Shown here piece after piece: positions 1 to 64,000 of a stretch of DNA of 64,000 nt. Position numbers and translations under genes: made by a program. Source of the stretch: Thermoflavimicrobium daqui (GTDB lineage: Bacteria; Bacillota; Bacilli; Thermoactinomycetales; Thermoactinomycetaceae); contig NZ_KZ845675.1 in NCBI RefSeq assembly GCF_003313465.1, positions 1-64,000 on the forward strand, given 5' to 3'. Position 1 is the stretch's first letter. Each line of letters starts with the position of its first letter. The notes beneath the pieces were generated by a model that saw only the letters and a program-made list of their open reading frames with translations, ran no database searches and was not told the origin of the DNA.

Positions 1-23
1 ACGAATCGGTCGAGGGCTTAACC
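1..23 (+). rRNA. 3' end of 23S rRNA (partial)
   Basis: The first bases (aatcggtcgagggcttaacc) match the conserved 3' terminus of Firmicutes 23S rRNA, and a 5S gene follows about 100 bp later. The rest of the rRNA operon lies to the left of the window. The 24-120 spacer contains no tRNA that I can fold. Confidence 0.85.
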
Positions 24-120
24 TACTTACTCTCACTCTGACTTCATTTCCTTTCTAATTTTCAAGGTGTGTGATTCACACATCTCAATATTGTCCCAGA
101 ATCGCAGATTCCGGGAAACG

Positions 121-237
121 TCTGGTGATTATAGCGAAGGGGTTCCACTCGTTCCCATCCCGAACACGACAGTTAAGCCCTTCTGCGCCGATGGTACTTG
201 GGGTGCAGACCCCTGGGAGAGTAGGTCGTTGCCAGGC
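121..237 (+). rRNA. rrf: 5S ribosomal RNA
   Basis: About 117 nt with the conserved 5S landmarks in order: tagcgaagggg, ccactcgttcccatcccgaac, cagttaagccc, gcgccgatggtactt and gagagtaggtcgttgccagg. The two ends (tctggtga / gttgccaggc) can pair as helix I. It is the last gene of the rRNA operon and is followed directly by a terminator. End positions are accurate to a few bases. Confidence 0.95.
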
Positions 238-240
238 ATA

Positions 241-277
241 CCAAAAAGCCATCCAGTTTTTCTGGATGGCTTTTTGG
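241..277 (+). terminator. rRNA operon terminator
   Basis: A perfect 16-bp inverted repeat (ccaaaaagccatccag and its complement) around a 5-nt T loop, with the T run inside the 3' arm. It lies 3 nt after the 5S gene, so it should end the rRNA transcript. Confidence 0.9.
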
Positions 278-421
278 TATGTACTGTTACTAAAATATAG
301 AAGAAATCCTTATGTCTAGAAGATTCCTGATTCAATGTGTCCGATTTCGCCAATTTATCCCTACTATTGTTTGATATAACACTCCACTGGCGTTTGGACA
401 CATATACATGATTCTCTTTAG

Positions 422-559
422 GGGATCATCAGGTATGAATTTCGACAACAAGATAAGCGAAGTAAAAATTTCGCTGCTTATTATTGCCCACATGAAAATA
501 TGTTTGATACGAGAGGAAAAACGGGTATTTTTATTAATGGTGGAACTATACTTTTTTAA
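422..559 (+). pseudogene. Orphan 3' fragment of an unknown protein gene
   Basis: In this frame 45 codons are open from a stop at 419 to TAA at 557-559, with no start codon or ribosome site at the left edge. The translation looks protein-like rather than random; it contains AAYYCPHENMFDTRGKTGIF followed by INGGTILF. I do not recognise the family. It probably is the remnant C-terminus of a gene destroyed when the downstream HEPN/STAND pair was inserted or rearranged. The rest of 280-580 holds only an imperfect hairpin near 460-482 and no clear promoter. Confidence 0.35.
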
Positions 560-580
560 AATTTAAAGTGAGGGATCTCT

Positions 581-3500
581 TTGACAGATCTGAATCATAT
601 TTTTAGATCAGGGAAGGAAGTATTTGAGAAGTATTTGACTGAATATTTGATCGACGATCATCAATATAAAGGATTATTGTCACAACTTGACTCGATTTTA
701 TTATTGGGAGACCGTGTTGTACAAGCTTGTAAGTATCACCCCAACTTAAAAGAGATACATGACTTTTTTTGGTTTTTATCACGAATTTATACCAAGTCAG
801 GAAGAACCCACGCGAATATAGAAAGAGTTTTGGCTAAACTGGAGATCTGGCTGAAAACTATTTATTACTTCATCCATCAAGGGGAACAGAATGAACTAGC
901 AGGAGTTACAGAGAATGGATCACTTGCTATGCTGTATCATAAATTACAACTGCTTACCAATGATGAGTTATATAGCGAAATAGAGATTGACCTAGCCAGG
1001 GAAGAGTCAAGCTGTGATGTTAAAAAATTAATGATGATTGCCCGACTAATACGGAACCGTCAAACCCATTACCCGTGTTCGCCACCGAAAGATTGGAATC
1101 AGCTGATGCTTCCAGCAACTTTGATAGTAATTCTTGCCCCGTTATATAAAAAATATGAAGCCCTTCAAGCAAGTTTGTCCACTCTTACTGTTCGTGATTT
1201 GCAGTGGGATGAGCTATTTCATGTATTTCTAAAAATGAAAAGAGAGAGGAAGGAGCATCTTCGTTTCTTTCAAGGACGTGAAGATGCTATTCAAGAAGTT
1301 AAAGAGATCGTTTATGAAAAGAAGAGAAATCATGGAATGTATATCCTCGTTACTGGAGTTGCCGGCATAGGTAAGACAGCACTCTGTTGTCAATTAACTG
1401 AAGACATATTACCTATCAATTATTGGAGAATCCATCATGGAAAAGATCAAGAATTTGCCCCTTGGTTACCTAGCTCCCTTTTTTTTATGGGCAATAGATC
1501 GATATCTCCAGCCCAGATGATTCGTTGCTTAACCATGCAAGCTAATACATTATTGTTGGAAACGATCCCGCTAATGGATAGTGATCCATTAGGAGTTGAT
1601 ATCTATGAGCAAAAAAAGAAATGGCTCACAGTTTTAAGACAGCTAACCAAAGAGCGTGGTAATATCCTTGTGATTTTGGATGGGATTGACCCAGTTATTT
1701 CTGACCCTTCTTGGTTAGCAATTTTCCCTGAAGAACTTCCGGCAGGAGTTACGATTCTTGTAACGACCCAAATGCATAGTATGCTAGGTGATTGGCTAAC
1801 GAAGGAGCGAAGAAGCTACACGATTCACCTTACTGAACTCTCAAAAAAAGAAACAGCTGCAATTATAGGTTTAGAGGAAGAGGATCATGAAGTAGACTTT
1901 TTATGGGAAGAAACAAGAGGCTGGCCGAAGCAGATCATGGAATTTTTACGTAGAAAAAATCAACCTAATTGTTTTTTTTATCACCCAGAATCATCAGAAA
2001 AGTATTTATTTGGAAACTTAATGAAACAATGGTCTCCATCTTTCTTCCCCAATGAAGCGAAAATTATATTAAAGGAAATAAAACAGCTCCTTCTTACTAT
2101 CTATCCTGCCCACCTTTCACTCTCGCAAATCAATTCTTATCTAAGCTTTAGAGGATTTCAAAAAGAACTTATAGAAATTAAGCATATTTTAGACTCAGTG
2201 AAAGAACAATTAACCGTCCAATACCCAGACCGACCTTTTCAACTTTATTTAACCGCTTTTATCAATTATTTACGGAAAAAACATTATAGTCAGCTTGATT
2301 TCTGTCGCTCGGTTGAGCAAGTTGCTAATTGGTTTATGAGGCTAACCACTGAAGAGATAGAACAAGAAGAAGTGAGTGAAGCCATTCTTTTGTTTGTCAG
2401 GAAATGTATTGAGCAAAGGGAGATGCACATTCATTCTGTAAGGAAAGTTATCACTAAATTGATAACCAACTTGGGTAGAAAAAAGCAATTTAAACTCTTA
2501 TATCAAATTGCAAGTGTGAATCAAAAAGGAAAAACTGAAGTCGATGACCTTGTCTTCTATTGTTTAACATTGTCAGCTGAAGCCTATTATCCACCAGCGA
2601 TGAATCAATTAGGGACTTATTATTTAAAAGGGATTCATGTGTCACAGGATTCGAATCATGGGGAAAGTTTGATTCGGATGGCCGCTGAAGCAAAAGATGT
2701 ACAAGCTATGAATCATTTGGGAATGCGTTTGATTCGTGGAGATGGTATTGAACAAGATGAACAACAAGGAGAAGAATGGTTACGAAAAGCAGCAGATCAA
2801 GGGTTTGCTCGTGCCATGAGTAATTTAGGAGACTACTTATATACTGTAAAAAAAGAGATCATAGAGGCAAAATACTGGTTCAATAAAGCAACTAAGTTAG
2901 GATGTCCTCGAGCGATGTATCGTTTGAGTACGTTTTTATTTAAGAACAATAATAAAGAAGGAGAAAAATGGTTAAAAAGAGCGGCTGAAGCGGGAGAAGT
3001 TCATGCCATGATCGCAATGGGACAGTATATGATTGAAGGGAAATATCTATCACGAAATCCTGAAGCTGGGGTAACTTGGCTTGAAAGAGCAGCAAGTGCA
3101 GGAAGTACAGATGCCATGATTCAATTAGTGAAACGTTATTTTACAGGAAATGGGGTCAAAAGGGATTGGCAAAGAGGTGAAAAATGGTTAAAAAGGGGCG
3201 CTAATACAGGTAATGAAATGATGATGCTTCAACTGGGGAAACATTTACTAAAGGGGACTTATGTCATTCCAAGGATTGAAGACGGGTTACTATGGCTAGA
3301 AAAAGCAGCACTTAAAAATACGCATTGTTTACAAGAATTGATTCGATTTTATATAGATTCACCAAGGGAGATTCAAGATATAAATCGAGGACTTGAGTTA
3401 CTCCATCGCTGGATAGAAACGGGGCAAAAACAAGCCATGTACGAACTAGGGAGGCGTTATTTACGAGGTAATGGTCTACCGCAAAATTTGGAAGAAGGGG

Positions 3501-3802
3501 AGAAATGGTTGGAAAAGGCGGCTTATGCTGGCCTATCGCAAGCGATGAATGATTTAGGAAACGGTTACTTAGATGGGGAATATTTACCTAAAAATTCAGA
3601 TAAGGGGATAGCTTGGTTAGAACAGGCAGCAGAGGAAGGGGATACCTCGGCGATGTATTCGCTAGGGAAGCGTTATTTATTTGGAATGGGGCTACCCAGA
3701 AATATTGAAAGGGGTTTATTTTGGATTAATAAGGCAGCAGAAATGGGGAATGGCTCAGCGATTCAAGTATTAAAAATGGGACTGATTAATCGATTGAGGT
3801 GA
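581..3802 (+). CDS. HEPN-like / STAND NTPase / Sel1-repeat protein, copy 1
   Basis: 1073 residues from a TTG start with gaggga upstream. Three regions are visible. Residues about 1-205 are a mostly helical domain carrying RNRQTH (158-163), a perfect RNxxxH motif as in HEPN ribonucleases. Residues about 229-450 are a P-loop NTPase: QGRED at 231-235, Walker A GVAGIGKT at 259-266, Walker B ILVILDGID at 362-370, then LPAGVTILVTTQ, the usual core of STAND/AAA_16 switches. From about 650 to the end run roughly eleven 36-residue Sel1-type repeats (AMxxLGxxYLxGxG...GxxWLxKAAExG). The gene sits 4 bp before a paralogue of the same architecture. Known HEPN-STAND proteins with repeat sensors include anti-phage ATPases; a defence role here is inference. 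A regulatory Sel1/STAND protein is the alternative. Confidence 0.85.
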   Translation: MTDLNHIFRSGKEVFEKYLTEYLIDDHQYKGLLSQLDSILLLGDRVVQACKYHPNLKEIHDFFWFLSRIYTKSGRTHANIERVLAKLEIWLKTIYYFIHQGEQNELAGVTENGSLAMLYHKLQLLTNDELYSEIEIDLAREESSCDVKKLMMIARLIRNRQTHYPCSPPKDWNQLMLPATLIVILAPLYKKYEALQASLSTLTVRDLQWDELFHVFLKMKRERKEHLRFFQGREDAIQEVKEIVYEKKRNHGMYILVTGVAGIGKTALCCQLTEDILPINYWRIHHGKDQEFAPWLPSSLFFMGNRSISPAQMIRCLTMQANTLLLETIPLMDSDPLGVDIYEQKKKWLTVLRQLTKERGNILVILDGIDPVISDPSWLAIFPEELPAGVTILVTTQMHSMLGDWLTKERRSYTIHLTELSKKETAAIIGLEEEDHEVDFLWEETRGWPKQIMEFLRRKNQPNCFFYHPESSEKYLFGNLMKQWSPSFFPNEAKIILKEIKQLLLTIYPAHLSLSQINSYLSFRGFQKELIEIKHILDSVKEQLTVQYPDRPFQLYLTAFINYLRKKHYSQLDFCRSVEQVANWFMRLTTEEIEQEEVSEAILLFVRKCIEQREMHIHSVRKVITKLITNLGRKKQFKLLYQIASVNQKGKTEVDDLVFYCLTLSAEAYYPPAMNQLGTYYLKGIHVSQDSNHGESLIRMAAEAKDVQAMNHLGMRLIRGDGIEQDEQQGEEWLRKAADQGFARAMSNLGDYLYTVKKEIIEAKYWFNKATKLGCPRAMYRLSTFLFKNNNKEGEKWLKRAAEAGEVHAMIAMGQYMIEGKYLSRNPEAGVTWLERAASAGSTDAMIQLVKRYFTGNGVKRDWQRGEKWLKRGANTGNEMMMLQLGKHLLKGTYVIPRIEDGLLWLEKAALKNTHCLQELIRFYIDSPREIQDINRGLELLHRWIETGQKQAMYELGRRYLRGNGLPQNLEEGEKWLEKAAYAGLSQAMNDLGNGYLDGEYLPKNSDKGIAWLEQAAEEGDTSAMYSLGKRYLFGMGLPRNIERGLFWINKAAEMGNGSAIQVLKMGLINRLR

Positions 3803-3806
3803 TGAT

Positions 3807-6800
3807 ATGAACCTACAGTTTCTACCATTTGATCAAGGAGCTAATTTTTTTTGGGAATCAGTCGGTCCTTATTTTACAGAAAGCAAGCGATTTGCTTGGA
3901 GTAAAGATAAATGGAAAGAAGTATTGCTTTTGGGAGATCGATTATTAATTTTTTGTGAGGATGACCCCTACTTTTACGAATTAAAGACATTTCGTGATTT
4001 TTTAAGTGACTTAATTAAGGTTAATCCTGAACAGCGTTTTTATATGGCAAAATCTCTGCTTGGGAAAGTGGAGATTTGGTTAAAGGCTATTTTCCAAATC
4101 ATTTATCCTGAGCGACGTGAAGAGATGAAGGATGAACGAGTAGGGCTTTACTATATGATTAGCTATTTGGGTTTACTGACAGAAAAAGAGAGTCAGACGG
4201 GAGTGACACATGATCCTATTCATCGACTTATTTATATGGCGCGAGTGATACGTAACCGTATTTTACACCATCCAGCGGGGATTCCACCTGAATGGGAAGG
4301 ATTATTAATTCCTGCTACTCTTGCAATTCTATTGGCTCCCCTATTTGTTCATCAGCAGCGCATTTATCATCAATTGCGTTTCCTCATTGTTCGTGAATTT
4401 TCCTATGATAAAATCAAATGTATATTACAGAGCTTTCCACAATCAGAAGAAAAAAGAGCTTTAATGGATACGTATTTATTTAATAAAGAGCTACAACAAC
4501 TTGATTTAGATAGCACATTTGGAAAATATATTCTTTTAACCGGCAAGCGAGAAATAGGAAAATCATCATTATGTAAAAAATGGATGAGTGAATATAAAAA
4601 TGCTATAGAAATAAGAGGAAGTAAGGCAAAAGAAGTGTTAAATGTCGCACCTTGGCTCCCTGAAGTAATTTTTCATGATTGTAGGAATACAGAACATGTT
4701 TTTGATCTGGCATTATCGATTATCGGTCAAGCTAACACATTATTGGTCCAGCCTCTACCACTCTCTTTTTTGGAGTTAGATCTTTCTATTGAATCTTGGA
4801 AGGAAGTCATCTATTTTACATTGGAGAGAGTTGTTAAAGAAAGAGGAGAGCTTTTTTTGTTATTAGACCATATAGAGAAGTTTGATTTAAATATAGATAA
4901 ATTAGAGATATTACCAGAGTTTCTACCAATGGGAGTAACAGCACTATTATTTACACAATCGTTTAGTTTAACAGAAAAATGGTTACTTCAAAATCGATCC
5001 GTTTATCATTGGAATCTGGATCGTCTCGTTCAAGATCATGTAGCAAACAAAACAATAACTCCATATGAGCATAAATGGAAAATATACGAAGAAAAGTCTA
5101 TTTTTTGTGATGCTCAGCTGTTTTTACATTTTTTTGTCCCTACTGACCCTGTTCCAGTAGATGTTCTTCAAGCTTATTTGACATGGTGTGGATGGGAAAT
5201 AGATAGACCTACCTTAATTGGTCTCTTAGAGGAATGGGATGAATCAATTGGTAGAATTGTGCAAGAACAAGTATATGATCGTCCATCGCAAATCAGGGAG
5301 CACTTGGAAGATACCGAGTATGCTTGTGAGAAGTTGCTAAGTTGGCTTGAACAATTGGATCGGCAGTTAGAAAAGCAGGAAGCTGATCATCTCATCATTC
5401 AATTTTTAATGTATTGGACAGAGGAACGAAAAGAGCGAGATCCTAGGGGAAGAAAAATCGTTTTACGTTGGATAGAACAAAAGGTGCAAGCGGGTGCTTA
5501 TACATGGATCTATGAGTTAATTCAAAAAGGTTGGCGTTCTTTAGGGCGTTTCACAGGAGTGAATAAGGTTGGCTTACAGTTGGTGATTCAGTCAGGTTAT
5601 GTTCCTGCCATGTACGAGCTAGGAATTCAACTATTATCACAAGGGGATATGGAATGTTGGCAAGAGGGGGAATATTGGATACGAAAAGCAGCAGAGGCTT
5701 ATTATTTACCAGCCATTAAGAGCCTAGGAGCATTATATTTGGAAGGAATGCGTGTTAAAAAAAATGTTACCGAAGGTGAATCATGGTTACGCCAAGCCAT
5801 AGAATTAAATGATATAGAAGCCAAATGTCTTTTGGGTATCTATTTGATTCAAAATGGCAGAACGAAAGAAGGGGAGAATTGGCTAGCTCAGGCTGTCCAA
5901 TTAGGCCATATTCAAGCGATGTATGAGCTAGGGCAAATTTTAATCGATGGTATTTTTTTGAAGCAAGATATGAATAAGGGTTTGAAGTGGATCAGAAAAG
6001 CGAAGATGGAGAGTACACTAAATGGACTAGAATGGGGAGAAACATGGGGGTGTCTGGAACGTTTAGTACAGCTTGGGAAACGATTTATCGATGGTAAGGG
6101 AATTTTAAATGACCCCCCATTAGGAGAAAAAATGTTACGAAAAGCAGTTGAATCTGGTTGTCTTATTGCTAAAGCCGAGTTAGGAAAAAGGCTGATCATC
6201 GGTGCAGGGCTATCATCCAATCCAAATCAAGGGATCACTTTACTAGCACAAGCACTTCACCAAGAGAACCCATTAGCGATGGTATATTGGGGAGAGCTAT
6301 TGTTAAGTGGAAGTGGTGTGATACAAGATCGTGAAACCGGTAGAAAATGGCTTGAGAAAGCAGCCAGTTATAATGAAACACTAGCTATGAGAATCTTGGG
6401 TAAACAGTATATGATCGGTAATCACTTACCTCTTCATTTGGAGAAAGCAAAAAAATGGTTAGAACAGGCAGCTAGTTTAGATGATAGTGAAGCGATGTTC
6501 GAAGTAGGAAAGTATTTTTTAAGTAGAGATGAAATGAAAGAAGGATTCGCATGGGTAGAGATGGCAGCAGAGAGAGGGAGTCGGGCCGCTGCTTTTGAAT
6601 TGGGAATTCGCTATCTAAAGGGAAAAGGATTAGCTAAAGATAGTGGGAAAGCTAAAAAGTGGTTGATCCATGCCTCAGAACAAAATGATCCTCAGGCTAT
6701 TGATTTGCTAGTTTTACGATTATTGGATGGTAAAGGATTAGAAAAAGATGAGCGAGAAGCACAAAAATGGTTACAAAGGGCTATTGAATTAAATCTAAAA

Positions 6801-7442
6801 AATTTGATACGTACGATTGGTTTGTACTATATACGAGGAAAAGAAGTAAAGAGAGACTTGGCAAAGGGGAAGAGTTTGTTAAAGCAGGCAGCTATTTTGG
6901 GAGATAAGCAAGCAAGTTTGGAGTTAGGGAACCGACTGATAGATGGAATTGATTTTTCACCGTCATCAGAGGAAGGGAAAAAATGGTTGATTCATGCGGC
7001 AAAGTTGGGAAGTAGTCAAGCCATGCTAAACTTGGCTGAGCGATATCTGCACGGAAAAGGGTTCCTGCAAGATAGACAAGAAGGGTTAATGTGGCTTGAA
7101 AAAGCTGCACATCACGGGGAGTTCAAAGCGATGACTCAACTAGTTAAGTACTATTTGTTTACAGAAAATAGAGGCCGAAATAAAGAAAAGTGGAATAGTA
7201 CTGGGGAATATTGGTTAAGAAAAGCAATGAAAGTCAAACATTTTGAGGTAGATCACTTATTTAGCAAAGAGACACAAGTTGCTGAAACAATACAAATGAA
7301 AGAAAATGATCCCTTATTACAAGCAGCTGCATTAGGTGACCAACTCGCAATCATGGAATTAGGAAAAAGATATTTGAGTCTAAATGGACTTTCTATAAGG
7401 CGTGATAATGGAAAGATAGGTATCAATCGTCTTTGTAATTAA
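3807..7442 (+). CDS. HEPN-like / STAND NTPase / Sel1-repeat protein, copy 2
   Basis: 1211 residues; ATG with gaggtgat just upstream, 4 bp after copy 1, so the two are almost certainly co-transcribed. The layout is the same: a helical N-terminus with RNRILH at 149-154 (RNxxxH), Walker A GKREIGKS at 246-253, Walker B LFLLLD at 349-354, LPMGVTALLFTQ, and about fifteen Sel1 repeats from residue about 590. The two N-terminal domains are clearly homologous (LLGDRL, LxKVEIWLKxI, IRNRxxHxP, PATLxILLAPL) but strongly diverged elsewhere. The Sel1 array is longer, and its last repeat breaks off after GLSIRRDNGKIG, which may mark a truncated 3' end. Function is not established; a paired sensor/effector or two specificities of one defence system are possible. 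Confidence 0.85.
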   Translation: MNLQFLPFDQGANFFWESVGPYFTESKRFAWSKDKWKEVLLLGDRLLIFCEDDPYFYELKTFRDFLSDLIKVNPEQRFYMAKSLLGKVEIWLKAIFQIIYPERREEMKDERVGLYYMISYLGLLTEKESQTGVTHDPIHRLIYMARVIRNRILHHPAGIPPEWEGLLIPATLAILLAPLFVHQQRIYHQLRFLIVREFSYDKIKCILQSFPQSEEKRALMDTYLFNKELQQLDLDSTFGKYILLTGKREIGKSSLCKKWMSEYKNAIEIRGSKAKEVLNVAPWLPEVIFHDCRNTEHVFDLALSIIGQANTLLVQPLPLSFLELDLSIESWKEVIYFTLERVVKERGELFLLLDHIEKFDLNIDKLEILPEFLPMGVTALLFTQSFSLTEKWLLQNRSVYHWNLDRLVQDHVANKTITPYEHKWKIYEEKSIFCDAQLFLHFFVPTDPVPVDVLQAYLTWCGWEIDRPTLIGLLEEWDESIGRIVQEQVYDRPSQIREHLEDTEYACEKLLSWLEQLDRQLEKQEADHLIIQFLMYWTEERKERDPRGRKIVLRWIEQKVQAGAYTWIYELIQKGWRSLGRFTGVNKVGLQLVIQSGYVPAMYELGIQLLSQGDMECWQEGEYWIRKAAEAYYLPAIKSLGALYLEGMRVKKNVTEGESWLRQAIELNDIEAKCLLGIYLIQNGRTKEGENWLAQAVQLGHIQAMYELGQILIDGIFLKQDMNKGLKWIRKAKMESTLNGLEWGETWGCLERLVQLGKRFIDGKGILNDPPLGEKMLRKAVESGCLIAKAELGKRLIIGAGLSSNPNQGITLLAQALHQENPLAMVYWGELLLSGSGVIQDRETGRKWLEKAASYNETLAMRILGKQYMIGNHLPLHLEKAKKWLEQAASLDDSEAMFEVGKYFLSRDEMKEGFAWVEMAAERGSRAAAFELGIRYLKGKGLAKDSGKAKKWLIHASEQNDPQAIDLLVLRLLDGKGLEKDEREAQKWLQRAIELNLKNLIRTIGLYYIRGKEVKRDLAKGKSLLKQAAILGDKQASLELGNRLIDGIDFSPSSEEGKKWLIHAAKLGSSQAMLNLAERYLHGKGFLQDRQEGLMWLEKAAHHGEFKAMTQLVKYYLFTENRGRNKEKWNSTGEYWLRKAMKVKHFEVDHLFSKETQVAETIQMKENDPLLQAAALGDQLAIMELGKRYLSLNGLSIRRDNGKIGINRLCN

Positions 7443-7596
7443 GGGGAGTGGGGAGGGGATAAGTTACTTATATATTTGGAATGAAAATCGTATGTTAGGA
7501 AATTTAACCATTCAATTTTTATTTATATTAAAGAGGGTTTAGTTTTGATATAGTAAAAATAAGTAGAACCGGATAAGTATTTAAGGGAGAGAAAAC

Positions 7597-8562
7597 ATGC
7601 GAAAGCTCTTAACTTTTGTTTTGTGTTTAGGGATGGTCGTACTAGGTTTATGGCTTTTTCGACCGTTGTGGTCAGAAATCCATCAAACACTTCCGACTAT
7701 CCAAAGTGCTGTAAAACAGATACAAAGCTTTCATGAAAAACAAGGATCTGCTATGGAAAAAGAGGATATTCCGACAACGATTGCCAAACATATTCAAAAT
7801 AGAGATCCTTCATTTACTGTAAAATATCAGGTTGACTCGCAAACGATGGCTAAATACAAAGGATTAAAAGCTGCAGAAAAACGAGAAAAAATGACAGAAG
7901 AATTTGACCGCCAATTTAGAAAGATGCTTGATCATGCTTTACGTGAACACGAATATCTAGAACATGTCATCGAAAAATATACTTGTAAATGGACATATTC
8001 GGAATGGAATGAAGAGGTAATCCTTCAGTTTGATGAGATCGTATATCGGGAGAGTAAAGAAGAAACGGATGCTGTAGATGAAAAAGTGGAACAAATTGTG
8101 GATAAGTTAATTGAACCAGATATGACAGAGTATCAAAAGGTAAAAACGATCCATGATTATATAGTCAACCATGTAAAATATGTACTTAGAGACAATGGAC
8201 GTGAGAGTAATACAGCTTATTCTGCATTGTTTGATGGGGAGTCAGCATGTTATGGATATAGTATGCTAGCCTTTAAAATGTTAAAACAAGCAGGAATAGA
8301 CGCACATATTGTGACTGGAAAGGCGATTTCAGATTTTAATGGAGGAAAACCGATTGGGCATGCTTGGAATTTAGTTAAAGTCAAAGGGAATTGGTACCAT
8401 ATGGATGCCACTTTTGATGATCCGATTGGACCTACAGATGAACAAAAGCCTTTTTATGACTACTTCTTGATTTCGGATAAACGCATAAAGAAAAATCACT
8501 TTTGGAATCCTGCCGAACAAAAATATGATATGCCTATGGCAAAAACAACTTATCCACGATAA
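7597..8562 (+). CDS. Transglutaminase-like exported protein
   Basis: 321 residues; ATG with aagggagag upstream. The N-terminus (RKLLTFVLCLGMVVLGLWLF) is an uncleaved signal or membrane anchor, so the body is outside the cell. Residues about 110-310 form a transglutaminase-like cysteine protease fold with the triad Cys in SACYGYS (about 218), His in GHAWN (about 254) and Asp in HMDATFDDP (about 269). The CxxS...HAW...DATF arrangement is typical of bacterial proteins acting on cell-wall or secreted substrates; the true substrate is unknown. It stands alone with its own terminator and is separated by 154 bp from the Sel1 genes, so it need not belong with them. Confidence 0.8.
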   Translation: MRKLLTFVLCLGMVVLGLWLFRPLWSEIHQTLPTIQSAVKQIQSFHEKQGSAMEKEDIPTTIAKHIQNRDPSFTVKYQVDSQTMAKYKGLKAAEKREKMTEEFDRQFRKMLDHALREHEYLEHVIEKYTCKWTYSEWNEEVILQFDEIVYRESKEETDAVDEKVEQIVDKLIEPDMTEYQKVKTIHDYIVNHVKYVLRDNGRESNTAYSALFDGESACYGYSMLAFKMLKQAGIDAHIVTGKAISDFNGGKPIGHAWNLVKVKGNWYHMDATFDDPIGPTDEQKPFYDYFLISDKRIKKNHFWNPAEQKYDMPMAKTTYPR

Positions 8563-8590
8563 AAAGCCATCGATATAGGAGGCTTTTTGG
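8561..8590 (+). terminator. Terminator of the transglutaminase-like gene
   Basis: aaaaagcc ... ggcttttt, an 8-bp stem with a T run in its 3' arm, beginning at the stop codon of the preceding gene. Confidence 0.7.
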
Positions 8591-8597
8591 TGTTTCG

Positions 8598-8641
8598 AAA
8601 CGGGGAAGCTTTGCGTATTTATACGTGATACTTCCCCGTTT
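8598..8641 (-). terminator. Terminator between convergent genes
   Basis: Perfect 11-bp arms (aaacggggaag / cttccccgttt) around a 22-nt loop, just beyond the stop of the minus-strand membrane protein gene. The arms end in A/T on either side, so it could work in both directions. Confidence 0.65.
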
Positions 8642-8653
8642 ATCATTATGTGA

Positions 8654-9334
8654 TTAAGAATCACGTAAGCGATCAATCGCTTTATCAATGGACTTTAAGC
8701 CTAGTTCTGCTTGTACAATTAAAAAGAGGTTCTGATGGTAATCAAAGATGGTTTGGGATAAGGTAGAGGTGAGGATGACTTTGTCTGAATGGAAGTTCAT
8801 ACGTTGGAGGTGAAGGTCAAAATCTTTAACAGTGTAGTAATCTAACATTTTAAGAAAGCTTTGACAGAAGGAACGATAGGAACGAATTTCTGCTTCAACT
8901 CTCTTAGAAAGGCAAAAACGGTTGAACTGAAATACGTTATCAAATTCGAGAAGGGCGTCTTGAACTGCTTGCTTATTAGTAACTGAGGGGTCTTTAACTA
9001 AAAACTTATCAAACGCCTGATGAACTTTTCGACTATTGTCAAGCAGTTGATGGTAAACCTCTATTCTTCTTTTTAAGATTTCATCACGAATAGTAATATG
9101 TTGAGAACGGCCACTTAAGATTCCATTAAAGATCGTTGTTCCAATTAAAGTAACAATACCTACAACTCCAGTGATAATAGCTGCATTCACTTCACCCTTG
9201 AAAGCCTCTGAGTGAGCATATTGCATCCAAAGCTTAGAACCATAATAAACTAATAACATTAGCAAACCGATCAGAAGGAGACGGATTAACCAGCTTATCC
9301 ATTTTTCTTGCAAGTAATGCCATGCTCTTTGCAT
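8654..9334 (-). CDS. Membrane protein of unknown function
   Basis: 226 residues; ATG with aaaggga upstream. Two hydrophobic segments lie near the N-terminus (about 15-33, LIRLLLIGLLMLLVYY, and about 50-70, AAIITGVVGIVTLIGTTIF). They are followed by a hydrophilic helical domain of about 150 residues rich in charged and aromatic residues (RDEILKRRIEVYHQLLDNSRKV). The second half is therefore probably cytosolic. I do not recognise the family. It is a single-gene unit, convergent with the transglutaminase-like gene. Confidence 0.7.
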   Translation of the reverse strand: MQRAWHYLQEKWISWLIRLLLIGLLMLLVYYGSKLWMQYAHSEAFKGEVNAAIITGVVGIVTLIGTTIFNGILSGRSQHITIRDEILKRRIEVYHQLLDNSRKVHQAFDKFLVKDPSVTNKQAVQDALLEFDNVFQFNRFCLSKRVEAEIRSYRSFCQSFLKMLDYYTVKDFDLHLQRMNFHSDKVILTSTLSQTIFDYHQNLFLIVQAELGLKSIDKAIDRLRDS

Positions 9335-9587
9335 ATCATTTCCCTTTCTTAGAGGTTTAATGCTTATCGTTTTTTGAATTTAATCCTAGACAAAAACGGC
9401 TCGCATCTAATTCCTAGGTGTAGCAGGGCATCGATTTAGCTATATGTTATTCCTTTATATTAATAGGATTTATATTATTAAACGGTATTTTAAAGGGTTG
9501 GATGAATTTTTTAAAAGAGGATATTTAGGGTTAAGATGATTGATTGTGATAATCTAATCACTTCCTTACTCCTAAATATTTATCAAA

Positions 9588-9695
9588 TCAATAATCACAT
9601 TCTGGACATACTTTTGTTCCATTGTTTTCAGTAAGCTCTTTTCCACAATATTTACATTGGTTGTCTGAATCTTTATATCGAATAGTCCATAGCAT
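9588..9695 (-). CDS. 35-residue zinc-ribbon protein
   Basis: A short ORF with an excellent Shine-Dalgarno site (GGAGGT, complement of 9703-9708, 7 nt before ATG). The product has two CxxC knuckles, CKYCGKEL and CPECDY, separated by 12 residues. This is a complete minimal zinc ribbon ending immediately after the second knuckle. Such small proteins are often nucleic-acid or protein adaptors; no specific role can be given. The neighbouring intervals 9335-9587 and 9696-9861 hold AT-rich sequence and no further gene that I can support. Confidence 0.65.
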   Translation of the reverse strand: MLWTIRYKDSDNQCKYCGKELTENNGTKVCPECDY

Positions 9696-9861
9696 AACAA
9701 ACACCTCCAATATGAATGAAGTTAGTTATATATATATTAATATGTTTTATAAGATTGAAAAAATGCTGTTATAAATAGTATATATTTAGGGGGTAAATCA
9801 GTCAATCTATGGGTGTTGTATCTTTTTAATTAATATAAAAGCAATCTAAGTTTATATAAAT

Positions 9862-9902
9862 AAAAAGAAGACTTTTTCATCGAAGAAATGTGTCTTCTTT
9901 TT
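9862..9902 (-). terminator. Terminator of the glutathione peroxidase gene
   Basis: aaaaagaagac / gtcttcttttt arms (11 bp) around a 19-nt loop, just beyond the minus-strand stop at 9910; the minus-strand transcript ends in a U run. Confidence 0.75.
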
Positions 9903-9909
9903 ATTTTGG

Positions 9910-10389
9910 TTAGTCTTTTAGCAGAGCTACAATATCTTTTTCAATTTCGCTGGGTTTTGTTGGTGGACCATAGCGTTTTATAACGTGACCTTTTTGGTTT
10001 ACTAAGAATTTGGTAAAGTTCCATTTGATCGTTTTGGTAAGAAAACCAGAGGTATTTTCTGTAAGATACTGAAATAATGGATGTGCATGTTTACCTTTGA
10101 CATCAACCTTTTGAAAAAGTGGAAATGAAACACGATAATTCACTTGGCAAAACTCAGCAATTTGGTCATGCTCAGTAAATTCTTGATTTCGAAATTGGTC
10201 ACAAGGAAAGGCGAGAATGACAAAGCCTTGTTGATGATATTTTTCATATAATGTTTGAAGTTCTTTATATTGTGGTGTAAAGCCACATTTACTGGCTGTA
10301 TTAACAATGAGGACGACTTGTCCAACAAAGTCGGCTAAGGCTTTTTCTTCGCCTGTTATCAATTTTGCATGATAGGAATGGATCGTCAT
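9910..10389 (-). CDS. Glutathione peroxidase family (thiol peroxidase)
   Basis: 159 residues, the normal length for the family. It keeps the three signature blocks: NTASKCGFTPQY with the peroxidatic Cys (no selenocysteine), LAFPCDQFRNQE with the Gln of the active site and a second Cys, and IKWNFTKFLV with the conserved Trp and Asn. Bacterial members of this type usually reduce hydroperoxides with thioredoxin rather than glutathione. Start is ATG after aaagggg. Single-gene unit with its own terminator. Confidence 0.93.
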   Translation of the reverse strand: MTIHSYHAKLITGEEKALADFVGQVVLIVNTASKCGFTPQYKELQTLYEKYHQQGFVILAFPCDQFRNQEFTEHDQIAEFCQVNYRVSFPLFQKVDVKGKHAHPLFQYLTENTSGFLTKTIKWNFTKFLVNQKGHVIKRYGPPTKPSEIEKDIVALLKD

Positions 10390-10674
10390 AAATAGCCCCT
10401 TTCGATCAGAAAGATGGGATTGTTTTTTTATTCTAGAAAAGCTACTTTAAGCAACTTTCTGAAGCGATCTTTATATCTAAAAGATATCATATGACACGAA
10501 AAAGTGCGATTTATTCCAATTACAGGAACATATATTCTAAATTTTATGGTATAATTCATTGGCTGCTCATTTATCTTTAAGTTATCTCAATTGGTATGAG
10601 GAACGAATGAGTGGAGAAGACTGTGCAGCTGTGTCTATAAATTAAGATACATAATAGAAAGGATTTTTAATTCT

Positions 10675-11346
10675 ATGACTGTGACTAAGTATCAATTACT
10701 AAGAAAGCAACGTTCAGAAGAGAAGTTACTACAATCTGGCTTAATAGTAAATCCATCTTTTCCAGTATTACCCAGCGAGGCGGATATTCAAGCTCGTTCG
10801 GCGCAAGATGTAGCGAAACGAGCGTTAGCACTATATAACCTATTAGGTGTTATTTTTTATGAAGAACCAGAAAAGATCGTACAATGGACGATTGATGAAG
10901 GATTATGGGATTCATTAAGCCCAAGAGAGCAAGAAATTTTTTCGATTCCAACTTCAGGTAAAGATGCTGGTGAAAAATCCTGGGCACTAAAAGCGTTGCG
11001 ATCCAATATTTTAACATGGCGTGTTGAAGCTTTATGGATATTACTTTGGTGCTTGGGAAAAGTGGATTATCTTGGTTTACCTCAAGAGAAGATTGATGGC
11101 TCAGAAATCCGTGAGTTTATGCCAGCTTTAGGGGAATCTGTCCATGCCTTTGTTACCCAAGCGAAATTACGTCCTTTATCTGAGATATTAGATCAGATTG
11201 ATATACATTATCGGGTTTATTGGGCAATGTCGGAAGCCGAAGAGGAAGGAAAAGAGCTACTCATTCATTTGGACTCTTTTATTTTATATGAACGTCTTCA
11301 TGCCTTAAGTTGGTTTGCTGGTTTTGAAGAAGAATGGGATGACTAA
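10675..11346 (+). CDS. DUF4272 family protein
   Basis: 223 residues, cytosolic, no membrane segments. The pattern of an N-terminal RKQRSEEKLLQSGL, the ARSAQDVAKRALAL helix and the WRVEALWILLWCLGKVDYL block is that of DUF4272 proteins, whose function is unknown. Start is ATG with aaagga upstream. The gene stands alone, between a divergent peroxidase gene and a strong hairpin terminator. A possible -10 (tataat, 10549-10554) lies upstream, but no convincing -35 pairs with it. Confidence 0.75.
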   Translation: MTVTKYQLLRKQRSEEKLLQSGLIVNPSFPVLPSEADIQARSAQDVAKRALALYNLLGVIFYEEPEKIVQWTIDEGLWDSLSPREQEIFSIPTSGKDAGEKSWALKALRSNILTWRVEALWILLWCLGKVDYLGLPQEKIDGSEIREFMPALGESVHAFVTQAKLRPLSEILDQIDIHYRVYWAMSEAEEEGKELLIHLDSFILYERLHALSWFAGFEEEWDD

Positions 11347-11525
11347 GGTAATAACAATAGATAATTCCTATGTTTTTGAGGCTGCCAAACTAGAGTTTCC
11401 TTTTCTGATTGAATAACTTTGTATAGGTTATGTAAGTCAAATGAAAAAGGAAAACCGCCATTCATGGATAATCCCTATACGAAATGATCGATACTTGTGT
11501 GTAAAGTCTCTTTTTCTCTAGGAAC

Positions 11526-11560
11526 AGAAACATCTAAGAGTTCAACTCTTAGATGTTTCT
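11526..11560 (+). terminator. Strong hairpin between convergent genes
   Basis: Two perfect 17-nt arms (agaaacatctaagagtt and its complement) separated by one base. It lies 180 bp after the DUF4272 gene and 90 bp from the end of the MFS gene, so it may serve both. Apart from this and a weak A/T-rich inverted repeat around 11398-11455, the interval 11347-11650 shows nothing. Confidence 0.7.
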
Positions 11561-11650
11561 ATGTATAGATAATTGGACAAAAGTTGGTAGTAACCGATAT
11601 AATTCAAGACTATTTTAACTTATTTGAAATTTATTGTTTCGTTCCTCTCT

Positions 11651-12907
11651 TTACAAAGAAGAAATCGATTCTTTCTTCGTCCGCTTGTAGATAGCAAAAT
11701 CAATAGCTGACTTACTTAGATAGATGATAATCCCTGAGAAAAGAAGGAAAATACTTAAAGTGAAATAGGAACCGCGTGTGCCTATGGTGCCCATTAGAGT
11801 GGTAAATATAGAAACAGACATGACTCGAATTCCTAATCCAACTCCGTCAATACAGCTTCTAATGCGCCCTATGATATGGTTAGGAACCATTTCCATCATC
11901 ATTGTATTTCGACAGATGCGCGTACCTGCATTACCAATTCCTTTCCCTAAAGCGGCAAGATAAAAAAGGGAAAGATGAGGGGAAAGTGCTATGCATAGGG
12001 TTGAGAACAGAGAAATAATTACTGTACATAAAATAGTCGTATGTGATCCCCGTTTTTTCATCCACTTGGTTATAAAAATACCTGAAAAGATAGCTCCAAT
12101 CGCATAAAGAGCTGAAGCCGTTCCTAGGGCGCTTGGATTTGCCTTTAATGTATGTAGTACATGAATTGGATCTAGGTAATTCCCTATCATTATCACAATA
12201 AACGGTGATAAGGTGCAAATAAAAAATAAAGAGATCCAAGGCATTTTCCGCAGATAAATAAATCCTTCTTTCATACTTTCTAAGTAGTGAACTTTTTGGT
12301 TTCTATTTTTTTGATTTTGCTTAGTATAAGGAATTGCTAAAAAGAGGAAGAATCCAATCAAGTAAGTCATAGCATTGATAAATAAAATAGTGGAAACATG
12401 TATATGTGTCATGATTAAACCTGCGATCCCAGCACTTAACATGGAAGCAACTTGGTTTTGTACTTCTAATACGCTATTTAGCTTTTGATATTGATCAGGT
12501 TGAAAAATCTCGTGAACAAAAGCGAAGATTCCTGGGAAGACAAAGTTCCAATACAGAGAGCCCACAACTTGAAGAATAACGAGCTGCCAAATTGTTAGAC
12601 TATCTTGGCTATGAGCGATGAAAGCTAAAGCTAATACAAAACTAAATCCCCATATCTGCGAAAATAGCAAAAAATTCTTTCGCGGATATTTATCAATGAT
12701 GGAACCGATATAAGGTGATAAGAAAAATGAAGTAAGGGTCACTCCGATAAAAGTATAGCCATAAACTTGAGCCCCATCAGGTTGTTGAACAATAAGCCAG
12801 GAGATCGTAAGGGAAGTGATCCCACTTCCGATCGAAGAGAAAATATTGGCTAAGATGATATAAATAAATCGAGAGTCATTCCCGATGGAGTTATTCTTCT
12901 TTTTCAC
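11651..12907 (-). CDS. MFS transporter (drug-exporter type)
   Basis: 418 residues with twelve predicted hydrophobic segments. The N-terminus (FIYIILANIFSSIGSGITS) and the loop GSIIDKYPRKNFLL, the MFS motif A region between TM2 and TM3, resemble the MFS_3/enterobactin-exporter group. Start is GTG (codon complement at 12905-12907), with only a weak gaaag upstream. It lies 32 bp downstream of a VOC gene on the same strand, so the two may form an operon together with the small ORF at 13338-13478. The substrate cannot be inferred. Confidence 0.85.
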   Translation of the reverse strand: MKKKNNSIGNDSRFIYIILANIFSSIGSGITSLTISWLIVQQPDGAQVYGYTFIGVTLTSFFLSPYIGSIIDKYPRKNFLLFSQIWGFSFVLALAFIAHSQDSLTIWQLVILQVVGSLYWNFVFPGIFAFVHEIFQPDQYQKLNSVLEVQNQVASMLSAGIAGLIMTHIHVSTILFINAMTYLIGFFLFLAIPYTKQNQKNRNQKVHYLESMKEGFIYLRKMPWISLFFICTLSPFIVIMIGNYLDPIHVLHTLKANPSALGTASALYAIGAIFSGIFITKWMKKRGSHTTILCTVIISLFSTLCIALSPHLSLFYLAALGKGIGNAGTRICRNTMMMEMVPNHIIGRIRSCIDGVGLGIRVMSVSIFTTLMGTIGTRGSYFTLSIFLLFSGIIIYLSKSAIDFAIYKRTKKESISSL

Positions 12908-12939
12908 TAACTATCTTTCTTTCGCCCATGCGAGGCTTC

Positions 12940-13377
12940 CTATTTGTCCCAAGCAAATACTTTTTCTCCTAATTCAGGTTTAGGAGGATCTGGAAGCATA
13001 GAGATAAATTCAAGAGAGTGACCATCTGGATCTGCAAAGTAGATCGATACAGCAGGCATCCAAGCAAAAACAAAGGGACGATCGGTTCCATCTGCTAAAA
13101 AGTTGTGTACGGGAATACCGTGAGTCTTTAAATGATGAATCGCTTGCTCCATATATGTGGGTGAAATACGAAAGGCAAAGTGTTGCCGCTGAATTTGACT
13201 AGGCTCTTTTTGCCATAGTCCTAGCATAGCCTGTCCTTTGCCACCAACCCAATAAAACCGAACCTGACGAGGGCTTACAAATGCGAGTTCTAATCCCAAT
13301 ATATCTTCGTAGAAAGCAGCAGAGCGTTTTAGATCTGCTACATGAAGATGTGTTTCAAATAGTCCTTGAATTTCCAT
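12940..13377 (-). CDS. VOC (glyoxalase/bleomycin-resistance) family protein
   Basis: 145 residues with paired beta-alpha-beta-beta-beta units. The first has HLHVADLKRSAAFYEDILGLEL, the second IYFADPDGHSLEFISML; candidate metal ligands are His in ETHLHV, His in RQHFAFRI and Glu in SLEFI. The family includes glyoxalases, dioxygenases and fosfomycin/bleomycin resistance proteins, and the sequence does not decide between them. It is followed by an MFS exporter gene, which is compatible with a resistance unit. The ATG is preceded by a weak aaagagg inside the overlapping upstream ORF. Confidence 0.85.
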   Translation of the reverse strand: MEIQGLFETHLHVADLKRSAAFYEDILGLELAFVSPRQVRFYWVGGKGQAMLGLWQKEPSQIQRQHFAFRISPTYMEQAIHHLKTHGIPVHNFLADGTDRPFVFAWMPAVSIYFADPDGHSLEFISMLPDPPKPELGEKVFAWDK

Positions 13378-13478
13378 TGGTTTTTATCCTCTTTCAATCG
13401 TGTATCCCTTTGTACTTCTCTTCTTAGTTCATATTCTCTGATTTTTGCGAGTTCCTCTATTTCATAAGGATTATACAT
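13338..13478 (-). CDS. Small charged protein overlapping the VOC gene start
   Basis: 46 residues beginning MYNPYEIEELAKIREYELRR; ATG with gaggtgat 5 nt upstream and a good promoter 50 bp upstream. The N-terminal 30 residues form a charged helix; the last 13 residues overlap the start of the VOC gene in another frame. The initiation signals are better than those of the VOC gene itself, so it is either a real small protein or a translated leader that couples to the VOC gene. Family unknown. Confidence 0.45.
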   Translation of the reverse strand: MYNPYEIEELAKIREYELRREVQRDTRLKEDKNQWKFKDYLKHIFM

Positions 13479-13527
13479 ATCAATCACCTCGGCAAACTTA
13501 ATAAATATTTATGTTTAATATGTTTAT

Positions 13528-13557
13528 ATAATACCCTTTGTGAAAATTGTTAGTCAA
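13528..13557 (-). promoter_or_regulatory. Promoter of the small ORF-VOC-MFS unit
   Basis: On the minus strand TTGACT (complement of 13552-13557), an 18-nt spacer and TATTAT (complement of 13528-13533). Between it and the start codon lies a perfect 12-bp palindrome, ataaatatttat (13501-13512), a possible operator. Confidence 0.6.
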
Positions 13558-13791
13558 GTATTTATATAAAAATATTTACAAAGTATCTGTAGCGTCGATT
13601 TACTAAAAATAGATAGGACTTATCGCTCGTAGCCATCATCAGACAGTGGCGAAAATATGCTCTCAGTCTTGCATATCAACACTATTGATAAAGTAGTTCC
13701 TTAAGGTAACGATTAGGAGTATTGCCCTTATCTATAATGGAATGATACAATAATATTCTTAATATTCTGTTGGGATAGGAAGTGTGTTACC

Positions 13792-14175
13792 GTGAAGATG
13801 TCGATGCGTTATATCATTCTCTATGTGAAGGATGTAGAAAAGTCAAAGGAGTTTTATCGTGATTGCTTAGGCTTACCTATTCGTGGTGAACATGGTACAT
13901 ACATTGAGCTTCGTACGGGAGCTACGATTTTAGCTTTGAATAGTCGAAAGAGTGTACAAGAATTAACAGGTTTACAAGTGTCTAGTTCGCATTCTTTATC
14001 ACAGACATTTGAAGTTGGATTTGTGGTAGAAGATGTAAAAGCAGTAATTGAAGATCTACGTAGTCAAGGGGTACCGATCTTAATGGAACCGGTAATGAAG
14101 CCATGGGGGCAAACAGTAGCCTATGTTGCTGATCCAGATGGTCACTTTATTGAAATTTGTAGCTCGATGGATTGA
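13792..14175 (+). CDS. VOC family protein
   Basis: 127 residues; GTG start chosen because aggaag lies 8 nt upstream (the ATG two codons later is too far from it). The sequence has the VOC halves [20 protein letters not shown] and [18 protein letters not shown]. The C-terminal Glu of HFIEI and a His near the middle are possible metal ligands. It resembles lactoylglutathione-lyase-like proteins of about 125 residues. It is not closely similar to the VOC protein at 12940-13377. A single gene with its own terminator. Confidence 0.85.
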
Positions 14176-14256
14176 TGTTGTTAAGTTACCGAAAAACTGT
14201 ACGAATCTTATTAATTTTAGCGATAGGGATAGTTCATAGAGCTATTATCATATTGT

Positions 14257-14293
14257 AAAAACTAACTTGATAATACATTCAGGTTAGTTTTTT
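14257..14293 (+). terminator. Terminator before the purine operon
   Basis: aaaaactaac / gttagttttt arms, 16-nt loop, ending in T6. It isolates the VOC gene from the purine operon control region. Confidence 0.8.
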
Positions 14294-14329
14294 AGACTAT
14301 CAATAAATATTTTAACTAGGATAATCGTT

Positions 14330-14374
14330 AAATGCGAACCTTTTTAATGTATTGGTGAAAAAACGTTCGTATTT
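14330..14374 (+). promoter_or_regulatory. Two PurBoxes (PurR operator)
   Basis: aaatgcgaacctt at 14330-14342 and, in inverted orientation, aaatacgaacgtt (complement of 14362-14374). Both fit the Bacillus PurBox (AWWWCCGAACWWT) at 11-12 of 13 positions, and the pair arrangement just upstream of the -35 element is that of PurR-repressed promoters. In B. subtilis PurR is released by PRPP. Confidence 0.8.
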
Positions 14375-14377
14375 ATG

Positions 14378-14406
14378 TTGACTCTATATGGCGACACTGT
14401 TACACT
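14378..14406 (+). promoter_or_regulatory. purE operon promoter
   Basis: TTGACT (14378-14383), a 17-nt spacer and TACACT (14401-14406), placed between the PurBoxes and the riboswitch aptamer. Confidence 0.75.
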
Positions 14407-14419
14407 ATGGTTGAAAAAG

Positions 14420-14496
14420 GATTTCTCATATATGCTTGGGGATATGGCCTGAGTGTTTCTACCGGGAAACCGTAAATTTCCTGACTATGAGAAAAG
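14420..14496 (+). ncRNA. Guanine riboswitch aptamer
   Basis: P1 arms tttctcata (14422-14430) and tatgagaaa (14486-14494) enclose the conserved core: gatatggcctgagtgtttctacc and accgtaaatttcctgactatg. The discriminating base in GACTATG is C, which pairs with guanine/hypoxanthine; adenine switches have U there. Position and context are those of the B. subtilis purE leader. Confidence 0.95.
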
Positions 14497-14675
14497 TCTT
14501 GTTTAGGTGCGAAATGAAGTATGTTGCAAATCATGGAATTTTGTCTTTTGGGGATCAAGGTTCCAATTAGTTTACTTATGGCAACAGCTTTTCATTGCCT
14601 AAACAGTGGTTTTTCTCAGGGGTATCTGTTTTATGCGGATTTAATCTGGGGAAAGGGCTGTTTAGGCTATTTTTA
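14488..14675 (+). terminator. Riboswitch expression platform (terminator/antiterminator)
   Basis: Terminator: gcctaaacag (14597-14606) pairs with ctgtttaggc (14658-14667), followed by tattttta. Antiterminator: tgagaaaa (14488-14495, shared with P1) pairs with ttttctca (14611-14618), and gtttagg (14501-14507) pairs with cctaaac (14598-14604). Ligand-stabilised P1 would remove the antiterminator and allow the terminator. The long terminator loop (about 50 nt) is unusual and may hold substructure. Confidence 0.75.
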
Positions 14676-14795
14676 TTCTTAGAAACTATATGGACTGATA
14701 AGGCTACGGGAGTGAGTGGGGAAGCGATAAACGGATTTTTTTAGAATGTAACCTCACTTAAATAAATTGAAGATCCATATAAGGAGCAAAGCAAT

Positions 14796-15281
14796 ATGGA
14801 AAAAGTAAAAGTGAGTGTAATAATGGGAAGCACTTCGGACTGGCCAACCATGAAAAAAACATGTGAAGTATTAAACGAACTTAATATTCCTTATGAAAAA
14901 AAAGTAGTTTCAGCTCACCGCACTCCAGATGAAATGTACCGATTTGCCGAAGAAGCTGAAGAAAGAGGAATTGATGTCATCATTGCTGGAGCTGGAGGAG
15001 CAGCACATTTACCAGGTATGGTAGCGGCGAAGACCCTTTTACCAGTGATTGGAGTTCCGATTCGTTCTTCTGCTTTAAATGGATTGGACTCTTTGCTTTC
15101 GATTGTACAGATGCCAGGAGGCGTACCTGTGGCAACGGTAGCAATAGGTGATGCAGGCGCAGTGAATGCCGGATTATTGGCAGCGGAAATTTTAGGCATC
15201 AAAGATTCAGCAATTCGTCAGAAGCTAAAAGTGCGTCGTGAAACGATTCGAGAACGAGTACTAAAGGAAAGTGATCTTTAA
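14796..15281 (+). CDS. purE: N5-carboxyaminoimidazole ribonucleotide mutase
   Basis: 161 residues, a class I PurE. It converts N5-CAIR, made by PurK, to CAIR in step 6b of purine synthesis. [22 protein letters not shown] and the [17 protein letters not shown] stretch are the substrate-binding signatures. ATG follows aaggag. First gene of the purine operon; its stop codon is immediately followed by the purK start with no gap, which suggests translational coupling. Confidence 0.97.
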
Positions 15282-16490
15282 ATGAAGCAGAGACAAAATC
15301 ATTGGTCACCAGGCCAAACCATTGGCATTTTAGGTGGTGGGCAGCTAGGAAGAATGGCCATTTTAGAGGGGAAAAAGCTTGGTTATCGCTTTGTAACGAT
15401 GGACCCAGCAGAAGACTGTCCCGCTAGCCAAGTAGCAGATGAACATATTGTTGCGAGATATGATGATCAAGAAGCTGCTCATAAGCTTGCCCAGAAATCG
15501 GATGTGATCCTTTATGAATTTGAAAATATCGATCCTCATCTCGTTCGATTGATAGAGAACCTAAAGCCTGTCCCGCAAGGGAGTCGTCTCTTATCGATCA
15601 CTCAGCATCGTCTTAAGGAAAAGCAAGCATTAGCATCTGCAAACATTCCGATCGCGCCATATCGTGCTGTTCATTCACAGGAAGACTTACAAGCTGCGAT
15701 CCAAGAAGTGGGGATCCCTGGAGTGTTAAAAACAGCGACAGGAGGTTATGATGGAAAAGGGCAATGGCGTATCCATGCTTGGGAAGATGTAAAAAGGTTA
15801 CCACAAACGATATTTACTGAGAATCATTCATTGATCTATGAGCAATTTGTCCCCTTTATTAAAGAAGTATCAGTTGTAGTTGCCCGAAATAGTGAAGGGG
15901 ATATCGAAGCATTTCCACCTGTTGTCAATCTTCATCGTCACCATATTTTGCATATGACAATTGCACCAGGACCAATGGAAGCCGAGTCGTTTGTCCATGC
16001 AAAGCGTTTAGCCATCCAGGTGGCTGAGCAGCTTCAAATAGTCGGTTTAATCGCAGTAGAAATGTTTTTATTACAAGATGGAAGACTATGGGTGAATGAG
16101 TTAGCTCCACGTCCTCATAATTCTGGACATTATACGCTTGATGCTTGTGTTACTTCACAATTTGAACAGTTGATCCGAGCAGTATGTGGTTTACCTTTGC
16201 AATCACCTCAGTTAATTTCACCCACGGCGGTGATGGTGAATATTTTGGGGGAACATGTTCAGAAATTCCAAGCCGAAATGGGGCGTCTACCTTCTCAAGG
16301 CAAAGTACATTGGTATGGAAAAACAGAAGCGAAACGAGGAAGGAAAATGGGGCATATGACCATACTCGCTGAAACCTTATCAGAAGCGTTAAATATTGCT
16401 GATCAATTACCCATTTGGTCCTCATTGACAGAAGCAGAAAAACAGGCGATTATAGCTAAATCAACCGTACGAGAAGGAGTTGGAAATTAG
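15282..16490 (+). CDS. purK: N5-carboxyaminoimidazole ribonucleotide synthase
   Basis: 402 residues. ATP-grasp enzyme that carboxylates AIR with bicarbonate and ATP. It starts with the pre-ATP-grasp motif [16 protein letters not shown]-grasp features are YDGKGQW, the glycine-rich lid, and the metal site in [15 protein letters not shown]. The ATG abuts the purE stop. Slightly longer than many PurK proteins but of normal domain content; forms a pair with PurE for the two-step bacterial route. Confidence 0.96.
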
Positions 16491-16491
16491 T

Positions 16492-17787
16492 ATGATACAA
16501 CGTTATTCGCGTCCGGAGATGACCGCGATCTGGACAGAGGAAAATCGTTTTAAAGCGTGGTTAGAAGTAGAAATTCTTGCTTGTGAGGCATGGGCAGAGT
16601 TAGGAGTAATTCCTAAAGAAGATGTATCCCTTATTCGGCAAAATGCGAAAATCAATGTTGAAAGAATTCATGAAATTGAACAAGAAACCCGTCATGATGT
16701 GGTTGCTTTTACTCGAGCTGTTGCTGAAACATTGGGTTCTGAGTCGAAATGGGTGCATTATGGTTTAACTTCCACTGATGTCGTAGATACAGCTTTATCT
16801 TATCTCATGAAGCAGGCAAATGAAATTCTACTCCAAGATGTGGATCGTTTTATCGAGATTTTAAAAAATAAAGCGATTGAGCATAAGTATACCGTTATGA
16901 TGGGACGTACCCATGGTGTACATGCAGAGCCAACAACCTTTGGCTTAAAGATGGCACTTTGGTATGCCGAAATGAAACGGAATCGCGAGCGGTTGTTACA
17001 AGCGATCGAGACAGTACGTGTAGGTAAAATCTCTGGAGCTGTAGGAACCTACGCAAATATTGATCCATTTGTAGAAAAATATGTTTGTGAAAAGCTTGGT
17101 TTGGAGCCATCACCTATTTCAACCCAGACTTTACAACGTGATCGCCATGCAGCTTATTTATCTACGTTAGCTTTAATCGCAACTTCACTTGAGAAGTTTG
17201 CTATTGAAATTCGAGGACTACAGAAGAGCGAAGTTCGTGAGGTAGAGGAATCATTTAAAAAAGGACAAAAAGGCTCTTCAGCAATGCCACATAAACGTAA
17301 CCCGATTGGTTCTGAAAATATTACAGGATTATCACGAGTCATTCGTGGTTACATGATGTCAGCCTATGAAAATGTTCCTCTATGGCATGAACGGGATATT
17401 TCTCATTCTTCTGTTGAGCGCGTTATTTTACCTGATGCTACTATTTTGCTGAACTATATGTTAAATCGTTTTGCAGGTATTGTAAGAGAGCTAACTGTTT
17501 TCCCTGAGAATATGAAACGCAATATGGATCGGACATTTGGTCTTATTTATTCACAACGTGTTTTACTTAGCCTTATTGATAAAGGGCTAAAGCGTGAAGA
17601 AGCCTATGATCGTGTACAACGTTTAGCGATGAAAGCCTGGGAAGAACAGCGGCAATTTAGACCATTGGTAGAAGCAGATGAATGGATCTCTAGCACATTA
17701 AGCTCAGCAGAAATCGAGGATTGTTTCAATTATCAATACCATTTAAAACAAGTAGATACCATCTTTACACGCTTAGGTCTTGAATAA
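16492..17787 (+). CDS. purB: Adenylosuccinate lyase
   Basis: 431 residues. It removes fumarate from SAICAR and from adenylosuccinate. The fumarase/aspartase signature is [16 protein letters not shown], and the other conserved regions are [10 protein letters not shown] and [17 protein letters not shown] at 16492 gives the usual N-terminus [10 protein letters not shown]; a TTG four codons earlier sits directly on the aaggag site and cannot be used. A strong hairpin contains the stop codon. Confidence 0.97.
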
Positions 17788-17798
17788 GACCTAAGCGT
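17769..17798 (+). other. Hairpin spanning the purB stop codon
   Basis: Perfect 13-bp arms (acgcttaggtctt and its complement) with the loop gaat; the UAA stop codon begins in the loop. There is no U run after it, so it is not a classical terminator. It may be an mRNA-processing or stability element, or a partial terminator setting purC-D levels. Confidence 0.7.
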
Positions 17799-17864
17799 AA
17801 CTTAGGAAATGTCAATAATTTAAACGGTGAGCTAGCAAAATCAAAACGTAAAAGGGTGGGGGAA

Positions 17865-18575
17865 ATGGAGCAACTCTTATATGAGGGAAAAGCAAAACAG
17901 TTATTTACGACAGAAGACCCAAACGTATTACGTGTGAAATATAAAGATGATGCCACCGCTTTTAATGGAGAGAAAAAAGCAAAGCTAGAAGGGAAAGGTG
18001 AGCTGAATAATCGCATTACAGCGAAGTTTTTCCAATATCTAGCGGAACGAGGTATACCAAACCACTTTATCAAGGTGATTTCTCCGACAGAACAATTAGT
18101 AAAAAAAATGAACATGATTCCTTTGGAGGTGGTGGTACGTAATCGAGTAGCGGGTTCACTAATCAAACGTATAGGGTTGTCAGAGGGGTTTAAGCTAAGC
18201 CAGCCTATCATCGAGTTTTACTATAAACAGGATGAATTGGGAGATCCCCTTCTCAATCAGGATCATATTGCTGTACTTGAGCTAGCAACCGAAGAGCAAT
18301 TGATGGAAATGAAAAAAATCGCTAAACAGGTGAATCTGCTTCTCAATGAGTGGGCTGAGCAGCAACATATTATTCTTGTTGATTTTAAGTTAGAATTTGG
18401 TTCTTTGGATGGAAAGATCCTATTAGCCGATGAGATCTCACCAGATACTTGTCGCTTTTGGGATAAGCAGTCAGGTGAAATATTAGATAAAGATCGCTTT
18501 CGCAAGGACTTAGGACAAGTCACTGATGCATATCAAGAAATCTTATTACGATTGGGAGGAAATGAAGATGTTTAA
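17865..18575 (+). CDS. purC: SAICAR synthase
   Basis: 236 residues. It condenses CAIR with aspartate using ATP. Recognised from LLYEGKAKQLF, DDATAFNGEKKA, EVVVRNRVAGSL and LADEISPDTCRFWD. ATG 17865 is chosen because gggtgggggaa lies just before it and it matches the family N-terminus; the GTG three codons earlier lies within that site. It is separated from purB by 77 bp and overlaps purS by 8 bp. Confidence 0.96.
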   Translation: MEQLLYEGKAKQLFTTEDPNVLRVKYKDDATAFNGEKKAKLEGKGELNNRITAKFFQYLAERGIPNHFIKVISPTEQLVKKMNMIPLEVVVRNRVAGSLIKRIGLSEGFKLSQPIIEFYYKQDELGDPLLNQDHIAVLELATEEQLMEMKKIAKQVNLLLNEWAEQQHIILVDFKLEFGSLDGKILLADEISPDTCRFWDKQSGEILDKDRFRKDLGQVTDAYQEILLRLGGNEDV

Positions 18576-18819
18576 AGCGACTATTTTTGTCACTTTAAAA
18601 GAAAGTGTGCTGGATCCACAGGGAGTAGCAGTGAAAAATTCTTTACATTCGCTGGGGTTAGAGAATGTGCATGAAGTACGGATTGGAAAGCGATTAGAGG
18701 TATTTTTGGATCAAGTGGATCGCAAGCAAGCAGAAGCACAAGTCCAGATGATGTGTGAAAAGCTACTTGCTAATCCAGTGATGGAAAATTACCGATATGA
18801 GCTGGAGGAGGTTTCCTAA
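18568..18819 (+). CDS. purS: FGAM synthase subunit PurS
   Basis: 83 residues. PurS dimers bridge PurL and PurQ in the three-part FGAM synthase of Gram-positive bacteria. The start MFKATIFVTLKESVLDPQG aligns with other PurS proteins, and gggagga is 7 nt upstream. Its first codons overlap the end of purC and its last base overlaps the purQ ATG, so the three genes are probably translationally coupled. Confidence 0.95.
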   Translation: MFKATIFVTLKESVLDPQGVAVKNSLHSLGLENVHEVRIGKRLEVFLDQVDRKQAEAQVQMMCEKLLANPVMENYRYELEEVS

Positions 18820-19502
18820 TGCACTTTGCTGTTCCCATTTTCCCCGGTTCTAATTGTGACCGTGACACGATTCATGCGATTGAGGATGTATTAGATCAAC
18901 CTGTTACAGCAGTTTGGCATCAGGATTCCGATTTGAAAAAATTTGACGCAATCATCATACCTGGTGGCTTTTCATATGGAGATTATTTACGAACAGGTGC
19001 ACTTGCAGCACAGTCTCCCATCATGGAAGGGATCCGTGAAGCGGCCGACCAAGGTAAATTAGTGCTAGGTATTTGTAATGGATTCCAGATTTTACTGGAA
19101 ACAGGATTATTACCTGGAGCGATGCGAAGAAATGATCATCTACAATTCAGATGTAGTATATCTCGTTTATCTGTAGAAAATACCCAAACTCCCTTTACGC
19201 TTGGCTTTAGTCAAGGGGAGCAGATTCGAATCCCGATTGCCCATATTGAAGGCAACTATTACTGTGATGAGGAGACTTTACAGGAACTACAGCAAAAGGG
19301 ACAGATTATCTTCCGCTATGCAGGTGAAAACCCGAATGGATCCATCGATTATATTGCAGGGATTTGTAATGAGAGAAGAAATGTATTAGGGATGATGCCA
19401 CATCCAGAGCGAGCCATCTTCGATTGGATGGGGTCTACCGATGGAGTCAAGTTGTTTACTTCGATGCTTCAATATTGGAAGGAGAATAATGGTGCAGCTT
19501 AA
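18819..19502 (+). CDS. purQ: FGAM synthase glutaminase subunit
   Basis: 227 residues. Class I glutamine amidotransferase that supplies ammonia to PurL. The nucleophile Cys is in [10 protein letters not shown], and the His and Glu partners in [11 protein letters not shown]-terminus [15 protein letters not shown] is typical of PurQ. It overlaps purS by one base and purL by 14 bp. Confidence 0.96.
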
Positions 19503-21777
19503 ACAAAAAGTGATCAGCTTACCCAATGAACCTACGCCTGAGATGATTCGTGAACAAACCCTATATAAAGAGCTTGGACTGAAGTCGGAAGAGTATGAAC
19601 AAATCATTCATCATCTGAAACGCTTACCCACTTGGACCGAATTGGGGATCTATAGTGTGATGTGGTCTGAACATTGTAGCTATAAGAATTCGAAAACACT
19701 ACTTAAACAATTCCCTACACAGGGATCCCGTGTTTTACAAGGACCTGGTGAAGGAGCAGGGGTGATCGATATTGGCGATGAGCAAGCGGTCGTCTTTAAG
19801 ATTGAAAGCCATAACCACCCCTCAGCAGTTGAGCCATTTCAAGGAGCAGCGACAGGAGTGGGCGGAATTATTCGTGATGTCTTTTCGATGGGAGCAAGAC
19901 CGATTGCACTTTTAAACTCGCTCCGCTTTGGAGATTTAAAGTCGTCCGCACGTGTCCGCTATTTATTTGAACAAGTGGTAGCAGGTATTGCTCATTACGG
20001 AAACTGTATGGGAATTCCTACGGTTGGTGGAGAAGTGGTATTTGATCCATCTTATGAAGGAAACCCATTGGTTAATGCCATGTGTGTAGGGCTTTTGAAG
20101 CATGATGAACTCCAAAAAGGAGTAGCTCAGGGTGTTGGAAATCCGGTGATTTATGTGGGGGCAAGGACAGGACGTGATGGGATTCATGGTGCTACGTTTG
20201 CTTCTGAAGAGTTAAATGAGACCTCGGAAAGCAAAAGACCTGCTGTTCAAGTTGGCGACCCATTTATGGAGAAGCTGCTTTTAGAAGCTTGTATGGAAAT
20301 GGTTGAGCAAAAGGATTTATTGCTTGGTATTCAAGATATGGGAGCAGCCGGACTTACCTGTTCCAGTGCGGAGATGGCCGCTAAAGGTGGATATGGTATG
20401 GACCTAAATTTAGATCTGGTTCCGAGGCGTGAACAAGGTATGACTCCATATGAAATTATGCTCTCTGAATCGCAAGAGCGTATGCTTCTCGTTGTGGAAC
20501 AAGGGAGAGAAAGCGAAGTTCAAGCGATTTGTGATAAATGGGGCTTAACCTCAGCAGTCATCGGACGAGTAAGCGAAGGAGATCGCTATCGTTTATTTTT
20601 CCAAGGTGAGCTAGTAGCCGATATCCCTCTTCGCACACTCGTTGATGCTGCTCCTTGCTATGTACAAGCACAAAAAGTACCGGATTATTATAGAGAAAAT
20701 GAATCAGTTTGTCCAGAAGAACAACTTCAACATATCGATCCACAAGTAGGATTACATCAGGTTGTTTCCTCTGTCAATCTAGCAAGTAAACGTTGGATAT
20801 ATCAACAGTACGACCATATGGTTCAGGCAAGTACAGCCGTATGTCCAGGTTCTGATGCTGCAGTAATCGCAATTCGTGGCACAGATAAAGCTTTAGCGAT
20901 GAGTACGGATGGTAATGCTCGATATGTTTATTTGGATCCAGTCCAAGGTGGTCGAATTGCTGTGGCTGAAGCAGCCCGAAATGTCGTCTGTACAGGGGCG
21001 GAGCCACTCGGTTTAACCGACTGTTTGAATTTTGGTAGTCCCGAAAAACCAGAAGTATACTGGCAGTTAGCTGGAGCGATTCAAGGAATGAGTGAGGCTT
21101 GTCAAGAACTAAATACCCCTGTTGTTGGTGGGAATGTGAGTTTATACAACGAGACGAAAGGGCAAGCCATTTATCCAACTCCAGTGGTCGGTATGGTAGG
21201 GTTAATTACCAGCCGCAAGCATATCATGACTCAATCGTTTAAACAAGCAGGTGATGTCATTCTACTGCTAGGTGAAACATTGGCTGAGTTAGGTGGTAGT
21301 GAGCTACAAAGTTTGGTGACAGGAAAAATAAGCGGTCGTCCTCCTGTGCTTGACCTTGAGAAAGAAAAGAAAGTACAGCAGGTAGTATTGCATGCGATTC
21401 GTCATGGCTTCGTTCACTCAGCTCATGATCTAGCAGAAGGTGGACTGGCTATGTCCTTAGCAGAATCCTGTATCGCGGGCGGATTAGGAGCCAATGTTAC
21501 GGCAAAAACCCAGCTATCAGCGTTAACCTATTTATTTAGTGAAAGCCAGTCTCGTATTTTACTAAGTGTACCTGAGAATCAGGCTTGGCATTTGATTGCA
21601 TTGGCTGAAGATATGGGAGTGAAGTGTACTCATCTCGGTGAAGTAATCGAAGTTCCAGAAATGCGTATTTGTATCAATGGAGAATCCGTCATTCATGAAT
21701 CCGTACAGGAATTAACCCGAAAGTATGAGGAGGCCATTCCATGCGCGATGAGTCCATCTTTGACCTCGACCAATTAA
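19489..21777 (+). CDS. purL: FGAM synthase subunit PurL (small type)
   Basis: 762 residues; the ATP-dependent amidation subunit of FGAM synthase. Family motifs: [32 protein letters not shown] and the C-terminal [14 protein letters not shown]. The start at 19489 (MVQLKQ) has ggaaggag close upstream; an upstream in-frame ATG lies within purQ and lacks a site. Its 3' end overlaps purF by 37 bp. Confidence 0.96.
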
Positions 21778-23174
21778 ATGAGGAATGTGGTGTCTTTGCT
21801 GTGTTTGGTCACCCTGAAGCAGCCCGTCTCACTTATTATGGCTTACACGCTTTACAGCATCGTGGTCAAGAAAGTGCTGGTATTGTAACCACAGATGGTG
21901 AACAGTTTCGAGTTCATCGTGGGATGGGATTGGTCACAGAAGTATTTCAAAATGACCAGCTCGAACGATTGACTGGACAAATAGCGATTGGCCATGTACG
22001 TTATTCGACAACAGGTGGAACAGGTCTTAAGAATGCACAGCCGCTCGTCTTTAACCAAGCTCAAGGGGAATTAGCCATAGCGACCAATGGAAATTTGGTT
22101 AATGCTGTACGGCTACGGAGAGAGTTAGAGACAACAGGCTCCATTTTACAAACCACCACAGATACTGAAGTCATCGCTCATTTTATGGCTCGTTCACAGA
22201 AAGAGACACTTCAAAAACAAGTAAAAGAAGCATTAAATCGAGTTGTTGGAGCCTATGCATTGTTGATTTTGACCAATCAGGAATTGATCGTGGCTTTAGA
22301 TCCACATGGATTGCGTCCTCTTTCGCTTGGGATGTTAGAAGATGCATATATTTTTTCCTCTGAAACTTGTGCTTTTGAGGTAGTTGGAGCTAAGTTTATC
22401 CGTGAAATTCAACCGGGTGAACTTTTGGTGTTAAATCGTGAAGGGATGGTTTCTACTCATTTTACAAAGCCACAACCCAGGTCGATCTGCTCCTTTGAAT
22501 ATATTTATTTTGCGCGACCTGATAGTGATCTGGGTGGGATTAATATCCATCAAGCACGTAAACGGTTAGGGAAAAAGCTATATGAAGAAGCTCCTGTAGA
22601 GGCAGATGTAGTTACTGGTGTTCCTGATTCAAGTATTTCGGCTGCGATCGGTTTTGCCGAAGCCGCACAAATTCCCTACGAATTAGGGTTAATTAAGAAT
22701 CGTTATGTAGGTCGCACTTTTATCCAACCAACACAAGAGTTACGAGAGCAAGGTGTACGGATGAAGCTAAATGCTGTACGTGAAGTGGTAGCTGGTAAAC
22801 GAGTGGTCATGGTTGATGATTCGATTGTTCGTGGTACCACCAGTCGCCGTATTGTTAATCTATTGCGTGAGGCTGGGGCAATCGAAGTCCATATACGAGT
22901 AAGCTCTCCACCTGTGATTGGTCCTTGTTTTTATGGAATAGATATTGCAGATAAAAAAGCATTAATCGCCGCAAATCATTCGCTGGATGAAATGTGTAAA
23001 ATTCTAGGAGCTGATAGTTTATCATTCCTAAGTGTTGAAGGCATGTTAGAAGCGATTGGTCGCCCTGAAAATGAAAAAAATCGAGGGCACTGTCTTGCTT
23101 GCTTTACAGAACAGTATCCGACTTTAATCGAAGAAGAAAATCAGTATCCGATGGTGTTAGGAGGAGAACGATGA
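21741..23174 (+). CDS. purF: Glutamine PRPP amidotransferase
   Basis: 477 residues; first committed enzyme of the pathway. The propeptide ends before Cys16 in [13 protein letters not shown], the N-terminal nucleophile exposed by autoprocessing. The PRPP-binding loop is [18 protein letters not shown]. Cysteines in RSICSFEY and GHCLACF fit the Fe4S4-cluster type of PurF known from B. subtilis. Gaggagg lies 7 nt before the ATG inside purL. Confidence 0.97.
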
Positions 23175-24202
23175 GCGAGGCATATAAGGCAGCAGGGGTA
23201 GATATTGATGCAGGAAACGAGATGGTACAGCGAATTCGTAAACATGTCAAGCGAACTGTTCGTCCAGAAGTTATAGGAGATGTAGGTGGTTTTGCTGGAT
23301 TATTTGCACTTCAAAGTTATGATCAGCCGGTATTAGTATCAGCCACCGATGGTGTAGGAACTAAGCTGAAAATTGCGTTTGCTTTGGATCGCCATGATAC
23401 GATTGGGATCGACTGTGTTGCGATGTGTGTCAATGATATTGTCGTACAAGGAGCGGAACCGCTTTTTTTCCTTGACTATTTAGCCACTGGACACCTAGAT
23501 CCTAAACAGGCAGAAATGATTGTAAAAGGAATTGCGGATGGTTGCGAGCAAGCAGGCTGTGCATTACTGGGCGGAGAAACAGCAGAGATGCCAGGAATGT
23601 ATCAAGATCAGGAATATGATCTAGCTGGATTTTGTGTTGGTGTGGTTGAGCGAGATCAGATATTGCCACGAAAAGATATTCGAGTAGGAGATCAATTGAT
23701 TGGACTAGCATCCAATGGACTTCATAGTAATGGCTTTTCATTGGTAAGAAAGGTACTCTTATCGGACTCATCCGTTGACTTCAAAGAGCGAGTACCGGGT
23801 AGTGAATCGACATGGGAGGAAGAACTTCTTACACCGACACGGATTTATGTCCGCTCGTTTTTAGCTTTACAAAAATGCTTTACGATAAAAGGTGGAGCGC
23901 ATATTACTGGGGGTGGGTTAGTCGAAAATGTCCCCCGGATCTTACCTGCTGGCTTAATGGCTCAGGTCGATATGCATTCATGGGAAGTCCCACCTATCTT
24001 TCGTTTTCTTGCCGAAAAAGGACAGGTATCTCGGCAAGAGATGTATCGGATATTCAATATGGGGATTGGAATGGTATTCGTTGTATCTGAAAGTGAAGTC
24101 GAGGAAGTCATTCAAGCTGCCTCAGAATTAGGCGAAAAAGCTTATCACATCGGACAGATCGTTTCAGGAGATCAAGGATTCGTATTTACAGGAGGGGAAT
24201 AG
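23171..24202 (+). CDS. purM: AIR synthase
   Basis: 343 residues; ATP-dependent cyclisation of FGAM to AIR. Recognised from VSATDGVGTKLKIAF, CVAMCVNDIVVQGAEPLFFLDY, LLGGETAEMPGMY and HITGGGLVENVPRIL. The ATG overlaps the purF stop by 4 bp with aggagaac before it. Confidence 0.97.
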   Translation: MSEAYKAAGVDIDAGNEMVQRIRKHVKRTVRPEVIGDVGGFAGLFALQSYDQPVLVSATDGVGTKLKIAFALDRHDTIGIDCVAMCVNDIVVQGAEPLFFLDYLATGHLDPKQAEMIVKGIADGCEQAGCALLGGETAEMPGMYQDQEYDLAGFCVGVVERDQILPRKDIRVGDQLIGLASNGLHSNGFSLVRKVLLSDSSVDFKERVPGSESTWEEELLTPTRIYVRSFLALQKCFTIKGGAHITGGGLVENVPRILPAGLMAQVDMHSWEVPPIFRFLAEKGQVSRQEMYRIFNMGIGMVFVVSESEVEEVIQAASELGEKAYHIGQIVSGDQGFVFTGGE

Positions 24203-24204
24203 GT

Positions 24205-24792
24205 GTGAGTATTGCTGTATTCGCTTCGGGAAGTGGAAGCAACTTTCAAAGTCTTGTCGAAGTGGCAAGACAAGAGCACTGGCCTGAACAAATTTCACTT
24301 TTAATATGTGATCGTCCCGGAGCTAAAGTTTTAAAGCGCGCTCAAGCTCTTGATGTAGAGAGTTATGCCCTAGCCCCAAAATCATTTGCTGCAAAAGCAA
24401 AATATGAGCAAGCCGTTCTTGAAATACTAAAGCAATTTCAAATTCGTTGGATTGTACTCGCTGGCTATATGCGTTTAATCGGTCCTACTTTGCTTACTGC
24501 TTATTCTAATCGAATTGTTAATATTCATCCTTCTTTATTGCCTGCTTTTCCGGGCAAAAATGCGATTGAACAAGCTTTTAGCTATCCAGTTAAGGTCTCA
24601 GGAGTAACGATTCACTTTGTCGATGAAGGAATGGATACAGGACCCATTATTGCTCAGACACCAATTGAAATTGCACCCGAAGATACCATCGAAACTTTTG
24701 CTAAAAAAGTTCATCAAGTTGAACATAAGCTTTATCCACGTGTTGTATATGATTTAATTACAGGGAAGATATCTTGTCCAAGTTTAGACTAA
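24205..24792 (+). CDS. purN: GAR transformylase (10-formyl-THF dependent)
   Basis: 195 residues; formylates GAR. Signature NIHPSLLPAFPGKNAIEQA with the catalytic His and the VHFVDEGMDTGPII-type block (IHFVDEGMDTGPI). GTG start two bases after the purM stop, preceded by aggagggg. It is followed by a 116-bp gap before purH, in which I see no gene. Confidence 0.95.
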   Translation: MSIAVFASGSGSNFQSLVEVARQEHWPEQISLLICDRPGAKVLKRAQALDVESYALAPKSFAAKAKYEQAVLEILKQFQIRWIVLAGYMRLIGPTLLTAYSNRIVNIHPSLLPAFPGKNAIEQAFSYPVKVSGVTIHFVDEGMDTGPIIAQTPIEIAPEDTIETFAKKVHQVEHKLYPRVVYDLITGKISCPSLD

Positions 24793-24908
24793 GGGTATAA
24801 GCCAGTAGTGTCGATTTGTGTATTAATGGAGGCAAAAACGCTTCTCTTCGTTTATTTATCGCTAGTAAATCGATATTACTTATAAATAGTAGGAGGGGAG
24901 AAAGCTAG

Positions 24909-26441
24909 ATGAAACGTGCCTTAATTAGTGTATCAAATAAAACTGGAATTGTAGAATTTGCCCAAAAGCTAGTCAATCAGCAAATAGAATTGATTTCAAC
25001 AGGAGGAACCTATCGTACTCTTCAAGAAGCAGGAATTCCGGTTACAGCTATTTCTGAAGTGACGGATTTCCCAGAGCTGTTAGATGGTCGTGTTAAAACC
25101 TTACATCCGAAAATTCATGGCGGTCTCCTTGCAATCCGTGATCTAAAAACACATCAACAACAGATGGAAGATAATGGTATCAAACCGATTGATTTGGTTA
25201 TTGTTAATCTATATCCTTTCCAGCAAACAATATCGAAGCCAGATGTTTCATTTGCCGAAGCGATTGAAAATATTGATATCGGTGGGCCAACTATGGTACG
25301 GGCTGCTGCCAAAAACCACCAATATGTAACTGTTATTGTTGATCCTCAGGACTATGATGCGATTGCCAATGAAATTATTGCACAAGGTATGCCATCTTTA
25401 GAAACAAGAAAACGTTTAGCTGCCAAGGCTTTTAGTCATACAGCTGCTTATGATGCACTCATTGCCCAGTATCTCAATCAACAATTAGGTATCCAATTCC
25501 CAGAACAGTTAACTGTTACTTTCAATCAAGTAAGCCCTTTACGTTATGGAGAAAATCCACATCAGCAGGCTGCTTTTTATCAAGAACCATTAGCACAAAA
25601 GGGACAGATTGCGAAGGCGAAACAGCTACATGGAAAAGAATTATCTTATAACAATATCAATGATGCTAATGCTGCATGGGAAATGGTTACTGAATTTAGT
25701 GAACCTACCGTTGTTGCTGTGAAACACATGAATCCTTGTGGAGTGGGAACAGGTTCAACGTTATTTGATGCATACCAAAAAGCGTATGAAGCGGATCCTG
25801 TATCCATTTTTGGTGGCATTATCGCATGTAATCGGCCCGTTGACTTGGAAACTGCACAAAAAATGAAAGAAATCTTCCTCGAGATTATTTTGGCCCCTCA
25901 TTTTACAGAAGAAGCCTTAGCTGTTTTACAGAAGAAGAAAAATCTGCGTTTACTTCAGTTAGAACTAGATACAGTCAGAACAACAGACTGGAAGCTACAA
26001 TCTGTAGATGGAGGCTTGCTAGTCCAAGATATCGATCATCATCAGATTCAACCGACTGAGTGTCGTGTTGTAACTGATCGTGAACCAACCTCAGCCGAAT
26101 GGGAACAGCTCTTATTTGCTTGGAAAGTAGTCAAGCATGTCAAATCCAATGCGATTGTCCTCGCAAAAGAAGAAAGGACCATTGGAGTAGGGGCTGGACA
26201 AATGAATCGCGTCGGAGCAGCGAAAATCGCAATTGAACAAGCAGGAAAAGAAGCTAAGGGAGCTGTGTTAGCTTCAGATGCATTCTTCCCAATGAAGGAT
26301 ACGGTAGAAGTAGCAGCTGCCGCAGGAATTACCGCCATTATCCAACCAGGTGGTTCGGTTCGCGATGAAGAGTCAATCAAAGAAGCGAATAAACATGGAA
26401 TTGCGATGGTATTTACGGGGGTACGTCACTTTAAACACTAA
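24909..26441 (+). CDS. purH: Bifunctional AICAR transformylase / IMP cyclohydrolase
   Basis: 510 residues; the last two steps to IMP. The N-terminal MGS-like cyclohydrolase domain begins [19 protein letters not shown] with [16 protein letters not shown]. The C-terminal AICARFT domain contains [14 protein letters not shown] with the catalytic Lys-His and the final [21 protein letters not shown] after aggagggg. Confidence 0.97.
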
Positions 26442-26522
26442 TAGTTAGAATGAGTATCAATGTATCGGGTTCACTTCATTCTGCGTATACTATGGAAAAT
26501 AAGCAGAAGAGGTGAACCACTG

Positions 26523-26801
26523 ATGCAACTTTTACGCTGGGCACTTCTGTGGATTGTAGGTGCTGTCTTGGTTACGGGAATCATGCAATATTTGATAGAT
26601 GGTTGGAACTTAACCTTATGGCAGACTGAAATTCGCATGGTTGCTAGTGCTTTTTTCTTTATTGCACTGATCGTTGGTGGAGTTTTAACGACTGAAAAAG
26701 CTTATTATAGTAAAAAACGTTCTTTTTATCGAGAAGATTGGTCATTGATCTGTATTATTGTTACGATTGCTTTATTTGGGATTAGCTATTTCTTATCATA
26801 A
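26523..26801 (+). CDS. Small 3-TM membrane protein in the purine operon
   Basis: 92 residues; ATG with gaggtgaac upstream. The sequence is almost all membrane: segments at about 4-24 (RWALLWIVGAVLVTGIMQYL), 38-57 (IRMVASAFFFIALIVGGVLT) and 74-91 (LICIIVTIALFGISYFLS), with a basic loop YYSKKRSFYRED between the last two. It is inserted between purH and purD, which are adjacent in B. subtilis. Unknown function; its location suggests co-expression with purine synthesis. Confidence 0.7.
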   Translation: MQLLRWALLWIVGAVLVTGIMQYLIDGWNLTLWQTEIRMVASAFFFIALIVGGVLTTEKAYYSKKRSFYREDWSLICIIVTIALFGISYFLS

Positions 26802-26839
26802 AGATGATAAGACAAGCTAAAATGGGGGAGGAGAAGCAT

Positions 26840-28123
26840 TTGCGAGTATTCATTATTGGCAGTGGTGGGAGAGAGCATGCCTTAGCTTGGAAATTAAGTC
26901 AAAGTCCACAAGTGACAGAAATATATTGTGCACCTGGTAATGGCGGAATTGCAGAGATAGCAACTTGTATCTCTATTTCGGCGACAGATATAGAAGGACT
27001 CTTGAAGTTTGCTAAAGAGAAACAGATTGATTTAACGATTGTAGGTCCAGAAGCTCCTTTACTAGAAGGGATTGTTGATCGATTTAAAGAGCACAACTTA
27101 CCTATTTTTGGACCCGAAAAATTAGCAGCGCGAATTGAAGGAAGCAAACGTTTTGCTAAAGAGCTTATGCAAAAATATGATATTCCAACAGCTACTTTTC
27201 GCTCATTTACCAATGCTGAAGTGGCTAAAGAATATGTACGAAGTCATGGAGTTCCCATTGTTGTAAAAGCAGATGGCCTGGCTGCGGGCAAAGGGGTAGT
27301 CGTGGCACATTCAATAGAAGAAGCAGAACTTGCTATTGAAGAGATCATAGAGAAGAATATCTTTGGAGATGCTGGAAGAGAAGTGGTTATTGAGGAATTT
27401 TTATCAGGTCAAGAAGTTTCTCTAATGGCATTTGTAGATGGAACAACAGTAAAACCGATGGTGATTTCTCAAGATCACAAGCCCGTATTTGATCATGATC
27501 AAGGTCCTAATACTGGAGGAATGGGAGCTTATTCGCCTGTTCCACAAATTCCACAATCGGTTGTCGATGAAGCCATTTCTAGTATTTTAAAGCCCATGGC
27601 AGAAGCTATGTATCAGGAGGGACTGCAATATCAAGGTGTTCTTTATGCAGGTTTAATGGTTACAGAAACAGGACCCAAGGTGATTGAATTTAATGCTCGA
27701 TTAGGTGATCCAGAAACGCAAGTAGTTTTACCACGACTAAAAACGGATTTACTCGAAATACTCTTAGCAATAGTTAACGGAAAATTAGAAGAAATGGAGA
27801 TAGAGTGGGATCATCAAGCTGCTGTATGTGTTGTAATGGCTGCAGGGGGATATCCTAGTACTTATGAAACGGGCCATCTCATCTCAGGATTGCCGAATGA
27901 TACAGATCAGCAAGTCATTTTTCATGCAGGAACCAAACGAGCTAATGGTAAGGTATTTACCTCTGGTGGAAGAGTACTCGGAGTAACTGCCTTAGATCAA
28001 GATATCCCCAAAGCAAAAGCAAAAACTTATCAACTGGTTCAACAAATCACTTTTACCAATGCACACTATCGAAAAGATATTGCTAATAAAGCACTTTCAC
28101 ATAGCTTTATATTGGACAAGTAA
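26840..28123 (+). CDS. purD: GAR synthetase
   Basis: About 427 residues; ATP-grasp ligase joining phosphoribosylamine and glycine. Recognised from FIIGSGGREHALAWKLSQS, IVGPEAPLLEGIVD, VKADGLAAGKGV and EFNARLGDPETQVVLPRL. TTG 26840 is preferred because gggggaggag ends 6-7 nt before it and the next residues LRVFIIG match the family start; an upstream ATG at 26822 would add six residues. Last gene of the operon, closed by a terminator. Confidence 0.95.
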   Translation: MRVFIIGSGGREHALAWKLSQSPQVTEIYCAPGNGGIAEIATCISISATDIEGLLKFAKEKQIDLTIVGPEAPLLEGIVDRFKEHNLPIFGPEKLAARIEGSKRFAKELMQKYDIPTATFRSFTNAEVAKEYVRSHGVPIVVKADGLAAGKGVVVAHSIEEAELAIEEIIEKNIFGDAGREVVIEEFLSGQEVSLMAFVDGTTVKPMVISQDHKPVFDHDQGPNTGGMGAYSPVPQIPQSVVDEAISSILKPMAEAMYQEGLQYQGVLYAGLMVTETGPKVIEFNARLGDPETQVVLPRLKTDLLEILLAIVNGKLEEMEIEWDHQAAVCVVMAAGGYPSTYETGHLISGLPNDTDQQVIFHAGTKRANGKVFTSGGRVLGVTALDQDIPKAKAKTYQLVQQITFTNAHYRKDIANKALSHSFILDK

Positions 28124-28178
28124 AGCATTTTATAATTTTATATATTGGATGACCCCCTTTGGAAGGTCAGATTATAAC

Positions 28179-28212
28179 AAAGCCATGTCAAAAAAGTCAT
28201 GGCTTTTTTTGT
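28179..28212 (+). terminator. Terminator of the purine operon
   Basis: aaagccatg / catggcttt arms, 10-nt loop, followed by a T run; 56 bp after the purD stop. Confidence 0.9.
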
Positions 28213-28305
28213 CAGCCCCAAAGGAAAGCGTATTCAAAAGAGGACTCTTCCCATTTTAAGACTGTGGACTCACCTGAATAGCGAAGTAGGAAGAGCCCTT
28301 ACTCT

Positions 28306-28518
28306 CTAACAAATCGTTTGTGAATCCTTTTTTCCCTGAAAACTCATGGCATCAACAGGGATCTTAAACCACCAAGCACCGTCTTTCCGTCTTAAAGGTT
28401 GATATCCTAATTTTTTCAAAGTTCGAGCTACTGTCCAACTAGCCGTATAAACGGTGGCGAGGTTAGTGGATTCATCAAATTGAATCACAGTCTCTTTTTC
28501 CGCTTCACTAAGTGACAT
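28306..28518 (-). CDS. Small conserved hypothetical protein
   Basis: 70 residues; ATG with gaggag about 11 nt upstream. The pattern ETVIQFDESTNLATVYTAS, a Leu/Lys helix (TVARTLKKLGYQPL) and GAWWFKIP resembles short proteins common in Firmicutes chromosomes and prophages, where a beta-hairpin is followed by a helix and a second strand. No function known. A single gene convergent with the purine operon. Confidence 0.6.
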   Translation of the reverse strand: MSLSEAEKETVIQFDESTNLATVYTASWTVARTLKKLGYQPLRRKDGAWWFKIPVDAMSFQGKKDSQTIC

Positions 28519-29413
28519 TCTTCTTCACACTCCTCAATAGATCAGTAATCACCGATCAAATGTTCTAATTTGTTTTTTATTCTACCACGTTGTCCTCAGT
28601 TTGCCACCTACGAATTTTACACTGTTTATATCCTATTTTTCGACGAATAGTGACATTATTTCCTTCTTATTTCGGAGAAATTACAAAATTTTTTTCTTTC
28701 ATGCATGAGCACTATAGAGTTTTTATTAAATAAATTAGTGGATTGCCATTGATTTTGGTACGTTAAAGTAGACAGTGATAAATTGACTCTATCATTTGAT
28801 ACCACTTCAGACGATTTTCAAACATGTTTTAATCATTTTTATTGACAAGAAAGAAAAGTTGATTATAGGTGTTGATCGATTTTCTAAATTTGGAAATAAG
28901 ATTATTGATAATAGATATCGTATAATATTCTGATTAAATCATTTCATGATCTATCAACCATATACCATTATCTAGATAAACTAGCAGACTGTTAGATTGA
29001 TTTCACCAAAATAGTGTGATTTTTATGACCACCCATCGTTCTGGTTATTTCATAGAGAAAAGGTTCTTTAATCTAACAACCTCCTTTTGGTTTATCTTGG
29101 GAATTATTATACAAAAGAGTCAGAATTTATACAATAGGATTGAAATTAATTTTTTTCCAGATGCAATTTTTCATTAAAAAGTAAATAAGTTAGTCTTGCA
29201 ATAGTGACTTGCTTAAAGAACAGAGATAGCAGAGAGAACATTTGTTCTTATTCTATCATGTTTTTTTTGATTTGCAACTATTTTGTTGATCATCGAAGTG
29301 ATCATGTTGTTTTTTATTTGATCAGTGAGTAACTCATTTCTTATAGGGGATATTTTATATAGGGTTGAATTTAAGATCAACCAAAAAATTTTTGTAAATG
29401 ATGTGCATCCAGC
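28519..29413. other. AT-rich region without recognised genes
   Basis: About 0.9 kb with no ORF that I can support on either strand. It holds the LexA-like palindrome listed separately, three tgatca sites near 29288-29322, and a weak TTGACA/TATAGG pair near 28844-28872 with a 16-nt spacer. It does not contain a purine riboswitch core. It may be a degraded gene or a long regulatory leader. Confidence 0.5.
29235..29248. promoter_or_regulatory. LexA/DinR-like palindrome
   Basis: agaacatttgttct has the GAAC-N4-GTTC core of the Gram-positive SOS box (CGAACNNNNGTTCG), differing only in the outermost bases. No obvious SOS gene lies beside it, so it may be fortuitous. Confidence 0.35.
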
Positions 29414-29442
29414 TTGCCTTCAATACTAAAAACGAATATTAT
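29414..29442 (+). promoter_or_regulatory. Promoter of the purine permease gene
   Basis: TTGCCT (29414-29419), a 17-nt spacer and TATTAT (29437-29442), 45 bp before the start codon. Confidence 0.6.
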
Positions 29443-29486
29443 ATTTATATGATTAATATAACTTTCGTGTTTCGGGGGATATTTAC

Positions 29487-30788
29487 ATGTTAAGATTGGA
29501 TAAAAGTACGCCTTTTTCATGGAAAAAAGAAATTTTTGCTGGTTTGACAACTTTTTTTACTATGGCCTATGTCATGGTGGTTAATCCAATAATATTAAAA
29601 GATGCAGGAATCCCATTTAGCCAAAGTTTTATGGCTACGATTATTGCAACAATTGTGGGTACGCTTTTGATGGGGGTATTTGCTAAGTACCCCATTGCCA
29701 TTGCTCCAGCGATGGGATTAAATGCTTATTTTGCCTATTCCGTAGTTAAAGCTCATCAAGGCATGAGTTATCAAGTAGCATTATCTGCTGTGTTTGTAAT
29801 GGGAATTATCTTTGTATTGATCTCACTTACACCCCTTCGTACTACACTGATCAAAGCGATTCCAGCAAGCCTAAAACATGCTATTACGGCTGGAATTGGT
29901 TTATTTATCGCTTTTATTGGGATGCGTATGTCTGGTTTAATCAAGGATCACCCTACTAACCTAGTAGCTTTAGGAGATCTTCATTCTCCTCCTGTCATTT
30001 TGACGCTAGTCGGTTTATTTACCACACTGATATGTATTTCACTTAATATTCCAGCTGCCTTATTCATAGGGATGGTCGTGACCGGAATTATCGCATACTT
30101 AACAGGGCAACTTCATTTTGACAAAGGGTTTATAGCTGTTCCTTCTATTCCAGAACCGATTGTATTAAATCCAATTCAAGCAGTTAGTGATGTCATTCAA
30201 TTTGGGTTATATGGTGCAGTATTTTCCTTCTTGTTGGTTACCCTTTTTGATACCACAGGAACCTTCTTAGGAGTTAGTAAGCAAGCGGGTCTTACCAAAG
30301 GAGATGAGACGCCCAATTCTTCTCGAGCGATGCTATCGGATTCCATCGCCAGTCTGGTAGGCTCTATCTTTGGTACCAGTCCAACCTCTGCTTATATTGA
30401 ATCGGCATCTGGTGTTACAGCTGGAGGTCGAACTGGATTTACTGCTGTGGTAGTTGCTATTATGTTCGCTATTTGTGCGTTCTTTAGTCCATTGATGGGT
30501 TCTTTAACAGGGGTAGCAGCCATTACCTCTCCTGCACTTATTATTGTCGGTTCCATGATGATTAGCCATGTTCGTTACTTAAACTGGGATCATTATGAAG
30601 AATCTTTCCCTGCATTCTTAGTCATTTTAAGTATGCCACTTACATCGAGCATTGCCACAGGGATTTCGCTTGGTTTTATCACCTATCCCATTATGAAAGT
30701 GCTAAAAGGTAAGTGGAAGGAAGTTCATCCTTTGATTTATGTTTTTGCCGTTCTCTTTGTGATTCAGCTAATCTTTGTTCCACACTAA
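29487..30788 (+). CDS. NCS2-family purine permease (AzgA/PbuG type)
   Basis: 433 residues with 12-14 hydrophobic segments. The N-terminus EIFAGLTTFFTMAYVMVVNP and the conserved blocks PIAIAPAMGLNAYFAY, TLFDTTGTFLGVSKQAGL and GTSPTSAYIESASGVTAGGRTG identify the AzgA-like branch of NCS2. Members import hypoxanthine, guanine or adenine with protons; B. subtilis PbuG and PbuO belong here. The sequence does not decide the substrate. It lies just beyond the purine operon, so salvage and synthesis genes are neighbours, but it has its own promoter and I found no riboswitch before it. Confidence 0.93.
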   Translation: MLRLDKSTPFSWKKEIFAGLTTFFTMAYVMVVNPIILKDAGIPFSQSFMATIIATIVGTLLMGVFAKYPIAIAPAMGLNAYFAYSVVKAHQGMSYQVALSAVFVMGIIFVLISLTPLRTTLIKAIPASLKHAITAGIGLFIAFIGMRMSGLIKDHPTNLVALGDLHSPPVILTLVGLFTTLICISLNIPAALFIGMVVTGIIAYLTGQLHFDKGFIAVPSIPEPIVLNPIQAVSDVIQFGLYGAVFSFLLVTLFDTTGTFLGVSKQAGLTKGDETPNSSRAMLSDSIASLVGSIFGTSPTSAYIESASGVTAGGRTGFTAVVVAIMFAICAFFSPLMGSLTGVAAITSPALIIVGSMMISHVRYLNWDHYEESFPAFLVILSMPLTSSIATGISLGFITYPIMKVLKGKWKEVHPLIYVFAVLFVIQLIFVPH

Positions 30789-30802
30789 ATCCTTAGGACA
30801 AG

Positions 30803-30834
30803 ATACCTGCTCCTGGATAAGGCAGGTATTTTTC
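30803..30834 (+). terminator. Terminator of the permease gene
   Basis: atacctgc / gcaggtat arms with an 11-nt loop, then ttttt; 14 bp after the stop codon. Confidence 0.85.
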
Positions 30835-30927
30835 ATGTCTGTGAACAAATTTCATTTGTGATAGGTAAAACAGTTATAATAAGCATGAGTGTGTTGGATA
30901 TGAATTTAATCAGAAGGGGGGATCAAT

Positions 30928-31812
30928 ATGCCAAGAGCTCGTTTGATCTATAATCCCACAGCTGGAAGAGAACTGATTAAAAGACAGTTACCGAAAATTC
31001 TCGACTGCCTAGAACAAGCGGGATATGAAACTTCTTGTAGAGCGACACAATATTCGTGGCATGCTGCTAAAGAAGCATCTTTGGCTGTTGAACGAGGTTA
31101 TGATGTAGTCATTGCTGCAGGTGGAGATGGTACGATTCATGAGGTTGTGAATGGAGTTGCTTCATATGAAAATCCCCCAAAGCTAGGTATTTTGCCTGCA
31201 GGAACCACAAATGATTTTGCTCGTGCCTTAAAGATACCCAGAGACTTATCAAAAGCTTGTCAAGTAATTGTAGAGGGTAAAACAACCCAAATTGATCTGG
31301 GGAAATATGGAGATCGCTATTTTATTAATGTGGCTGCTGTTGGGAAATTAGCGGAAGTAGCTCATGAGGCTCCCAGTCGGCTGAAAACAGTCATTGGTTC
31401 CCTCGCATATTATGCTAAAGCCATTGAAAAGATCACTTCATTTCTTAAACCTTACCCTGTCCATATTCAAACAGCTCAAGGAGAATGGGAAGGTGACATC
31501 TCTCTTTTGCTACTAACGAACAGTGTTTCCGTTGGAGGCTTTCAAAAAATTGCTCCTGAAGCAAGCATCAATGATGGCTATTTGGATGTGTTGATTATTT
31601 CTAAGGTCAACATTCCAGAGCTATTACAATTAGCCGCTCAGGCTTATAAAGGGGAACATATAAAAAGTTCACGAGTCATCTACTTCCAAACCGATCAAAT
31701 CGAAGTAAAGACGATGGAATCACTTGTGCTAAATTTGGATGGAGAGTATAGTGGTGAAATATGTGGATCTTTTACCGTTGTACCACGCCATTTGGAAGTG
31801 TTTTGTCCCTAA
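30928..31812 (+). CDS. dgkB: Diacylglycerol kinase (DgkB/YerQ)
   Basis: 294 residues. Soluble lipid kinase that phosphorylates diacylglycerol released during lipoteichoic acid synthesis and returns it to phosphatidic acid. The catalytic domain shows RLIYNPTAGRE, AAGGDGTIHEVVNG (GGDGT nucleotide site) and LGILPAGTTNDFARAL; the C-terminal beta-sandwich ends with NLDGEYSGE. ATG follows agaaggggg. In Bacillus the gene also lies next to the rRNA methyltransferase gene, as here. Confidence 0.94.
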   Translation: MPRARLIYNPTAGRELIKRQLPKILDCLEQAGYETSCRATQYSWHAAKEASLAVERGYDVVIAAGGDGTIHEVVNGVASYENPPKLGILPAGTTNDFARALKIPRDLSKACQVIVEGKTTQIDLGKYGDRYFINVAAVGKLAEVAHEAPSRLKTVIGSLAYYAKAIEKITSFLKPYPVHIQTAQGEWEGDISLLLLTNSVSVGGFQKIAPEASINDGYLDVLIISKVNIPELLQLAAQAYKGEHIKSSRVIYFQTDQIEVKTMESLVLNLDGEYSGEICGSFTVVPRHLEVFCP

Positions 31813-31845
31813 AAAACGTTCATCAATGTATGGTGAACGTTTTTT
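31811..31845 (+). terminator. Terminator of dgkB
   Basis: aaaaaacgttca / tgaacgtttttt arms (12 bp) with an 11-nt loop, beginning in the dgkB stop codon. Confidence 0.9.
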
Positions 31846-31950
31846 GCTCAAAAGATATAAAGAATGTTAGATCATTCGATTAAAAACAATGAGCGATTTT
31901 TTCTTAGCAATTGAACTATAAATAGGAATGATAATAGAGGAAGATGTTTG

Positions 31951-33321
31951 ATGAAGATAAAAAGACCTGTAGAAACTGGGCAAGTGATTGTATATGAAAT
32001 CACAGGAATTGCCCATAATGGGGTGGGAGTCGGCAAATATCAAGGATTTACAGTTTTCACCCCCTATACAGTACCGGGTGAAAGAATAAAAGCAGAGATT
32101 ATCCAAGTGAAGAAAAACTATGCAGTTGCTAAAATGCTTGATGTAGAGAACGGTCACTCCCAGCGAGTAAATCCTTCATGCCCTATCTTTAAAGAGTGTG
32201 GTGGATGCCAACTTCAACATATTTCATACGAAACACAACTTGCTCTCAAACGACAGCAAGTAGTTGATAATTTAGAGAGGATCGGCGGTTTTAAAAATGT
32301 GCTTGTTCATCCCGTTTTGGGTATGAAAGAGCCTTGGCGCTATCGTAATAAAGTCCAAGTGCCCATAGGGATTCAAAATGGAAGAACAGTGGCAGGATTT
32401 TATCGTGCAGGCTCTCATGAGATTATTGAGATGGATCAATGTCTGATTCAACCAGAAGAAAGTGATCAGGCTGTTCGTCTAGTCAAACAGCTTGCAGATC
32501 AACTAGGAATTACTCCTTATGATGAGAAGAAACATCAAGGGATTTTACGTCATGTCATGGTTCGTACAGGCATACATACACAGGAAATGATGATCGTACT
32601 GGTAACGAATGGAGAATCGTTACCTAATAAAAAAGAATTCATTCAAAGATTACATAACTCCTTTCCACAAATGCGTTCACTGATCCAAAATATCAATACA
32701 AAACGGACGAATGTCATTTTAGGAGAAAAAAACAAGCTCTTGTGGGGAGAACCAGTCATCTACGATCATATTGGCTCGGTTCGCTATGCTATTTCCCCTC
32801 ATTCTTTTTTTCAGATAAACCCAGTCCAAACCGAAGTGCTATATGAGCAGGTACGGAAATATGCAGCGCTAACTGGCGAAGAAGTGATCATCGATGCTTA
32901 TTGTGGAATTGGCACGATTGCGCTCTACTTAGCAGAAGGCGCAAGTCAAGTTTATGGCGTTGAAATTGTTCCTGAAGCGATTCGGGATGCCAAGGTAAAT
33001 GCGGAGATTAACGGCTATACTCATGTTCACTTTGAAGTAGGTGCAGCGGAAAAAGTAATGCCGAGATGGTTAGAAGAGGGGGTTTATCCCGATGTGGTCA
33101 TTGTTGACCCACCCCGCAAAGGCTGTCAACCTGAGTTATTGGATGCGATCACCGGGATGAAACCAAAGCGATTAATCTATGTATCCTGTAACCCTGCAAC
33201 ACTGGCCCGTGATGTGAAATATCTACAAGAGCAAGGGTACTATCTCCAAGAAGTACAACCCGTCGATATGTTTCCACAGACCATGCATGTGGAGAGTGTC
33301 GCCTTATTAACCTTGAGATAA
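31951..33321 (+). CDS. rlmCD: 23S rRNA (uracil-5)-methyltransferase RlmCD
   Basis: 456 residues of the TrmA/RumA family. A TRAM domain (about 1-60) precedes the Fe-S cysteines CPIFKECGGC (Cx5CxxC, fourth Cys downstream). The SAM site is IIDAYCGIGTIAL, DPPRKGC is the conserved catalytic-site loop, and VSCNPATLARD holds the nucleophilic Cys. B. subtilis has one such enzyme methylating U747 and U1939. ATG 31951 has agaggaag 6 nt upstream; the TTG one codon earlier is a minor alternative. Confidence 0.93.
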   Translation: MKIKRPVETGQVIVYEITGIAHNGVGVGKYQGFTVFTPYTVPGERIKAEIIQVKKNYAVAKMLDVENGHSQRVNPSCPIFKECGGCQLQHISYETQLALKRQQVVDNLERIGGFKNVLVHPVLGMKEPWRYRNKVQVPIGIQNGRTVAGFYRAGSHEIIEMDQCLIQPEESDQAVRLVKQLADQLGITPYDEKKHQGILRHVMVRTGIHTQEMMIVLVTNGESLPNKKEFIQRLHNSFPQMRSLIQNINTKRTNVILGEKNKLLWGEPVIYDHIGSVRYAISPHSFFQINPVQTEVLYEQVRKYAALTGEEVIIDAYCGIGTIALYLAEGASQVYGVEIVPEAIRDAKVNAEINGYTHVHFEVGAAEKVMPRWLEEGVYPDVVIVDPPRKGCQPELLDAITGMKPKRLIYVSCNPATLARDVKYLQEQGYYLQEVQPVDMFPQTMHVESVALLTLR

Positions 33322-33337
33322 CAGGATTTTTAGCGAG

Positions 33338-33390
33338 AAATGGATGTAGTCATTTTGACCAAGTTATAATGACTACATCCATTTCTTATT
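33338..33390 (+). terminator. Terminator between rlmCD and resA-like gene
   Basis: Perfect 17-bp arms (aaatggatgtagtcatt and its complement) with a 13-nt loop, then cttattttt. The opposite strand has no clear U run, so it mainly serves rlmCD. Confidence 0.85.
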
Positions 33391-33473
33391 TTTACAAAAC
33401 TCATCACCTTGGAGTCTACCTTTTTGAGCTAAGTCTTCATATATGTTATCCATTCTACGAATTGAGTTGGATT

Positions 33474-34052
33474 TTACGATTTGATGTTTTTTACTAAGCT
33501 TTCTAGCATGTTCTCATCCATGGGGCCTAATATTTTCTTGACTACTACACCATTTGCATCAAGTATGTAGCTTGTCGGAATCGAAATAGCCTGATACTGA
33601 GAGCCAACTGCTCCGTCCTTATCAAGTAGAATGGGAAAGGTGAGTCGATAATCTTTTACAAACTTGCGGATAGCAGCTGTCCCTTTATCCATACTTGTTA
33701 GGTTTACGGCTAATATTTCAACCCCATTTTCTTTGTTTTTTTCATAGAATTTCTGCATATGGGGCATTTCAGCTTGGCATGGTGGGCACCATGTAGCCCA
33801 AAAATTTAAGATCACCTTTTTTCCTCTATAATCAGAAAGTTTAACAGATTTCCCTTCTAAAGTGACAAGGTTAAACTTCGGAGCAGGCTTTCCTTCTTCA
33901 GCCTGCAGAGGTTCTACATTCGGTTGATTCTCTGTGGTAGCAGTTTCCTTTGTTGCATTATCTTTATTTTCATTTGTTTTCCATAAGTTGATAATGACAA
34001 TAGCCACAGCTATTAGCAGAATGGCGATGGATAAGAGATTTTTCTTATTCAA
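33474..34052 (-). CDS. ResA/TlpA-like membrane-anchored thioredoxin
   Basis: 192 residues. An N-terminal anchor (LLSIAILLIAVAIVIINLW) is followed by a Glu/Thr-rich linker (about 25-60) and a thioredoxin fold with ATWCPPCQAEMPHM, the CPPC redox site, and a cis-Pro region SIPTSYILDANG. Such proteins reduce disulfides outside the membrane, for instance on apocytochrome c or spore proteins. TTG start overlaps the stop of the upstream membrane protein gene by 2 bases (TTGA), so the two are coupled. It is not beside resBC, so a strict ResA role is not assured. Confidence 0.88.
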   Translation of the reverse strand: MNKKNLLSIAILLIAVAIVIINLWKTNENKDNATKETATTENQPNVEPLQAEEGKPAPKFNLVTLEGKSVKLSDYRGKKVILNFWATWCPPCQAEMPHMQKFYEKNKENGVEILAVNLTSMDKGTAAIRKFVKDYRLTFPILLDKDGAVGSQYQAISIPTSYILDANGVVVKKILGPMDENMLESLVKNIKS

Positions 34053-34663
34053 GTATTTTCACCCGCTTTCTTAGAAAGAATCAGTACAGTGACCCCAGCC
34101 CATATGAAAGTGAATGCCTCCATCGAAAAAATAGTATGGAAATAACTGATAATGAGCAGCTCCAACAAGATCCATAGGAGAAACATCTGATAGGAGAGCA
34201 ACCCCTTTTTCTTTTTTAGGGAGGTAAACAAGAGAAGATAGCACGTGAACAAGATGAGATGAATAGCTGCCTCCAGACCGTTTTTTTCTAAGAGGTGAAA
34301 GATCACTTCATAGCCGATCAAGTAAAGCAAAAATAGACAAGTAGATTCTTCGTATATCGAGGAGTTTTTCTTAACCGCAATAAAAAGTAGGTAAAGAGAA
34401 AGAGTAATCAATGCTACGATATGCCCCTTTGTCCCACCATTGAAATAAAGAATCGATAAGGGCATGTTAACAAATAAATTAAAATGAAACAGGATATAAC
34501 TTAGTTTCCAGACAAAAAAATAGAGGATAAAGCTATTCCAATACCACTCTCCTACTTTTGTACCTGTAAGAACTCTATACATGAAAGATGCAGTCAAAAG
34601 CGCAATGGAGACAGCAAGCCACGTTGCAGGAATGGATAAGCTACCCAATTGAAAATAAGTCAA
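34049..34663 (-). CDS. Polytopic membrane protein coupled to the thioredoxin gene
   Basis: 204 residues with about six hydrophobic segments, starting at TTG (MTYFQLGSLSIPATWLA). The loop YFNGGTKGHIVALITL between TM3 and TM4 slightly recalls the Gly-rich loop of prolipoprotein diacylglyceryl transferase, but the other Lgt motifs are missing. Overlap with the downstream TlpA-like gene suggests a functional pair, for example a membrane partner in extracytoplasmic thiol reduction. No Cys pair of DsbD/CcdA type is visible, so it is unlikely to be the electron donor itself. Confidence 0.65.
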   Translation of the reverse strand: MTYFQLGSLSIPATWLAVSIALLTASFMYRVLTGTKVGEWYWNSFILYFFVWKLSYILFHFNLFVNMPLSILYFNGGTKGHIVALITLSLYLLFIAVKKNSSIYEESTCLFLLYLIGYEVIFHLLEKNGLEAAIHLILFTCYLLLFTSLKKKKGLLSYQMFLLWILLELLIISYFHTIFSMEAFTFIWAGVTVLILSKKAGENT

Positions 34664-35174
34664 GGAAAATCACCATTTTCTAAAATGTTTCATTCAATTG
34701 ATATAAAAAAGAAAACACTCTGACGCAATGTATTGGACGAACCAGCCCATTAACAGTATGGAGGAAAGAGCAAGTCCAACGCAAGGGGGATCATCCACTA
34801 GCAGGGACTGATTATGTATACGTTAAAGTTTAATTAAGAAGAAAAAATCAAAGAAGTTGTTTTTTATATGGAGAATTTAACAAGTTTTTTAATGGACTCA
34901 TTGTTAAAGTTTGAGCGAATTTTGACTGTTGGCGTTTTGTTCTAGCGAAAGATGGGAAAGTTGAGTAATATAACAAGTGAATAAAATAATTTGTAAGGCG
35001 AAATTAAAGTGATCACTTTCACATTTCTTTGACTATTTGGAGTGCTTTAAGCTTATAACTGTTATTTTTTTCAATAGATCAGGTTATTTTTTAAAAAAAC
35101 TGTGGTAATAGTGATAAATAAACCGAAGTCGATGATCATAACCTTCGAATGGATGTAGTAGGCAGGTGAAGTAG
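34664..35174. other. Intergenic region with a decayed ORF trace
   Basis: On the minus strand at about 34700-34825 a stop-free stretch encodes LLVDDPPCVGLALSSILLMG followed by WFVQYIASECFLFYIN, which looks protein-like but lacks a start and ribosome site. It also contains an imperfect inverted repeat (gtattggac / gtccaacgc). The remainder is AT-rich, except for the palindrome listed next. It may be an insertion-sequence or gene remnant. Confidence 0.3.
35006..35034 (+). promoter_or_regulatory. Palindrome and possible promoter before the amidase gene
   Basis: aaagtgatcacttt (35006-35019) is a perfect 14-bp palindrome. TTGACT follows 9 nt later (35029-35034), with ttataa 18 nt further on (35053-35058). 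The arrangement is what an operator upstream of a sigma-A promoter would look like; the -10 is weak. Confidence 0.4.
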
Positions 35175-35756
35175 ATGAGTATCTTGGTTTGTTTGGACCC
35201 GGGACACGGAGGAATGGACCAGGGTGCGGTCGGGTTTGTTCTAAGAGAAAAAGAGGTCTGTTTAGACTTAGCTTATCGAATCGAACGGCAGCTAAAAAAG
35301 TATGAGGGAATTCATGTAACCATGACACGATCGATCGATATTGATACATCCCCTGAAGAACGTAGTGAATGGGCGAATCGCCGTCAAGCGGATTTATTTT
35401 TAAGCCTTCATACTAATGCCTCCTCAGATCCAAGCGCAACTGGCTTTGCATCTTATGTCAGTGTGATTGCAGGCTCCAAGGCCCGCAGAATTCAATGTTG
35501 GTTACACAATCGAATAGTAAGCTTCCTAAGGCCTCTTGGGGTTGCCGACTTAGGAAAGAAAAATGATACAGAGACTCTCGATGGACAGATGATAGAACTA
35601 CGTCAGGCTCAGATGCCTGCGATTACACTTGGCTCTCTTTTTATTACCCATGCGAAAGATAACGTTCTATTACGTGATTCATTTTTTCGTGATGAATATG
35701 CCACGTGCATAGCACAAGGTATAGCTAACATTTATCGATTACCATTAAAATCATAA
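35175..35756 (+). CDS. Amidase_3-type protein without the catalytic glutamate
   Basis: 193 residues, about the size of a bare N-acetylmuramoyl-L-alanine amidase catalytic domain. There is no signal peptide. Zinc ligands are present: His11 in LDPGHGG, Glu25 in REKEVCLDLA, and His79 in SLHTNAS. In the family the catalytic Glu lies in a PxxLVELGFISN-type motif; here the equivalent is PAITLGSLFITH (148-159), with Gly where Glu is expected. The protein may therefore be inactive, or use another residue. Lack of a signal suggests action from inside the mother cell, after lysis, or secretion by another route. ATG after caggtga. Confidence 0.85.
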   Translation: MSILVCLDPGHGGMDQGAVGFVLREKEVCLDLAYRIERQLKKYEGIHVTMTRSIDIDTSPEERSEWANRRQADLFLSLHTNASSDPSATGFASYVSVIAGSKARRIQCWLHNRIVSFLRPLGVADLGKKNDTETLDGQMIELRQAQMPAITLGSLFITHAKDNVLLRDSFFRDEYATCIAQGIANIYRLPLKS

Positions 35757-35808
35757 GTTTATGCAATTATATTTTCTACTTTTGTATTTATTATATGGAC
35801 TTGATAAG

Positions 35809-35848
35809 AAACCCAGTTTGCTTTTATCAATAAGCAACTGGGTTTTTT
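35809..35848 (+). terminator. Terminator of the amidase gene
   Basis: aaacccagtt ... aactgggttt arms with internal tgctt/aagc pairing and a T6 run. It may act for both convergent genes, since the other side ends in T as well. Confidence 0.8.
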
Positions 35849-35870
35849 GGGCTGATGGAAGAGTCATCTT

Positions 35871-36737
35871 TTACCAAGTCCACTGATTGTATTTTGGGTG
35901 TGTTTTATAAAATTCTGCGCGTAGATCGAGATAAACAGAAGAGGAAAGAATAGCTACCCCACTAAAGCCACACGTTTTAGCGATGCTGGCAATGGTAGAT
36001 GGACTGAAAGAGGGGTGTGTTACATCGACACCGATTCCATAAGTCGAGTAGCTATCTGAACTCCCGCCAACTGATTTATTATGAGCGATACTCCGAAAGC
36101 CGGAGCGGATACTTAATACCGTTCCCAACTTTTTATTTAATGCCTCAAGACGCCACATGATCATACGAATATTTTCACGAACAACCTCTGGATCTGGTTC
36201 ATTTCCACCCATGAATTTCATTCCATCTTTAGAGTAAAAATCGGCCCAATCATAATTTATCGTTGAGCCATCATCCTTCTCCAAAGCATTTAATCGATTA
36301 GCTACTTCGCTGCTAAATTGAAGCTCTTTGGTAACAGGGTCATAGTCTGGGGTGATCTTATAGGCTTCCATAAAGTTAAGCATTGCTTGACGTGTCAACT
36401 GATCAAAATGATTGGTAATACGTACAAACCTAAGGCTTTTATCTGTAATGGTAGTTACATCATCAGTCGATTTATGGATAAATCCACCAATTCGAATCTG
36501 TAACTCACGAATCAATCCACTTCGATCTTTTTGCTCGACTTGATCGTTGGGATCGTAAGTAATTGGTAAATATTCGTTAATATTTTCAGGTGCAAAAAGA
36601 CGCTTTTTGATCGGACTACAAGCCGCTATGGCTTGAGAAGCATGAAAGAACGGTAAGTTAGCTAATCCAATGGTGCCTACTGCACTCAAAGATCCAAGTT
36701 TAACAAATTGCCTTCGATTTAACTTCAAGTTTTTCAC
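35871..36737 (-). CDS. Tat-exported M15-like protein with lost zinc ligands
   Basis: 288 residues. Twin-arginine signal NRRQFVKLGSLSAVGTIGLA with a likely cut after SQAIAA. Residues about 70-150 resemble a peptidoglycan-binding domain (RELQIRIGGF ... LRFVRITNHFDQLTRQAM). Residues about 190-288 match the D-Ala-D-Ala/L,D-carboxypeptidase M15_3 fold: SGFRSIAHNKSVGGSSDSY. In the intact paralogue next door the zinc residues are His212, Asp219 and His282. Here they are Ser231, Asp238 and Tyr269, so two of three ligands are gone. Probably a wall-binding pseudoenzyme or modulator. It follows the active paralogue by 15 bp. Confidence 0.85.
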   Translation of the reverse strand: MKNLKLNRRQFVKLGSLSAVGTIGLANLPFFHASQAIAACSPIKKRLFAPENINEYLPITYDPNDQVEQKDRSGLIRELQIRIGGFIHKSTDDVTTITDKSLRFVRITNHFDQLTRQAMLNFMEAYKITPDYDPVTKELQFSSEVANRLNALEKDDGSTINYDWADFYSKDGMKFMGGNEPDPEVVRENIRMIMWRLEALNKKLGTVLSIRSGFRSIAHNKSVGGSSDSYSTYGIGVDVTHPSFSPSTIASIAKTCGFSGVAILSSSVYLDLRAEFYKTHPKYNQWTW

Positions 36738-36752
36738 CTCGCAAGGCTTATA

Positions 36753-37697
36753 TTAATCTCCATCGCTATTCTCTTTACAGTTGTTTTGTGGCTCTGGCCA
36801 CCACCATTTTTGATCCCAATGATTGGGGTAAATCTCCATACGTATATCGAGATGGACAAAGGGGATCGGACGTGATGTGGGACCATACTCTCTCACCCCA
36901 GAAAATCCACATGACTTAGCAGTATCTGCTATTTTTTTAATCATTGCAGTTTGTGTATCAATGATTTCTTGTGATAGCCCACGATTAGGTAAACCACATG
37001 TAAAGCCTTGATTGCCTGACATATATTCTTTTTTGGTAACATCTACAGCACAACCAAATGTATGATAGCTATTGGTTACACCGCCAACTTGATTATTATG
37101 AGTGATGCTTCGAAATCCAGACTTAGGAAAAACAACAAATCCAATCTTTTTGTTTAGTGCTTCGAGTCTCCACATCAAACGGCGAATATTTTCTTTGACG
37201 ATATCAGAATTCGGCTCGGTACCGCCCGTAAATTGTTTGCCGTCATTCGAGTAGAATTGAGAGAATTGATAGTTTAAAGTGGAGCCATCATCTTTTTCCA
37301 AAGAATGAAGAATCTCTGCTTCTTTGGCAGTAAAAACGCCGGTTGTTGGTAATCCATAGGCACTTTGAAATCTCTTGAGTGTTTCAACGGTAGCATTATC
37401 GAAAATATGAGAAACTTTTAGATAGGTTTGTTGGATTGTACTAGAGATAAAGCCACCGATACGGATCTGCAGCTCCCTAACTTCGTCTCCTTGATCATTT
37501 AGCTTTAGCTCACGACCCGTCCAATGAATGGGATCAAACATCCCAGATGTGGGAGTACAGGCCGCATGTACAGTTAACATTTTATTGCGAAATAAAGTAG
37601 GAGTAATGATTCCTCCAAAAGCACCAAGCAATCCTAATGAACCCATCTTTAAAAGCTCTCTTCTGGTTACCCGTTTTTGCTTCAATATTGATAGCAC
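36753..37697 (-). CDS. Tat-exported M15-type peptidase with wall-binding domain
   Basis: 314 residues. Tat signal VTRRELLKMGSLGLLGAFGG, then Cys47 in HAACTPT after a possible cleavage. A peptidoglycan-binding-like domain spans about 70-135 (VRELQIRIGGF, VETLKRFQSAYGLPTTG). The C-terminal zinc peptidase shows SGFRSITHNNQVGG, SYHTFGCAVDV (His212, Asp219) and FVHLDIRMEI (His282), a complete M15 site. It would cut peptide stems of peptidoglycan outside the membrane. First gene of a two-gene unit with its degenerate paralogue. Confidence 0.87.
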   Translation of the reverse strand: MLSILKQKRVTRRELLKMGSLGLLGAFGGIITPTLFRNKMLTVHAACTPTSGMFDPIHWTGRELKLNDQGDEVRELQIRIGGFISSTIQQTYLKVSHIFDNATVETLKRFQSAYGLPTTGVFTAKEAEILHSLEKDDGSTLNYQFSQFYSNDGKQFTGGTEPNSDIVKENIRRLMWRLEALNKKIGFVVFPKSGFRSITHNNQVGGVTNSYHTFGCAVDVTKKEYMSGNQGFTCGLPNRGLSQEIIDTQTAMIKKIADTAKSCGFSGVREYGPTSRPIPFVHLDIRMEIYPNHWDQKWWWPEPQNNCKENSDGD

Positions 37698-37878
37698 CCC
37701 ATTTTTGTACGGAGCTAAATAAACTGATGTTAGCCCAACCTAAAAGTTTAATTTAGATAACTCATTTTTGTATAATTTAATTTTAAATTCCAATTAATAA
37801 ATAATCAATTTTAAATATGTTAATATGAATTTATTATAGGAGAATTAATAAAAATAGACAATTTTTTGTTGCGAGAAT

Positions 37879-37917
37879 TAAAAAAGCCAGCTTACTTTTA
37901 GAGATGAGTAGCTGGCT
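37879..37917 (-). terminator. Terminator of the poly-gamma-glutamate hydrolase gene
   Basis: agccagct / agctggct arms with a 15-nt loop; on the minus strand the hairpin is followed by tttttt. It lies just past the stop at 37940. Confidence 0.85.
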
Positions 37918-37939
37918 ATTACAATGGACAGGAAAGTTT

Positions 37940-38935
37940 CTAGTAATGAAGCCCTCCATAGATCCAAGAAGCATTTCCAGAAACGTTTACAACTTTTATT
38001 TTATAGTAACCAGTCTTAATACCCGTTAGCTGATGTTTGAAAGTCGTATGACCTATCGCTTCAGCTGTTTTAGATAAGACGAGGTTGTTATTTCGATCAT
38101 ATAATTCAAAGCGAATTTTTCCATTTTTGCTTACGTCGATCGGACTTTGTACTCCTTCGAGATAATCATCGCTGGTTAGATAAAATTCATTTCCTCCATA
38201 CATCCAGAACCCATTGGTAAAGTTATGACCGTTAAAATCATAAGTTCTGCCTTCTGGATACGAAGATGCTGCAGCAATTCCTGCACGAACAGCATCTGCA
38301 AATTTGGCTAGGAGAGCTCTTCCTTCGTCTGTATTCGCACGAAGTTTATCACGAAGCCCACGAGTAATTTCGAGTTGAACTCCTTGTAGATTCCGGCTCT
38401 TATTAGATATATTTCGGGGACTTGTCCCATCTAGTTCTGGTGGAGCTGGCTCTACTTGAAAGTTCGCCTGAGAAAGCTTGGAACTAATGATATTTTTTAG
38501 ATGTGTATTCAGTCCACCCATATATACAATATCGTTTTTGCCAGCAGCCCCATGAATGGAAACGACTTTATTTTTCTGGGCGGTCATTTTTATTGCTGTT
38601 GGCTCATCAAAGTGAGTCGATGTTACATGCAGATCATTTCGACCATCATTATTTGAATCTAAGGATATCTTTGATTCAAACAAATAGTAACTATGATCCG
38701 TTTTGGCAATCGCCTTGGTGATTTCGGAAGTACCCACTTCGACTCTTCCGCCATGAATGCCCAAAATCATCACATCGGTATTGGTAGACTGGGTTGTAAT
38801 ATCATAGTCGACCCCCAGTTTATGATGAGCTGCCAGATCTGCATAGTTGTCATAAATATCTTCAGCTGCATAGGTCATGGGTTTGGTGATGAGCATAGAG
38901 ACGAAGAGACCCACTAGAAATAAGATTCTTTTCAG
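37940..38935 (-). CDS. Secreted poly-gamma-glutamate hydrolase family protein
   Basis: 331 residues if started at CTG 38935; 324 from the GTG at 38914. The conserved sequence is that of the PghP/YndL zinc-peptidase family: DVMILGIHGGRVEVGTSEI, LHVTSTHFDEP, VVSIHGAAG, and GVQLEITRGLR with the catalytic-site Glu. These enzymes cleave gamma-linked polyglutamate. About 85 C-terminal residues form a beta-rich extra domain. CTG is preferred because aggagg lies 7 nt upstream and the peptide KRILFLVGLFVSMLITKPM ending TYA|AED is then a normal Sec signal; the GTG has no ribosome site and removes the basic n-region. Confidence 0.9.
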   Translation of the reverse strand: MKRILFLVGLFVSMLITKPMTYAAEDIYDNYADLAAHHKLGVDYDITTQSTNTDVMILGIHGGRVEVGTSEITKAIAKTDHSYYLFESKISLDSNNDGRNDLHVTSTHFDEPTAIKMTAQKNKVVSIHGAAGKNDIVYMGGLNTHLKNIISSKLSQANFQVEPAPPELDGTSPRNISNKSRNLQGVQLEITRGLRDKLRANTDEGRALLAKFADAVRAGIAAASSYPEGRTYDFNGHNFTNGFWMYGGNEFYLTSDDYLEGVQSPIDVSKNGKIRFELYDRNNNLVLSKTAEAIGHTTFKHQLTGIKTGYYKIKVVNVSGNASWIYGGLHY

Positions 38936-39158
38936 AAATGATCCTCCTCTCGGAAAGATAAGGATTTATCACGTAGTTAATCATACCAAATAAATAATAA
39001 TATATTAAATATTGATTTTTAACTGTTAATATTTTGAAACAAATTTTAAAAAACCACACTGATCTTAGAAGTTGCAAAGATGAGTATTCGTTAATAGTAT
39101 ATTTTTAATTACCAAAATATTGTTAATTTATGGTCTCGATGGTTTTTAATGTTTTTGA

Positions 39159-41948
39159 CTTTCTGTCAAAACCAATCAAGCAAAGGGAAAAGGATTAATC
39201 GCAGCCTTTGGCTTTGATGCGAAAGGAAATGTAACCAAGACCATTTTTAGCCTAGGACTTACAGGAACACAAGATACGACTCGCCTACATGTAGGAGTGG
39301 AGCCAAGTGCCTTCCCAAGTGGAACGACGCATATCCAAATCCGCGGCTATATCACGGGTGGAAAAACCAATGAGTATAGTGGAGAATATTGGTTTGATGG
39401 TTTACAAATCGAGGAAGGTCATTATGGTGGGTACAATGTAGTAGAAAATCCCAACTTTGAACGTGATACAGATCCAGTCGATAAAATTCCAGATCGTTGG
39501 TTGCTAAATGGAGATACCAGTAAAGGAGATGGACTCGATTCGACAGAGAAGCATCATGGGACGAAGTCTGTCAAATTAGTGGGTGAATCTTCCCAATATC
39601 GAAGCGTTCACCAAGATATTAATATCAAAGGTGATGCTGGAGCCATTTTAACCATCTCTGTTTTTTCTAAAGCCCAAAATCCAAATCCAAAAGGTGGAAT
39701 CTACGGATATATTATTACCACCTATGATACTAGGATTATCGATACAGAAGTTGAAAAGTTTACCTTTCACTTTGATAAATCCAAATCCCATGACTGGCAA
39801 CATATTGCACGGCAGATTAAAACCACAAAACCATTTGATAAGGTTCGAATATATTATCAATACAGTGAACAATCAGGGACAGCATGGTTTGATACAGCCA
39901 AAGTAATTCCTGGTTCTGTCACCACCACCCATGTGTATGATGCCACAGGAAACTATGATATAAAAACGACAGATGCAGAAGGTCGAGTGGTAGAGAAAAC
40001 ATATGATACAGTTGGGAATGTCACCAGCGAAAAACAAGGAAATAGTACAACCACCAATGAATATGATGGACTAAATCGACTAACCAAAGTCACGGATGCT
40101 AAACAAGGCGTTACTCAATATGAGTATGATGCCAATGGCAATCAAATCAAAAGTATCAACGCAAACAATAAAGTGTCCACCTATACCTATAACGAACAAA
40201 ATCAAGTGAAGACAGCTACAGATCCACTTAATCGTACCACCAAACATGAATATGACATCAATGGAAATTTGACGAAAATCGAAAGTCCAAATGGAACAAA
40301 GATTGAACATGGATATAACGCTGTCGATCGTCAAACCTCTACTAGCTATAATGGAAAGCAGAAATATACATTTGAATACGATCCTAATGGCAATGTCACC
40401 AAAGAGACGGATGTAGAGAGTAACCAAGTTACCACATTCACTTATGATCAGGATAACAAACTCAAAACAGTGAACGAAGGAAATGGACATAGCACGGAAT
40501 ATACTTATGACAAAAACGGAAATGTAACTGATCGTAAGCATATAGCCGGGTCTACAGTGATTCAGAGTCTATTTACCTACAATAGCCTAAACCAGCTTAT
40601 GCAAATTAAAGAAAATGGTGCAGATCGAGCTTGGTTCACCTACGAAGAAAACGACAAAGTAGCGAGTCGCAAAAATGGCGATGGAACCTACTCCTTCTAT
40701 CGTTATCATGGAGCAGGAGACGTCGTGCAGTTGGTGAACTATGATCGAGATGGCAATCCACGTGACAGTTTCGTCTATCATTACGACAATAAAGGAAATA
40801 TCACCTCAGTGAAGTCTGATAAAGGTACCATCACCTATCAATATGATGAGCTAGATCAACTGGTTAAAGAATCTTACTCAGATGGTACAGTTTATGAATA
40901 TACCTATGACGCTGTAGGAAATTGTTTATCCAAAAAAGTAACGAAAAATGGACAAGCTAACACCACTACTTATACCTATAACGATGCCAATGAACTTACG
41001 GCGGTGAACGGAACAACTTATGAGCATGATCCCAATGGAAACCTAGTCAAAGATGATCGCTTCATCTATGTCTATGATGCTCAAGATCGTCTCACAGCTG
41101 TCAAAGACTTGCAAGGAAACACCGTTGCCTCTTACACCTATCGAGCAGATGGTATGCGGAAAACGATGACCACCTCATCAGGAACGATCACCTTCCACTA
41201 TGATGAGAATAAGAATGTCATCTATGAAACCGATCAAAACAACAACATCCTTGCCAGTTATACCTATAACGGAATCCAACCTGTCAGCATGACAAGAGAT
41301 GGGAAAACCTATTACTACCAGCTAAATAATCATGGGGATGTCATCGCCCTGACTGATTCCAGCGGTGCTGTCGTCGCAACGTATGAATATGATGCCTATG
41401 GAAATATCACCAAAGAAACAGGCACCATCACCAACCCTTACCGTTATGCAGGATATCGCTATGATCAGGAGACAGGGCTCTATTATCTTCAAGCGAGATA
41501 CTATAACCCAGATACAGGAAGATTCCTAACACTCGATCCCGATCCTGGAGATGAAGACGACCCAAAGACACAGAATGGGTACAACTATGCGAATAATAAT
41601 CCGGTGATGTTTGTTGATCCGGATGGGCATTGGGGGATTTTAATTCGACTAGCTTTTGAAGGAATCAAATGGGGAGCTAGGACACCCATAGGGCGTTCGA
41701 TAATTAATTGGGGAGTTCGTAAATTTGCTAAAGCATTTTCATCTCGTTGGACTCCTAGAAAGAAGACATATAAAAAGAGAGTGATTTATCGTCCAGCAAG
41801 GTCTTCGATCTCTTGGGGAAAACGTGTTGTTTATCGATCAAAAGGTGGGAAGCAGAATAAAAGAGATAGCGCATTTGTAGGAATGTCAGAAGAACAGCTA
41901 TTAAAAATGAAAAAAATGCACCAAACACAAAGGAAGGACGTAAGTTGA
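39159..41948 (+). pseudogene. RHS/YD-repeat toxin gene, 5'-truncated and tip-frameshifted
   Basis: The frame is open from 39159 (after TGA at 39156) to 41948, but the coding sense begins abruptly with KGKGLIAAFGFDAKGNVTKT and has no start, signal or ribosome site. The first GTG is 39297 (883 residues). It has a carbohydrate-binding-like beta domain (about 1-200), YD repeats (about 205-700, YEYDANGN/YTYDAVGN type), and the RHS core end GYRYDQETGLYYLQARYYNP ... GRFLTLDPDP with DPDGHWG. The variable tip of about 120 residues is very basic (KKRVIYRPARSS). The tip stops at 41948 while the other frame continues with a conserved C-terminus (41945-42022), so a frameshift is likely. Full-length relatives are secreted wall-associated toxins; this copy is probably not secreted. 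Confidence 0.85.
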
Positions 41949-42022
41949 AAGATCGAATTAATAGGCATTTGAAAACAGAAAAGAAGAGAAATAGTCAAAA
42001 GAGAAAATCCCGTGGATACTAA
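41945..42022 (+). pseudogene. Displaced C-terminus of the RHS tip
   Basis: 25 codons from TTG (overlapping the RHS stop as TTGA) to TAA, encoding KDRINRHLKTEKKRN ... KSRGY. The same peptide is recognisable after the second tip copy (43400-43458, ending RSRGY). One base change in ggaaggacg near 41933 would join it to the RHS frame as EGRKLKDRI. Either it is the true end of the toxin lost by frameshift, or a tiny coupled ORF; the first is more likely. Confidence 0.5.
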
Positions 42023-42037
42023 TAATATATAGAAATT

Positions 42038-42067
42038 AGTACATGGCTGATCAATCAGCCATGTACT
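42038..42067 (+). terminator. Toxin-immunity intergenic hairpin, copy 1
   Basis: agtacatggctgat / atcagccatgtact, a perfect 14-bp stem with a 2-base loop and gttt after it. A second version at 43481-43510 carries compensating changes, so the structure itself appears to be kept. It lies 20 bp before the HEAT gene and may reduce read-through from toxin to immunity gene. Confidence 0.7.
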
Positions 42068-42087
42068 GTTTATGGAGCTGATATTCC

Positions 42088-42852
42088 ATGAGTAAATATG
42101 ATGATTGGTTAAAAGTCATTGAACATTCAAGAAAATACCAGACCCAAGAAACTCTAGAAAGTTTACTAAATATAATCGAAGAAGACAAGAAAGGTAGGAA
42201 TATAGATTTAGTTGCTGAAGCTTTAGGTTACTTTATCTCCGATCCAGAAGCGAAAAGAGCACTAATTACATTAGCTCGTCATGAAGATTACTTAACAAGA
42301 TATGAAGCACTTGGATCATTATATTTCTTTTACAAAAGGGATAAAGATCCGCTTATCAAACAGCTAATGATAGAAGCATTGAGTGACCCGAATGAATTTG
42401 TGATATCAGAAGCACTTGACAGTATAGGCTTGTTTGGCTGGAAAGAATTATCTCCAACTATTAAGCCCTTTCTAAATCATAAAGATGAGATGGTTCGTGG
42501 ATCTGCAGCTGTAGCATTAGGGGAATTAGGTGATAAAGAAAGTATCAACAGTATAAAAAGAGCATTAAAACAAGAGACGGAGGATTGGGCTAAACTCCAT
42601 TATTATCAAGCACTCTATTTTTTGGGGGAAGATCGATACTTTAAATCTATGATGAGCATGTTAAAATCCTCTTGTCATTTGACGAGAAGTTCAGCGGCTC
42701 GAAAATTAGAAGAGGTAGCAAATGAGCAAAACTATTATCAGATTTACTTTGCATTATATACCCAATTAAAAAGAGAACGAACCATTCTGGTTGCATCGAT
42801 TATCGAAAAAATTATGAGAGAGATCGAAGACGAGTATCTAGTAAAGACATAG
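42088..42852 (+). CDS. HEAT-repeat protein, putative immunity protein
   Basis: 254 residues; ATG with tatggagctgatatt upstream (ggag 10-11 nt before). Helical repeats run from about residue 40 to 250: LALITLARHEDYLTRYEALG-like, FVISEALDSIGLFGW, DEMVRGSAAVALGELGDKE, HLTRSSAARKLEEVAN. HEAT/ARM proteins of this size directly after RHS tips are often cognate immunity proteins (inference from position). A degenerate copy follows a second tip copy downstream, which confirms that tip and HEAT gene move as one cassette. Confidence 0.8.
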   Translation: MSKYDDWLKVIEHSRKYQTQETLESLLNIIEEDKKGRNIDLVAEALGYFISDPEAKRALITLARHEDYLTRYEALGSLYFFYKRDKDPLIKQLMIEALSDPNEFVISEALDSIGLFGWKELSPTIKPFLNHKDEMVRGSAAVALGELGDKESINSIKRALKQETEDWAKLHYYQALYFLGEDRYFKSMMSMLKSSCHLTRSSAARKLEEVANEQNYYQIYFALYTQLKRERTILVASIIEKIMREIEDEYLVKT

Positions 42853-43068
42853 AAAATGATAGCTTTAGCAAGCGGTTAAAGAAACTTTTTCAAACAGACT
42901 GTTTATGACTAGACTTGTTTATGATTCTCAGTGGAGTAATTAAGAGAATTACTAAAAAACTACAGTAATTAGTAAGCTTAAGATATTGGAGTCAAAAAAA
43001 TTATTATAAGATCTATCGAATAATTCCTGCCTATACTTAAGAAAGGTTGAACAGATGAATAGATTAAT

Positions 43069-43458
43069 AATCTAAACCAGCTCATACAAATTAAAGAAAA
43101 TGGTGTGGATAGAGCTTGGTTTACCTATGAAGAAAACGACAAAGTAGCCAGTCTCAAAAAACGAATTTGCTAAGGCTTTATTCCGATGGGCTCCTAGAAA
43201 GAAGACTTATAAAAAGAGAGTGGTCTATCGTCCAGCAAGGCCTTCGGTCTCTTGGGAAAAACGTGTTGTTTATCGATCAAAAGGTGGGAAGCAGAATAAA
43301 AGGGATAGTGGATTGGCAGGTATCCCAACTGAAGAGCTAATAAAAATGAGAGATAAAGCATCAAATACAGAAGGACGTAAGTTAAACAACGAATAGATAG
43401 GCAATTGAAATCAAACGGTAAGAGAAATCAACAAAAAAGAAGATCACGTGGATACTGA
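43069..43458 (+). pseudogene. Orphan second RHS tip cassette
   Basis: Two joined pieces of an RHS gene. 43071-43160 matches the YD-repeat segment at 40585-40676 (QLIQIKENGVDRAWFTYEENDKV), and 43160-43458 matches the tip at 41718-42022 (RKKTYKKRVVYRPARPSVSW). The intervening ~1 kb is deleted and the frame changes at the junction. The tip ends with EELIKMRDKASNTEGRKL, then one missing base before a conserved RSRGY end. No start codon or signals: a silent, decaying cassette. Confidence 0.8.
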
Positions 43459-43480
43459 TAATATATAAATATCACAAAAT

Positions 43481-43510
43481 AGTACATAGTTGATAAGTCA
43501 GCTATGTACT
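43481..43510 (+). repeat. Toxin-immunity hairpin, copy 2
   Basis: agtacatagttga / tcagctatgtact around taag. Compared with copy 1, one G-C pair is replaced by A-T and one C-G by T-G, so pairing is preserved while sequence drifts. Confidence 0.7.
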
Positions 43511-43530
43511 ATTTATGGAGCTGATAATTT

Positions 43531-43882
43531 ATGGGTAAACTTGTCAAATGGGAAAAATTATTAATCAAGCAGAGGAACATCAGAGCCAAGAAATTCTCGA
43601 ACAATTACTCCATATTATCGATGAAGATAGAACAGGATATTTTGCATCTTTGATTGCTGAAGTGCTAAGTTACTTTGCTTCATATCCAGATGCAAAAAAA
43701 CACTAATTAAATTAGCCCAGCATAAAGACAATTTGACAAGAGAGGTAGCAAATGAGCAAAACTATTATCAGATTTACTTTGCATTATATACCCAATTAAA
43801 AAGAGAATGAACCATTCTGGTTGCATCGATAATAGAAAACTGTATGAGAGATATTGAGAAGGATTTCTTCAAAAAAAGATAG
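43531..43882 (+). pseudogene. Degenerate HEAT-repeat immunity gene
   Basis: It starts like the intact HEAT gene (ATG with tatggagctgata upstream). A frameshift follows almost at once; the readable part EEHQSQEILEQLLHIIDEDR corresponds to EHSRKYQTQETLESLLNIIE. An internal deletion of about 420 bp joins the second repeat (ttgacaag) to the C-terminal part. From 43741 to 43831 the sequence is nearly identical to 42712-42802, apart from a new stop (tga for cga). Clearly inactive. Confidence 0.85.
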
Positions 43883-43998
43883 GAAATGTTAGAGTTCGAA
43901 CAGCTGTTTACTAAAATATAAAAAGCTGTTCGAATCGACTATATAGAGGACTAAGCACTTAATTGCCTATTTTTGTGTAAATAATGTTGAGGGATTAG

Positions 43999-44417
43999 AT
44001 GATGAAAACATATGTTAAGGTCCTTTTAGGAATAGTAGCCTTGATTGTAGCCGTCACTTATTTGTGTTTTTTGTATGGTTTGAAACCGTTGTAGGTATGG
44101 GAATAGGTCTGATCTTTCTTATTGTTTGGATCCTAAAGGCGAAGCGAGTGGGATCATTCAATCTGGCTATTATGGTGGTATTCCTGTTAAACGTTCTTAA
44201 TTGTTAGTGGGGAATGGAATAATCACTTGAATACTATGATTTCCAACTCCTTTCTGATAAAGGTTTTTATACGTTTGTCGTATCTAGTTATGAAAAAATG
44301 AATGTTTTTAAAATGATTCCATTCTCAATATTTTTTGTGATCCTGGCCAAAATGCAGATTCTTGCGCTACTTACTATGTTGTCTAAAGAAAAGAGTAAAA
44401 AATGGTTTAGAAGGTGA
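43999..44417 (+). pseudogene. Broken small membrane-protein gene
   Basis: ATG with gaggg upstream begins MMKTYVKVLLGIVALIVAVT, then stops at TAG near 44092. The next frame continues WFETVVGMGIGLIFLIVWIL and NLAIMVVFLLNVLNC, and a third piece gives YYDFQLLSDKGFYTFVVSSY then FKMIPFSIFFVILAKMQILA to TGA 44417. Together they make a plausible 4-TM protein of about 135 residues interrupted by two or three frame changes and stops. Part of the decaying island downstream of RHS. Confidence 0.65.
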
Positions 44418-44586
44418 TCACTTTTAGATAGTTGTAGAGTTTTCTATAGATTATTTGATTTACAAGGGGTTTTTTATCGCTCTTGTAAATCTGACTTTTT
44501 TAAAATAATTTATAAAAGATATCCATTATGAATGTATTAGAGTTAGCCTAAAGGAGTTAGAAAATTAAGTGTTAAGTGGTGAGAAT

Positions 44587-45003
44587 ATGAGTAAAAGAGA
44601 GAGTGCTGGTATAGTTATTGCGTTGATTGTGGTAGGCGGTTTGCTTCTATTTTTAGGCTTGTGGTTTGATATTTTATTAAACGTTATGGTATTAGGAAAA
44701 TTTATTTATGAAGTTCGTTATCTTACTTATCCGAAATTACAATTAAAGTTTATAAATACCCCAGTCATAATAATAATCGGGGTTATTCTTGTATTACTTG
44801 GTTTTCAACTAGTTATGCACTACAATACGCCTTCGTTATTATGGAGCCATGGTGTTTTAGAATATATTAAGGTATCTTGGGTAGGCTTTGTATCTACAAA
44901 GGGAATTGTATATTCTATTGTGACTGGGATTCATTTGGTTATTGTTGGTGTATTGATAGATAAGTACTCAACTCGAAAAAAAGGAAAATCAAATTTGAAT
45001 TAG
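44587..45003 (+). CDS. Small membrane protein in the RHS island
   Basis: 138 residues from ATG 44587 (ggtgag close upstream); a GTG at 44569 would add six residues and has aaggag 12 nt upstream. Hydrophobic segments at about 9-30, 58-78 and 100-125 (IVIALIVVGGLLLFLGLW, VIIIIGVILVLLGFQLVM, GIVYSIVTGIHLVIVGVLI) and a basic C-terminus (STRKKGKSN). No family recognised. Lying among toxin debris, it could be an immunity protein, but there is no direct evidence. Confidence 0.6.
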   Translation: MSKRESAGIVIALIVVGGLLLFLGLWFDILLNVMVLGKFIYEVRYLTYPKLQLKFINTPVIIIIGVILVLLGFQLVMHYNTPSLLWSHGVLEYIKVSWVGFVSTKGIVYSIVTGIHLVIVGVLIDKYSTRKKGKSNLN

Positions 45004-45104
45004 TCGTGTCGATTACCTAAATAGGTAGGAAGAGGCGTGTTTTCGACTAAGTCGATCTTATACCCCGTCTCACGGAAAAAGAAGTTCTAGGAGAAGTAGT
45101 ATCA

Positions 45105-45224
45105 GGAAAACGATGACCACCTCATCAGGCACCATCACCTTCCATAATAATGAGAATAAGAATGTCATCTATGAAACGGATCAAAACAACAACATCCTTG
45201 CCGGTTATACCTATAACGGAATCT
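45105..45224 (+). pseudogene. RHS repeat fragment
   Basis: 120 bp nearly identical to 41157-41276 of the RHS gene (ggaaaacgatgaccacctca at the left end, aacaacatccttgcc near the right). It lies free between two small membrane genes, as a scar of recombination. Confidence 0.9.
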
Positions 45225-45277
45225 AGCTTATGAATAAGATAAGGGGCTGTGTGTTCCAATTCCATTAGGGGGGTTAT

Positions 45278-45607
45278 ATGAAAAGATTTTTAATCAGTGT
45301 AGGTTTGTCTTTACTGACAGGTTGTATAATTTTGACAGCTGTTTTTGTTTATGGGTCTATTGAGGAAATTATTAATACAGGTAGAACAAGCTTTTTTGAA
45401 TTAGCAGCTTTGATTATTCTGCTGGTCCTTTTAATCTATATTATTGGTTATCTTTTATATGGGTTAGGAGAAGGGAATACTCTTATGAGTTTTATACAGC
45501 CAGGAACCTTTTTAGAAATTTTATTTTCCTGTTCTTTTGGTATTGTCTATTACTCGGTCAATTTCATAGCAAAAAAACTGTTTCTTTTGCTAAGAGAGAA
45601 TAGATAG
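45278..45607 (+). CDS. Small 3-TM membrane protein
   Basis: 109 residues; ATG after aggggggtt. Hydrophobic segments at about 5-25, 40-62 and 82-100 (ISVGLSLLTGCIILTAVFVY, LAALIILLVLLIYIIGYLLY, FSCSFGIVYYSVNFIA); basic C-terminus KKLFLLLRENR. No family recognised. It follows an RHS fragment and belongs to the run of small membrane proteins of this island. Confidence 0.6.
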   Translation: MKRFLISVGLSLLTGCIILTAVFVYGSIEEIINTGRTSFFELAALIILLVLLIYIIGYLLYGLGEGNTLMSFIQPGTFLEILFSCSFGIVYYSVNFIAKKLFLLLRENR

Positions 45608-46375
45608 AATACCATTTTGAGAGAATTCTACCCGATTGAGCTGTATTTCCCGTTTCGCTTAATGAAAGTTTACATTTACTAACATAGGAACTATGAACAT
45701 AACTCTTGTCCCTTTAGGGAAAAGCTGATCCTACATAAAAGCGATTCGCTCTAACTCTAGGAATGATCGAACTATGTAACATGCTCGACAAGACTATTAA
45801 AACCCTAAGATTATAGAACGGACTGCAGAGTTAAAATGGACTCATTCTCTGGGCATGTATTTACTGAAGAGGTTTCAGAATGCAGAAGAGAGATCATCGA
45901 CTTAGAGAGTTTTCATGAAAAAAGAATTATGACAGAGGATACTTTCTATCATATTAAGTTAGCTTAAGATGGCTGAAAGGATAGAGATATACTTAGAAGG
46001 GAAAGCCAATTTCAAGGATTGCTGCTAATGCAAACAAGATTGTATCTCATCTCGTCATCCCTCCAAATTTCATTTAAGTATGGCAGGATTTTTGTTTTAT
46101 AGTAAATTTACAAAAGATAGGGAATTGAATTGCCGATGTCATAAAAAAGACGGATATAAAAAGCGTTTAAGAAATCTGTTTCACTTATGATCAAGATAAC
46201 CAACTAAAAATAACAAAGGAAATAAGGATGATCTAATATCAATAGGACTAGAATCAATATAGGATCCCCTATATATAAATATTCCCACATATTTCCATTG
46301 TGAATGTTAGAAAGGGAAGATAGTGAAATTCTATAGGATTTTAAAGAGAATCTCAAAGATTATAGGGAGAGTAAT
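45608..46375. other. Decayed region with gene traces
   Basis: About 0.77 kb without an intact gene. A 43-codon ORF at 45836-45967 (MDSFSGHVFTEEVSECRREI ... DTFYHIKLA) reads like a protein remnant but has no ribosome site. At about 46188-46225 cacttatgatcaagataacc resembles the RHS segment near 40439. The remainder is unassigned. Confidence 0.4.
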
Positions 46376-46705
46376 ATGGATATATTTAACCAAATAATTG
46401 TTTATATATGGTTTGGGAATTTGCTCTGTTTGGGAAATTTTGGACTATGGATTTATTACTTAGAAGACATATATGGAAAGCAAAAAAGTACAAAACTACT
46501 ATATTTCGGGCTATTCCTATTAAATATTGTTTTAATGGTTATATCCATTAAATTAACTCCTCCCAAGCCTTTACTCCCTATTTTAATAATGGAAGGATTT
46601 AGTGCAGCTTTTGCTTTTCCAGACCAAGTATATCGTCTAATTCTTACTGCAATAGCTATGATTTTGGGTGGAATAATAAAAAGGTTACCTAGATATTTAA
46701 AATAG
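46376..46705 (+). CDS. Small membrane protein
   Basis: 109 residues; ATG with tagggaga upstream. Segments at about 5-26 (QIIVYIWFGNLLCLGNFGLWI), 42-58 (LLYFGLFLLNIVLMVISI) and 85-103 (YRLILTAIAMILGGIIK). The conserved-looking motif SAAFAFPDQVYRL separates the last two. Family unknown; isolated gene in the RHS island. Confidence 0.55.
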   Translation: MDIFNQIIVYIWFGNLLCLGNFGLWIYYLEDIYGKQKSTKLLYFGLFLLNIVLMVISIKLTPPKPLLPILIMEGFSAAFAFPDQVYRLILTAIAMILGGIIKRLPRYLK

Positions 46706-46867
46706 AATTAAACCCTAATACCTTTGATTTATTATCCTCTTTAGCTTCTATGATGAGGATGATAAATATGATCGAAAACCTTAAGCCTTTTAACACTAAC
46801 TGGTTTAAGTGAAATTAGATAAAAGAGCTCCTTCGTATTTACCTTCAGAAATGGAGGATCATCTAAG

Positions 46868-47089
46868 ATGAAAAAAATCTTTGAAAATAAACTTTATAAC
46901 CTATTAGAAAATCTTGTACTCATTTATATGGCATTACATTTGTTAAATAAGTATGTGATTCATTCTCCAATTTGGTCATCTGATCAAGTCCTTAATTATT
47001 GCATTATTTTTATAATTATGAGTGAAATTTCCGAATACTTTGTGTATAAACAAGATGAAAAGGAAAAACCAATGTCACAAGATAAATGA
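46868..47089 (+). CDS. Small membrane protein
   Basis: 73 residues; ATG with ggagg about 12 nt upstream. Two hydrophobic segments (LENLVLIYMALHLLNKYVI and VLNYCIIFIIMSEISEYFVY) and a charged tail (KQDEKEKPMSQDK). Family unknown. The intervals on both sides contain only AT-rich sequence. Confidence 0.5.
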   Translation: MKKIFENKLYNLLENLVLIYMALHLLNKYVIHSPIWSSDQVLNYCIIFIIMSEISEYFVYKQDEKEKPMSQDK

Positions 47090-47286
47090 TAAATATTTCT
47101 AACATCCATCTTAGAGCGGGTAAATACAGAAAAGATTTGTTTTTCATAATGGGATAGATATTCCTTTAACAATCACACGAGGCTTTGGTTTATGGTGTAT
47201 TTGATTATTTTAGATATAGAAGATCAGAAGAAATAATCTCTTCTTAAAAAGTAGTTTAAGTATATGGTTGAATGAGGTGACATTTC

Positions 47287-47868
47287 ATGGGAGAAAGCTT
47301 GATTTTATCAATGTTAAAGCGTTCTATGGAAGAAAAATGTATGGTATCTGTGTTTACCGACCGATCTCAGCCTGATAGCTGCTCAGTGGGATTTATCCAT
47401 TCCCTCTCTAGTAAGCAATTTGCGATGAAGCATGTAACACCAGATGGGTATAATGATGGCTATATTTTGAGAAGGATCGAAGATATTTTTAGAGTGGATA
47501 TAGCTGGAGAGTATGAACGACGGCTAGAATTAATATACACACTTCAAAAACAACCGTATAAAGATCTGATGAATGCGGGGGTAGCGTTCGAGTCAGATCT
47601 ATTTAGAGCGTGTTTAGTTAGGGCACAAGATGAAAATTTGGTCGTTACCATATGTATCGATGAAAATGATAGTCAACTGAATATGGTTGGCTTTGTCAAA
47701 GAAATGGGTTCTCACGAAGTTACCATTACACGAATTACCTCGAATGGATTAGATGACGGAGAATCCACTTTTTATATTGAAGATATCGTAAAAATAAACT
47801 GTGACACCGCAGAGGAAAAAACATGTAAATTGCTATTTGACCATAGAAAAACATTAGAGAGAAAGTGA
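47287..47868 (+). CDS. Two-domain Sm-like protein
   Basis: 193 residues; ATG with gaggtgac upstream. Two halves of about 85 residues repeat one pattern. MVSVFTDRSQPDSCSVGFIH ... VTPDGYNDGYILRRIEDIFR lies at about 18-75, and LVVTICIDENDSQLNMVGFV ... ITSNGLDDGESTFYIEDIVK at about 118-175; each ends with a helix (YERRLELIY / EEKTCKLLF). The strand pattern and the IEDI(F/V)x(V/I) close look like an LSm/Hfq-type small barrel. That identification is inference from the pattern. No signal or membrane segment, so cytosolic. Single gene between the RHS island and ppiB. Confidence 0.65.
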   Translation: MGESLILSMLKRSMEEKCMVSVFTDRSQPDSCSVGFIHSLSSKQFAMKHVTPDGYNDGYILRRIEDIFRVDIAGEYERRLELIYTLQKQPYKDLMNAGVAFESDLFRACLVRAQDENLVVTICIDENDSQLNMVGFVKEMGSHEVTITRITSNGLDDGESTFYIEDIVKINCDTAEEKTCKLLFDHRKTLERK

Positions 47869-48012
47869 CATTCATGATCCAAATATCATGGAGTACTGTA
47901 GCCATTCACATCATTAGCTAGGTGATTAGTTTATTTGGTGGTTTTTGCTATCGCTTTTAGTAAAAATACATAATAATTTGGATTCAAATACGGGTATTTT
48001 GCTATAAGCAAA

Positions 48013-48050
48013 AAAATCCTCGTACCACTGTTTAGATGGCACGAGGATTT
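48013..48050. terminator. Bidirectional terminator
   Basis: aaatcctcgt-cca / tgg-acgaggattt arms with an internal mismatch and U-rich ends on both strands. It lies between the convergent Sm-like gene and ppiB. Confidence 0.8.
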
Positions 48051-48096
48051 ACTTATTTTTCGTACAAGCTGAGGATCATCGAAATCACAAACCTAC

Positions 48097-48537
48097 TTAA
48101 GCATCAAATACTTCGACCTTCTCCATGACATCGCCATTTCTCATCTTTAAGACGGTATCCATACCGGATGTGACTTGTCCAAAAACGGTATGAACTCCGT
48201 CTAAGTGAGGTTGTGGCTCGTGGACAATGAAGAATTGACAAGAGCCTGTGTCTTTACCTGCATGGGCCATTGATAGAGCGCCTACCCCATGTTTATGTGG
48301 GTTTCCTTCCGTTTCACATTGGATGGTATATCCAGCAGAGCCTCTTCCTGTTCCCATTGGACAACCACCTTGGCTTACAAAGCCAGGGATGACACGATGG
48401 AAGGTAAGACCATTATAAAAGCCTTCATTGGCTAGCTTTTCGAAGTTGGCTACGGTATTTGGAGCTTCGCCCGGAAATAGATCGAACTCGATCTTTTCAC
48501 CGTTTTGCATGAGTATGTATCCTTTTTTGCTCATCAT
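48097..48537 (-). CDS. ppiB: Cyclophilin-type peptidyl-prolyl isomerase
   Basis: 146 residues, the normal size of a single-domain cytosolic cyclophilin. Active-site blocks: [13 protein letters not shown] with the catalytic Arg, [16 protein letters not shown], and [11 protein letters not shown]. It accelerates prolyl isomerisation during folding. ATG (two tandem Met codons) after aaggagag. Single-gene unit. Confidence 0.95.
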
Positions 48538-48577
48538 TTATCTCTCCTTTAAGGGAACGTCAGACCCATTATAGCAC

Positions 48578-48612
48578 AAAAAAGAGAGAAGCTATAAACT
48601 AAGCTCTCTCTG
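48578..48612 (-). terminator. Terminator of the 48686-48949 gene
   Basis: On the minus strand gagagagct ... agcttctctc followed by ttttttg, with one bulged base. It lies about 75 bp beyond the stop of that gene and just before the ppiB promoter region. Confidence 0.65.
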
Positions 48613-48685
48613 CTAAAAAGTGTCTGTTGAAATTGGTCACGACTATATCATCAGTGATACGAATGACTTCTATTTGGCTAACTGC

Positions 48686-48949
48686 CTACCCCTTCTGCTG
48701 AGTGACCAGTTTATTACCTTCGTCTTTTAGCATTTGCTCTAATTGGTCGATGTGTTGAAGACCATCTGGCAGTTGCCGGATTTTCTTTAGATCCGGCTCA
48801 AGGAACTGTACTCTTCCTCCTTGATTGGTATGGACATAACGAGCTACACTAGTCAACCACTCTTGTTGGTCTCGTAGTAGAGCATAACGAATGACATAAA
48901 AAGGATGTTGGCTCTCTTCTAAACCTCGTGTTTCAATAGTAATAGACAA
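48686..48949 (-). CDS. Small hypothetical protein
   Basis: 87 residues from TTG 48949, chosen because aaggggg lies 7 nt upstream; an ATG 13 codons earlier lacks a site. Predicted alpha/beta protein: SITIETRGLEESQHPFYVIR, WLTSVARYVHTNQGGRVQFL, then a charged helix (LEQMLKDEGNK). No family recognised. It lies between ppiB and the yerC region on the minus strand. Confidence 0.55.
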   Translation of the reverse strand: MSITIETRGLEESQHPFYVIRYALLRDQQEWLTSVARYVHTNQGGRVQFLEPDLKKIRQLPDGLQHIDQLEQMLKDEGNKLVTQQKG

Positions 48950-49284
48950 ATGAGTGCCCCCTTTATCTTTGTTATTTTTATTGTACATGATTTGCTTTCA
49001 TTTATGACAAGGGAAATTTGATTAAGGGCATCTGCTCTATGGATCGAAAATTCAATGTTTTGGGGAATGAGAGACTCTAGTAGACGTCTTCGAGAAAGAG
49101 TTTTCTTTGTATAGATGAAAGGGTATTTTATTAATAAAAGTTGATTCGAAGTGTTGTTTTCTGCATAATAAGGAAGCGGTCGTTTTTTAGCGAAATAAAG
49201 TAGTTGGTTTATTTTATTATAATAGACTTTGTTGCAAAAATAGTTAAAAACTCTAGAAATGGATGGAACTAAAAGTAAAAACAT
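48919..49284 (-). CDS. Possible hypothetical protein
   Basis: 121 codons, ATG with agagg 7 nt upstream. The middle (YPFIYTKKTLSRRRLLESLI and IEFSIHRADALNQISLVINE) looks protein-like. The last 25 residues overlap the downstream small gene and look out of frame, so either the stop was moved by a frameshift or the ORF is fortuitous. Weakly supported. Confidence 0.35.
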   Translation of the reverse strand: MFLLLVPSISRVFNYFCNKVYYNKINQLLYFAKKRPLPYYAENNTSNQLLLIKYPFIYTKKTLSRRRLLESLIPQNIEFSIHRADALNQISLVINESKSCTIKITKIKGALICLLLLKHEV

Positions 49285-49408
49285 GCAACAACCTCTATGA
49301 TATAGGAATAGTTATAGAAAAATTAAAAGAAGGTTTTTTTCATTCATATGTGGAATGTTATTGCTTTAAAGGGTGAAAACGGAATGGAAGAGTAAGGGGG
49401 CTAAGCTT

Positions 49409-49711
49409 GTGCAGCTAAATAAATTAAAGAAAGAAGAAATAGAACAATTATTTGAAGCCGTTTTACAGTTAAAAACAATGGAGGATTGCTACAAATTTTT
49501 TGAGGATTTATGCACTGTTGGTGAAATCAAATCCTTAGCACAACGCTTGGAAGTGGCGAGAATGCTTCGTGCTGGATATACTTATAATCAGATTGAAGCA
49601 GAGACAGGTGCAAGTACAGCTACGATCTCCAGAGTGAAGAGATGTCTTCACTATGGAACGGAAGGATATAACTTGGTATTAGATCGGATCAAAGCCAATG
49701 AAAAAGAATAG
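49409..49711 (+). CDS. yerC: TrpR-like repressor family protein YerC
   Basis: 100 residues. Near-complete match in pattern to YerC/YecD proteins: SLAQRLEVARMLRAGYTYNQ and TGASTATISRVKRCL, the helix-turn-helix of the TrpR-like superfamily. GTG 49409 has aaggggg 8 nt upstream and yields the usual N-terminus (QLNKLKKEEIEQLF); an earlier GTG at 49373 would add 12 residues. Its regulon is not evident here. Ends at a strong terminator and stands before pcrB as in B. subtilis. Confidence 0.9.
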   Translation: MQLNKLKKEEIEQLFEAVLQLKTMEDCYKFFEDLCTVGEIKSLAQRLEVARMLRAGYTYNQIEAETGASTATISRVKRCLHYGTEGYNLVLDRIKANEKE

Positions 49712-49756
49712 TTTGAAAGCGTTTTATTTGAAATAAGAAGAAATAATTGGAAGATG

Positions 49757-49784
49757 CCTCGCAAATGATGCGAGGTTTTTTTTT
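49757..49784 (+). terminator. Terminator of yerC
   Basis: cctcgc / gcgagg stem with a 7-nt loop followed by nine T. It also argues that the pcrB coding region does not begin upstream of it. A TATAAT at 49801-49806 may be the -10 of the pcrB-pcrA-ligA unit, but no good -35 is seen. Confidence 0.9.
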
Positions 49785-49842
49785 GTTGGATAGAGTTGTG
49801 TATAATAGGTTTGTTGGTTTAGATCGGAAGGAGTATGACATC

Positions 49843-50556
49843 ATGTTTCGGAAGAAGATGCAAAAGTGGCGTCACGTATTTAAATTAGATCCTAACCGAA
49901 AGCTATCGGACTTAGCACTGAAAATGGTCTGTACATCTGGGACAGACGCCGTTATTATTGGTGGGACTGATGGAATTACATTTGAAAATACATTTGCGCT
50001 CTTACAGCGAGTGAAGCAATATCCTATCCACTGTGTTCAGGAAATTTCCAATCACTCAGCAGTCATGCCAGGATTTGATGGCTATCTGATTCCTTCTGTT
50101 CTAAATACAGAGCAAGCTTATTGGATTAAGGGGGCCCATTTTGAAGCCATTCAAAAATATGGTCACCTCATTCCTTGGCAGCAAATCGCTTTACAAGGAT
50201 ATGTGATTCTAAATCCAGATGCGAAAGTAAGTCGTTTAACCAAATGCGATACTCAATTAACCCCACAAGATATCACTGCCTATGCACAGCTCTGTGACCA
50301 ACTTTTTCGTATTCCTATTTTTTATCTTGAATATAGCGGAACATATGGAAAAGTAGAGATGCTCAAAGCAGCACGTAAAGGCTTAAAGCAATCTCGCCTT
50401 TTTTATGGTGGGGGGATCACCACAGAAGAACAGGCGAAAGACATGGCAGCATGGGCTGATACGATTGTGGTGGGAAATTTGATTTACTACCATGTAGAAA
50501 GAGCGATGAACACAGTGAAATGGGTGAAAGAAACGCCACTTAGAAAAGGGGAGTAG
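49843..50556 (+). CDS. pcrB: Heptaprenylglyceryl phosphate synthase
   Basis: 237 residues. It transfers heptaprenyl to sn-glycerol-1-phosphate, making an archaea-like ether lipid in Bacillales. TIM-barrel signatures: HVFKLDPNRKLSD, TSGTDAVIIGGTDGIT, FYLEYSGTYG and LFYGGGITTEEQA, with the phosphate site VVGNLIYY. ATG 49843 has aaggag 9 nt upstream and fits the family N-terminus. First gene of pcrB-pcrA-ligA; 18 bp before pcrA. Confidence 0.93.
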   Translation: MFRKKMQKWRHVFKLDPNRKLSDLALKMVCTSGTDAVIIGGTDGITFENTFALLQRVKQYPIHCVQEISNHSAVMPGFDGYLIPSVLNTEQAYWIKGAHFEAIQKYGHLIPWQQIALQGYVILNPDAKVSRLTKCDTQLTPQDITAYAQLCDQLFRIPIFYLEYSGTYGKVEMLKAARKGLKQSRLFYGGGITTEEQAKDMAAWADTIVVGNLIYYHVERAMNTVKWVKETPLRKGE

Positions 50557-50574
50557 AAAGGGAGGACTTCATCA

Positions 50575-52767
50575 ATGAACCCTTCAACATTATCATTACT
50601 AGATGGGTTAAATCCGATGCAAAGACAAGCAGTGGAGACTACAGAAGGACCTGTACAAATTTTAGCAGGGGCAGGAAGTGGGAAAACACGGGTGCTTACA
50701 TTTCGTGTTGCTTATCTCTTGGCTAAAAAGAAGATTCATCCTTGGAATATTTTAGCGATTACTTTTACCAATAAAGCGGCTAGAGAGATGAAAGAGCGAA
50801 TTGGAAGACTCGTTGGTTCAGTTGCCGAAGACATCTGGATTTCTACTTTTCACTCCATGTGTGTGAGAATTTTACGACGCGATATTGATCGGATTGGTTA
50901 TTCTCGTAATTTTACGATTTTGGATACATCAGATCAGCTTTCAGTGATCAAACAAATTCTAAAAGAAGAGAATTTAGATCCCAAAAAGTTTGAGCCTCGC
51001 TCGATTTTACATCGGATCAGTGCAGCTAAGAATCAGCTCTTAGGTCCTCAAGGAATGCTGAAGCAAGCTTTAGCCAAAGGAGACTTTATGGCTGAAGTAG
51101 CGGCAGAAGTCTATGAGAAATATCAAGATAAACTACGTACCAATGAGTCTTTGGATTTTGATGATTTGCTGATGAAAACCGTTATGCTATTCGAGCAGGT
51201 ACCTGAAGTGAAAGAGTATTATCAGAAAAAGTTCCAATATATCCATGTAGATGAGTATCAAGATACAAACCATGTTCAATACGTCCTCGTTCGTATGCTT
51301 GCGGCCAATCATCAAAACATTTGTGTTGTGGGTGATGCAGATCAGTCTATCTATCGCTTCCGAGGTGCCGATATTAGTAACATTTTGCAGTTTGAGAGAG
51401 ATTGGCCCAATGCGATGCTGATTAAACTAGAGCAAAACTATCGTTCAACCAAAAAAATCCTAGAAGCTGCTAACCATTTGATCGCTCACAATACGGAGAG
51501 GAAACCGAAGAATCTCTGGACTGAAAATGAAACAGGTGATTCCATCCAGTTATTTGAAGCGGAAAATGAACATGATGAGGCTTATTATATTGCCGAGCAG
51601 ATTATGAGAGGGAACCAAACAGGTACGGATTATAAGGATTTTGCCATATTATACCGTACCAATGCTCAATCACGGGTCGTAGAGGAAGTTTTACTTAAAT
51701 CGAATATTCCTTACCAAGTGATTGGAGGGATTAAATTCTATGAACGTAAAGAGATTAAGGATATCTTGGCTTATTTACGGTTGATTGTAAATCCACGCGA
51801 TGATTTAAGTTTAACTCGGGTGATTAATGTGCCACGGCGCGGGATCGGTGCCGTCACATTGGAGAAAATCCAAACTTACGCAACAGCACACCAGCTTTCC
51901 CTCATCGATGCCTTGCTCGAAGCGGATCAGATTGGGCTTACCAAACGGAACCTTACTCCACTCAATGAATTTGTCCAATTGATTCAGCAACTTCATGCGA
52001 TGGTGGAATATTTATCAGCGGAAGAGTTGACGGAAGAAGTGTTAACACGGACAGGATATCGTGAAGAGTTAAAGAAAGAAAAGACGTTGGAGGCACAAGG
52101 GCGTTTAGAAAATATTCACGAATTTATGTCTGTAGTACAAGAGTTTGAAAAACGTAGTGAAGATAAATCCTTGGTAGCCTTTTTGACAGACTTAGCCCTC
52201 ATTTCGGATATTGATGCTTTGGATGAATCGGTTGACGAGTCAAGACCAGCCTCTTCCGTTTCTCTGATGACTTTACACAGTGCAAAAGGATTGGAATTTC
52301 CCTATGTATTTTTGGTTGGAATGGAAGAAGGAATTTTTCCACACAGTCGAACGATGGACGATGAGGAAGAGATGGAAGAAGAGCGCCGTTTAGCATATGT
52401 AGGAATTACGCGTGCCGAGAAGTGTTTACATTTGACACGAGCGCGTGTTCGTACTATATTTGGACATACCAGTGCAAACCCTCCTTCCCGCTTTTTGAAA
52501 GAGATCCCAAGTGAGCTAATCGAACAAGTGGGGCAAGCGAAGAAAGTGACACCAAGCTCAGAGATGCGCCGCTCTGCTATCCACCGACCTGTACAGACTG
52601 TTTCGGATTGGGCTGTAGGTGATAAAGCCGAGCATCGTAAATGGGGGATAGGAACTGTGGTGAAAGTGCAAGGAGCCGGCGAAGACTTAGAGCTAAATAT
52701 CGCTTTTCCAGCTCCGACCGGAGTGAAAAAATTACTTGCTCGCTTTGCCCCGATTACCAAGGTGTAA
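50575..52767 (+). CDS. pcrA: ATP-dependent DNA helicase PcrA
   Basis: 730 residues; UvrD/Rep superfamily 1A 3'-5' helicase. Motifs in order: Q motif LNPMQRQAV, Walker [13 protein letters not shown], Ia [76 protein letters not shown] (split by a short linker), [13 protein letters not shown]. Acts in repair and conflict resolution at transcription. ATG with gggagga upstream. Confidence 0.97.
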
Positions 52768-52780
52768 ATCCTTACGCTGA

Positions 52781-54802
<2,022 letters not shown>

Positions 54803-55090
54803 TCAATGAAAAAAAGTAAAAAAATCTCCTTTTTTATACGGACATTAAACCAAATTTAGTGTATGATAATATTGTTTTTATTTTCATCTTTTCGTTCTTA
54901 TGTAAGTGCAGTTCTCGTTTTGGTCTTTGGTTTCTATTACTATACTTTTGAGCGCAGAAAACTCGGATCACATGGAGTGAGTATGCGCTTTTTTTGTATG
55001 GTTGTTAGAAATATGGGTTATAAACAGGAAAATACAAGGGTTACCATGAATATAGAATGAACTGGAAAAAATAAGTGGAGGAACCCTTCA

Positions 55091-56764
55091 ATGAGAAAGG
55101 AGAAGTTAGTTACATCTGGGCTTTTTCTTTTTTTTCTGGTCGTACTCAGTCTAGCTGCTTGTGATTATGATTGGTTGCGATTTGGTTTACCAAAGCCAAT
55201 TTCATCATTTGAAGATCTACAAGCCCAAACCTTAAATAAACGCATTCCACAGCGAAAAATAGAGCTTTCTTCTTATGCAAAGGAGCTGGGAGGGAGCTTA
55301 ACTTCCCCCAGTTATAGGCAGTTTGCTGCCGATGCCCAAGTATTTGTATCAGGGCAAATAAAGGCATTCAAGAAACGTCCTAACTCCTATCTCTGGATTC
55401 AGGTAAATTCTTTAAAGCCTACCATGAAGGGATTGCCGAAATCCTTTGACTATTATGTACCCCTTCGAAATGGGAAATTTCAGCAAAATATTCGACTATT
55501 TGCTGGTATTGGGGAATATCGAGTCATCATTCGTATAGCAGATAAGCAAAGGTACATACCTTTTGCTTCATTTTATGTCAAAAATGTGAATCCCAAGATC
55601 GAACGTGATATTAGTTATAGTCAACAAGTCAAGCAAGATCAACTAAAGATAGCTGCACCAAGCTCTGGTTATACCATACAAGATCAATTCTTTACACTAG
55701 CTGGCAAAAGTTCAGCAAGTAATCTGATGGTCCAGATTCATAAAGATGCAAATGTGATGCGGTTTCCGATCACTGTCCATAAAGGAGAGTTTTCAGAGCA
55801 ACTTCCATTGTTAGAAGGAAATGGTATCTACCGAATCCAGGTACTCCTTCCAGACCGTTCAAAAAAGGATGGATTTGTAAATGGAGCTACACTTTATATA
55901 GAAAATAAGTCAAAACAAGAAAAAATAGGCATCCAATTTACAGAACTTTACAAACAAAGAGGGATTCTCTTAAGCCATCCTATTGAAGGCTATGCTCAGA
56001 CTCGCTTAACTTATCGGATTGCAGGAAAAATCGACCCCAAAGTCTCCTTAGCGAGAAAGACGACTCATATTGTGGTACAAATTGACAAAGGTGGCACCAA
56101 AGCAACGTATTTTTTGCCAATTAGACAAAACCGCTTTGATGGGCAAATTGGCCTCCGTTTTGGTATGGGTATGTATGATGTAGTGGTATTTGTCCCTGAG
56201 ATTACGACTCAGAAAAATGATTACTTTCGCTTTTATCCCATAGCACGGTTTAAGGTATGGAATCAAACACAAAAGGATTTACGAGATTTGATGCCATCGC
56301 GAGGGATTGAATCCGATCATCCAATTATCAAGCGTTTAGCTTCTCGATTGACGAGAGGGAAGCGAAGTGATCTAGAAAAAGCAAAAGCGATTTTTTCTTA
56401 TGTTGCGAAAAACATCCATTACGACGTAAGAAAATTGAAGAACAACAGCTATGCTTGGGATGATAGTGCACTCAAAACTCTTCGTTTACGTAAAGGAGTT
56501 TGTCAAGATTTTGTATTCCTATCGATAGCTCTTTTAAGAGCAGCGAATTTGCCTGCTCGTTTTGTAGAAGGGGAAGCAGGTAACCAGCAACATGCTTGGG
56601 TTGAAGTATGGATAGCTGGGCGCTGGGTGACGATGGACCCGACTTGGGGTTCTGGTGTATTAAATGGCCAAGGTGGCTTTACTAAAAAATATGATGAATT
56701 TTATTTTGACCCTGTGCCTGAACTTATCGCGAATACGCATACACGAAAAGGTGTGATCTATTAA
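55091..56764 (+). CDS. Transglutaminase-like lipoprotein
   Basis: 557 residues. Lipoprotein signal LFFLVVLSLAACDYD with the lipobox Cys at about residue 24. Residues about 75-410 hold three similar beta-sandwich segments (QVFVSGQIKAFKK..., FFTLAGKSSASN..., RLTYRIAGKIDPK...). The C-terminal transglutaminase core has Cys in RKGVCQDFVFLS (about 471), His in NQQHAWVEVW (about 500) and Asp in TMDPTWGSG (about 515). Domain order suggests wall or substrate binding by the sandwiches and Cys-protease or transglutaminase action outside the membrane. It lies after ligA, where B. subtilis has an unrelated lipoprotein gene. ATG after gtggagg. Confidence 0.85.
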   Translation: MRKEKLVTSGLFLFFLVVLSLAACDYDWLRFGLPKPISSFEDLQAQTLNKRIPQRKIELSSYAKELGGSLTSPSYRQFAADAQVFVSGQIKAFKKRPNSYLWIQVNSLKPTMKGLPKSFDYYVPLRNGKFQQNIRLFAGIGEYRVIIRIADKQRYIPFASFYVKNVNPKIERDISYSQQVKQDQLKIAAPSSGYTIQDQFFTLAGKSSASNLMVQIHKDANVMRFPITVHKGEFSEQLPLLEGNGIYRIQVLLPDRSKKDGFVNGATLYIENKSKQEKIGIQFTELYKQRGILLSHPIEGYAQTRLTYRIAGKIDPKVSLARKTTHIVVQIDKGGTKATYFLPIRQNRFDGQIGLRFGMGMYDVVVFVPEITTQKNDYFRFYPIARFKVWNQTQKDLRDLMPSRGIESDHPIIKRLASRLTRGKRSDLEKAKAIFSYVAKNIHYDVRKLKNNSYAWDDSALKTLRLRKGVCQDFVFLSIALLRAANLPARFVEGEAGNQQHAWVEVWIAGRWVTMDPTWGSGVLNGQGGFTKKYDEFYFDPVPELIANTHTRKGVIY

Positions 56765-56778
56765 TGATCACACCTTTT
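56746..56778 (+). terminator. Terminator of the lipoprotein gene
   Basis: aaaaggtgtgatc / gatcacacctttt, perfect 13-bp arms with a 7-nt loop, and the stop codon at the edge of the loop. Confidence 0.85.
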
Positions 56779-56912
56779 CATTTATGGTAAATAACAATTC
56801 TATAAATAATTTGATAGATAAATTTCTGTTTTTTAGTATAATGGAAATGCTAAAAAATAAGATTTCCGATTTGTATGAAATAATACCATTTTTCGGTAGG
56901 GGGAATTTCGGT

Positions 56913-57167
56913 TTGTTTATGTTACTTAGTATGTCCTTATTTAGTGTGGTCATAGCGAGCTTACATTTTTTTGCTACAGGTAATTTGTTAGTTGGAGTTT
57001 CATTACTTGGCTCTGGTGCTGCTATTGGAACAGGAACCATGTTCTTATACCAAAGTAAAGCACATACACAACATGAACATGAGACACAAAAGAAAAAGAA
57101 AAAATCGAAGTTTGACTGTGATTGTTGTGATTCCTGTGACCTTCCAGATTGTGATTGCTGCGATTAA
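56913..57167 (+). CDS. Small membrane protein with Cys/Asp-rich tail, copy 1
   Basis: 84 residues from TTG 56913 (aggggg 9 nt upstream); this start aligns exactly with the ATG of the neighbouring paralogue, whereas an upstream ATG at 56784 lies next to a terminator and lacks a site. Two hydrophobic stretches form one hairpin (FMLLSMSLFSVVIASLHFF and LLVGVSLLGSGAAIGTGTMF). A Lys-rich linker (QKKKKKSKF) leads to the tail DCDCCDSCDLPDCDCCD: seven Cys and seven Asp in 17 residues. The tail is a plausible metal-binding or Cys-linked region. No family recognised. Confidence 0.65.
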   Translation: MFMLLSMSLFSVVIASLHFFATGNLLVGVSLLGSGAAIGTGTMFLYQSKAHTQHEHETQKKKKKSKFDCDCCDSCDLPDCDCCD

Positions 57168-57362
57168 TTCTGATTAAAGTATGGTTTAGATTGAAATACA
57201 CTTTTTGGGTGGAGTGAATATGTAATAGCTTATTTTAATTATTGTATAGAATCATTTATTATACTGATTGTTTGTTTCTATTTTATTGTATAATGGGAAT
57301 ATAAAAATAGCTTTCTCTTCTAACTTATCGATAAAAATTAGTTAGCTGAAATGAGGGAAAGT

Positions 57363-57617
57363 ATGTTTATTTTATTAATGATGTCATTTTTTAGCTTGAT
57401 TATTGCTAGCCTGCATTTTCTAATGGTAGGTAATTTACTTTTGGGAGCTTCATTGCTTGGCTCTGGAGCATTGATTAGTTCAGGAACGATGTACTTTTAT
57501 AAAAAGAAAACATTTGCGATGAAGTTGAAAAAGAAATTAAAATTAGATTTCTGTGATTGCTGTGATCTCCCGGATTGTGATTGTTGTGATGTTCCAGATT
57601 GTGGTTTGGATTGTTAA
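57363..57617 (+). CDS. Small membrane protein with Cys/Asp-rich tail, copy 2
   Basis: 84 residues, ATG with gaggga 5-6 nt upstream. Clear paralogue of copy 1: FILLMMSFFSLIIASLHF, LLLGASLLGSGALISSGTMY, then a basic linker (KLKKKLKLD) and the tail FCDCCDLPDCDCCDVPDC ending GLDC. The repeated tail unit CDCCDLPDC is shared word for word with copy 1. Each gene has its own TATAATGG-type -10 upstream (56837, and about 57288), so they are probably separately transcribed. Confidence 0.7.
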   Translation: MFILLMMSFFSLIIASLHFLMVGNLLLGASLLGSGALISSGTMYFYKKKTFAMKLKKKLKLDFCDCCDLPDCDCCDVPDCGLDC

Positions 57618-57632
57618 TAGAAAGTGACTTTT

Positions 57633-57665
57633 GGTTACGACATATTCAGATGTCGTAACCATTTT
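57633..57665 (+). terminator. Terminator after the Cys-rich pair
   Basis: ggttacgacat / atgtcgtaacc arms (11 bp), 6-nt loop, then attttta. Confidence 0.85.
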
Positions 57666-57768
57666 TATGTGGTAGCGAATGGACAAAAAATAGAGCAATC
57701 ATGTTTTTAGACAGTTCCTATCGATGCTTACTCAGAAGTTGAATAGATAGAGAAGGACGTGAGCTGGA

Positions 57769-58098
57769 GTGAATTTTTTATCTTTGATCCCTTGTCATCG
57801 TCGCCCGGATCGGACGATTCATATTAAAGGAAAGCCCATGCCTTTATGCGCGCGTTGTACAGCCATTTATGCTTCATATATCTTACTCCCCCTTTTTTAT
57901 TTTGCTCCTAAAAATCTCTTCACTCTTGGTTTATCCATTTTTTTGCAACTACCGATGTTAATCGATGGTTTGACACAACGTTGGGGTTTAAGGGAAAGTA
58001 ATAATGTTCTACGTGTGATTACAGGGATTTTAAGTGGGATTGGTCAGTGCTTGTTTATTTGGTTTATGTCTTATATGATTATTCAAATACTAAAGTAG
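57769..58098 (+). CDS. DUF2085 family membrane protein
   Basis: 109 residues. The N-terminal IPCHRRPDRTIHIKGKPMPL followed by CARCTAIYASY gives the invariant CH...CxRC set of DUF2085, probably a metal site near the membrane. Three hydrophobic segments follow (ILLPLFYFAPKNLFTLGLSI, LRVITGILSGIGQCLFIW). Function is unknown. GTG start, about 11 nt after aagga; initiation is therefore somewhat uncertain. Confidence 0.85.
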   Translation: MNFLSLIPCHRRPDRTIHIKGKPMPLCARCTAIYASYILLPLFYFAPKNLFTLGLSIFLQLPMLIDGLTQRWGLRESNNVLRVITGILSGIGQCLFIWFMSYMIIQILK

Positions 58099-58183
58099 AG
58101 TTACCTTTTTAACAGGAATTCGCTGCTTATCGCTTAAACATGCCTAAGGTTGTAGTAGGAGAAAAGATAGAGGTGTCGTAGTT

Positions 58184-59104
58184 ATGGTAGATAAACAGGC
58201 AACTTTTGTCTATCAAGTTGCTGAAACAGATGATGGAAAGATGTTACGACAAGTTTTAGAAAGTCACTTTGGTTTTTCGAAAAGGATGATGCGAAGGCTA
58301 AAATTGCATCAACTTGTTACTGTGAATGGTGATGTGATTTACTTTACACAACGTGTACACTCAGGAGATCGAATTGTAATTCGAATGATGGAAGAGGAGC
58401 TTCCAGAGTATCTAATACCCCAAAAAGTTCCCTTTCATCTTGTGTATGAAGATGAAGATATTGTGGTGGTTGATAAGCCTCCTGGATTGGTGGTTCATCC
58501 TACACGTAGCCATCCAGAATATACACTAGCAAATGGTTTATTCTACCATTGGCAAAAGCTAGGTCAGATGCACAAAATGCGCCCAGTAACACGATTAGAT
58601 AAAGATACTTCTGGGCTGATGGTGATTGCTAAGCATGCTTATGGTCATGCCTACTTGGCTGAGCAGATGAAGAAAAAAAGATATCAGCGCATGTATGTTG
58701 CGATTGTTCATGGACAAATGGCACAAGATTCAGGAACGATTGACGCCCCGATTGGACTGGATCTAAATCATGCGATTGCAAGAAAAGTTGACTTTGGTGA
58801 AGGGGGCGATTCAGCGATTACTCATTATCAAGTCGTAGAGCGTTATCCAACAGCGACAAAGGTACGATTGCAGCTAGAAACCGGCCGAACGCATCAGATT
58901 CGTGTACATCTTGCTTGGCTGGGGTACCCAATTTTTGGTGATTCTCTGTATGGGATCGGGACGGATATGCAGGATATTCCTCGTCAAGCGTTGCATGCGA
59001 CCTATTTACGCATTTATCATCCGCGATATAAAGAATGGAAAGAGTGGGAGTCAACATTACCCTTAGATATGTGTAAGTTAATCGAAACACTGCAAAGAGG
59101 TTAA
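58184..59104 (+). CDS. RluA-family pseudouridine synthase
   Basis: 306 residues. An N-terminal S4-like RNA-binding domain (about 15-85, LRQVLESHFGFSKRMMRRLK) precedes the RluA catalytic domain with PVTRLDKDTSGLMVIAKHAY (RLDxxTSG, catalytic Asp), VDKPPGLVVHPT and LETGRTHQIRVHLAWLGYP. Such enzymes (RluD/YlyB/YhcT/YjbO type) modify uridines in rRNA or tRNA; the target is not deducible. ATG at 58184 with a weak ggtgtcg upstream; a preceding gagaaaagataga is poor. Confidence 0.9.
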   Translation: MVDKQATFVYQVAETDDGKMLRQVLESHFGFSKRMMRRLKLHQLVTVNGDVIYFTQRVHSGDRIVIRMMEEELPEYLIPQKVPFHLVYEDEDIVVVDKPPGLVVHPTRSHPEYTLANGLFYHWQKLGQMHKMRPVTRLDKDTSGLMVIAKHAYGHAYLAEQMKKKRYQRMYVAIVHGQMAQDSGTIDAPIGLDLNHAIARKVDFGEGGDSAITHYQVVERYPTATKVRLQLETGRTHQIRVHLAWLGYPIFGDSLYGIGTDMQDIPRQALHATYLRIYHPRYKEWKEWESTLPLDMCKLIETLQRG

Positions 59105-59295
59105 CTTCCATGTTGATAGGAAGGAAGCTTTTTTTCTAGGAGTTATTGAACCCGTATCAATGGTCTATGTAACACAGTGCCCTCCTCGATAGGAGATAAG
59201 AATGTTGTTGATCTAGAAACAGGATTCATAAGTGCTGCGTGGCGAAGATATCACCTCGGCAATATGATAAATCATGGATAGAAAGGAAGAATTCC

Positions 59296-60063
59296 ATGCC
59301 AAAAAAAGTTGCATGGGTATTGGGTGGAGCAAAAGGGCTTGGCGTGATGGTCGCCAAAGGCTTGGCTCAAGATGGCTATCAACTTGTGATTAATTACCGG
59401 AAAAGTCGTCAAGCAGCCCAAAAGTTACAACATGAGCTACAGGAAATAGGAAGTGATGCTCTCATTTTACAAGGCGATGTGAGCCAATTATCCGCAGTTA
59501 AACAGATGGTTCAAGAAGTGATGCATACATGGGGACGGATCGACGTGCTGGTTTGTACAGCAGGTCCTTTTCATTTTAAACCGATTCCGCTGGTAGAGTT
59601 ACAGGATCATCAGTGGGGGGAGATGATCGATGGTAATTTATCAAGTGTATTTTATATAACTCGTGAAGTGATTCCTATCATGCGGCAGCAAGGAGGAGGT
59701 CGAATTATTACCTTTGGTTTTGCTGGTGCAGAGCTTGCTCCGGCGTGGTCAGGTTACTCTTCTTATGCGGCTGCAAAAGTAGGGCTAGTGTCCCTGACAA
59801 GAACACTAGCTGAAGAAGAGGCATCTTTTGGAATTACAGTGAATATGATTTATCCAGGTGATATTCGTGATCCTTATAAAGAAGCGCTTATTTCAGAGGC
59901 ACGTGGACAAGCTGATCCACGTTCACGAGTGGGACGACCTGGAACAGGTGAGGATATTGCTAGAGTGGTGCGATTCTTGGCGCATCCGGACTCTGATTGG
60001 ATTACAGGTGCTATTATCCCAGTTACTGGAGGTTTTTCACTTCATTGGAATTATGTAAAATAA
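59296..60063 (+). CDS. Short-chain dehydrogenase/reductase
   Basis: 255 residues; ATG 59296 has aaaggaag 6-7 nt upstream and starts at the usual SDR strand (KKVAWVLGGAKGLGVMVAKG). The nucleotide site is GGAKGLG; NYRKSR after strand 2 suggests NADPH. The active site is YSSYAAAKVGLVSLT (YxxxK), with Ser in the preceding AELAPAWSGYSS. C-terminal WITGAIIPVTGGFSLHW is standard. Substrate unknown; nearest resemblance is to FabG-like and pteridine reductase-like SDRs. Confidence 0.9.
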   Translation: MPKKVAWVLGGAKGLGVMVAKGLAQDGYQLVINYRKSRQAAQKLQHELQEIGSDALILQGDVSQLSAVKQMVQEVMHTWGRIDVLVCTAGPFHFKPIPLVELQDHQWGEMIDGNLSSVFYITREVIPIMRQQGGGRIITFGFAGAELAPAWSGYSSYAAAKVGLVSLTRTLAEEEASFGITVNMIYPGDIRDPYKEALISEARGQADPRSRVGRPGTGEDIARVVRFLAHPDSDWITGAIIPVTGGFSLHWNYVK

Positions 60064-60168
60064 GTAAATAAACTGTAATACTATCGTAACATTCTAGTTT
60101 AAAAAAACGCCCATTTTTTAGCTATTTCGTTATAATGTATTATAGTTTATTGTTGTGTTGGGCTGAAA

Positions 60169-60336
60169 TTATAGGGATGTTTTTTTTAGATAATATGCTA
60201 GTCCGAACCAAATAGCTGAGCCGATTAAGCCAGCGATGAAGCCTTTTAAACCATAATGTAGAAGGAAGAAAAGAGAAGCTAAAATTCCTAATCCACCGGT
60301 AAAGAGACTAGCAAAAATCGCTGCTTTGGAATTCAT
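60169..60336 (-). CDS. Small 2-TM membrane protein
   Basis: 55 residues; ATG with gaggtga upstream. Two hydrophobic segments, FASLFTGGLGILASLFFLL and IAGLIGSAIWFGLAYYL, with a basic end KKTSL. The longer frame upstream lacks a ribosome site. No family recognised. It is divergent from the class A PBP gene. Confidence 0.6.
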   Translation of the reverse strand: MNSKAAIFASLFTGGLGILASLFFLLHYGLKGFIAGLIGSAIWFGLAYYLKKTSL

Positions 60337-60498
60337 GTATCTTTTCACCTCTGCTTCAATATACCATATGGAGCTCTTTAATAGGTATAGGGGAGAAAAG
60401 TCAAACTCTTTATTGCTAAAACTGGGGGAAATCCCCGAATTTTGAAGAACTATCCTTGACTCAAAAGTAATGTTGAAAAAGTACCAGGAGGTTCGTTT

Positions 60499-63138
60499 AT
60501 GAGTGATTTTCATCAGATGGACCCACCATTATCCAGATCACAACGGCATTCCCGGAGAAATCGAAAGACCAATCGACCTAAGAAGAAAGGCAACTTTGGT
60601 CTTTATTTTAAATGGTTTTCTTGGGCAATGCTTGTTTGCATCTTGGGGGTAACATGTTGGGCGGCTTTTATTTTCTTTACGACTCCAGAAGTGGACATTA
60701 ATGCTTTAAAAAATATTAATTACTCTACTAAAGTTGTAGATGTAAATAATAAAGAAATTGGAAAGTTTGGAGTGGATGATACCCAAAGAGAGCTTATTAC
60801 GTATGAGGAGCTAAACAAGCACAACTCTCTCTTGCTGGATACGATTAAAAAAGTAGAAGATGCTCGCTTTGATAAACATAATGGCATTGACTATTATGCT
60901 TTAGGTCGGGCAGTAGTTAGGAATATTATAGCAATGGGGAAAGCTGAAGGTGGTGGAACGATCACCATGCAGGTTGCCCGTAATATCGTCCTGCAGAGTA
61001 AAGAAAAATCTTATACACGGAAAATTAGGGAATTTGCTGTCGCTTTACAATTGGAGAAGAAATATGGAAAAGAGAAGATCCTTGAAGCATATGTGAACTA
61101 TATTAACTTCCATCCAAGTATTCAAGGGATTTCCCTTGCTTCTAAGATTTACTTTGGCAAAGATCTTAAAAAACAAAAATTAGAGCCCGATGAAGTAGCC
61201 ATCTTAGCCAGCCAGCCCAAGTCACCAACCGGTTATTATCCACTTGATCCAAAGCCTGAGATTAAGAAAAAAGCATTGGATAGACGGAATCTAGTTCTTG
61301 GGATTATGGCTCGGACAGATGAGATGCAGCCACTGATTAGTCAAGCCGATAAATCGAAGTATCAACAGATGGATATGGAGAAACGTGTCGAAAATCATTA
61401 TGCTGAATTTGTTAAGCCGAAAAATACGAATGAAGCCTACTTACAGCTAGTCCAGTCAGAGATCGGTAAGTTAATCGATGATGGAAAGCTAGACTCAGAA
61501 GTACTAAAACATGGGGCTACGATCCATACCAACTATGAACCCAAAATGCAGCAAGCCGTCGATAAAGCAATGAGTAAGAAAGAACTCTTTGTTTCTAAAC
61601 AGGGGAAAATGATTGATCCCAAACTGATGGATGCAGGGGTAACGGTAATGAAACCGGATGGTGCAGTGGTTGCTATTAGTGGGGGAAGAGAATATCTAAA
61701 AGGTTATTCCAACCGGGCACTAGAAAGACATCAGCCAGGTTCTTCGATCAAGCCATTGTCTGTATATACGCCTGCGATCGAGGATTTAGGCTATCATGAA
61801 TATACACCGATAGTTGATAAAGAAGTGTCTGTACGTGGAAAAAAGATTAAAAACTATACCGGAAATTATGCAGGTAAAATCCAGATGTGGCAGAACGTGA
61901 AAGATTCATTGAATGCTTCAACCGTGGAAATGCTTCAAAAAGTAGGCTTAGAGAGATCATTTAATTATACTAAGAAGTTAGGCTTAGAGCTAGTCAATGC
62001 CGACTTGGACTATTCTCCGCTTGCTCTGGGGGGATTAACGAGAGGAGCTTCAACGCTTGAGATGGCACAAGCGTATACCGTGTACCCACAAAGTGATGGG
62101 AAGGTAAAAGAAGCTTTTACCATTAAGAAAGTCGATGATCCACTCGAGAAGGATTATGAGCGTGAGACAGAAGGTCAGGAAGTGTTTAGTGAGAAATCTG
62201 CATACTACATGACCCGGATGCTAGAAAGAGTTGTAAAAGAAGGAACAGGGGAAAAGGCACAAATTAAAGACGGTCGACCTACGGCAGGAAAAACAGGAAC
62301 GGCAGATAAAGAAGATACCGTTTGGTTTGTCGGCTATACGCCACAATATATAGCAGCTGTGGATGTATTTAGGGTAAATACACCAGAAAATAAAGGCAAA
62401 GAGCTACAAATTAAGAGTGCTGTTCCAGCTAGTATTTTTAGTGAATTTATGTCCGAAGCGATGAAAGATATGCCGAAGGAAAACTTTAGACAGCCTGAAG
62501 GCGCGGCTCCTCCGCCTAAACCAAAAGAAGAAAAAGAGGTGAAAAAGCAGCTTAGCCTAACAGCTGAATATAATCAACAGGACAAAGCGGTCCATTTGAA
62601 TTGGAGCGACCTTGGCGGCGACTATAGTTATACTGTGTTGAAAGATGGTAAAGATGCTGGGGCAATGAAAGTAGATCCGAATGTCAAGTCTGGACAAACT
62701 TACCAATATCAAGTAGTCGCAACGAATAAAAAGCAATCTGACGAAAAAATCGAATCCAATGTAGCGTCGATAACCATTGAGGATACGGAAGAAGAAGATC
62801 CTTGTAAAAATGATCCAAACTCGGAAGAGTGTAAGAAGAAAAAATGTGAAGAAGATCCAGAAGCAGAGGGTTGTGATAAAGAAGAAGATCCGAATAAAAT
62901 CGATTGTAGTAAAGATCGAGCCAAGTGTAAGCAAATTGCTAGGGACGCATGTAAAGATAAGGCGGATGGTTGTGTAATTAATGTAGAGCAATGTCTCAAG
63001 CAATCGGGAGATATAGCAACTTGTAAAAGCAATGCCAATGCATTCCCACCTAAAACTCCAAATCCAGATCCAGGTCAAGATCCAGATCCAGGTCAAAATC
63101 GTCCCCCTTCTCTTTTACTCTCCCGATTTCGTCTCTGA
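60499..63138 (+). CDS. Class A penicillin-binding protein with Cys-rich tail
   Basis: 879 residues; ATG after aggagg. A basic cytosolic N-terminus and one TM (about 35-57) precede a glycosyltransferase 51 domain (KVEDARFDKHNGIDYYALGR with catalytic Glu; GGGTITMQVARNIVL). The transpeptidase domain has QPGSSIKP (SxxK Ser about 415), DSLNAST (SxN) and AGKTGTADKED (KTG about 597). An FnIII-like domain follows (LSLTAEYNQQDKAVHLNWSD). The last 110 residues are unusual: Glu/Lys-rich with ten Cys, then NPDPGQDPDPGQ. It polymerises and cross-links peptidoglycan outside the membrane. It has its own terminator. Confidence 0.93.
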   Translation: MSDFHQMDPPLSRSQRHSRRNRKTNRPKKKGNFGLYFKWFSWAMLVCILGVTCWAAFIFFTTPEVDINALKNINYSTKVVDVNNKEIGKFGVDDTQRELITYEELNKHNSLLLDTIKKVEDARFDKHNGIDYYALGRAVVRNIIAMGKAEGGGTITMQVARNIVLQSKEKSYTRKIREFAVALQLEKKYGKEKILEAYVNYINFHPSIQGISLASKIYFGKDLKKQKLEPDEVAILASQPKSPTGYYPLDPKPEIKKKALDRRNLVLGIMARTDEMQPLISQADKSKYQQMDMEKRVENHYAEFVKPKNTNEAYLQLVQSEIGKLIDDGKLDSEVLKHGATIHTNYEPKMQQAVDKAMSKKELFVSKQGKMIDPKLMDAGVTVMKPDGAVVAISGGREYLKGYSNRALERHQPGSSIKPLSVYTPAIEDLGYHEYTPIVDKEVSVRGKKIKNYTGNYAGKIQMWQNVKDSLNASTVEMLQKVGLERSFNYTKKLGLELVNADLDYSPLALGGLTRGASTLEMAQAYTVYPQSDGKVKEAFTIKKVDDPLEKDYERETEGQEVFSEKSAYYMTRMLERVVKEGTGEKAQIKDGRPTAGKTGTADKEDTVWFVGYTPQYIAAVDVFRVNTPENKGKELQIKSAVPASIFSEFMSEAMKDMPKENFRQPEGAAPPPKPKEEKEVKKQLSLTAEYNQQDKAVHLNWSDLGGDYSYTVLKDGKDAGAMKVDPNVKSGQTYQYQVVATNKKQSDEKIESNVASITIEDTEEEDPCKNDPNSEECKKKKCEEDPEAEGCDKEEDPNKIDCSKDRAKCKQIARDACKDKADGCVINVEQCLKQSGDIATCKSNANAFPPKTPNPDPGQDPDPGQNRPPSLLLSRFRL

Positions 63139-63146
63139 TCGACTCT

Positions 63147-63177
63147 ATCCCAGTGCAGAAGCGCTGGGATCTTTTTT
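63147..63177 (+). terminator. Terminator of the class A PBP gene
   Basis: atcccagtgc / gcgctgggat stem of 10 pairs (one G-T) with an agaa loop, then cttttttg; 8 bp past the stop. Confidence 0.9.
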
Positions 63178-63325
63178 GCCTATATTGGTCAGATAAGGGG
63201 GAATATTCATCATAGTGGGCTCCTAGTTTTGACTATCTATTGCGCTCCTTCTTATGTATAGTTTGGTTATACTCTCGTAAATAAAGTGATACACATAGAA
63301 GGGATGAAGTAAAGGAGGGAGATTG

Positions 63326-64000
63326 ATGAGCGAAAAGCAGAAGGGTGAAGAAGAGTTTGTACCTAAAGTGCGTAGCGTACGAATCAATGAGACAAAGCCA
63401 CCAAAGGAATTACCACAAAAGGTAGAATCCAAGAAAGAAAGGGATAAAGGGAAATCGCCTATATCTTCAAAAGACAAACCTGTCCCTCGTAGTAAGTGGA
63501 AACTCTTTTTTACATGGAAGTGGCTCATGCTTGTTCTTGTGTCTTCCTTAGTTTTAATGATAGGTATGGTAGCTACGATTATCTTGACAGGTGAATATCT
63601 ACCCTTAGAGCGAATCGATGAGAGTGGTCTGATTATTTATGATAAGGATCAGCGACGCATCATCCAGTTAGCCAAGGAACAAGACCCAGTCGAGCGAGAA
63701 AGAACGATTTATCACGAGTTTATATCTCTAGAAGAGTTAAAAACGAAAAATAAAAAGTTAATCGATGCCTTAATCAAAATGGAGGATGTCCGCTTTTACA
63801 AGCATAATGGGGTGGACTTTTATGCGATGGTTCGCTCGGCTGTCTCTACCTTAACAGGGAAAAGGGAGCAAGGCGGGAGTACGATTACCATGCAAGTCGC
63901 CCGCAGAGTCGTTTTGGGGACTCAAGAGCGAACGATTAGCCGGAAGTTAAAAGAGATGGCTGCTGCATGGAACCTTGAAAAAGATAAAGGAAAAGAGAAG
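63326..64000 (+). CDS. Second class A PBP, N-terminal part (runs off window)
   Basis: 225 codons with no stop before the window end; ATG with aaaggaggg 5-6 nt upstream. A charged Lys/Pro-rich cytosolic N-terminus of about 65 residues, one TM (about 69-92, WLMLVLVSSLVLMIGMVATI), and the start of a glycosyltransferase 51 domain: KMEDVRFYKHNGVDFYAMVR with catalytic Glu, and QGGSTITMQVARRVVL. It is paralogous to the PBP just upstream but divergent. The transpeptidase domain lies outside the window, so its presence is inference. Confidence 0.9.
   Translation, partial: MSEKQKGEEEFVPKVRSVRINETKPPKELPQKVESKKERDKGKSPISSKDKPVPRSKWKLFFTWKWLMLVLVSSLVLMIGMVATIILTGEYLPLERIDESGLIIYDKDQRRIIQLAKEQDPVERERTIYHEFISLEELKTKNKKLIDALIKMEDVRFYKHNGVDFYAMVRSAVSTLTGKREQGGSTITMQVARRVVLGTQERTISRKLKEMAAAWNLEKDKGKEK

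Follow-up and report, generated by a model that had tools for sequence, protein, structure and literature searches.

What two small tandem genes contribute to the cell when their products end in tails of cysteine and aspartate is the question raised by this locus of Thermoflavimicrobium daqui. The window analyzed here is the first 64,000 nucleotides of contig NZ_KZ845675.1, and the features of the locus are collected in Table 1. The original prediction of tandem 84-residue paralogs, each consisting of a membrane hairpin joined by a Lys-rich linker to a Cys/Asp tail, was confirmed; each gene has 84 codons plus a stop. The two proteins are 64% identical over their whole length, all of their Cys residues sit C-terminal to the hairpin, and copy 2 is 74% identical to a protein of Thermoflavimicrobium dichotomicum (NZ_FORR01000010.1). 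The TTG proposed as the start of copy 1 is supported because several relatives and an annotated Brevibacillus gene open in the same way (TTG-FF). A mechanical ORF caller extends this frame to an ATG at 56784, and another in-frame ATG lies two codons 3' of the TTG. When the 198 stop-to-stop frames of at least 60 amino acids in the window were ranked by Cys content of the last 25 residues, the two copies had 8 and 7 and the next frame had 5.

Table 1. Features of the hairpin-DUF2085 locus in the window
Feature	Position	Strand	Description
Terminator-like hairpin 3' of the upstream transglutaminase-domain gene	56745..56779	+	
Promoter-like -10 region before copy 1	56823..56855	+	Direct repeat D2, repeated before copy 2 (79%)
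Copy 1	56913..57167	+	TTG start, hairpin (about residues 2-46), His/Lys linker, tail FDCDCCDSCDLPDCDCCD
Second copy of promoter-like repeat, before copy 2	57275..57307	+	Direct repeat D2
Copy 2	57363..57617	+	ATG start, hairpin, Lys linker, tail DFCDCCDLPDCDCCDVPDCGLDC
Terminator-like hairpin between copy 2 and DUF2085	57632..57661	+	12-bp perfect arms
DUF2085 (PF09858) membrane protein	57769..58098	+	109 aa, GTG start, PCHRRPDR...PLCARC

The tail belongs to a real protein and is under purifying selection, because the block CDLPDCDCCD, which is common to both copies, carries five synonymous and no amino acid differences. The earlier claim that the tail is strictly kept between the copies holds for this block only; the whole tails have been rearranged. 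When copy 2 was compared with T. dichotomicum, pN was 0.08 and pS was 0.81 over 23 tail codons, and the corresponding values were 0.19 and 0.75 over 46 hairpin codons. The DNA pattern for CDCCD (TGYGAYTGYTGYGAY) occurs four times in the genome, always at this locus, and the reversed control gave no occurrence. A chance or low-complexity artifact was ruled out by the codon evidence and these whole-genome pattern counts.

The genes of the locus run in the order helicase-like, DNA-ligase-like, transglutaminase-domain gene, copy 1, copy 2, DUF2085, pseudouridine-synthase-like, short-chain-dehydrogenase-like, and penicillin-binding-protein-like gene (names by eye, except transglutaminase and DUF2085, which are from Pfam). 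Each hairpin copy may possess its own promoter because the promoter-like -10 region before copy 1 is repeated before copy 2. A promoter-like match of 10/12 lies before copy 1 at 56815-56842, and sigma-70-like sites at the locus were no more frequent than in shuffles. Given the terminator-like hairpin between them, copy 2 and DUF2085 may use separate transcripts in the window, unlike several loci elsewhere, in which the hairpin and DUF2085 frames overlap. A 17-nt repeat (57210-57226 and 57765-57781, 82%) links the region 3' of copy 1 with the DUF2085 start and is possibly a remnant of the duplication behind the tandem hairpins. The penicillin-binding-protein-like gene (60499-63138) has a C-terminal part that is Cys-rich among charged residues; the end of its T. 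dichotomicum homolog (L015, 9344-11989) is Cys-rich too, with a different sequence. A TatD-like gene (by eye) lies beside the hairpin on the opposite strand in two genomes of one genus (L015, 5086-5853; L016, 6733-7503) and is absent from the window.

The tail proved to be kept in other genomes as well. A single-sequence search found the hairpin in 9 of 23 genomes of the family, and profile A1, built from 10 sequences, matched 17 of the 42 genomes of the order, of which 16 were judged true (G034 and the second match in G004 were dropped as nuoJ-like by eye and without a Cys tail). Copy 1, itself a row of A1, matched it at an E value of 1.5e-29. All 22 relatives in a further alignment, A3, whose rows were partly picked for having Cys tails, have between 3 and 9 Cys among the 35 C-terminal residues. 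The hairpin, the basic linker, and the Cys/Asp-rich end are kept across the family, and the tail sequence varies; with Cys residues at variable spacing, the tails do not imply a fixed metal site. Hairpins without a Cys tail also occur, both as a paralog in genome G015 (L039) and as the third A3 match in T. daqui itself (C2:224935). In three genomes of genus g12, additional hairpin genes lie apart from DUF2085; some of them encode different tails, for example CCDIGGCGCGPCWYVK, and one (L039) encodes no Cys tail. Among the extra paralogs L038, L039, and L041-L044, tails GCGCGPCWYVK and GGCGCGCGDSC and one His-rich linker were seen.

No Pfam or NCBIfam model scored above its cutoff on the window copies, and none matched more than 4 of the 22 A3 rows. 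NCBIfam cell-wall sorting signals gave weak matches in 4 of the 22 rows (best E value, 0.00051); this identity was rejected, and the matches were taken as a common pattern of a hydrophobic helix with basic residues. Judged by their sequences, the hairpins are a family that has neither a name nor a covering Pfam or NCBIfam model.

The neighbor of the hairpins is more readily placed. The window DUF2085 matched PF09858 with an E value of 1.5e-30 and 105.9 bits, above the gathering cutoff of 25. In alignment A2 (22 DUF2085 sequences, zinc-ribbon type included), the first Cys, the His, and both Cys of CxRC are invariant, as are D66, Q70, S77, N79, R82, T85, and G86 (window numbering), and the window protein contains both the CH...CxRC and the D..Q..S.N..R..TG residues. 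The first Cys, the His, both CxRC Cys, the Asp, and Arg 82 are also invariant in 56 sequences used for a tree, counts that are partly forced because these sequences were collected by the pattern Cys-(His/Gln), (Cys/Ser)xArgCys, and a later (Asp/Phe)(Gly/Trp). Outside both sets, the His of C-H is replaced by Gln in G404 (L136). The DUF2085 of L140 has the variant CHQLPERS and no visible CxRC in the part shown. Kinship with VanZ was rejected (hhalign probability of 0.6% over 11 columns, with the VanZ side built from 4 sequences). Sequence searches found no relatives of solved structure for A3 (E values up to 1) or A2 (E values up to 10). AlphaFold models had pLDDT values of 69.6 and 58.8 with an unstructured tail and, with 3 sequences each, were too weak to define a site; a fold search with the DUF2085 model matched no solved fold (best E value, 2.3). 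Our literature searches returned no function for DUF2085 and no paper on its pairing with the hairpin. One table of genes raised by methyl jasmonate in a myxobacterium lists a DUF2085 gene with a 79-fold increase (PMC6997564).

The hairpin family and the DUF2085 gene are nearly always neighbors. At the order level, the 16 of 42 genomes with a PF09858 match are exactly the 16 genomes with a true hairpin, and this test is not circular, as A1 was built before DUF2085 was noticed. Among the matches listed for a class-wide sample of 398 genomes, DUF2085 was found in at least 41 genomes (38 after three were dropped) and the A3 hairpin in at least 37 (31 after six weak ones were dropped), and all 31 hairpin genomes fall within the 38 with DUF2085; this test is partly circular because A3 was built partly from neighbors of DUF2085. 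The DUF2085 rows dropped were G102 (six internal stops), a partial second match in G118, G311 (30 residues on the opposite strand of a long ORF), and G321 (among phage genes by eye). The A3 rows dropped were G102, G120, G132, G227, G275, G299, and the third match in G000; the six genomes had E values of 4.9e-6 to 5.6e-4 and matched in the hairpin part only, with an internal stop in 5 of the 6. The class and phylum whole-genome searches scored no more than 12 or 14 first-look candidates per genome, so that misses are possible, and the co-occurrence counts carry no correction for genome relatedness.

In all of the 32 genomes tabulated (G001 was added), the hairpin and DUF2085 lie on one contig and strand. 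The gap between the matched parts is 35 to 257 bp in 31 of them and 5,693 bp in G017; the hairpin is upstream in 29 and DUF2085 is upstream in 3. In G017 (L093, 3416-3691 and 8990-9427, both on the minus strand), other genes lie within the 5.7 kb, and the frame that immediately precedes DUF2085 lacks a hairpin and has the C terminus HSCADCDCGPDRDGDCD. Eight neighborhoods were compared, and the hairpin adjoins DUF2085 in all of them, even with differing surroundings (G013; G001 with G002). The pair is also found on plasmids of Brevibacillus halotolerans, Jeotgalibacillus malaysiensis, Paenibacillus polymyxa SC2, and Cytobacillus spongiae, a count of four records from which matches H7 and H3 (H3 having the length of H2) were left out. 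On the B. halotolerans (L148) and P. polymyxa (L151) plasmids, the pair adjoins a divergent gene annotated as a metal-dependent hydrolase. The Jeotgalibacillus DUF2085 is annotated only as a 144-bp hypothetical gene within the longer frame, and no gene is listed at the Cytobacillus hairpin, in a gene table that is incomplete by its own account. This Cytobacillus hairpin lies 12 bp upstream of DUF2085 and has, 22 bp upstream of it, a CobW-domain GTPase with a GCICCT motif, the only such gene beside a pair among 172 loci. CobW-domain GTPases belong to the COG0523 family. A subset of COG0523 is described as tied to zinc homeostasis (PMC2770081).

At 19 of the 24 DUF2085 loci without a Cys-tail hairpin, the neighbor is instead a zinc-ribbon membrane protein (18 were identified by a scan and G391 by eye, with two such proteins upstream of DUF2085). 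Those from the scan are mostly 58 to 152 amino acids long (347 and 399 in G716). Four of the 24 have no Cys module at all (G681, G460, G456b, and G674, where a flagged ORF that overlaps DUF2085 by 157 bp was rejected), and the locus of G123 looks broken. The scan was given 25 loci; its pattern missed G391 and G123, and the Cytobacillus locus in it proved to have a Cys tail. The phylum-wide DUF2085 search gave at least 26 matches in at least 22 genomes, of which, besides the window, 15 (L123-L136 and L144) entered the scan and L137-L143 and L145-L147 were left out as partial, with stops, or weak. In a local control, a Cys module with a hydrophobic stretch was found in 6 of 188 nonadjacent ORFs; the control used pruned ORFs of at least 60 amino acids and a hydrophobicity filter, the test used unpruned ORFs of at least 45 amino acids and no filter, and the background frequency of zinc-ribbon membrane proteins in these genomes may be high. 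The six positives are themselves the same kinds of module, either somewhat more distant or beside a DUF2085 that had gone unrecognized: hairpins in L015, L019, and L093, and zinc-ribbon proteins in L086 and L088. On an IMG/VR contig (L154, 3254-5898), a gene for a split zinc ribbon shares 4 bp with DUF2085, and the two are flanked by ImmA/IrrE-like and integrase-like genes (by eye); this pair is apparently carried by a mobile element.

In the tree of 56 DUF2085 sequences (104 columns, with many unresolved forks and some long branches), 34 have a Cys-tail partner, 10 a zinc ribbon, 8 a split ribbon, and 4 none, and the types are clustered. The type of partner module appears to have switched during evolution, because the Cys-tail label requires three changes on this tree, at least two of which are forced by well-supported branches.

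Across 22 hairpins, the 18-residue segment that follows helix 2 contains 116 Lys and Arg residues in total, compared with 9 in the loop of 8 residues and 0 in the first 4 residues. By the positive-inside rule, these counts predict that the tail should be in the cytosol, a reducing place. The flanking Arg and Lys residues, judged by eye, suggest that the C-H...CxRC residues of DUF2085 face the cytosol as well. Of the three tail functions in the original prediction, metal binding is the best supported, by the predicted cytosolic position of the tail and the zinc ribbons found in its place. A disulfide-linked layer fits poorly with a tail predicted to be cytosolic, and a role as a modification site is unsupported, inspection by eye of the ORFs in 50000-64000 having turned up no modification enzyme.

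It is quite possible, although we stop short of calling it probable, that the tail is a tethered cytosolic metal-binding module that serves DUF2085. In the mechanism that we infer, the hairpin would anchor a soft-metal-binding Cys/Asp tail at the cytosolic face, beside and in contact with DUF2085, whose C-H...CxRC residues would form a metal site of their own. The tail, acting as a tethered chaperone or sensor, would capture metal or exchange it with DUF2085 in either direction, and other DUF2085 proteins would rely on a zinc ribbon anchored in the membrane to do this. The metal moved would most likely be Zn(II), which is favored because of the zinc-ribbon replacements and the single GTPase case. 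Against metal handling we weighed the rarity of that GTPase, the unfixed Cys spacing, the tailless L039, the weak AlphaFold models, the terminator-like hairpin between the genes in the window, the large gap in G017, the loci without a Cys module, the local and unmatched ribbon control, and the Cys-Gln of G404. We also weighed a null result with regulator boxes: before 33 units, none of the consensus boxes tried (Zur, Fur, PerR, MntR, CsoR, and CzrA) was clearly above mononucleotide shuffles.

Zinc ribbons are usually structural, and their replacement of the tail at other loci could mean that the tail holds a structural zinc or an Fe-S cluster that only stabilizes a hairpin-DUF2085 complex and moves no metal. 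The real job of such a complex would lie elsewhere, in lipid, cell-wall, or small-molecule handling, and the seven further invariant residues of DUF2085, from D66 to G86, could be its active site or channel. We regard this as unlikely, if a serious competitor, as the number and spacing of Cys residues in the tails vary more widely than a structural site would lead one to expect. A sensor role, in which the reduced tail would respond to metal or oxidant stress and so control the activity or turnover of DUF2085, would suit a Cys-rich, cytosolic tail and the CxRC of its partner; it is improbable, given that no regulator box stood out from shuffles and that, by eye, no kinase or anti-sigma gene is constant beside the pairs in the neighborhoods compared. 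Cys-rich layers occur in Bacillota spores, and yet a disulfide-linked layer or spore structure built from tails outside the membrane is highly unlikely in the face of the positive-inside counts and the constant DUF2085 partner. We give equally little credence to a mobile-element accessory for immunity or exclusion instead of metal homeostasis: pairs do occur on large plasmids and on L154, but PADLOC had no match for copy 2, two DUF2085 proteins, and one zinc-ribbon partner, the L154 DUF2085 had no match in 50,697 phage records, and one neighborhood (ligase-like, transglutaminase, and penicillin-binding-protein-like genes) is kept at six loci (the window and L015-L019).

Returning to metal handling, we tentatively propose, as a wider and somewhat more doubtful claim, that DUF2085 and interchangeable tethered Cys modules (the Cys/Asp tail, the zinc ribbon, and a LITAF-like split ribbon) may constitute an unrecognized metal-handling system of the Bacillota, in which unrelated metal-binding modules would have replaced one another beside DUF2085. 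If this is true, the Bacillota gain a two-gene metal-handling module and an example of one genomic position occupied by unrelated Cys modules. The pairing itself is a functional lead for DUF2085 as well as for a small-membrane-protein family outside the coverage of Pfam and NCBIfam models, and it flags easily missed genes, such as the short hairpins with TTG starts and the Jeotgalibacillus DUF2085.

Among known families, DUF2085 has a clear member in the neighbor gene; the hairpin accompanies this family without belonging to it. Metallothioneins are soluble proteins with dense CxC/CC clusters; the tails share such clusters, whereas the window proteins are membrane anchored, and no metallothionein model was among the Pfam and NCBIfam matches listed. 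The LITAF domain, described as conserved in eukaryotes, pairs a segment embedded in the membrane with a zinc site on the cytosolic side (PMC5142333). Some DUF2085 partners of other classes resemble the LITAF-like family PF10601 (best E value of 8.4e-5 and 23.1 bits, with a cutoff of 23.8); the window proteins differ in having no split CxxC pairs around the hydrophobic stretch and no PF10601 match.

The FeoB-associated Cys-rich proteins (PF12669) were rejected as the identity of the hairpins: in a search with E values up to 0.1, the model matched 1 of 22 hairpins (E value of 0.0013 and 19.3 bits, with a cutoff of 27). True PF12669 matches over the cutoff were found in 6 of 21 genomes, at other places and none in the genome of the window, and the ORFs of 50000-64000, inspected by eye, included no FeoB. 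In some species, annotation places a gene for a Cys-rich membrane protein 3' of feoB; the account consulted calls its translation an unanswered question and also describes Cys residues needed for the full function of another Feo accessory protein, FeoC of Escherichia coli (PMC8749426). Like the hairpins, the FeoB-associated protein is a small membrane protein with a Cys-rich motif, widespread among Firmicutes and encoded beside one specific integral membrane protein; that partner is FeoB there and DUF2085 here. The accessory proteins of FeoB are the nearest analog of the hairpin, and a metal relay or tethered chaperone seems the likeliest reading of the pair.
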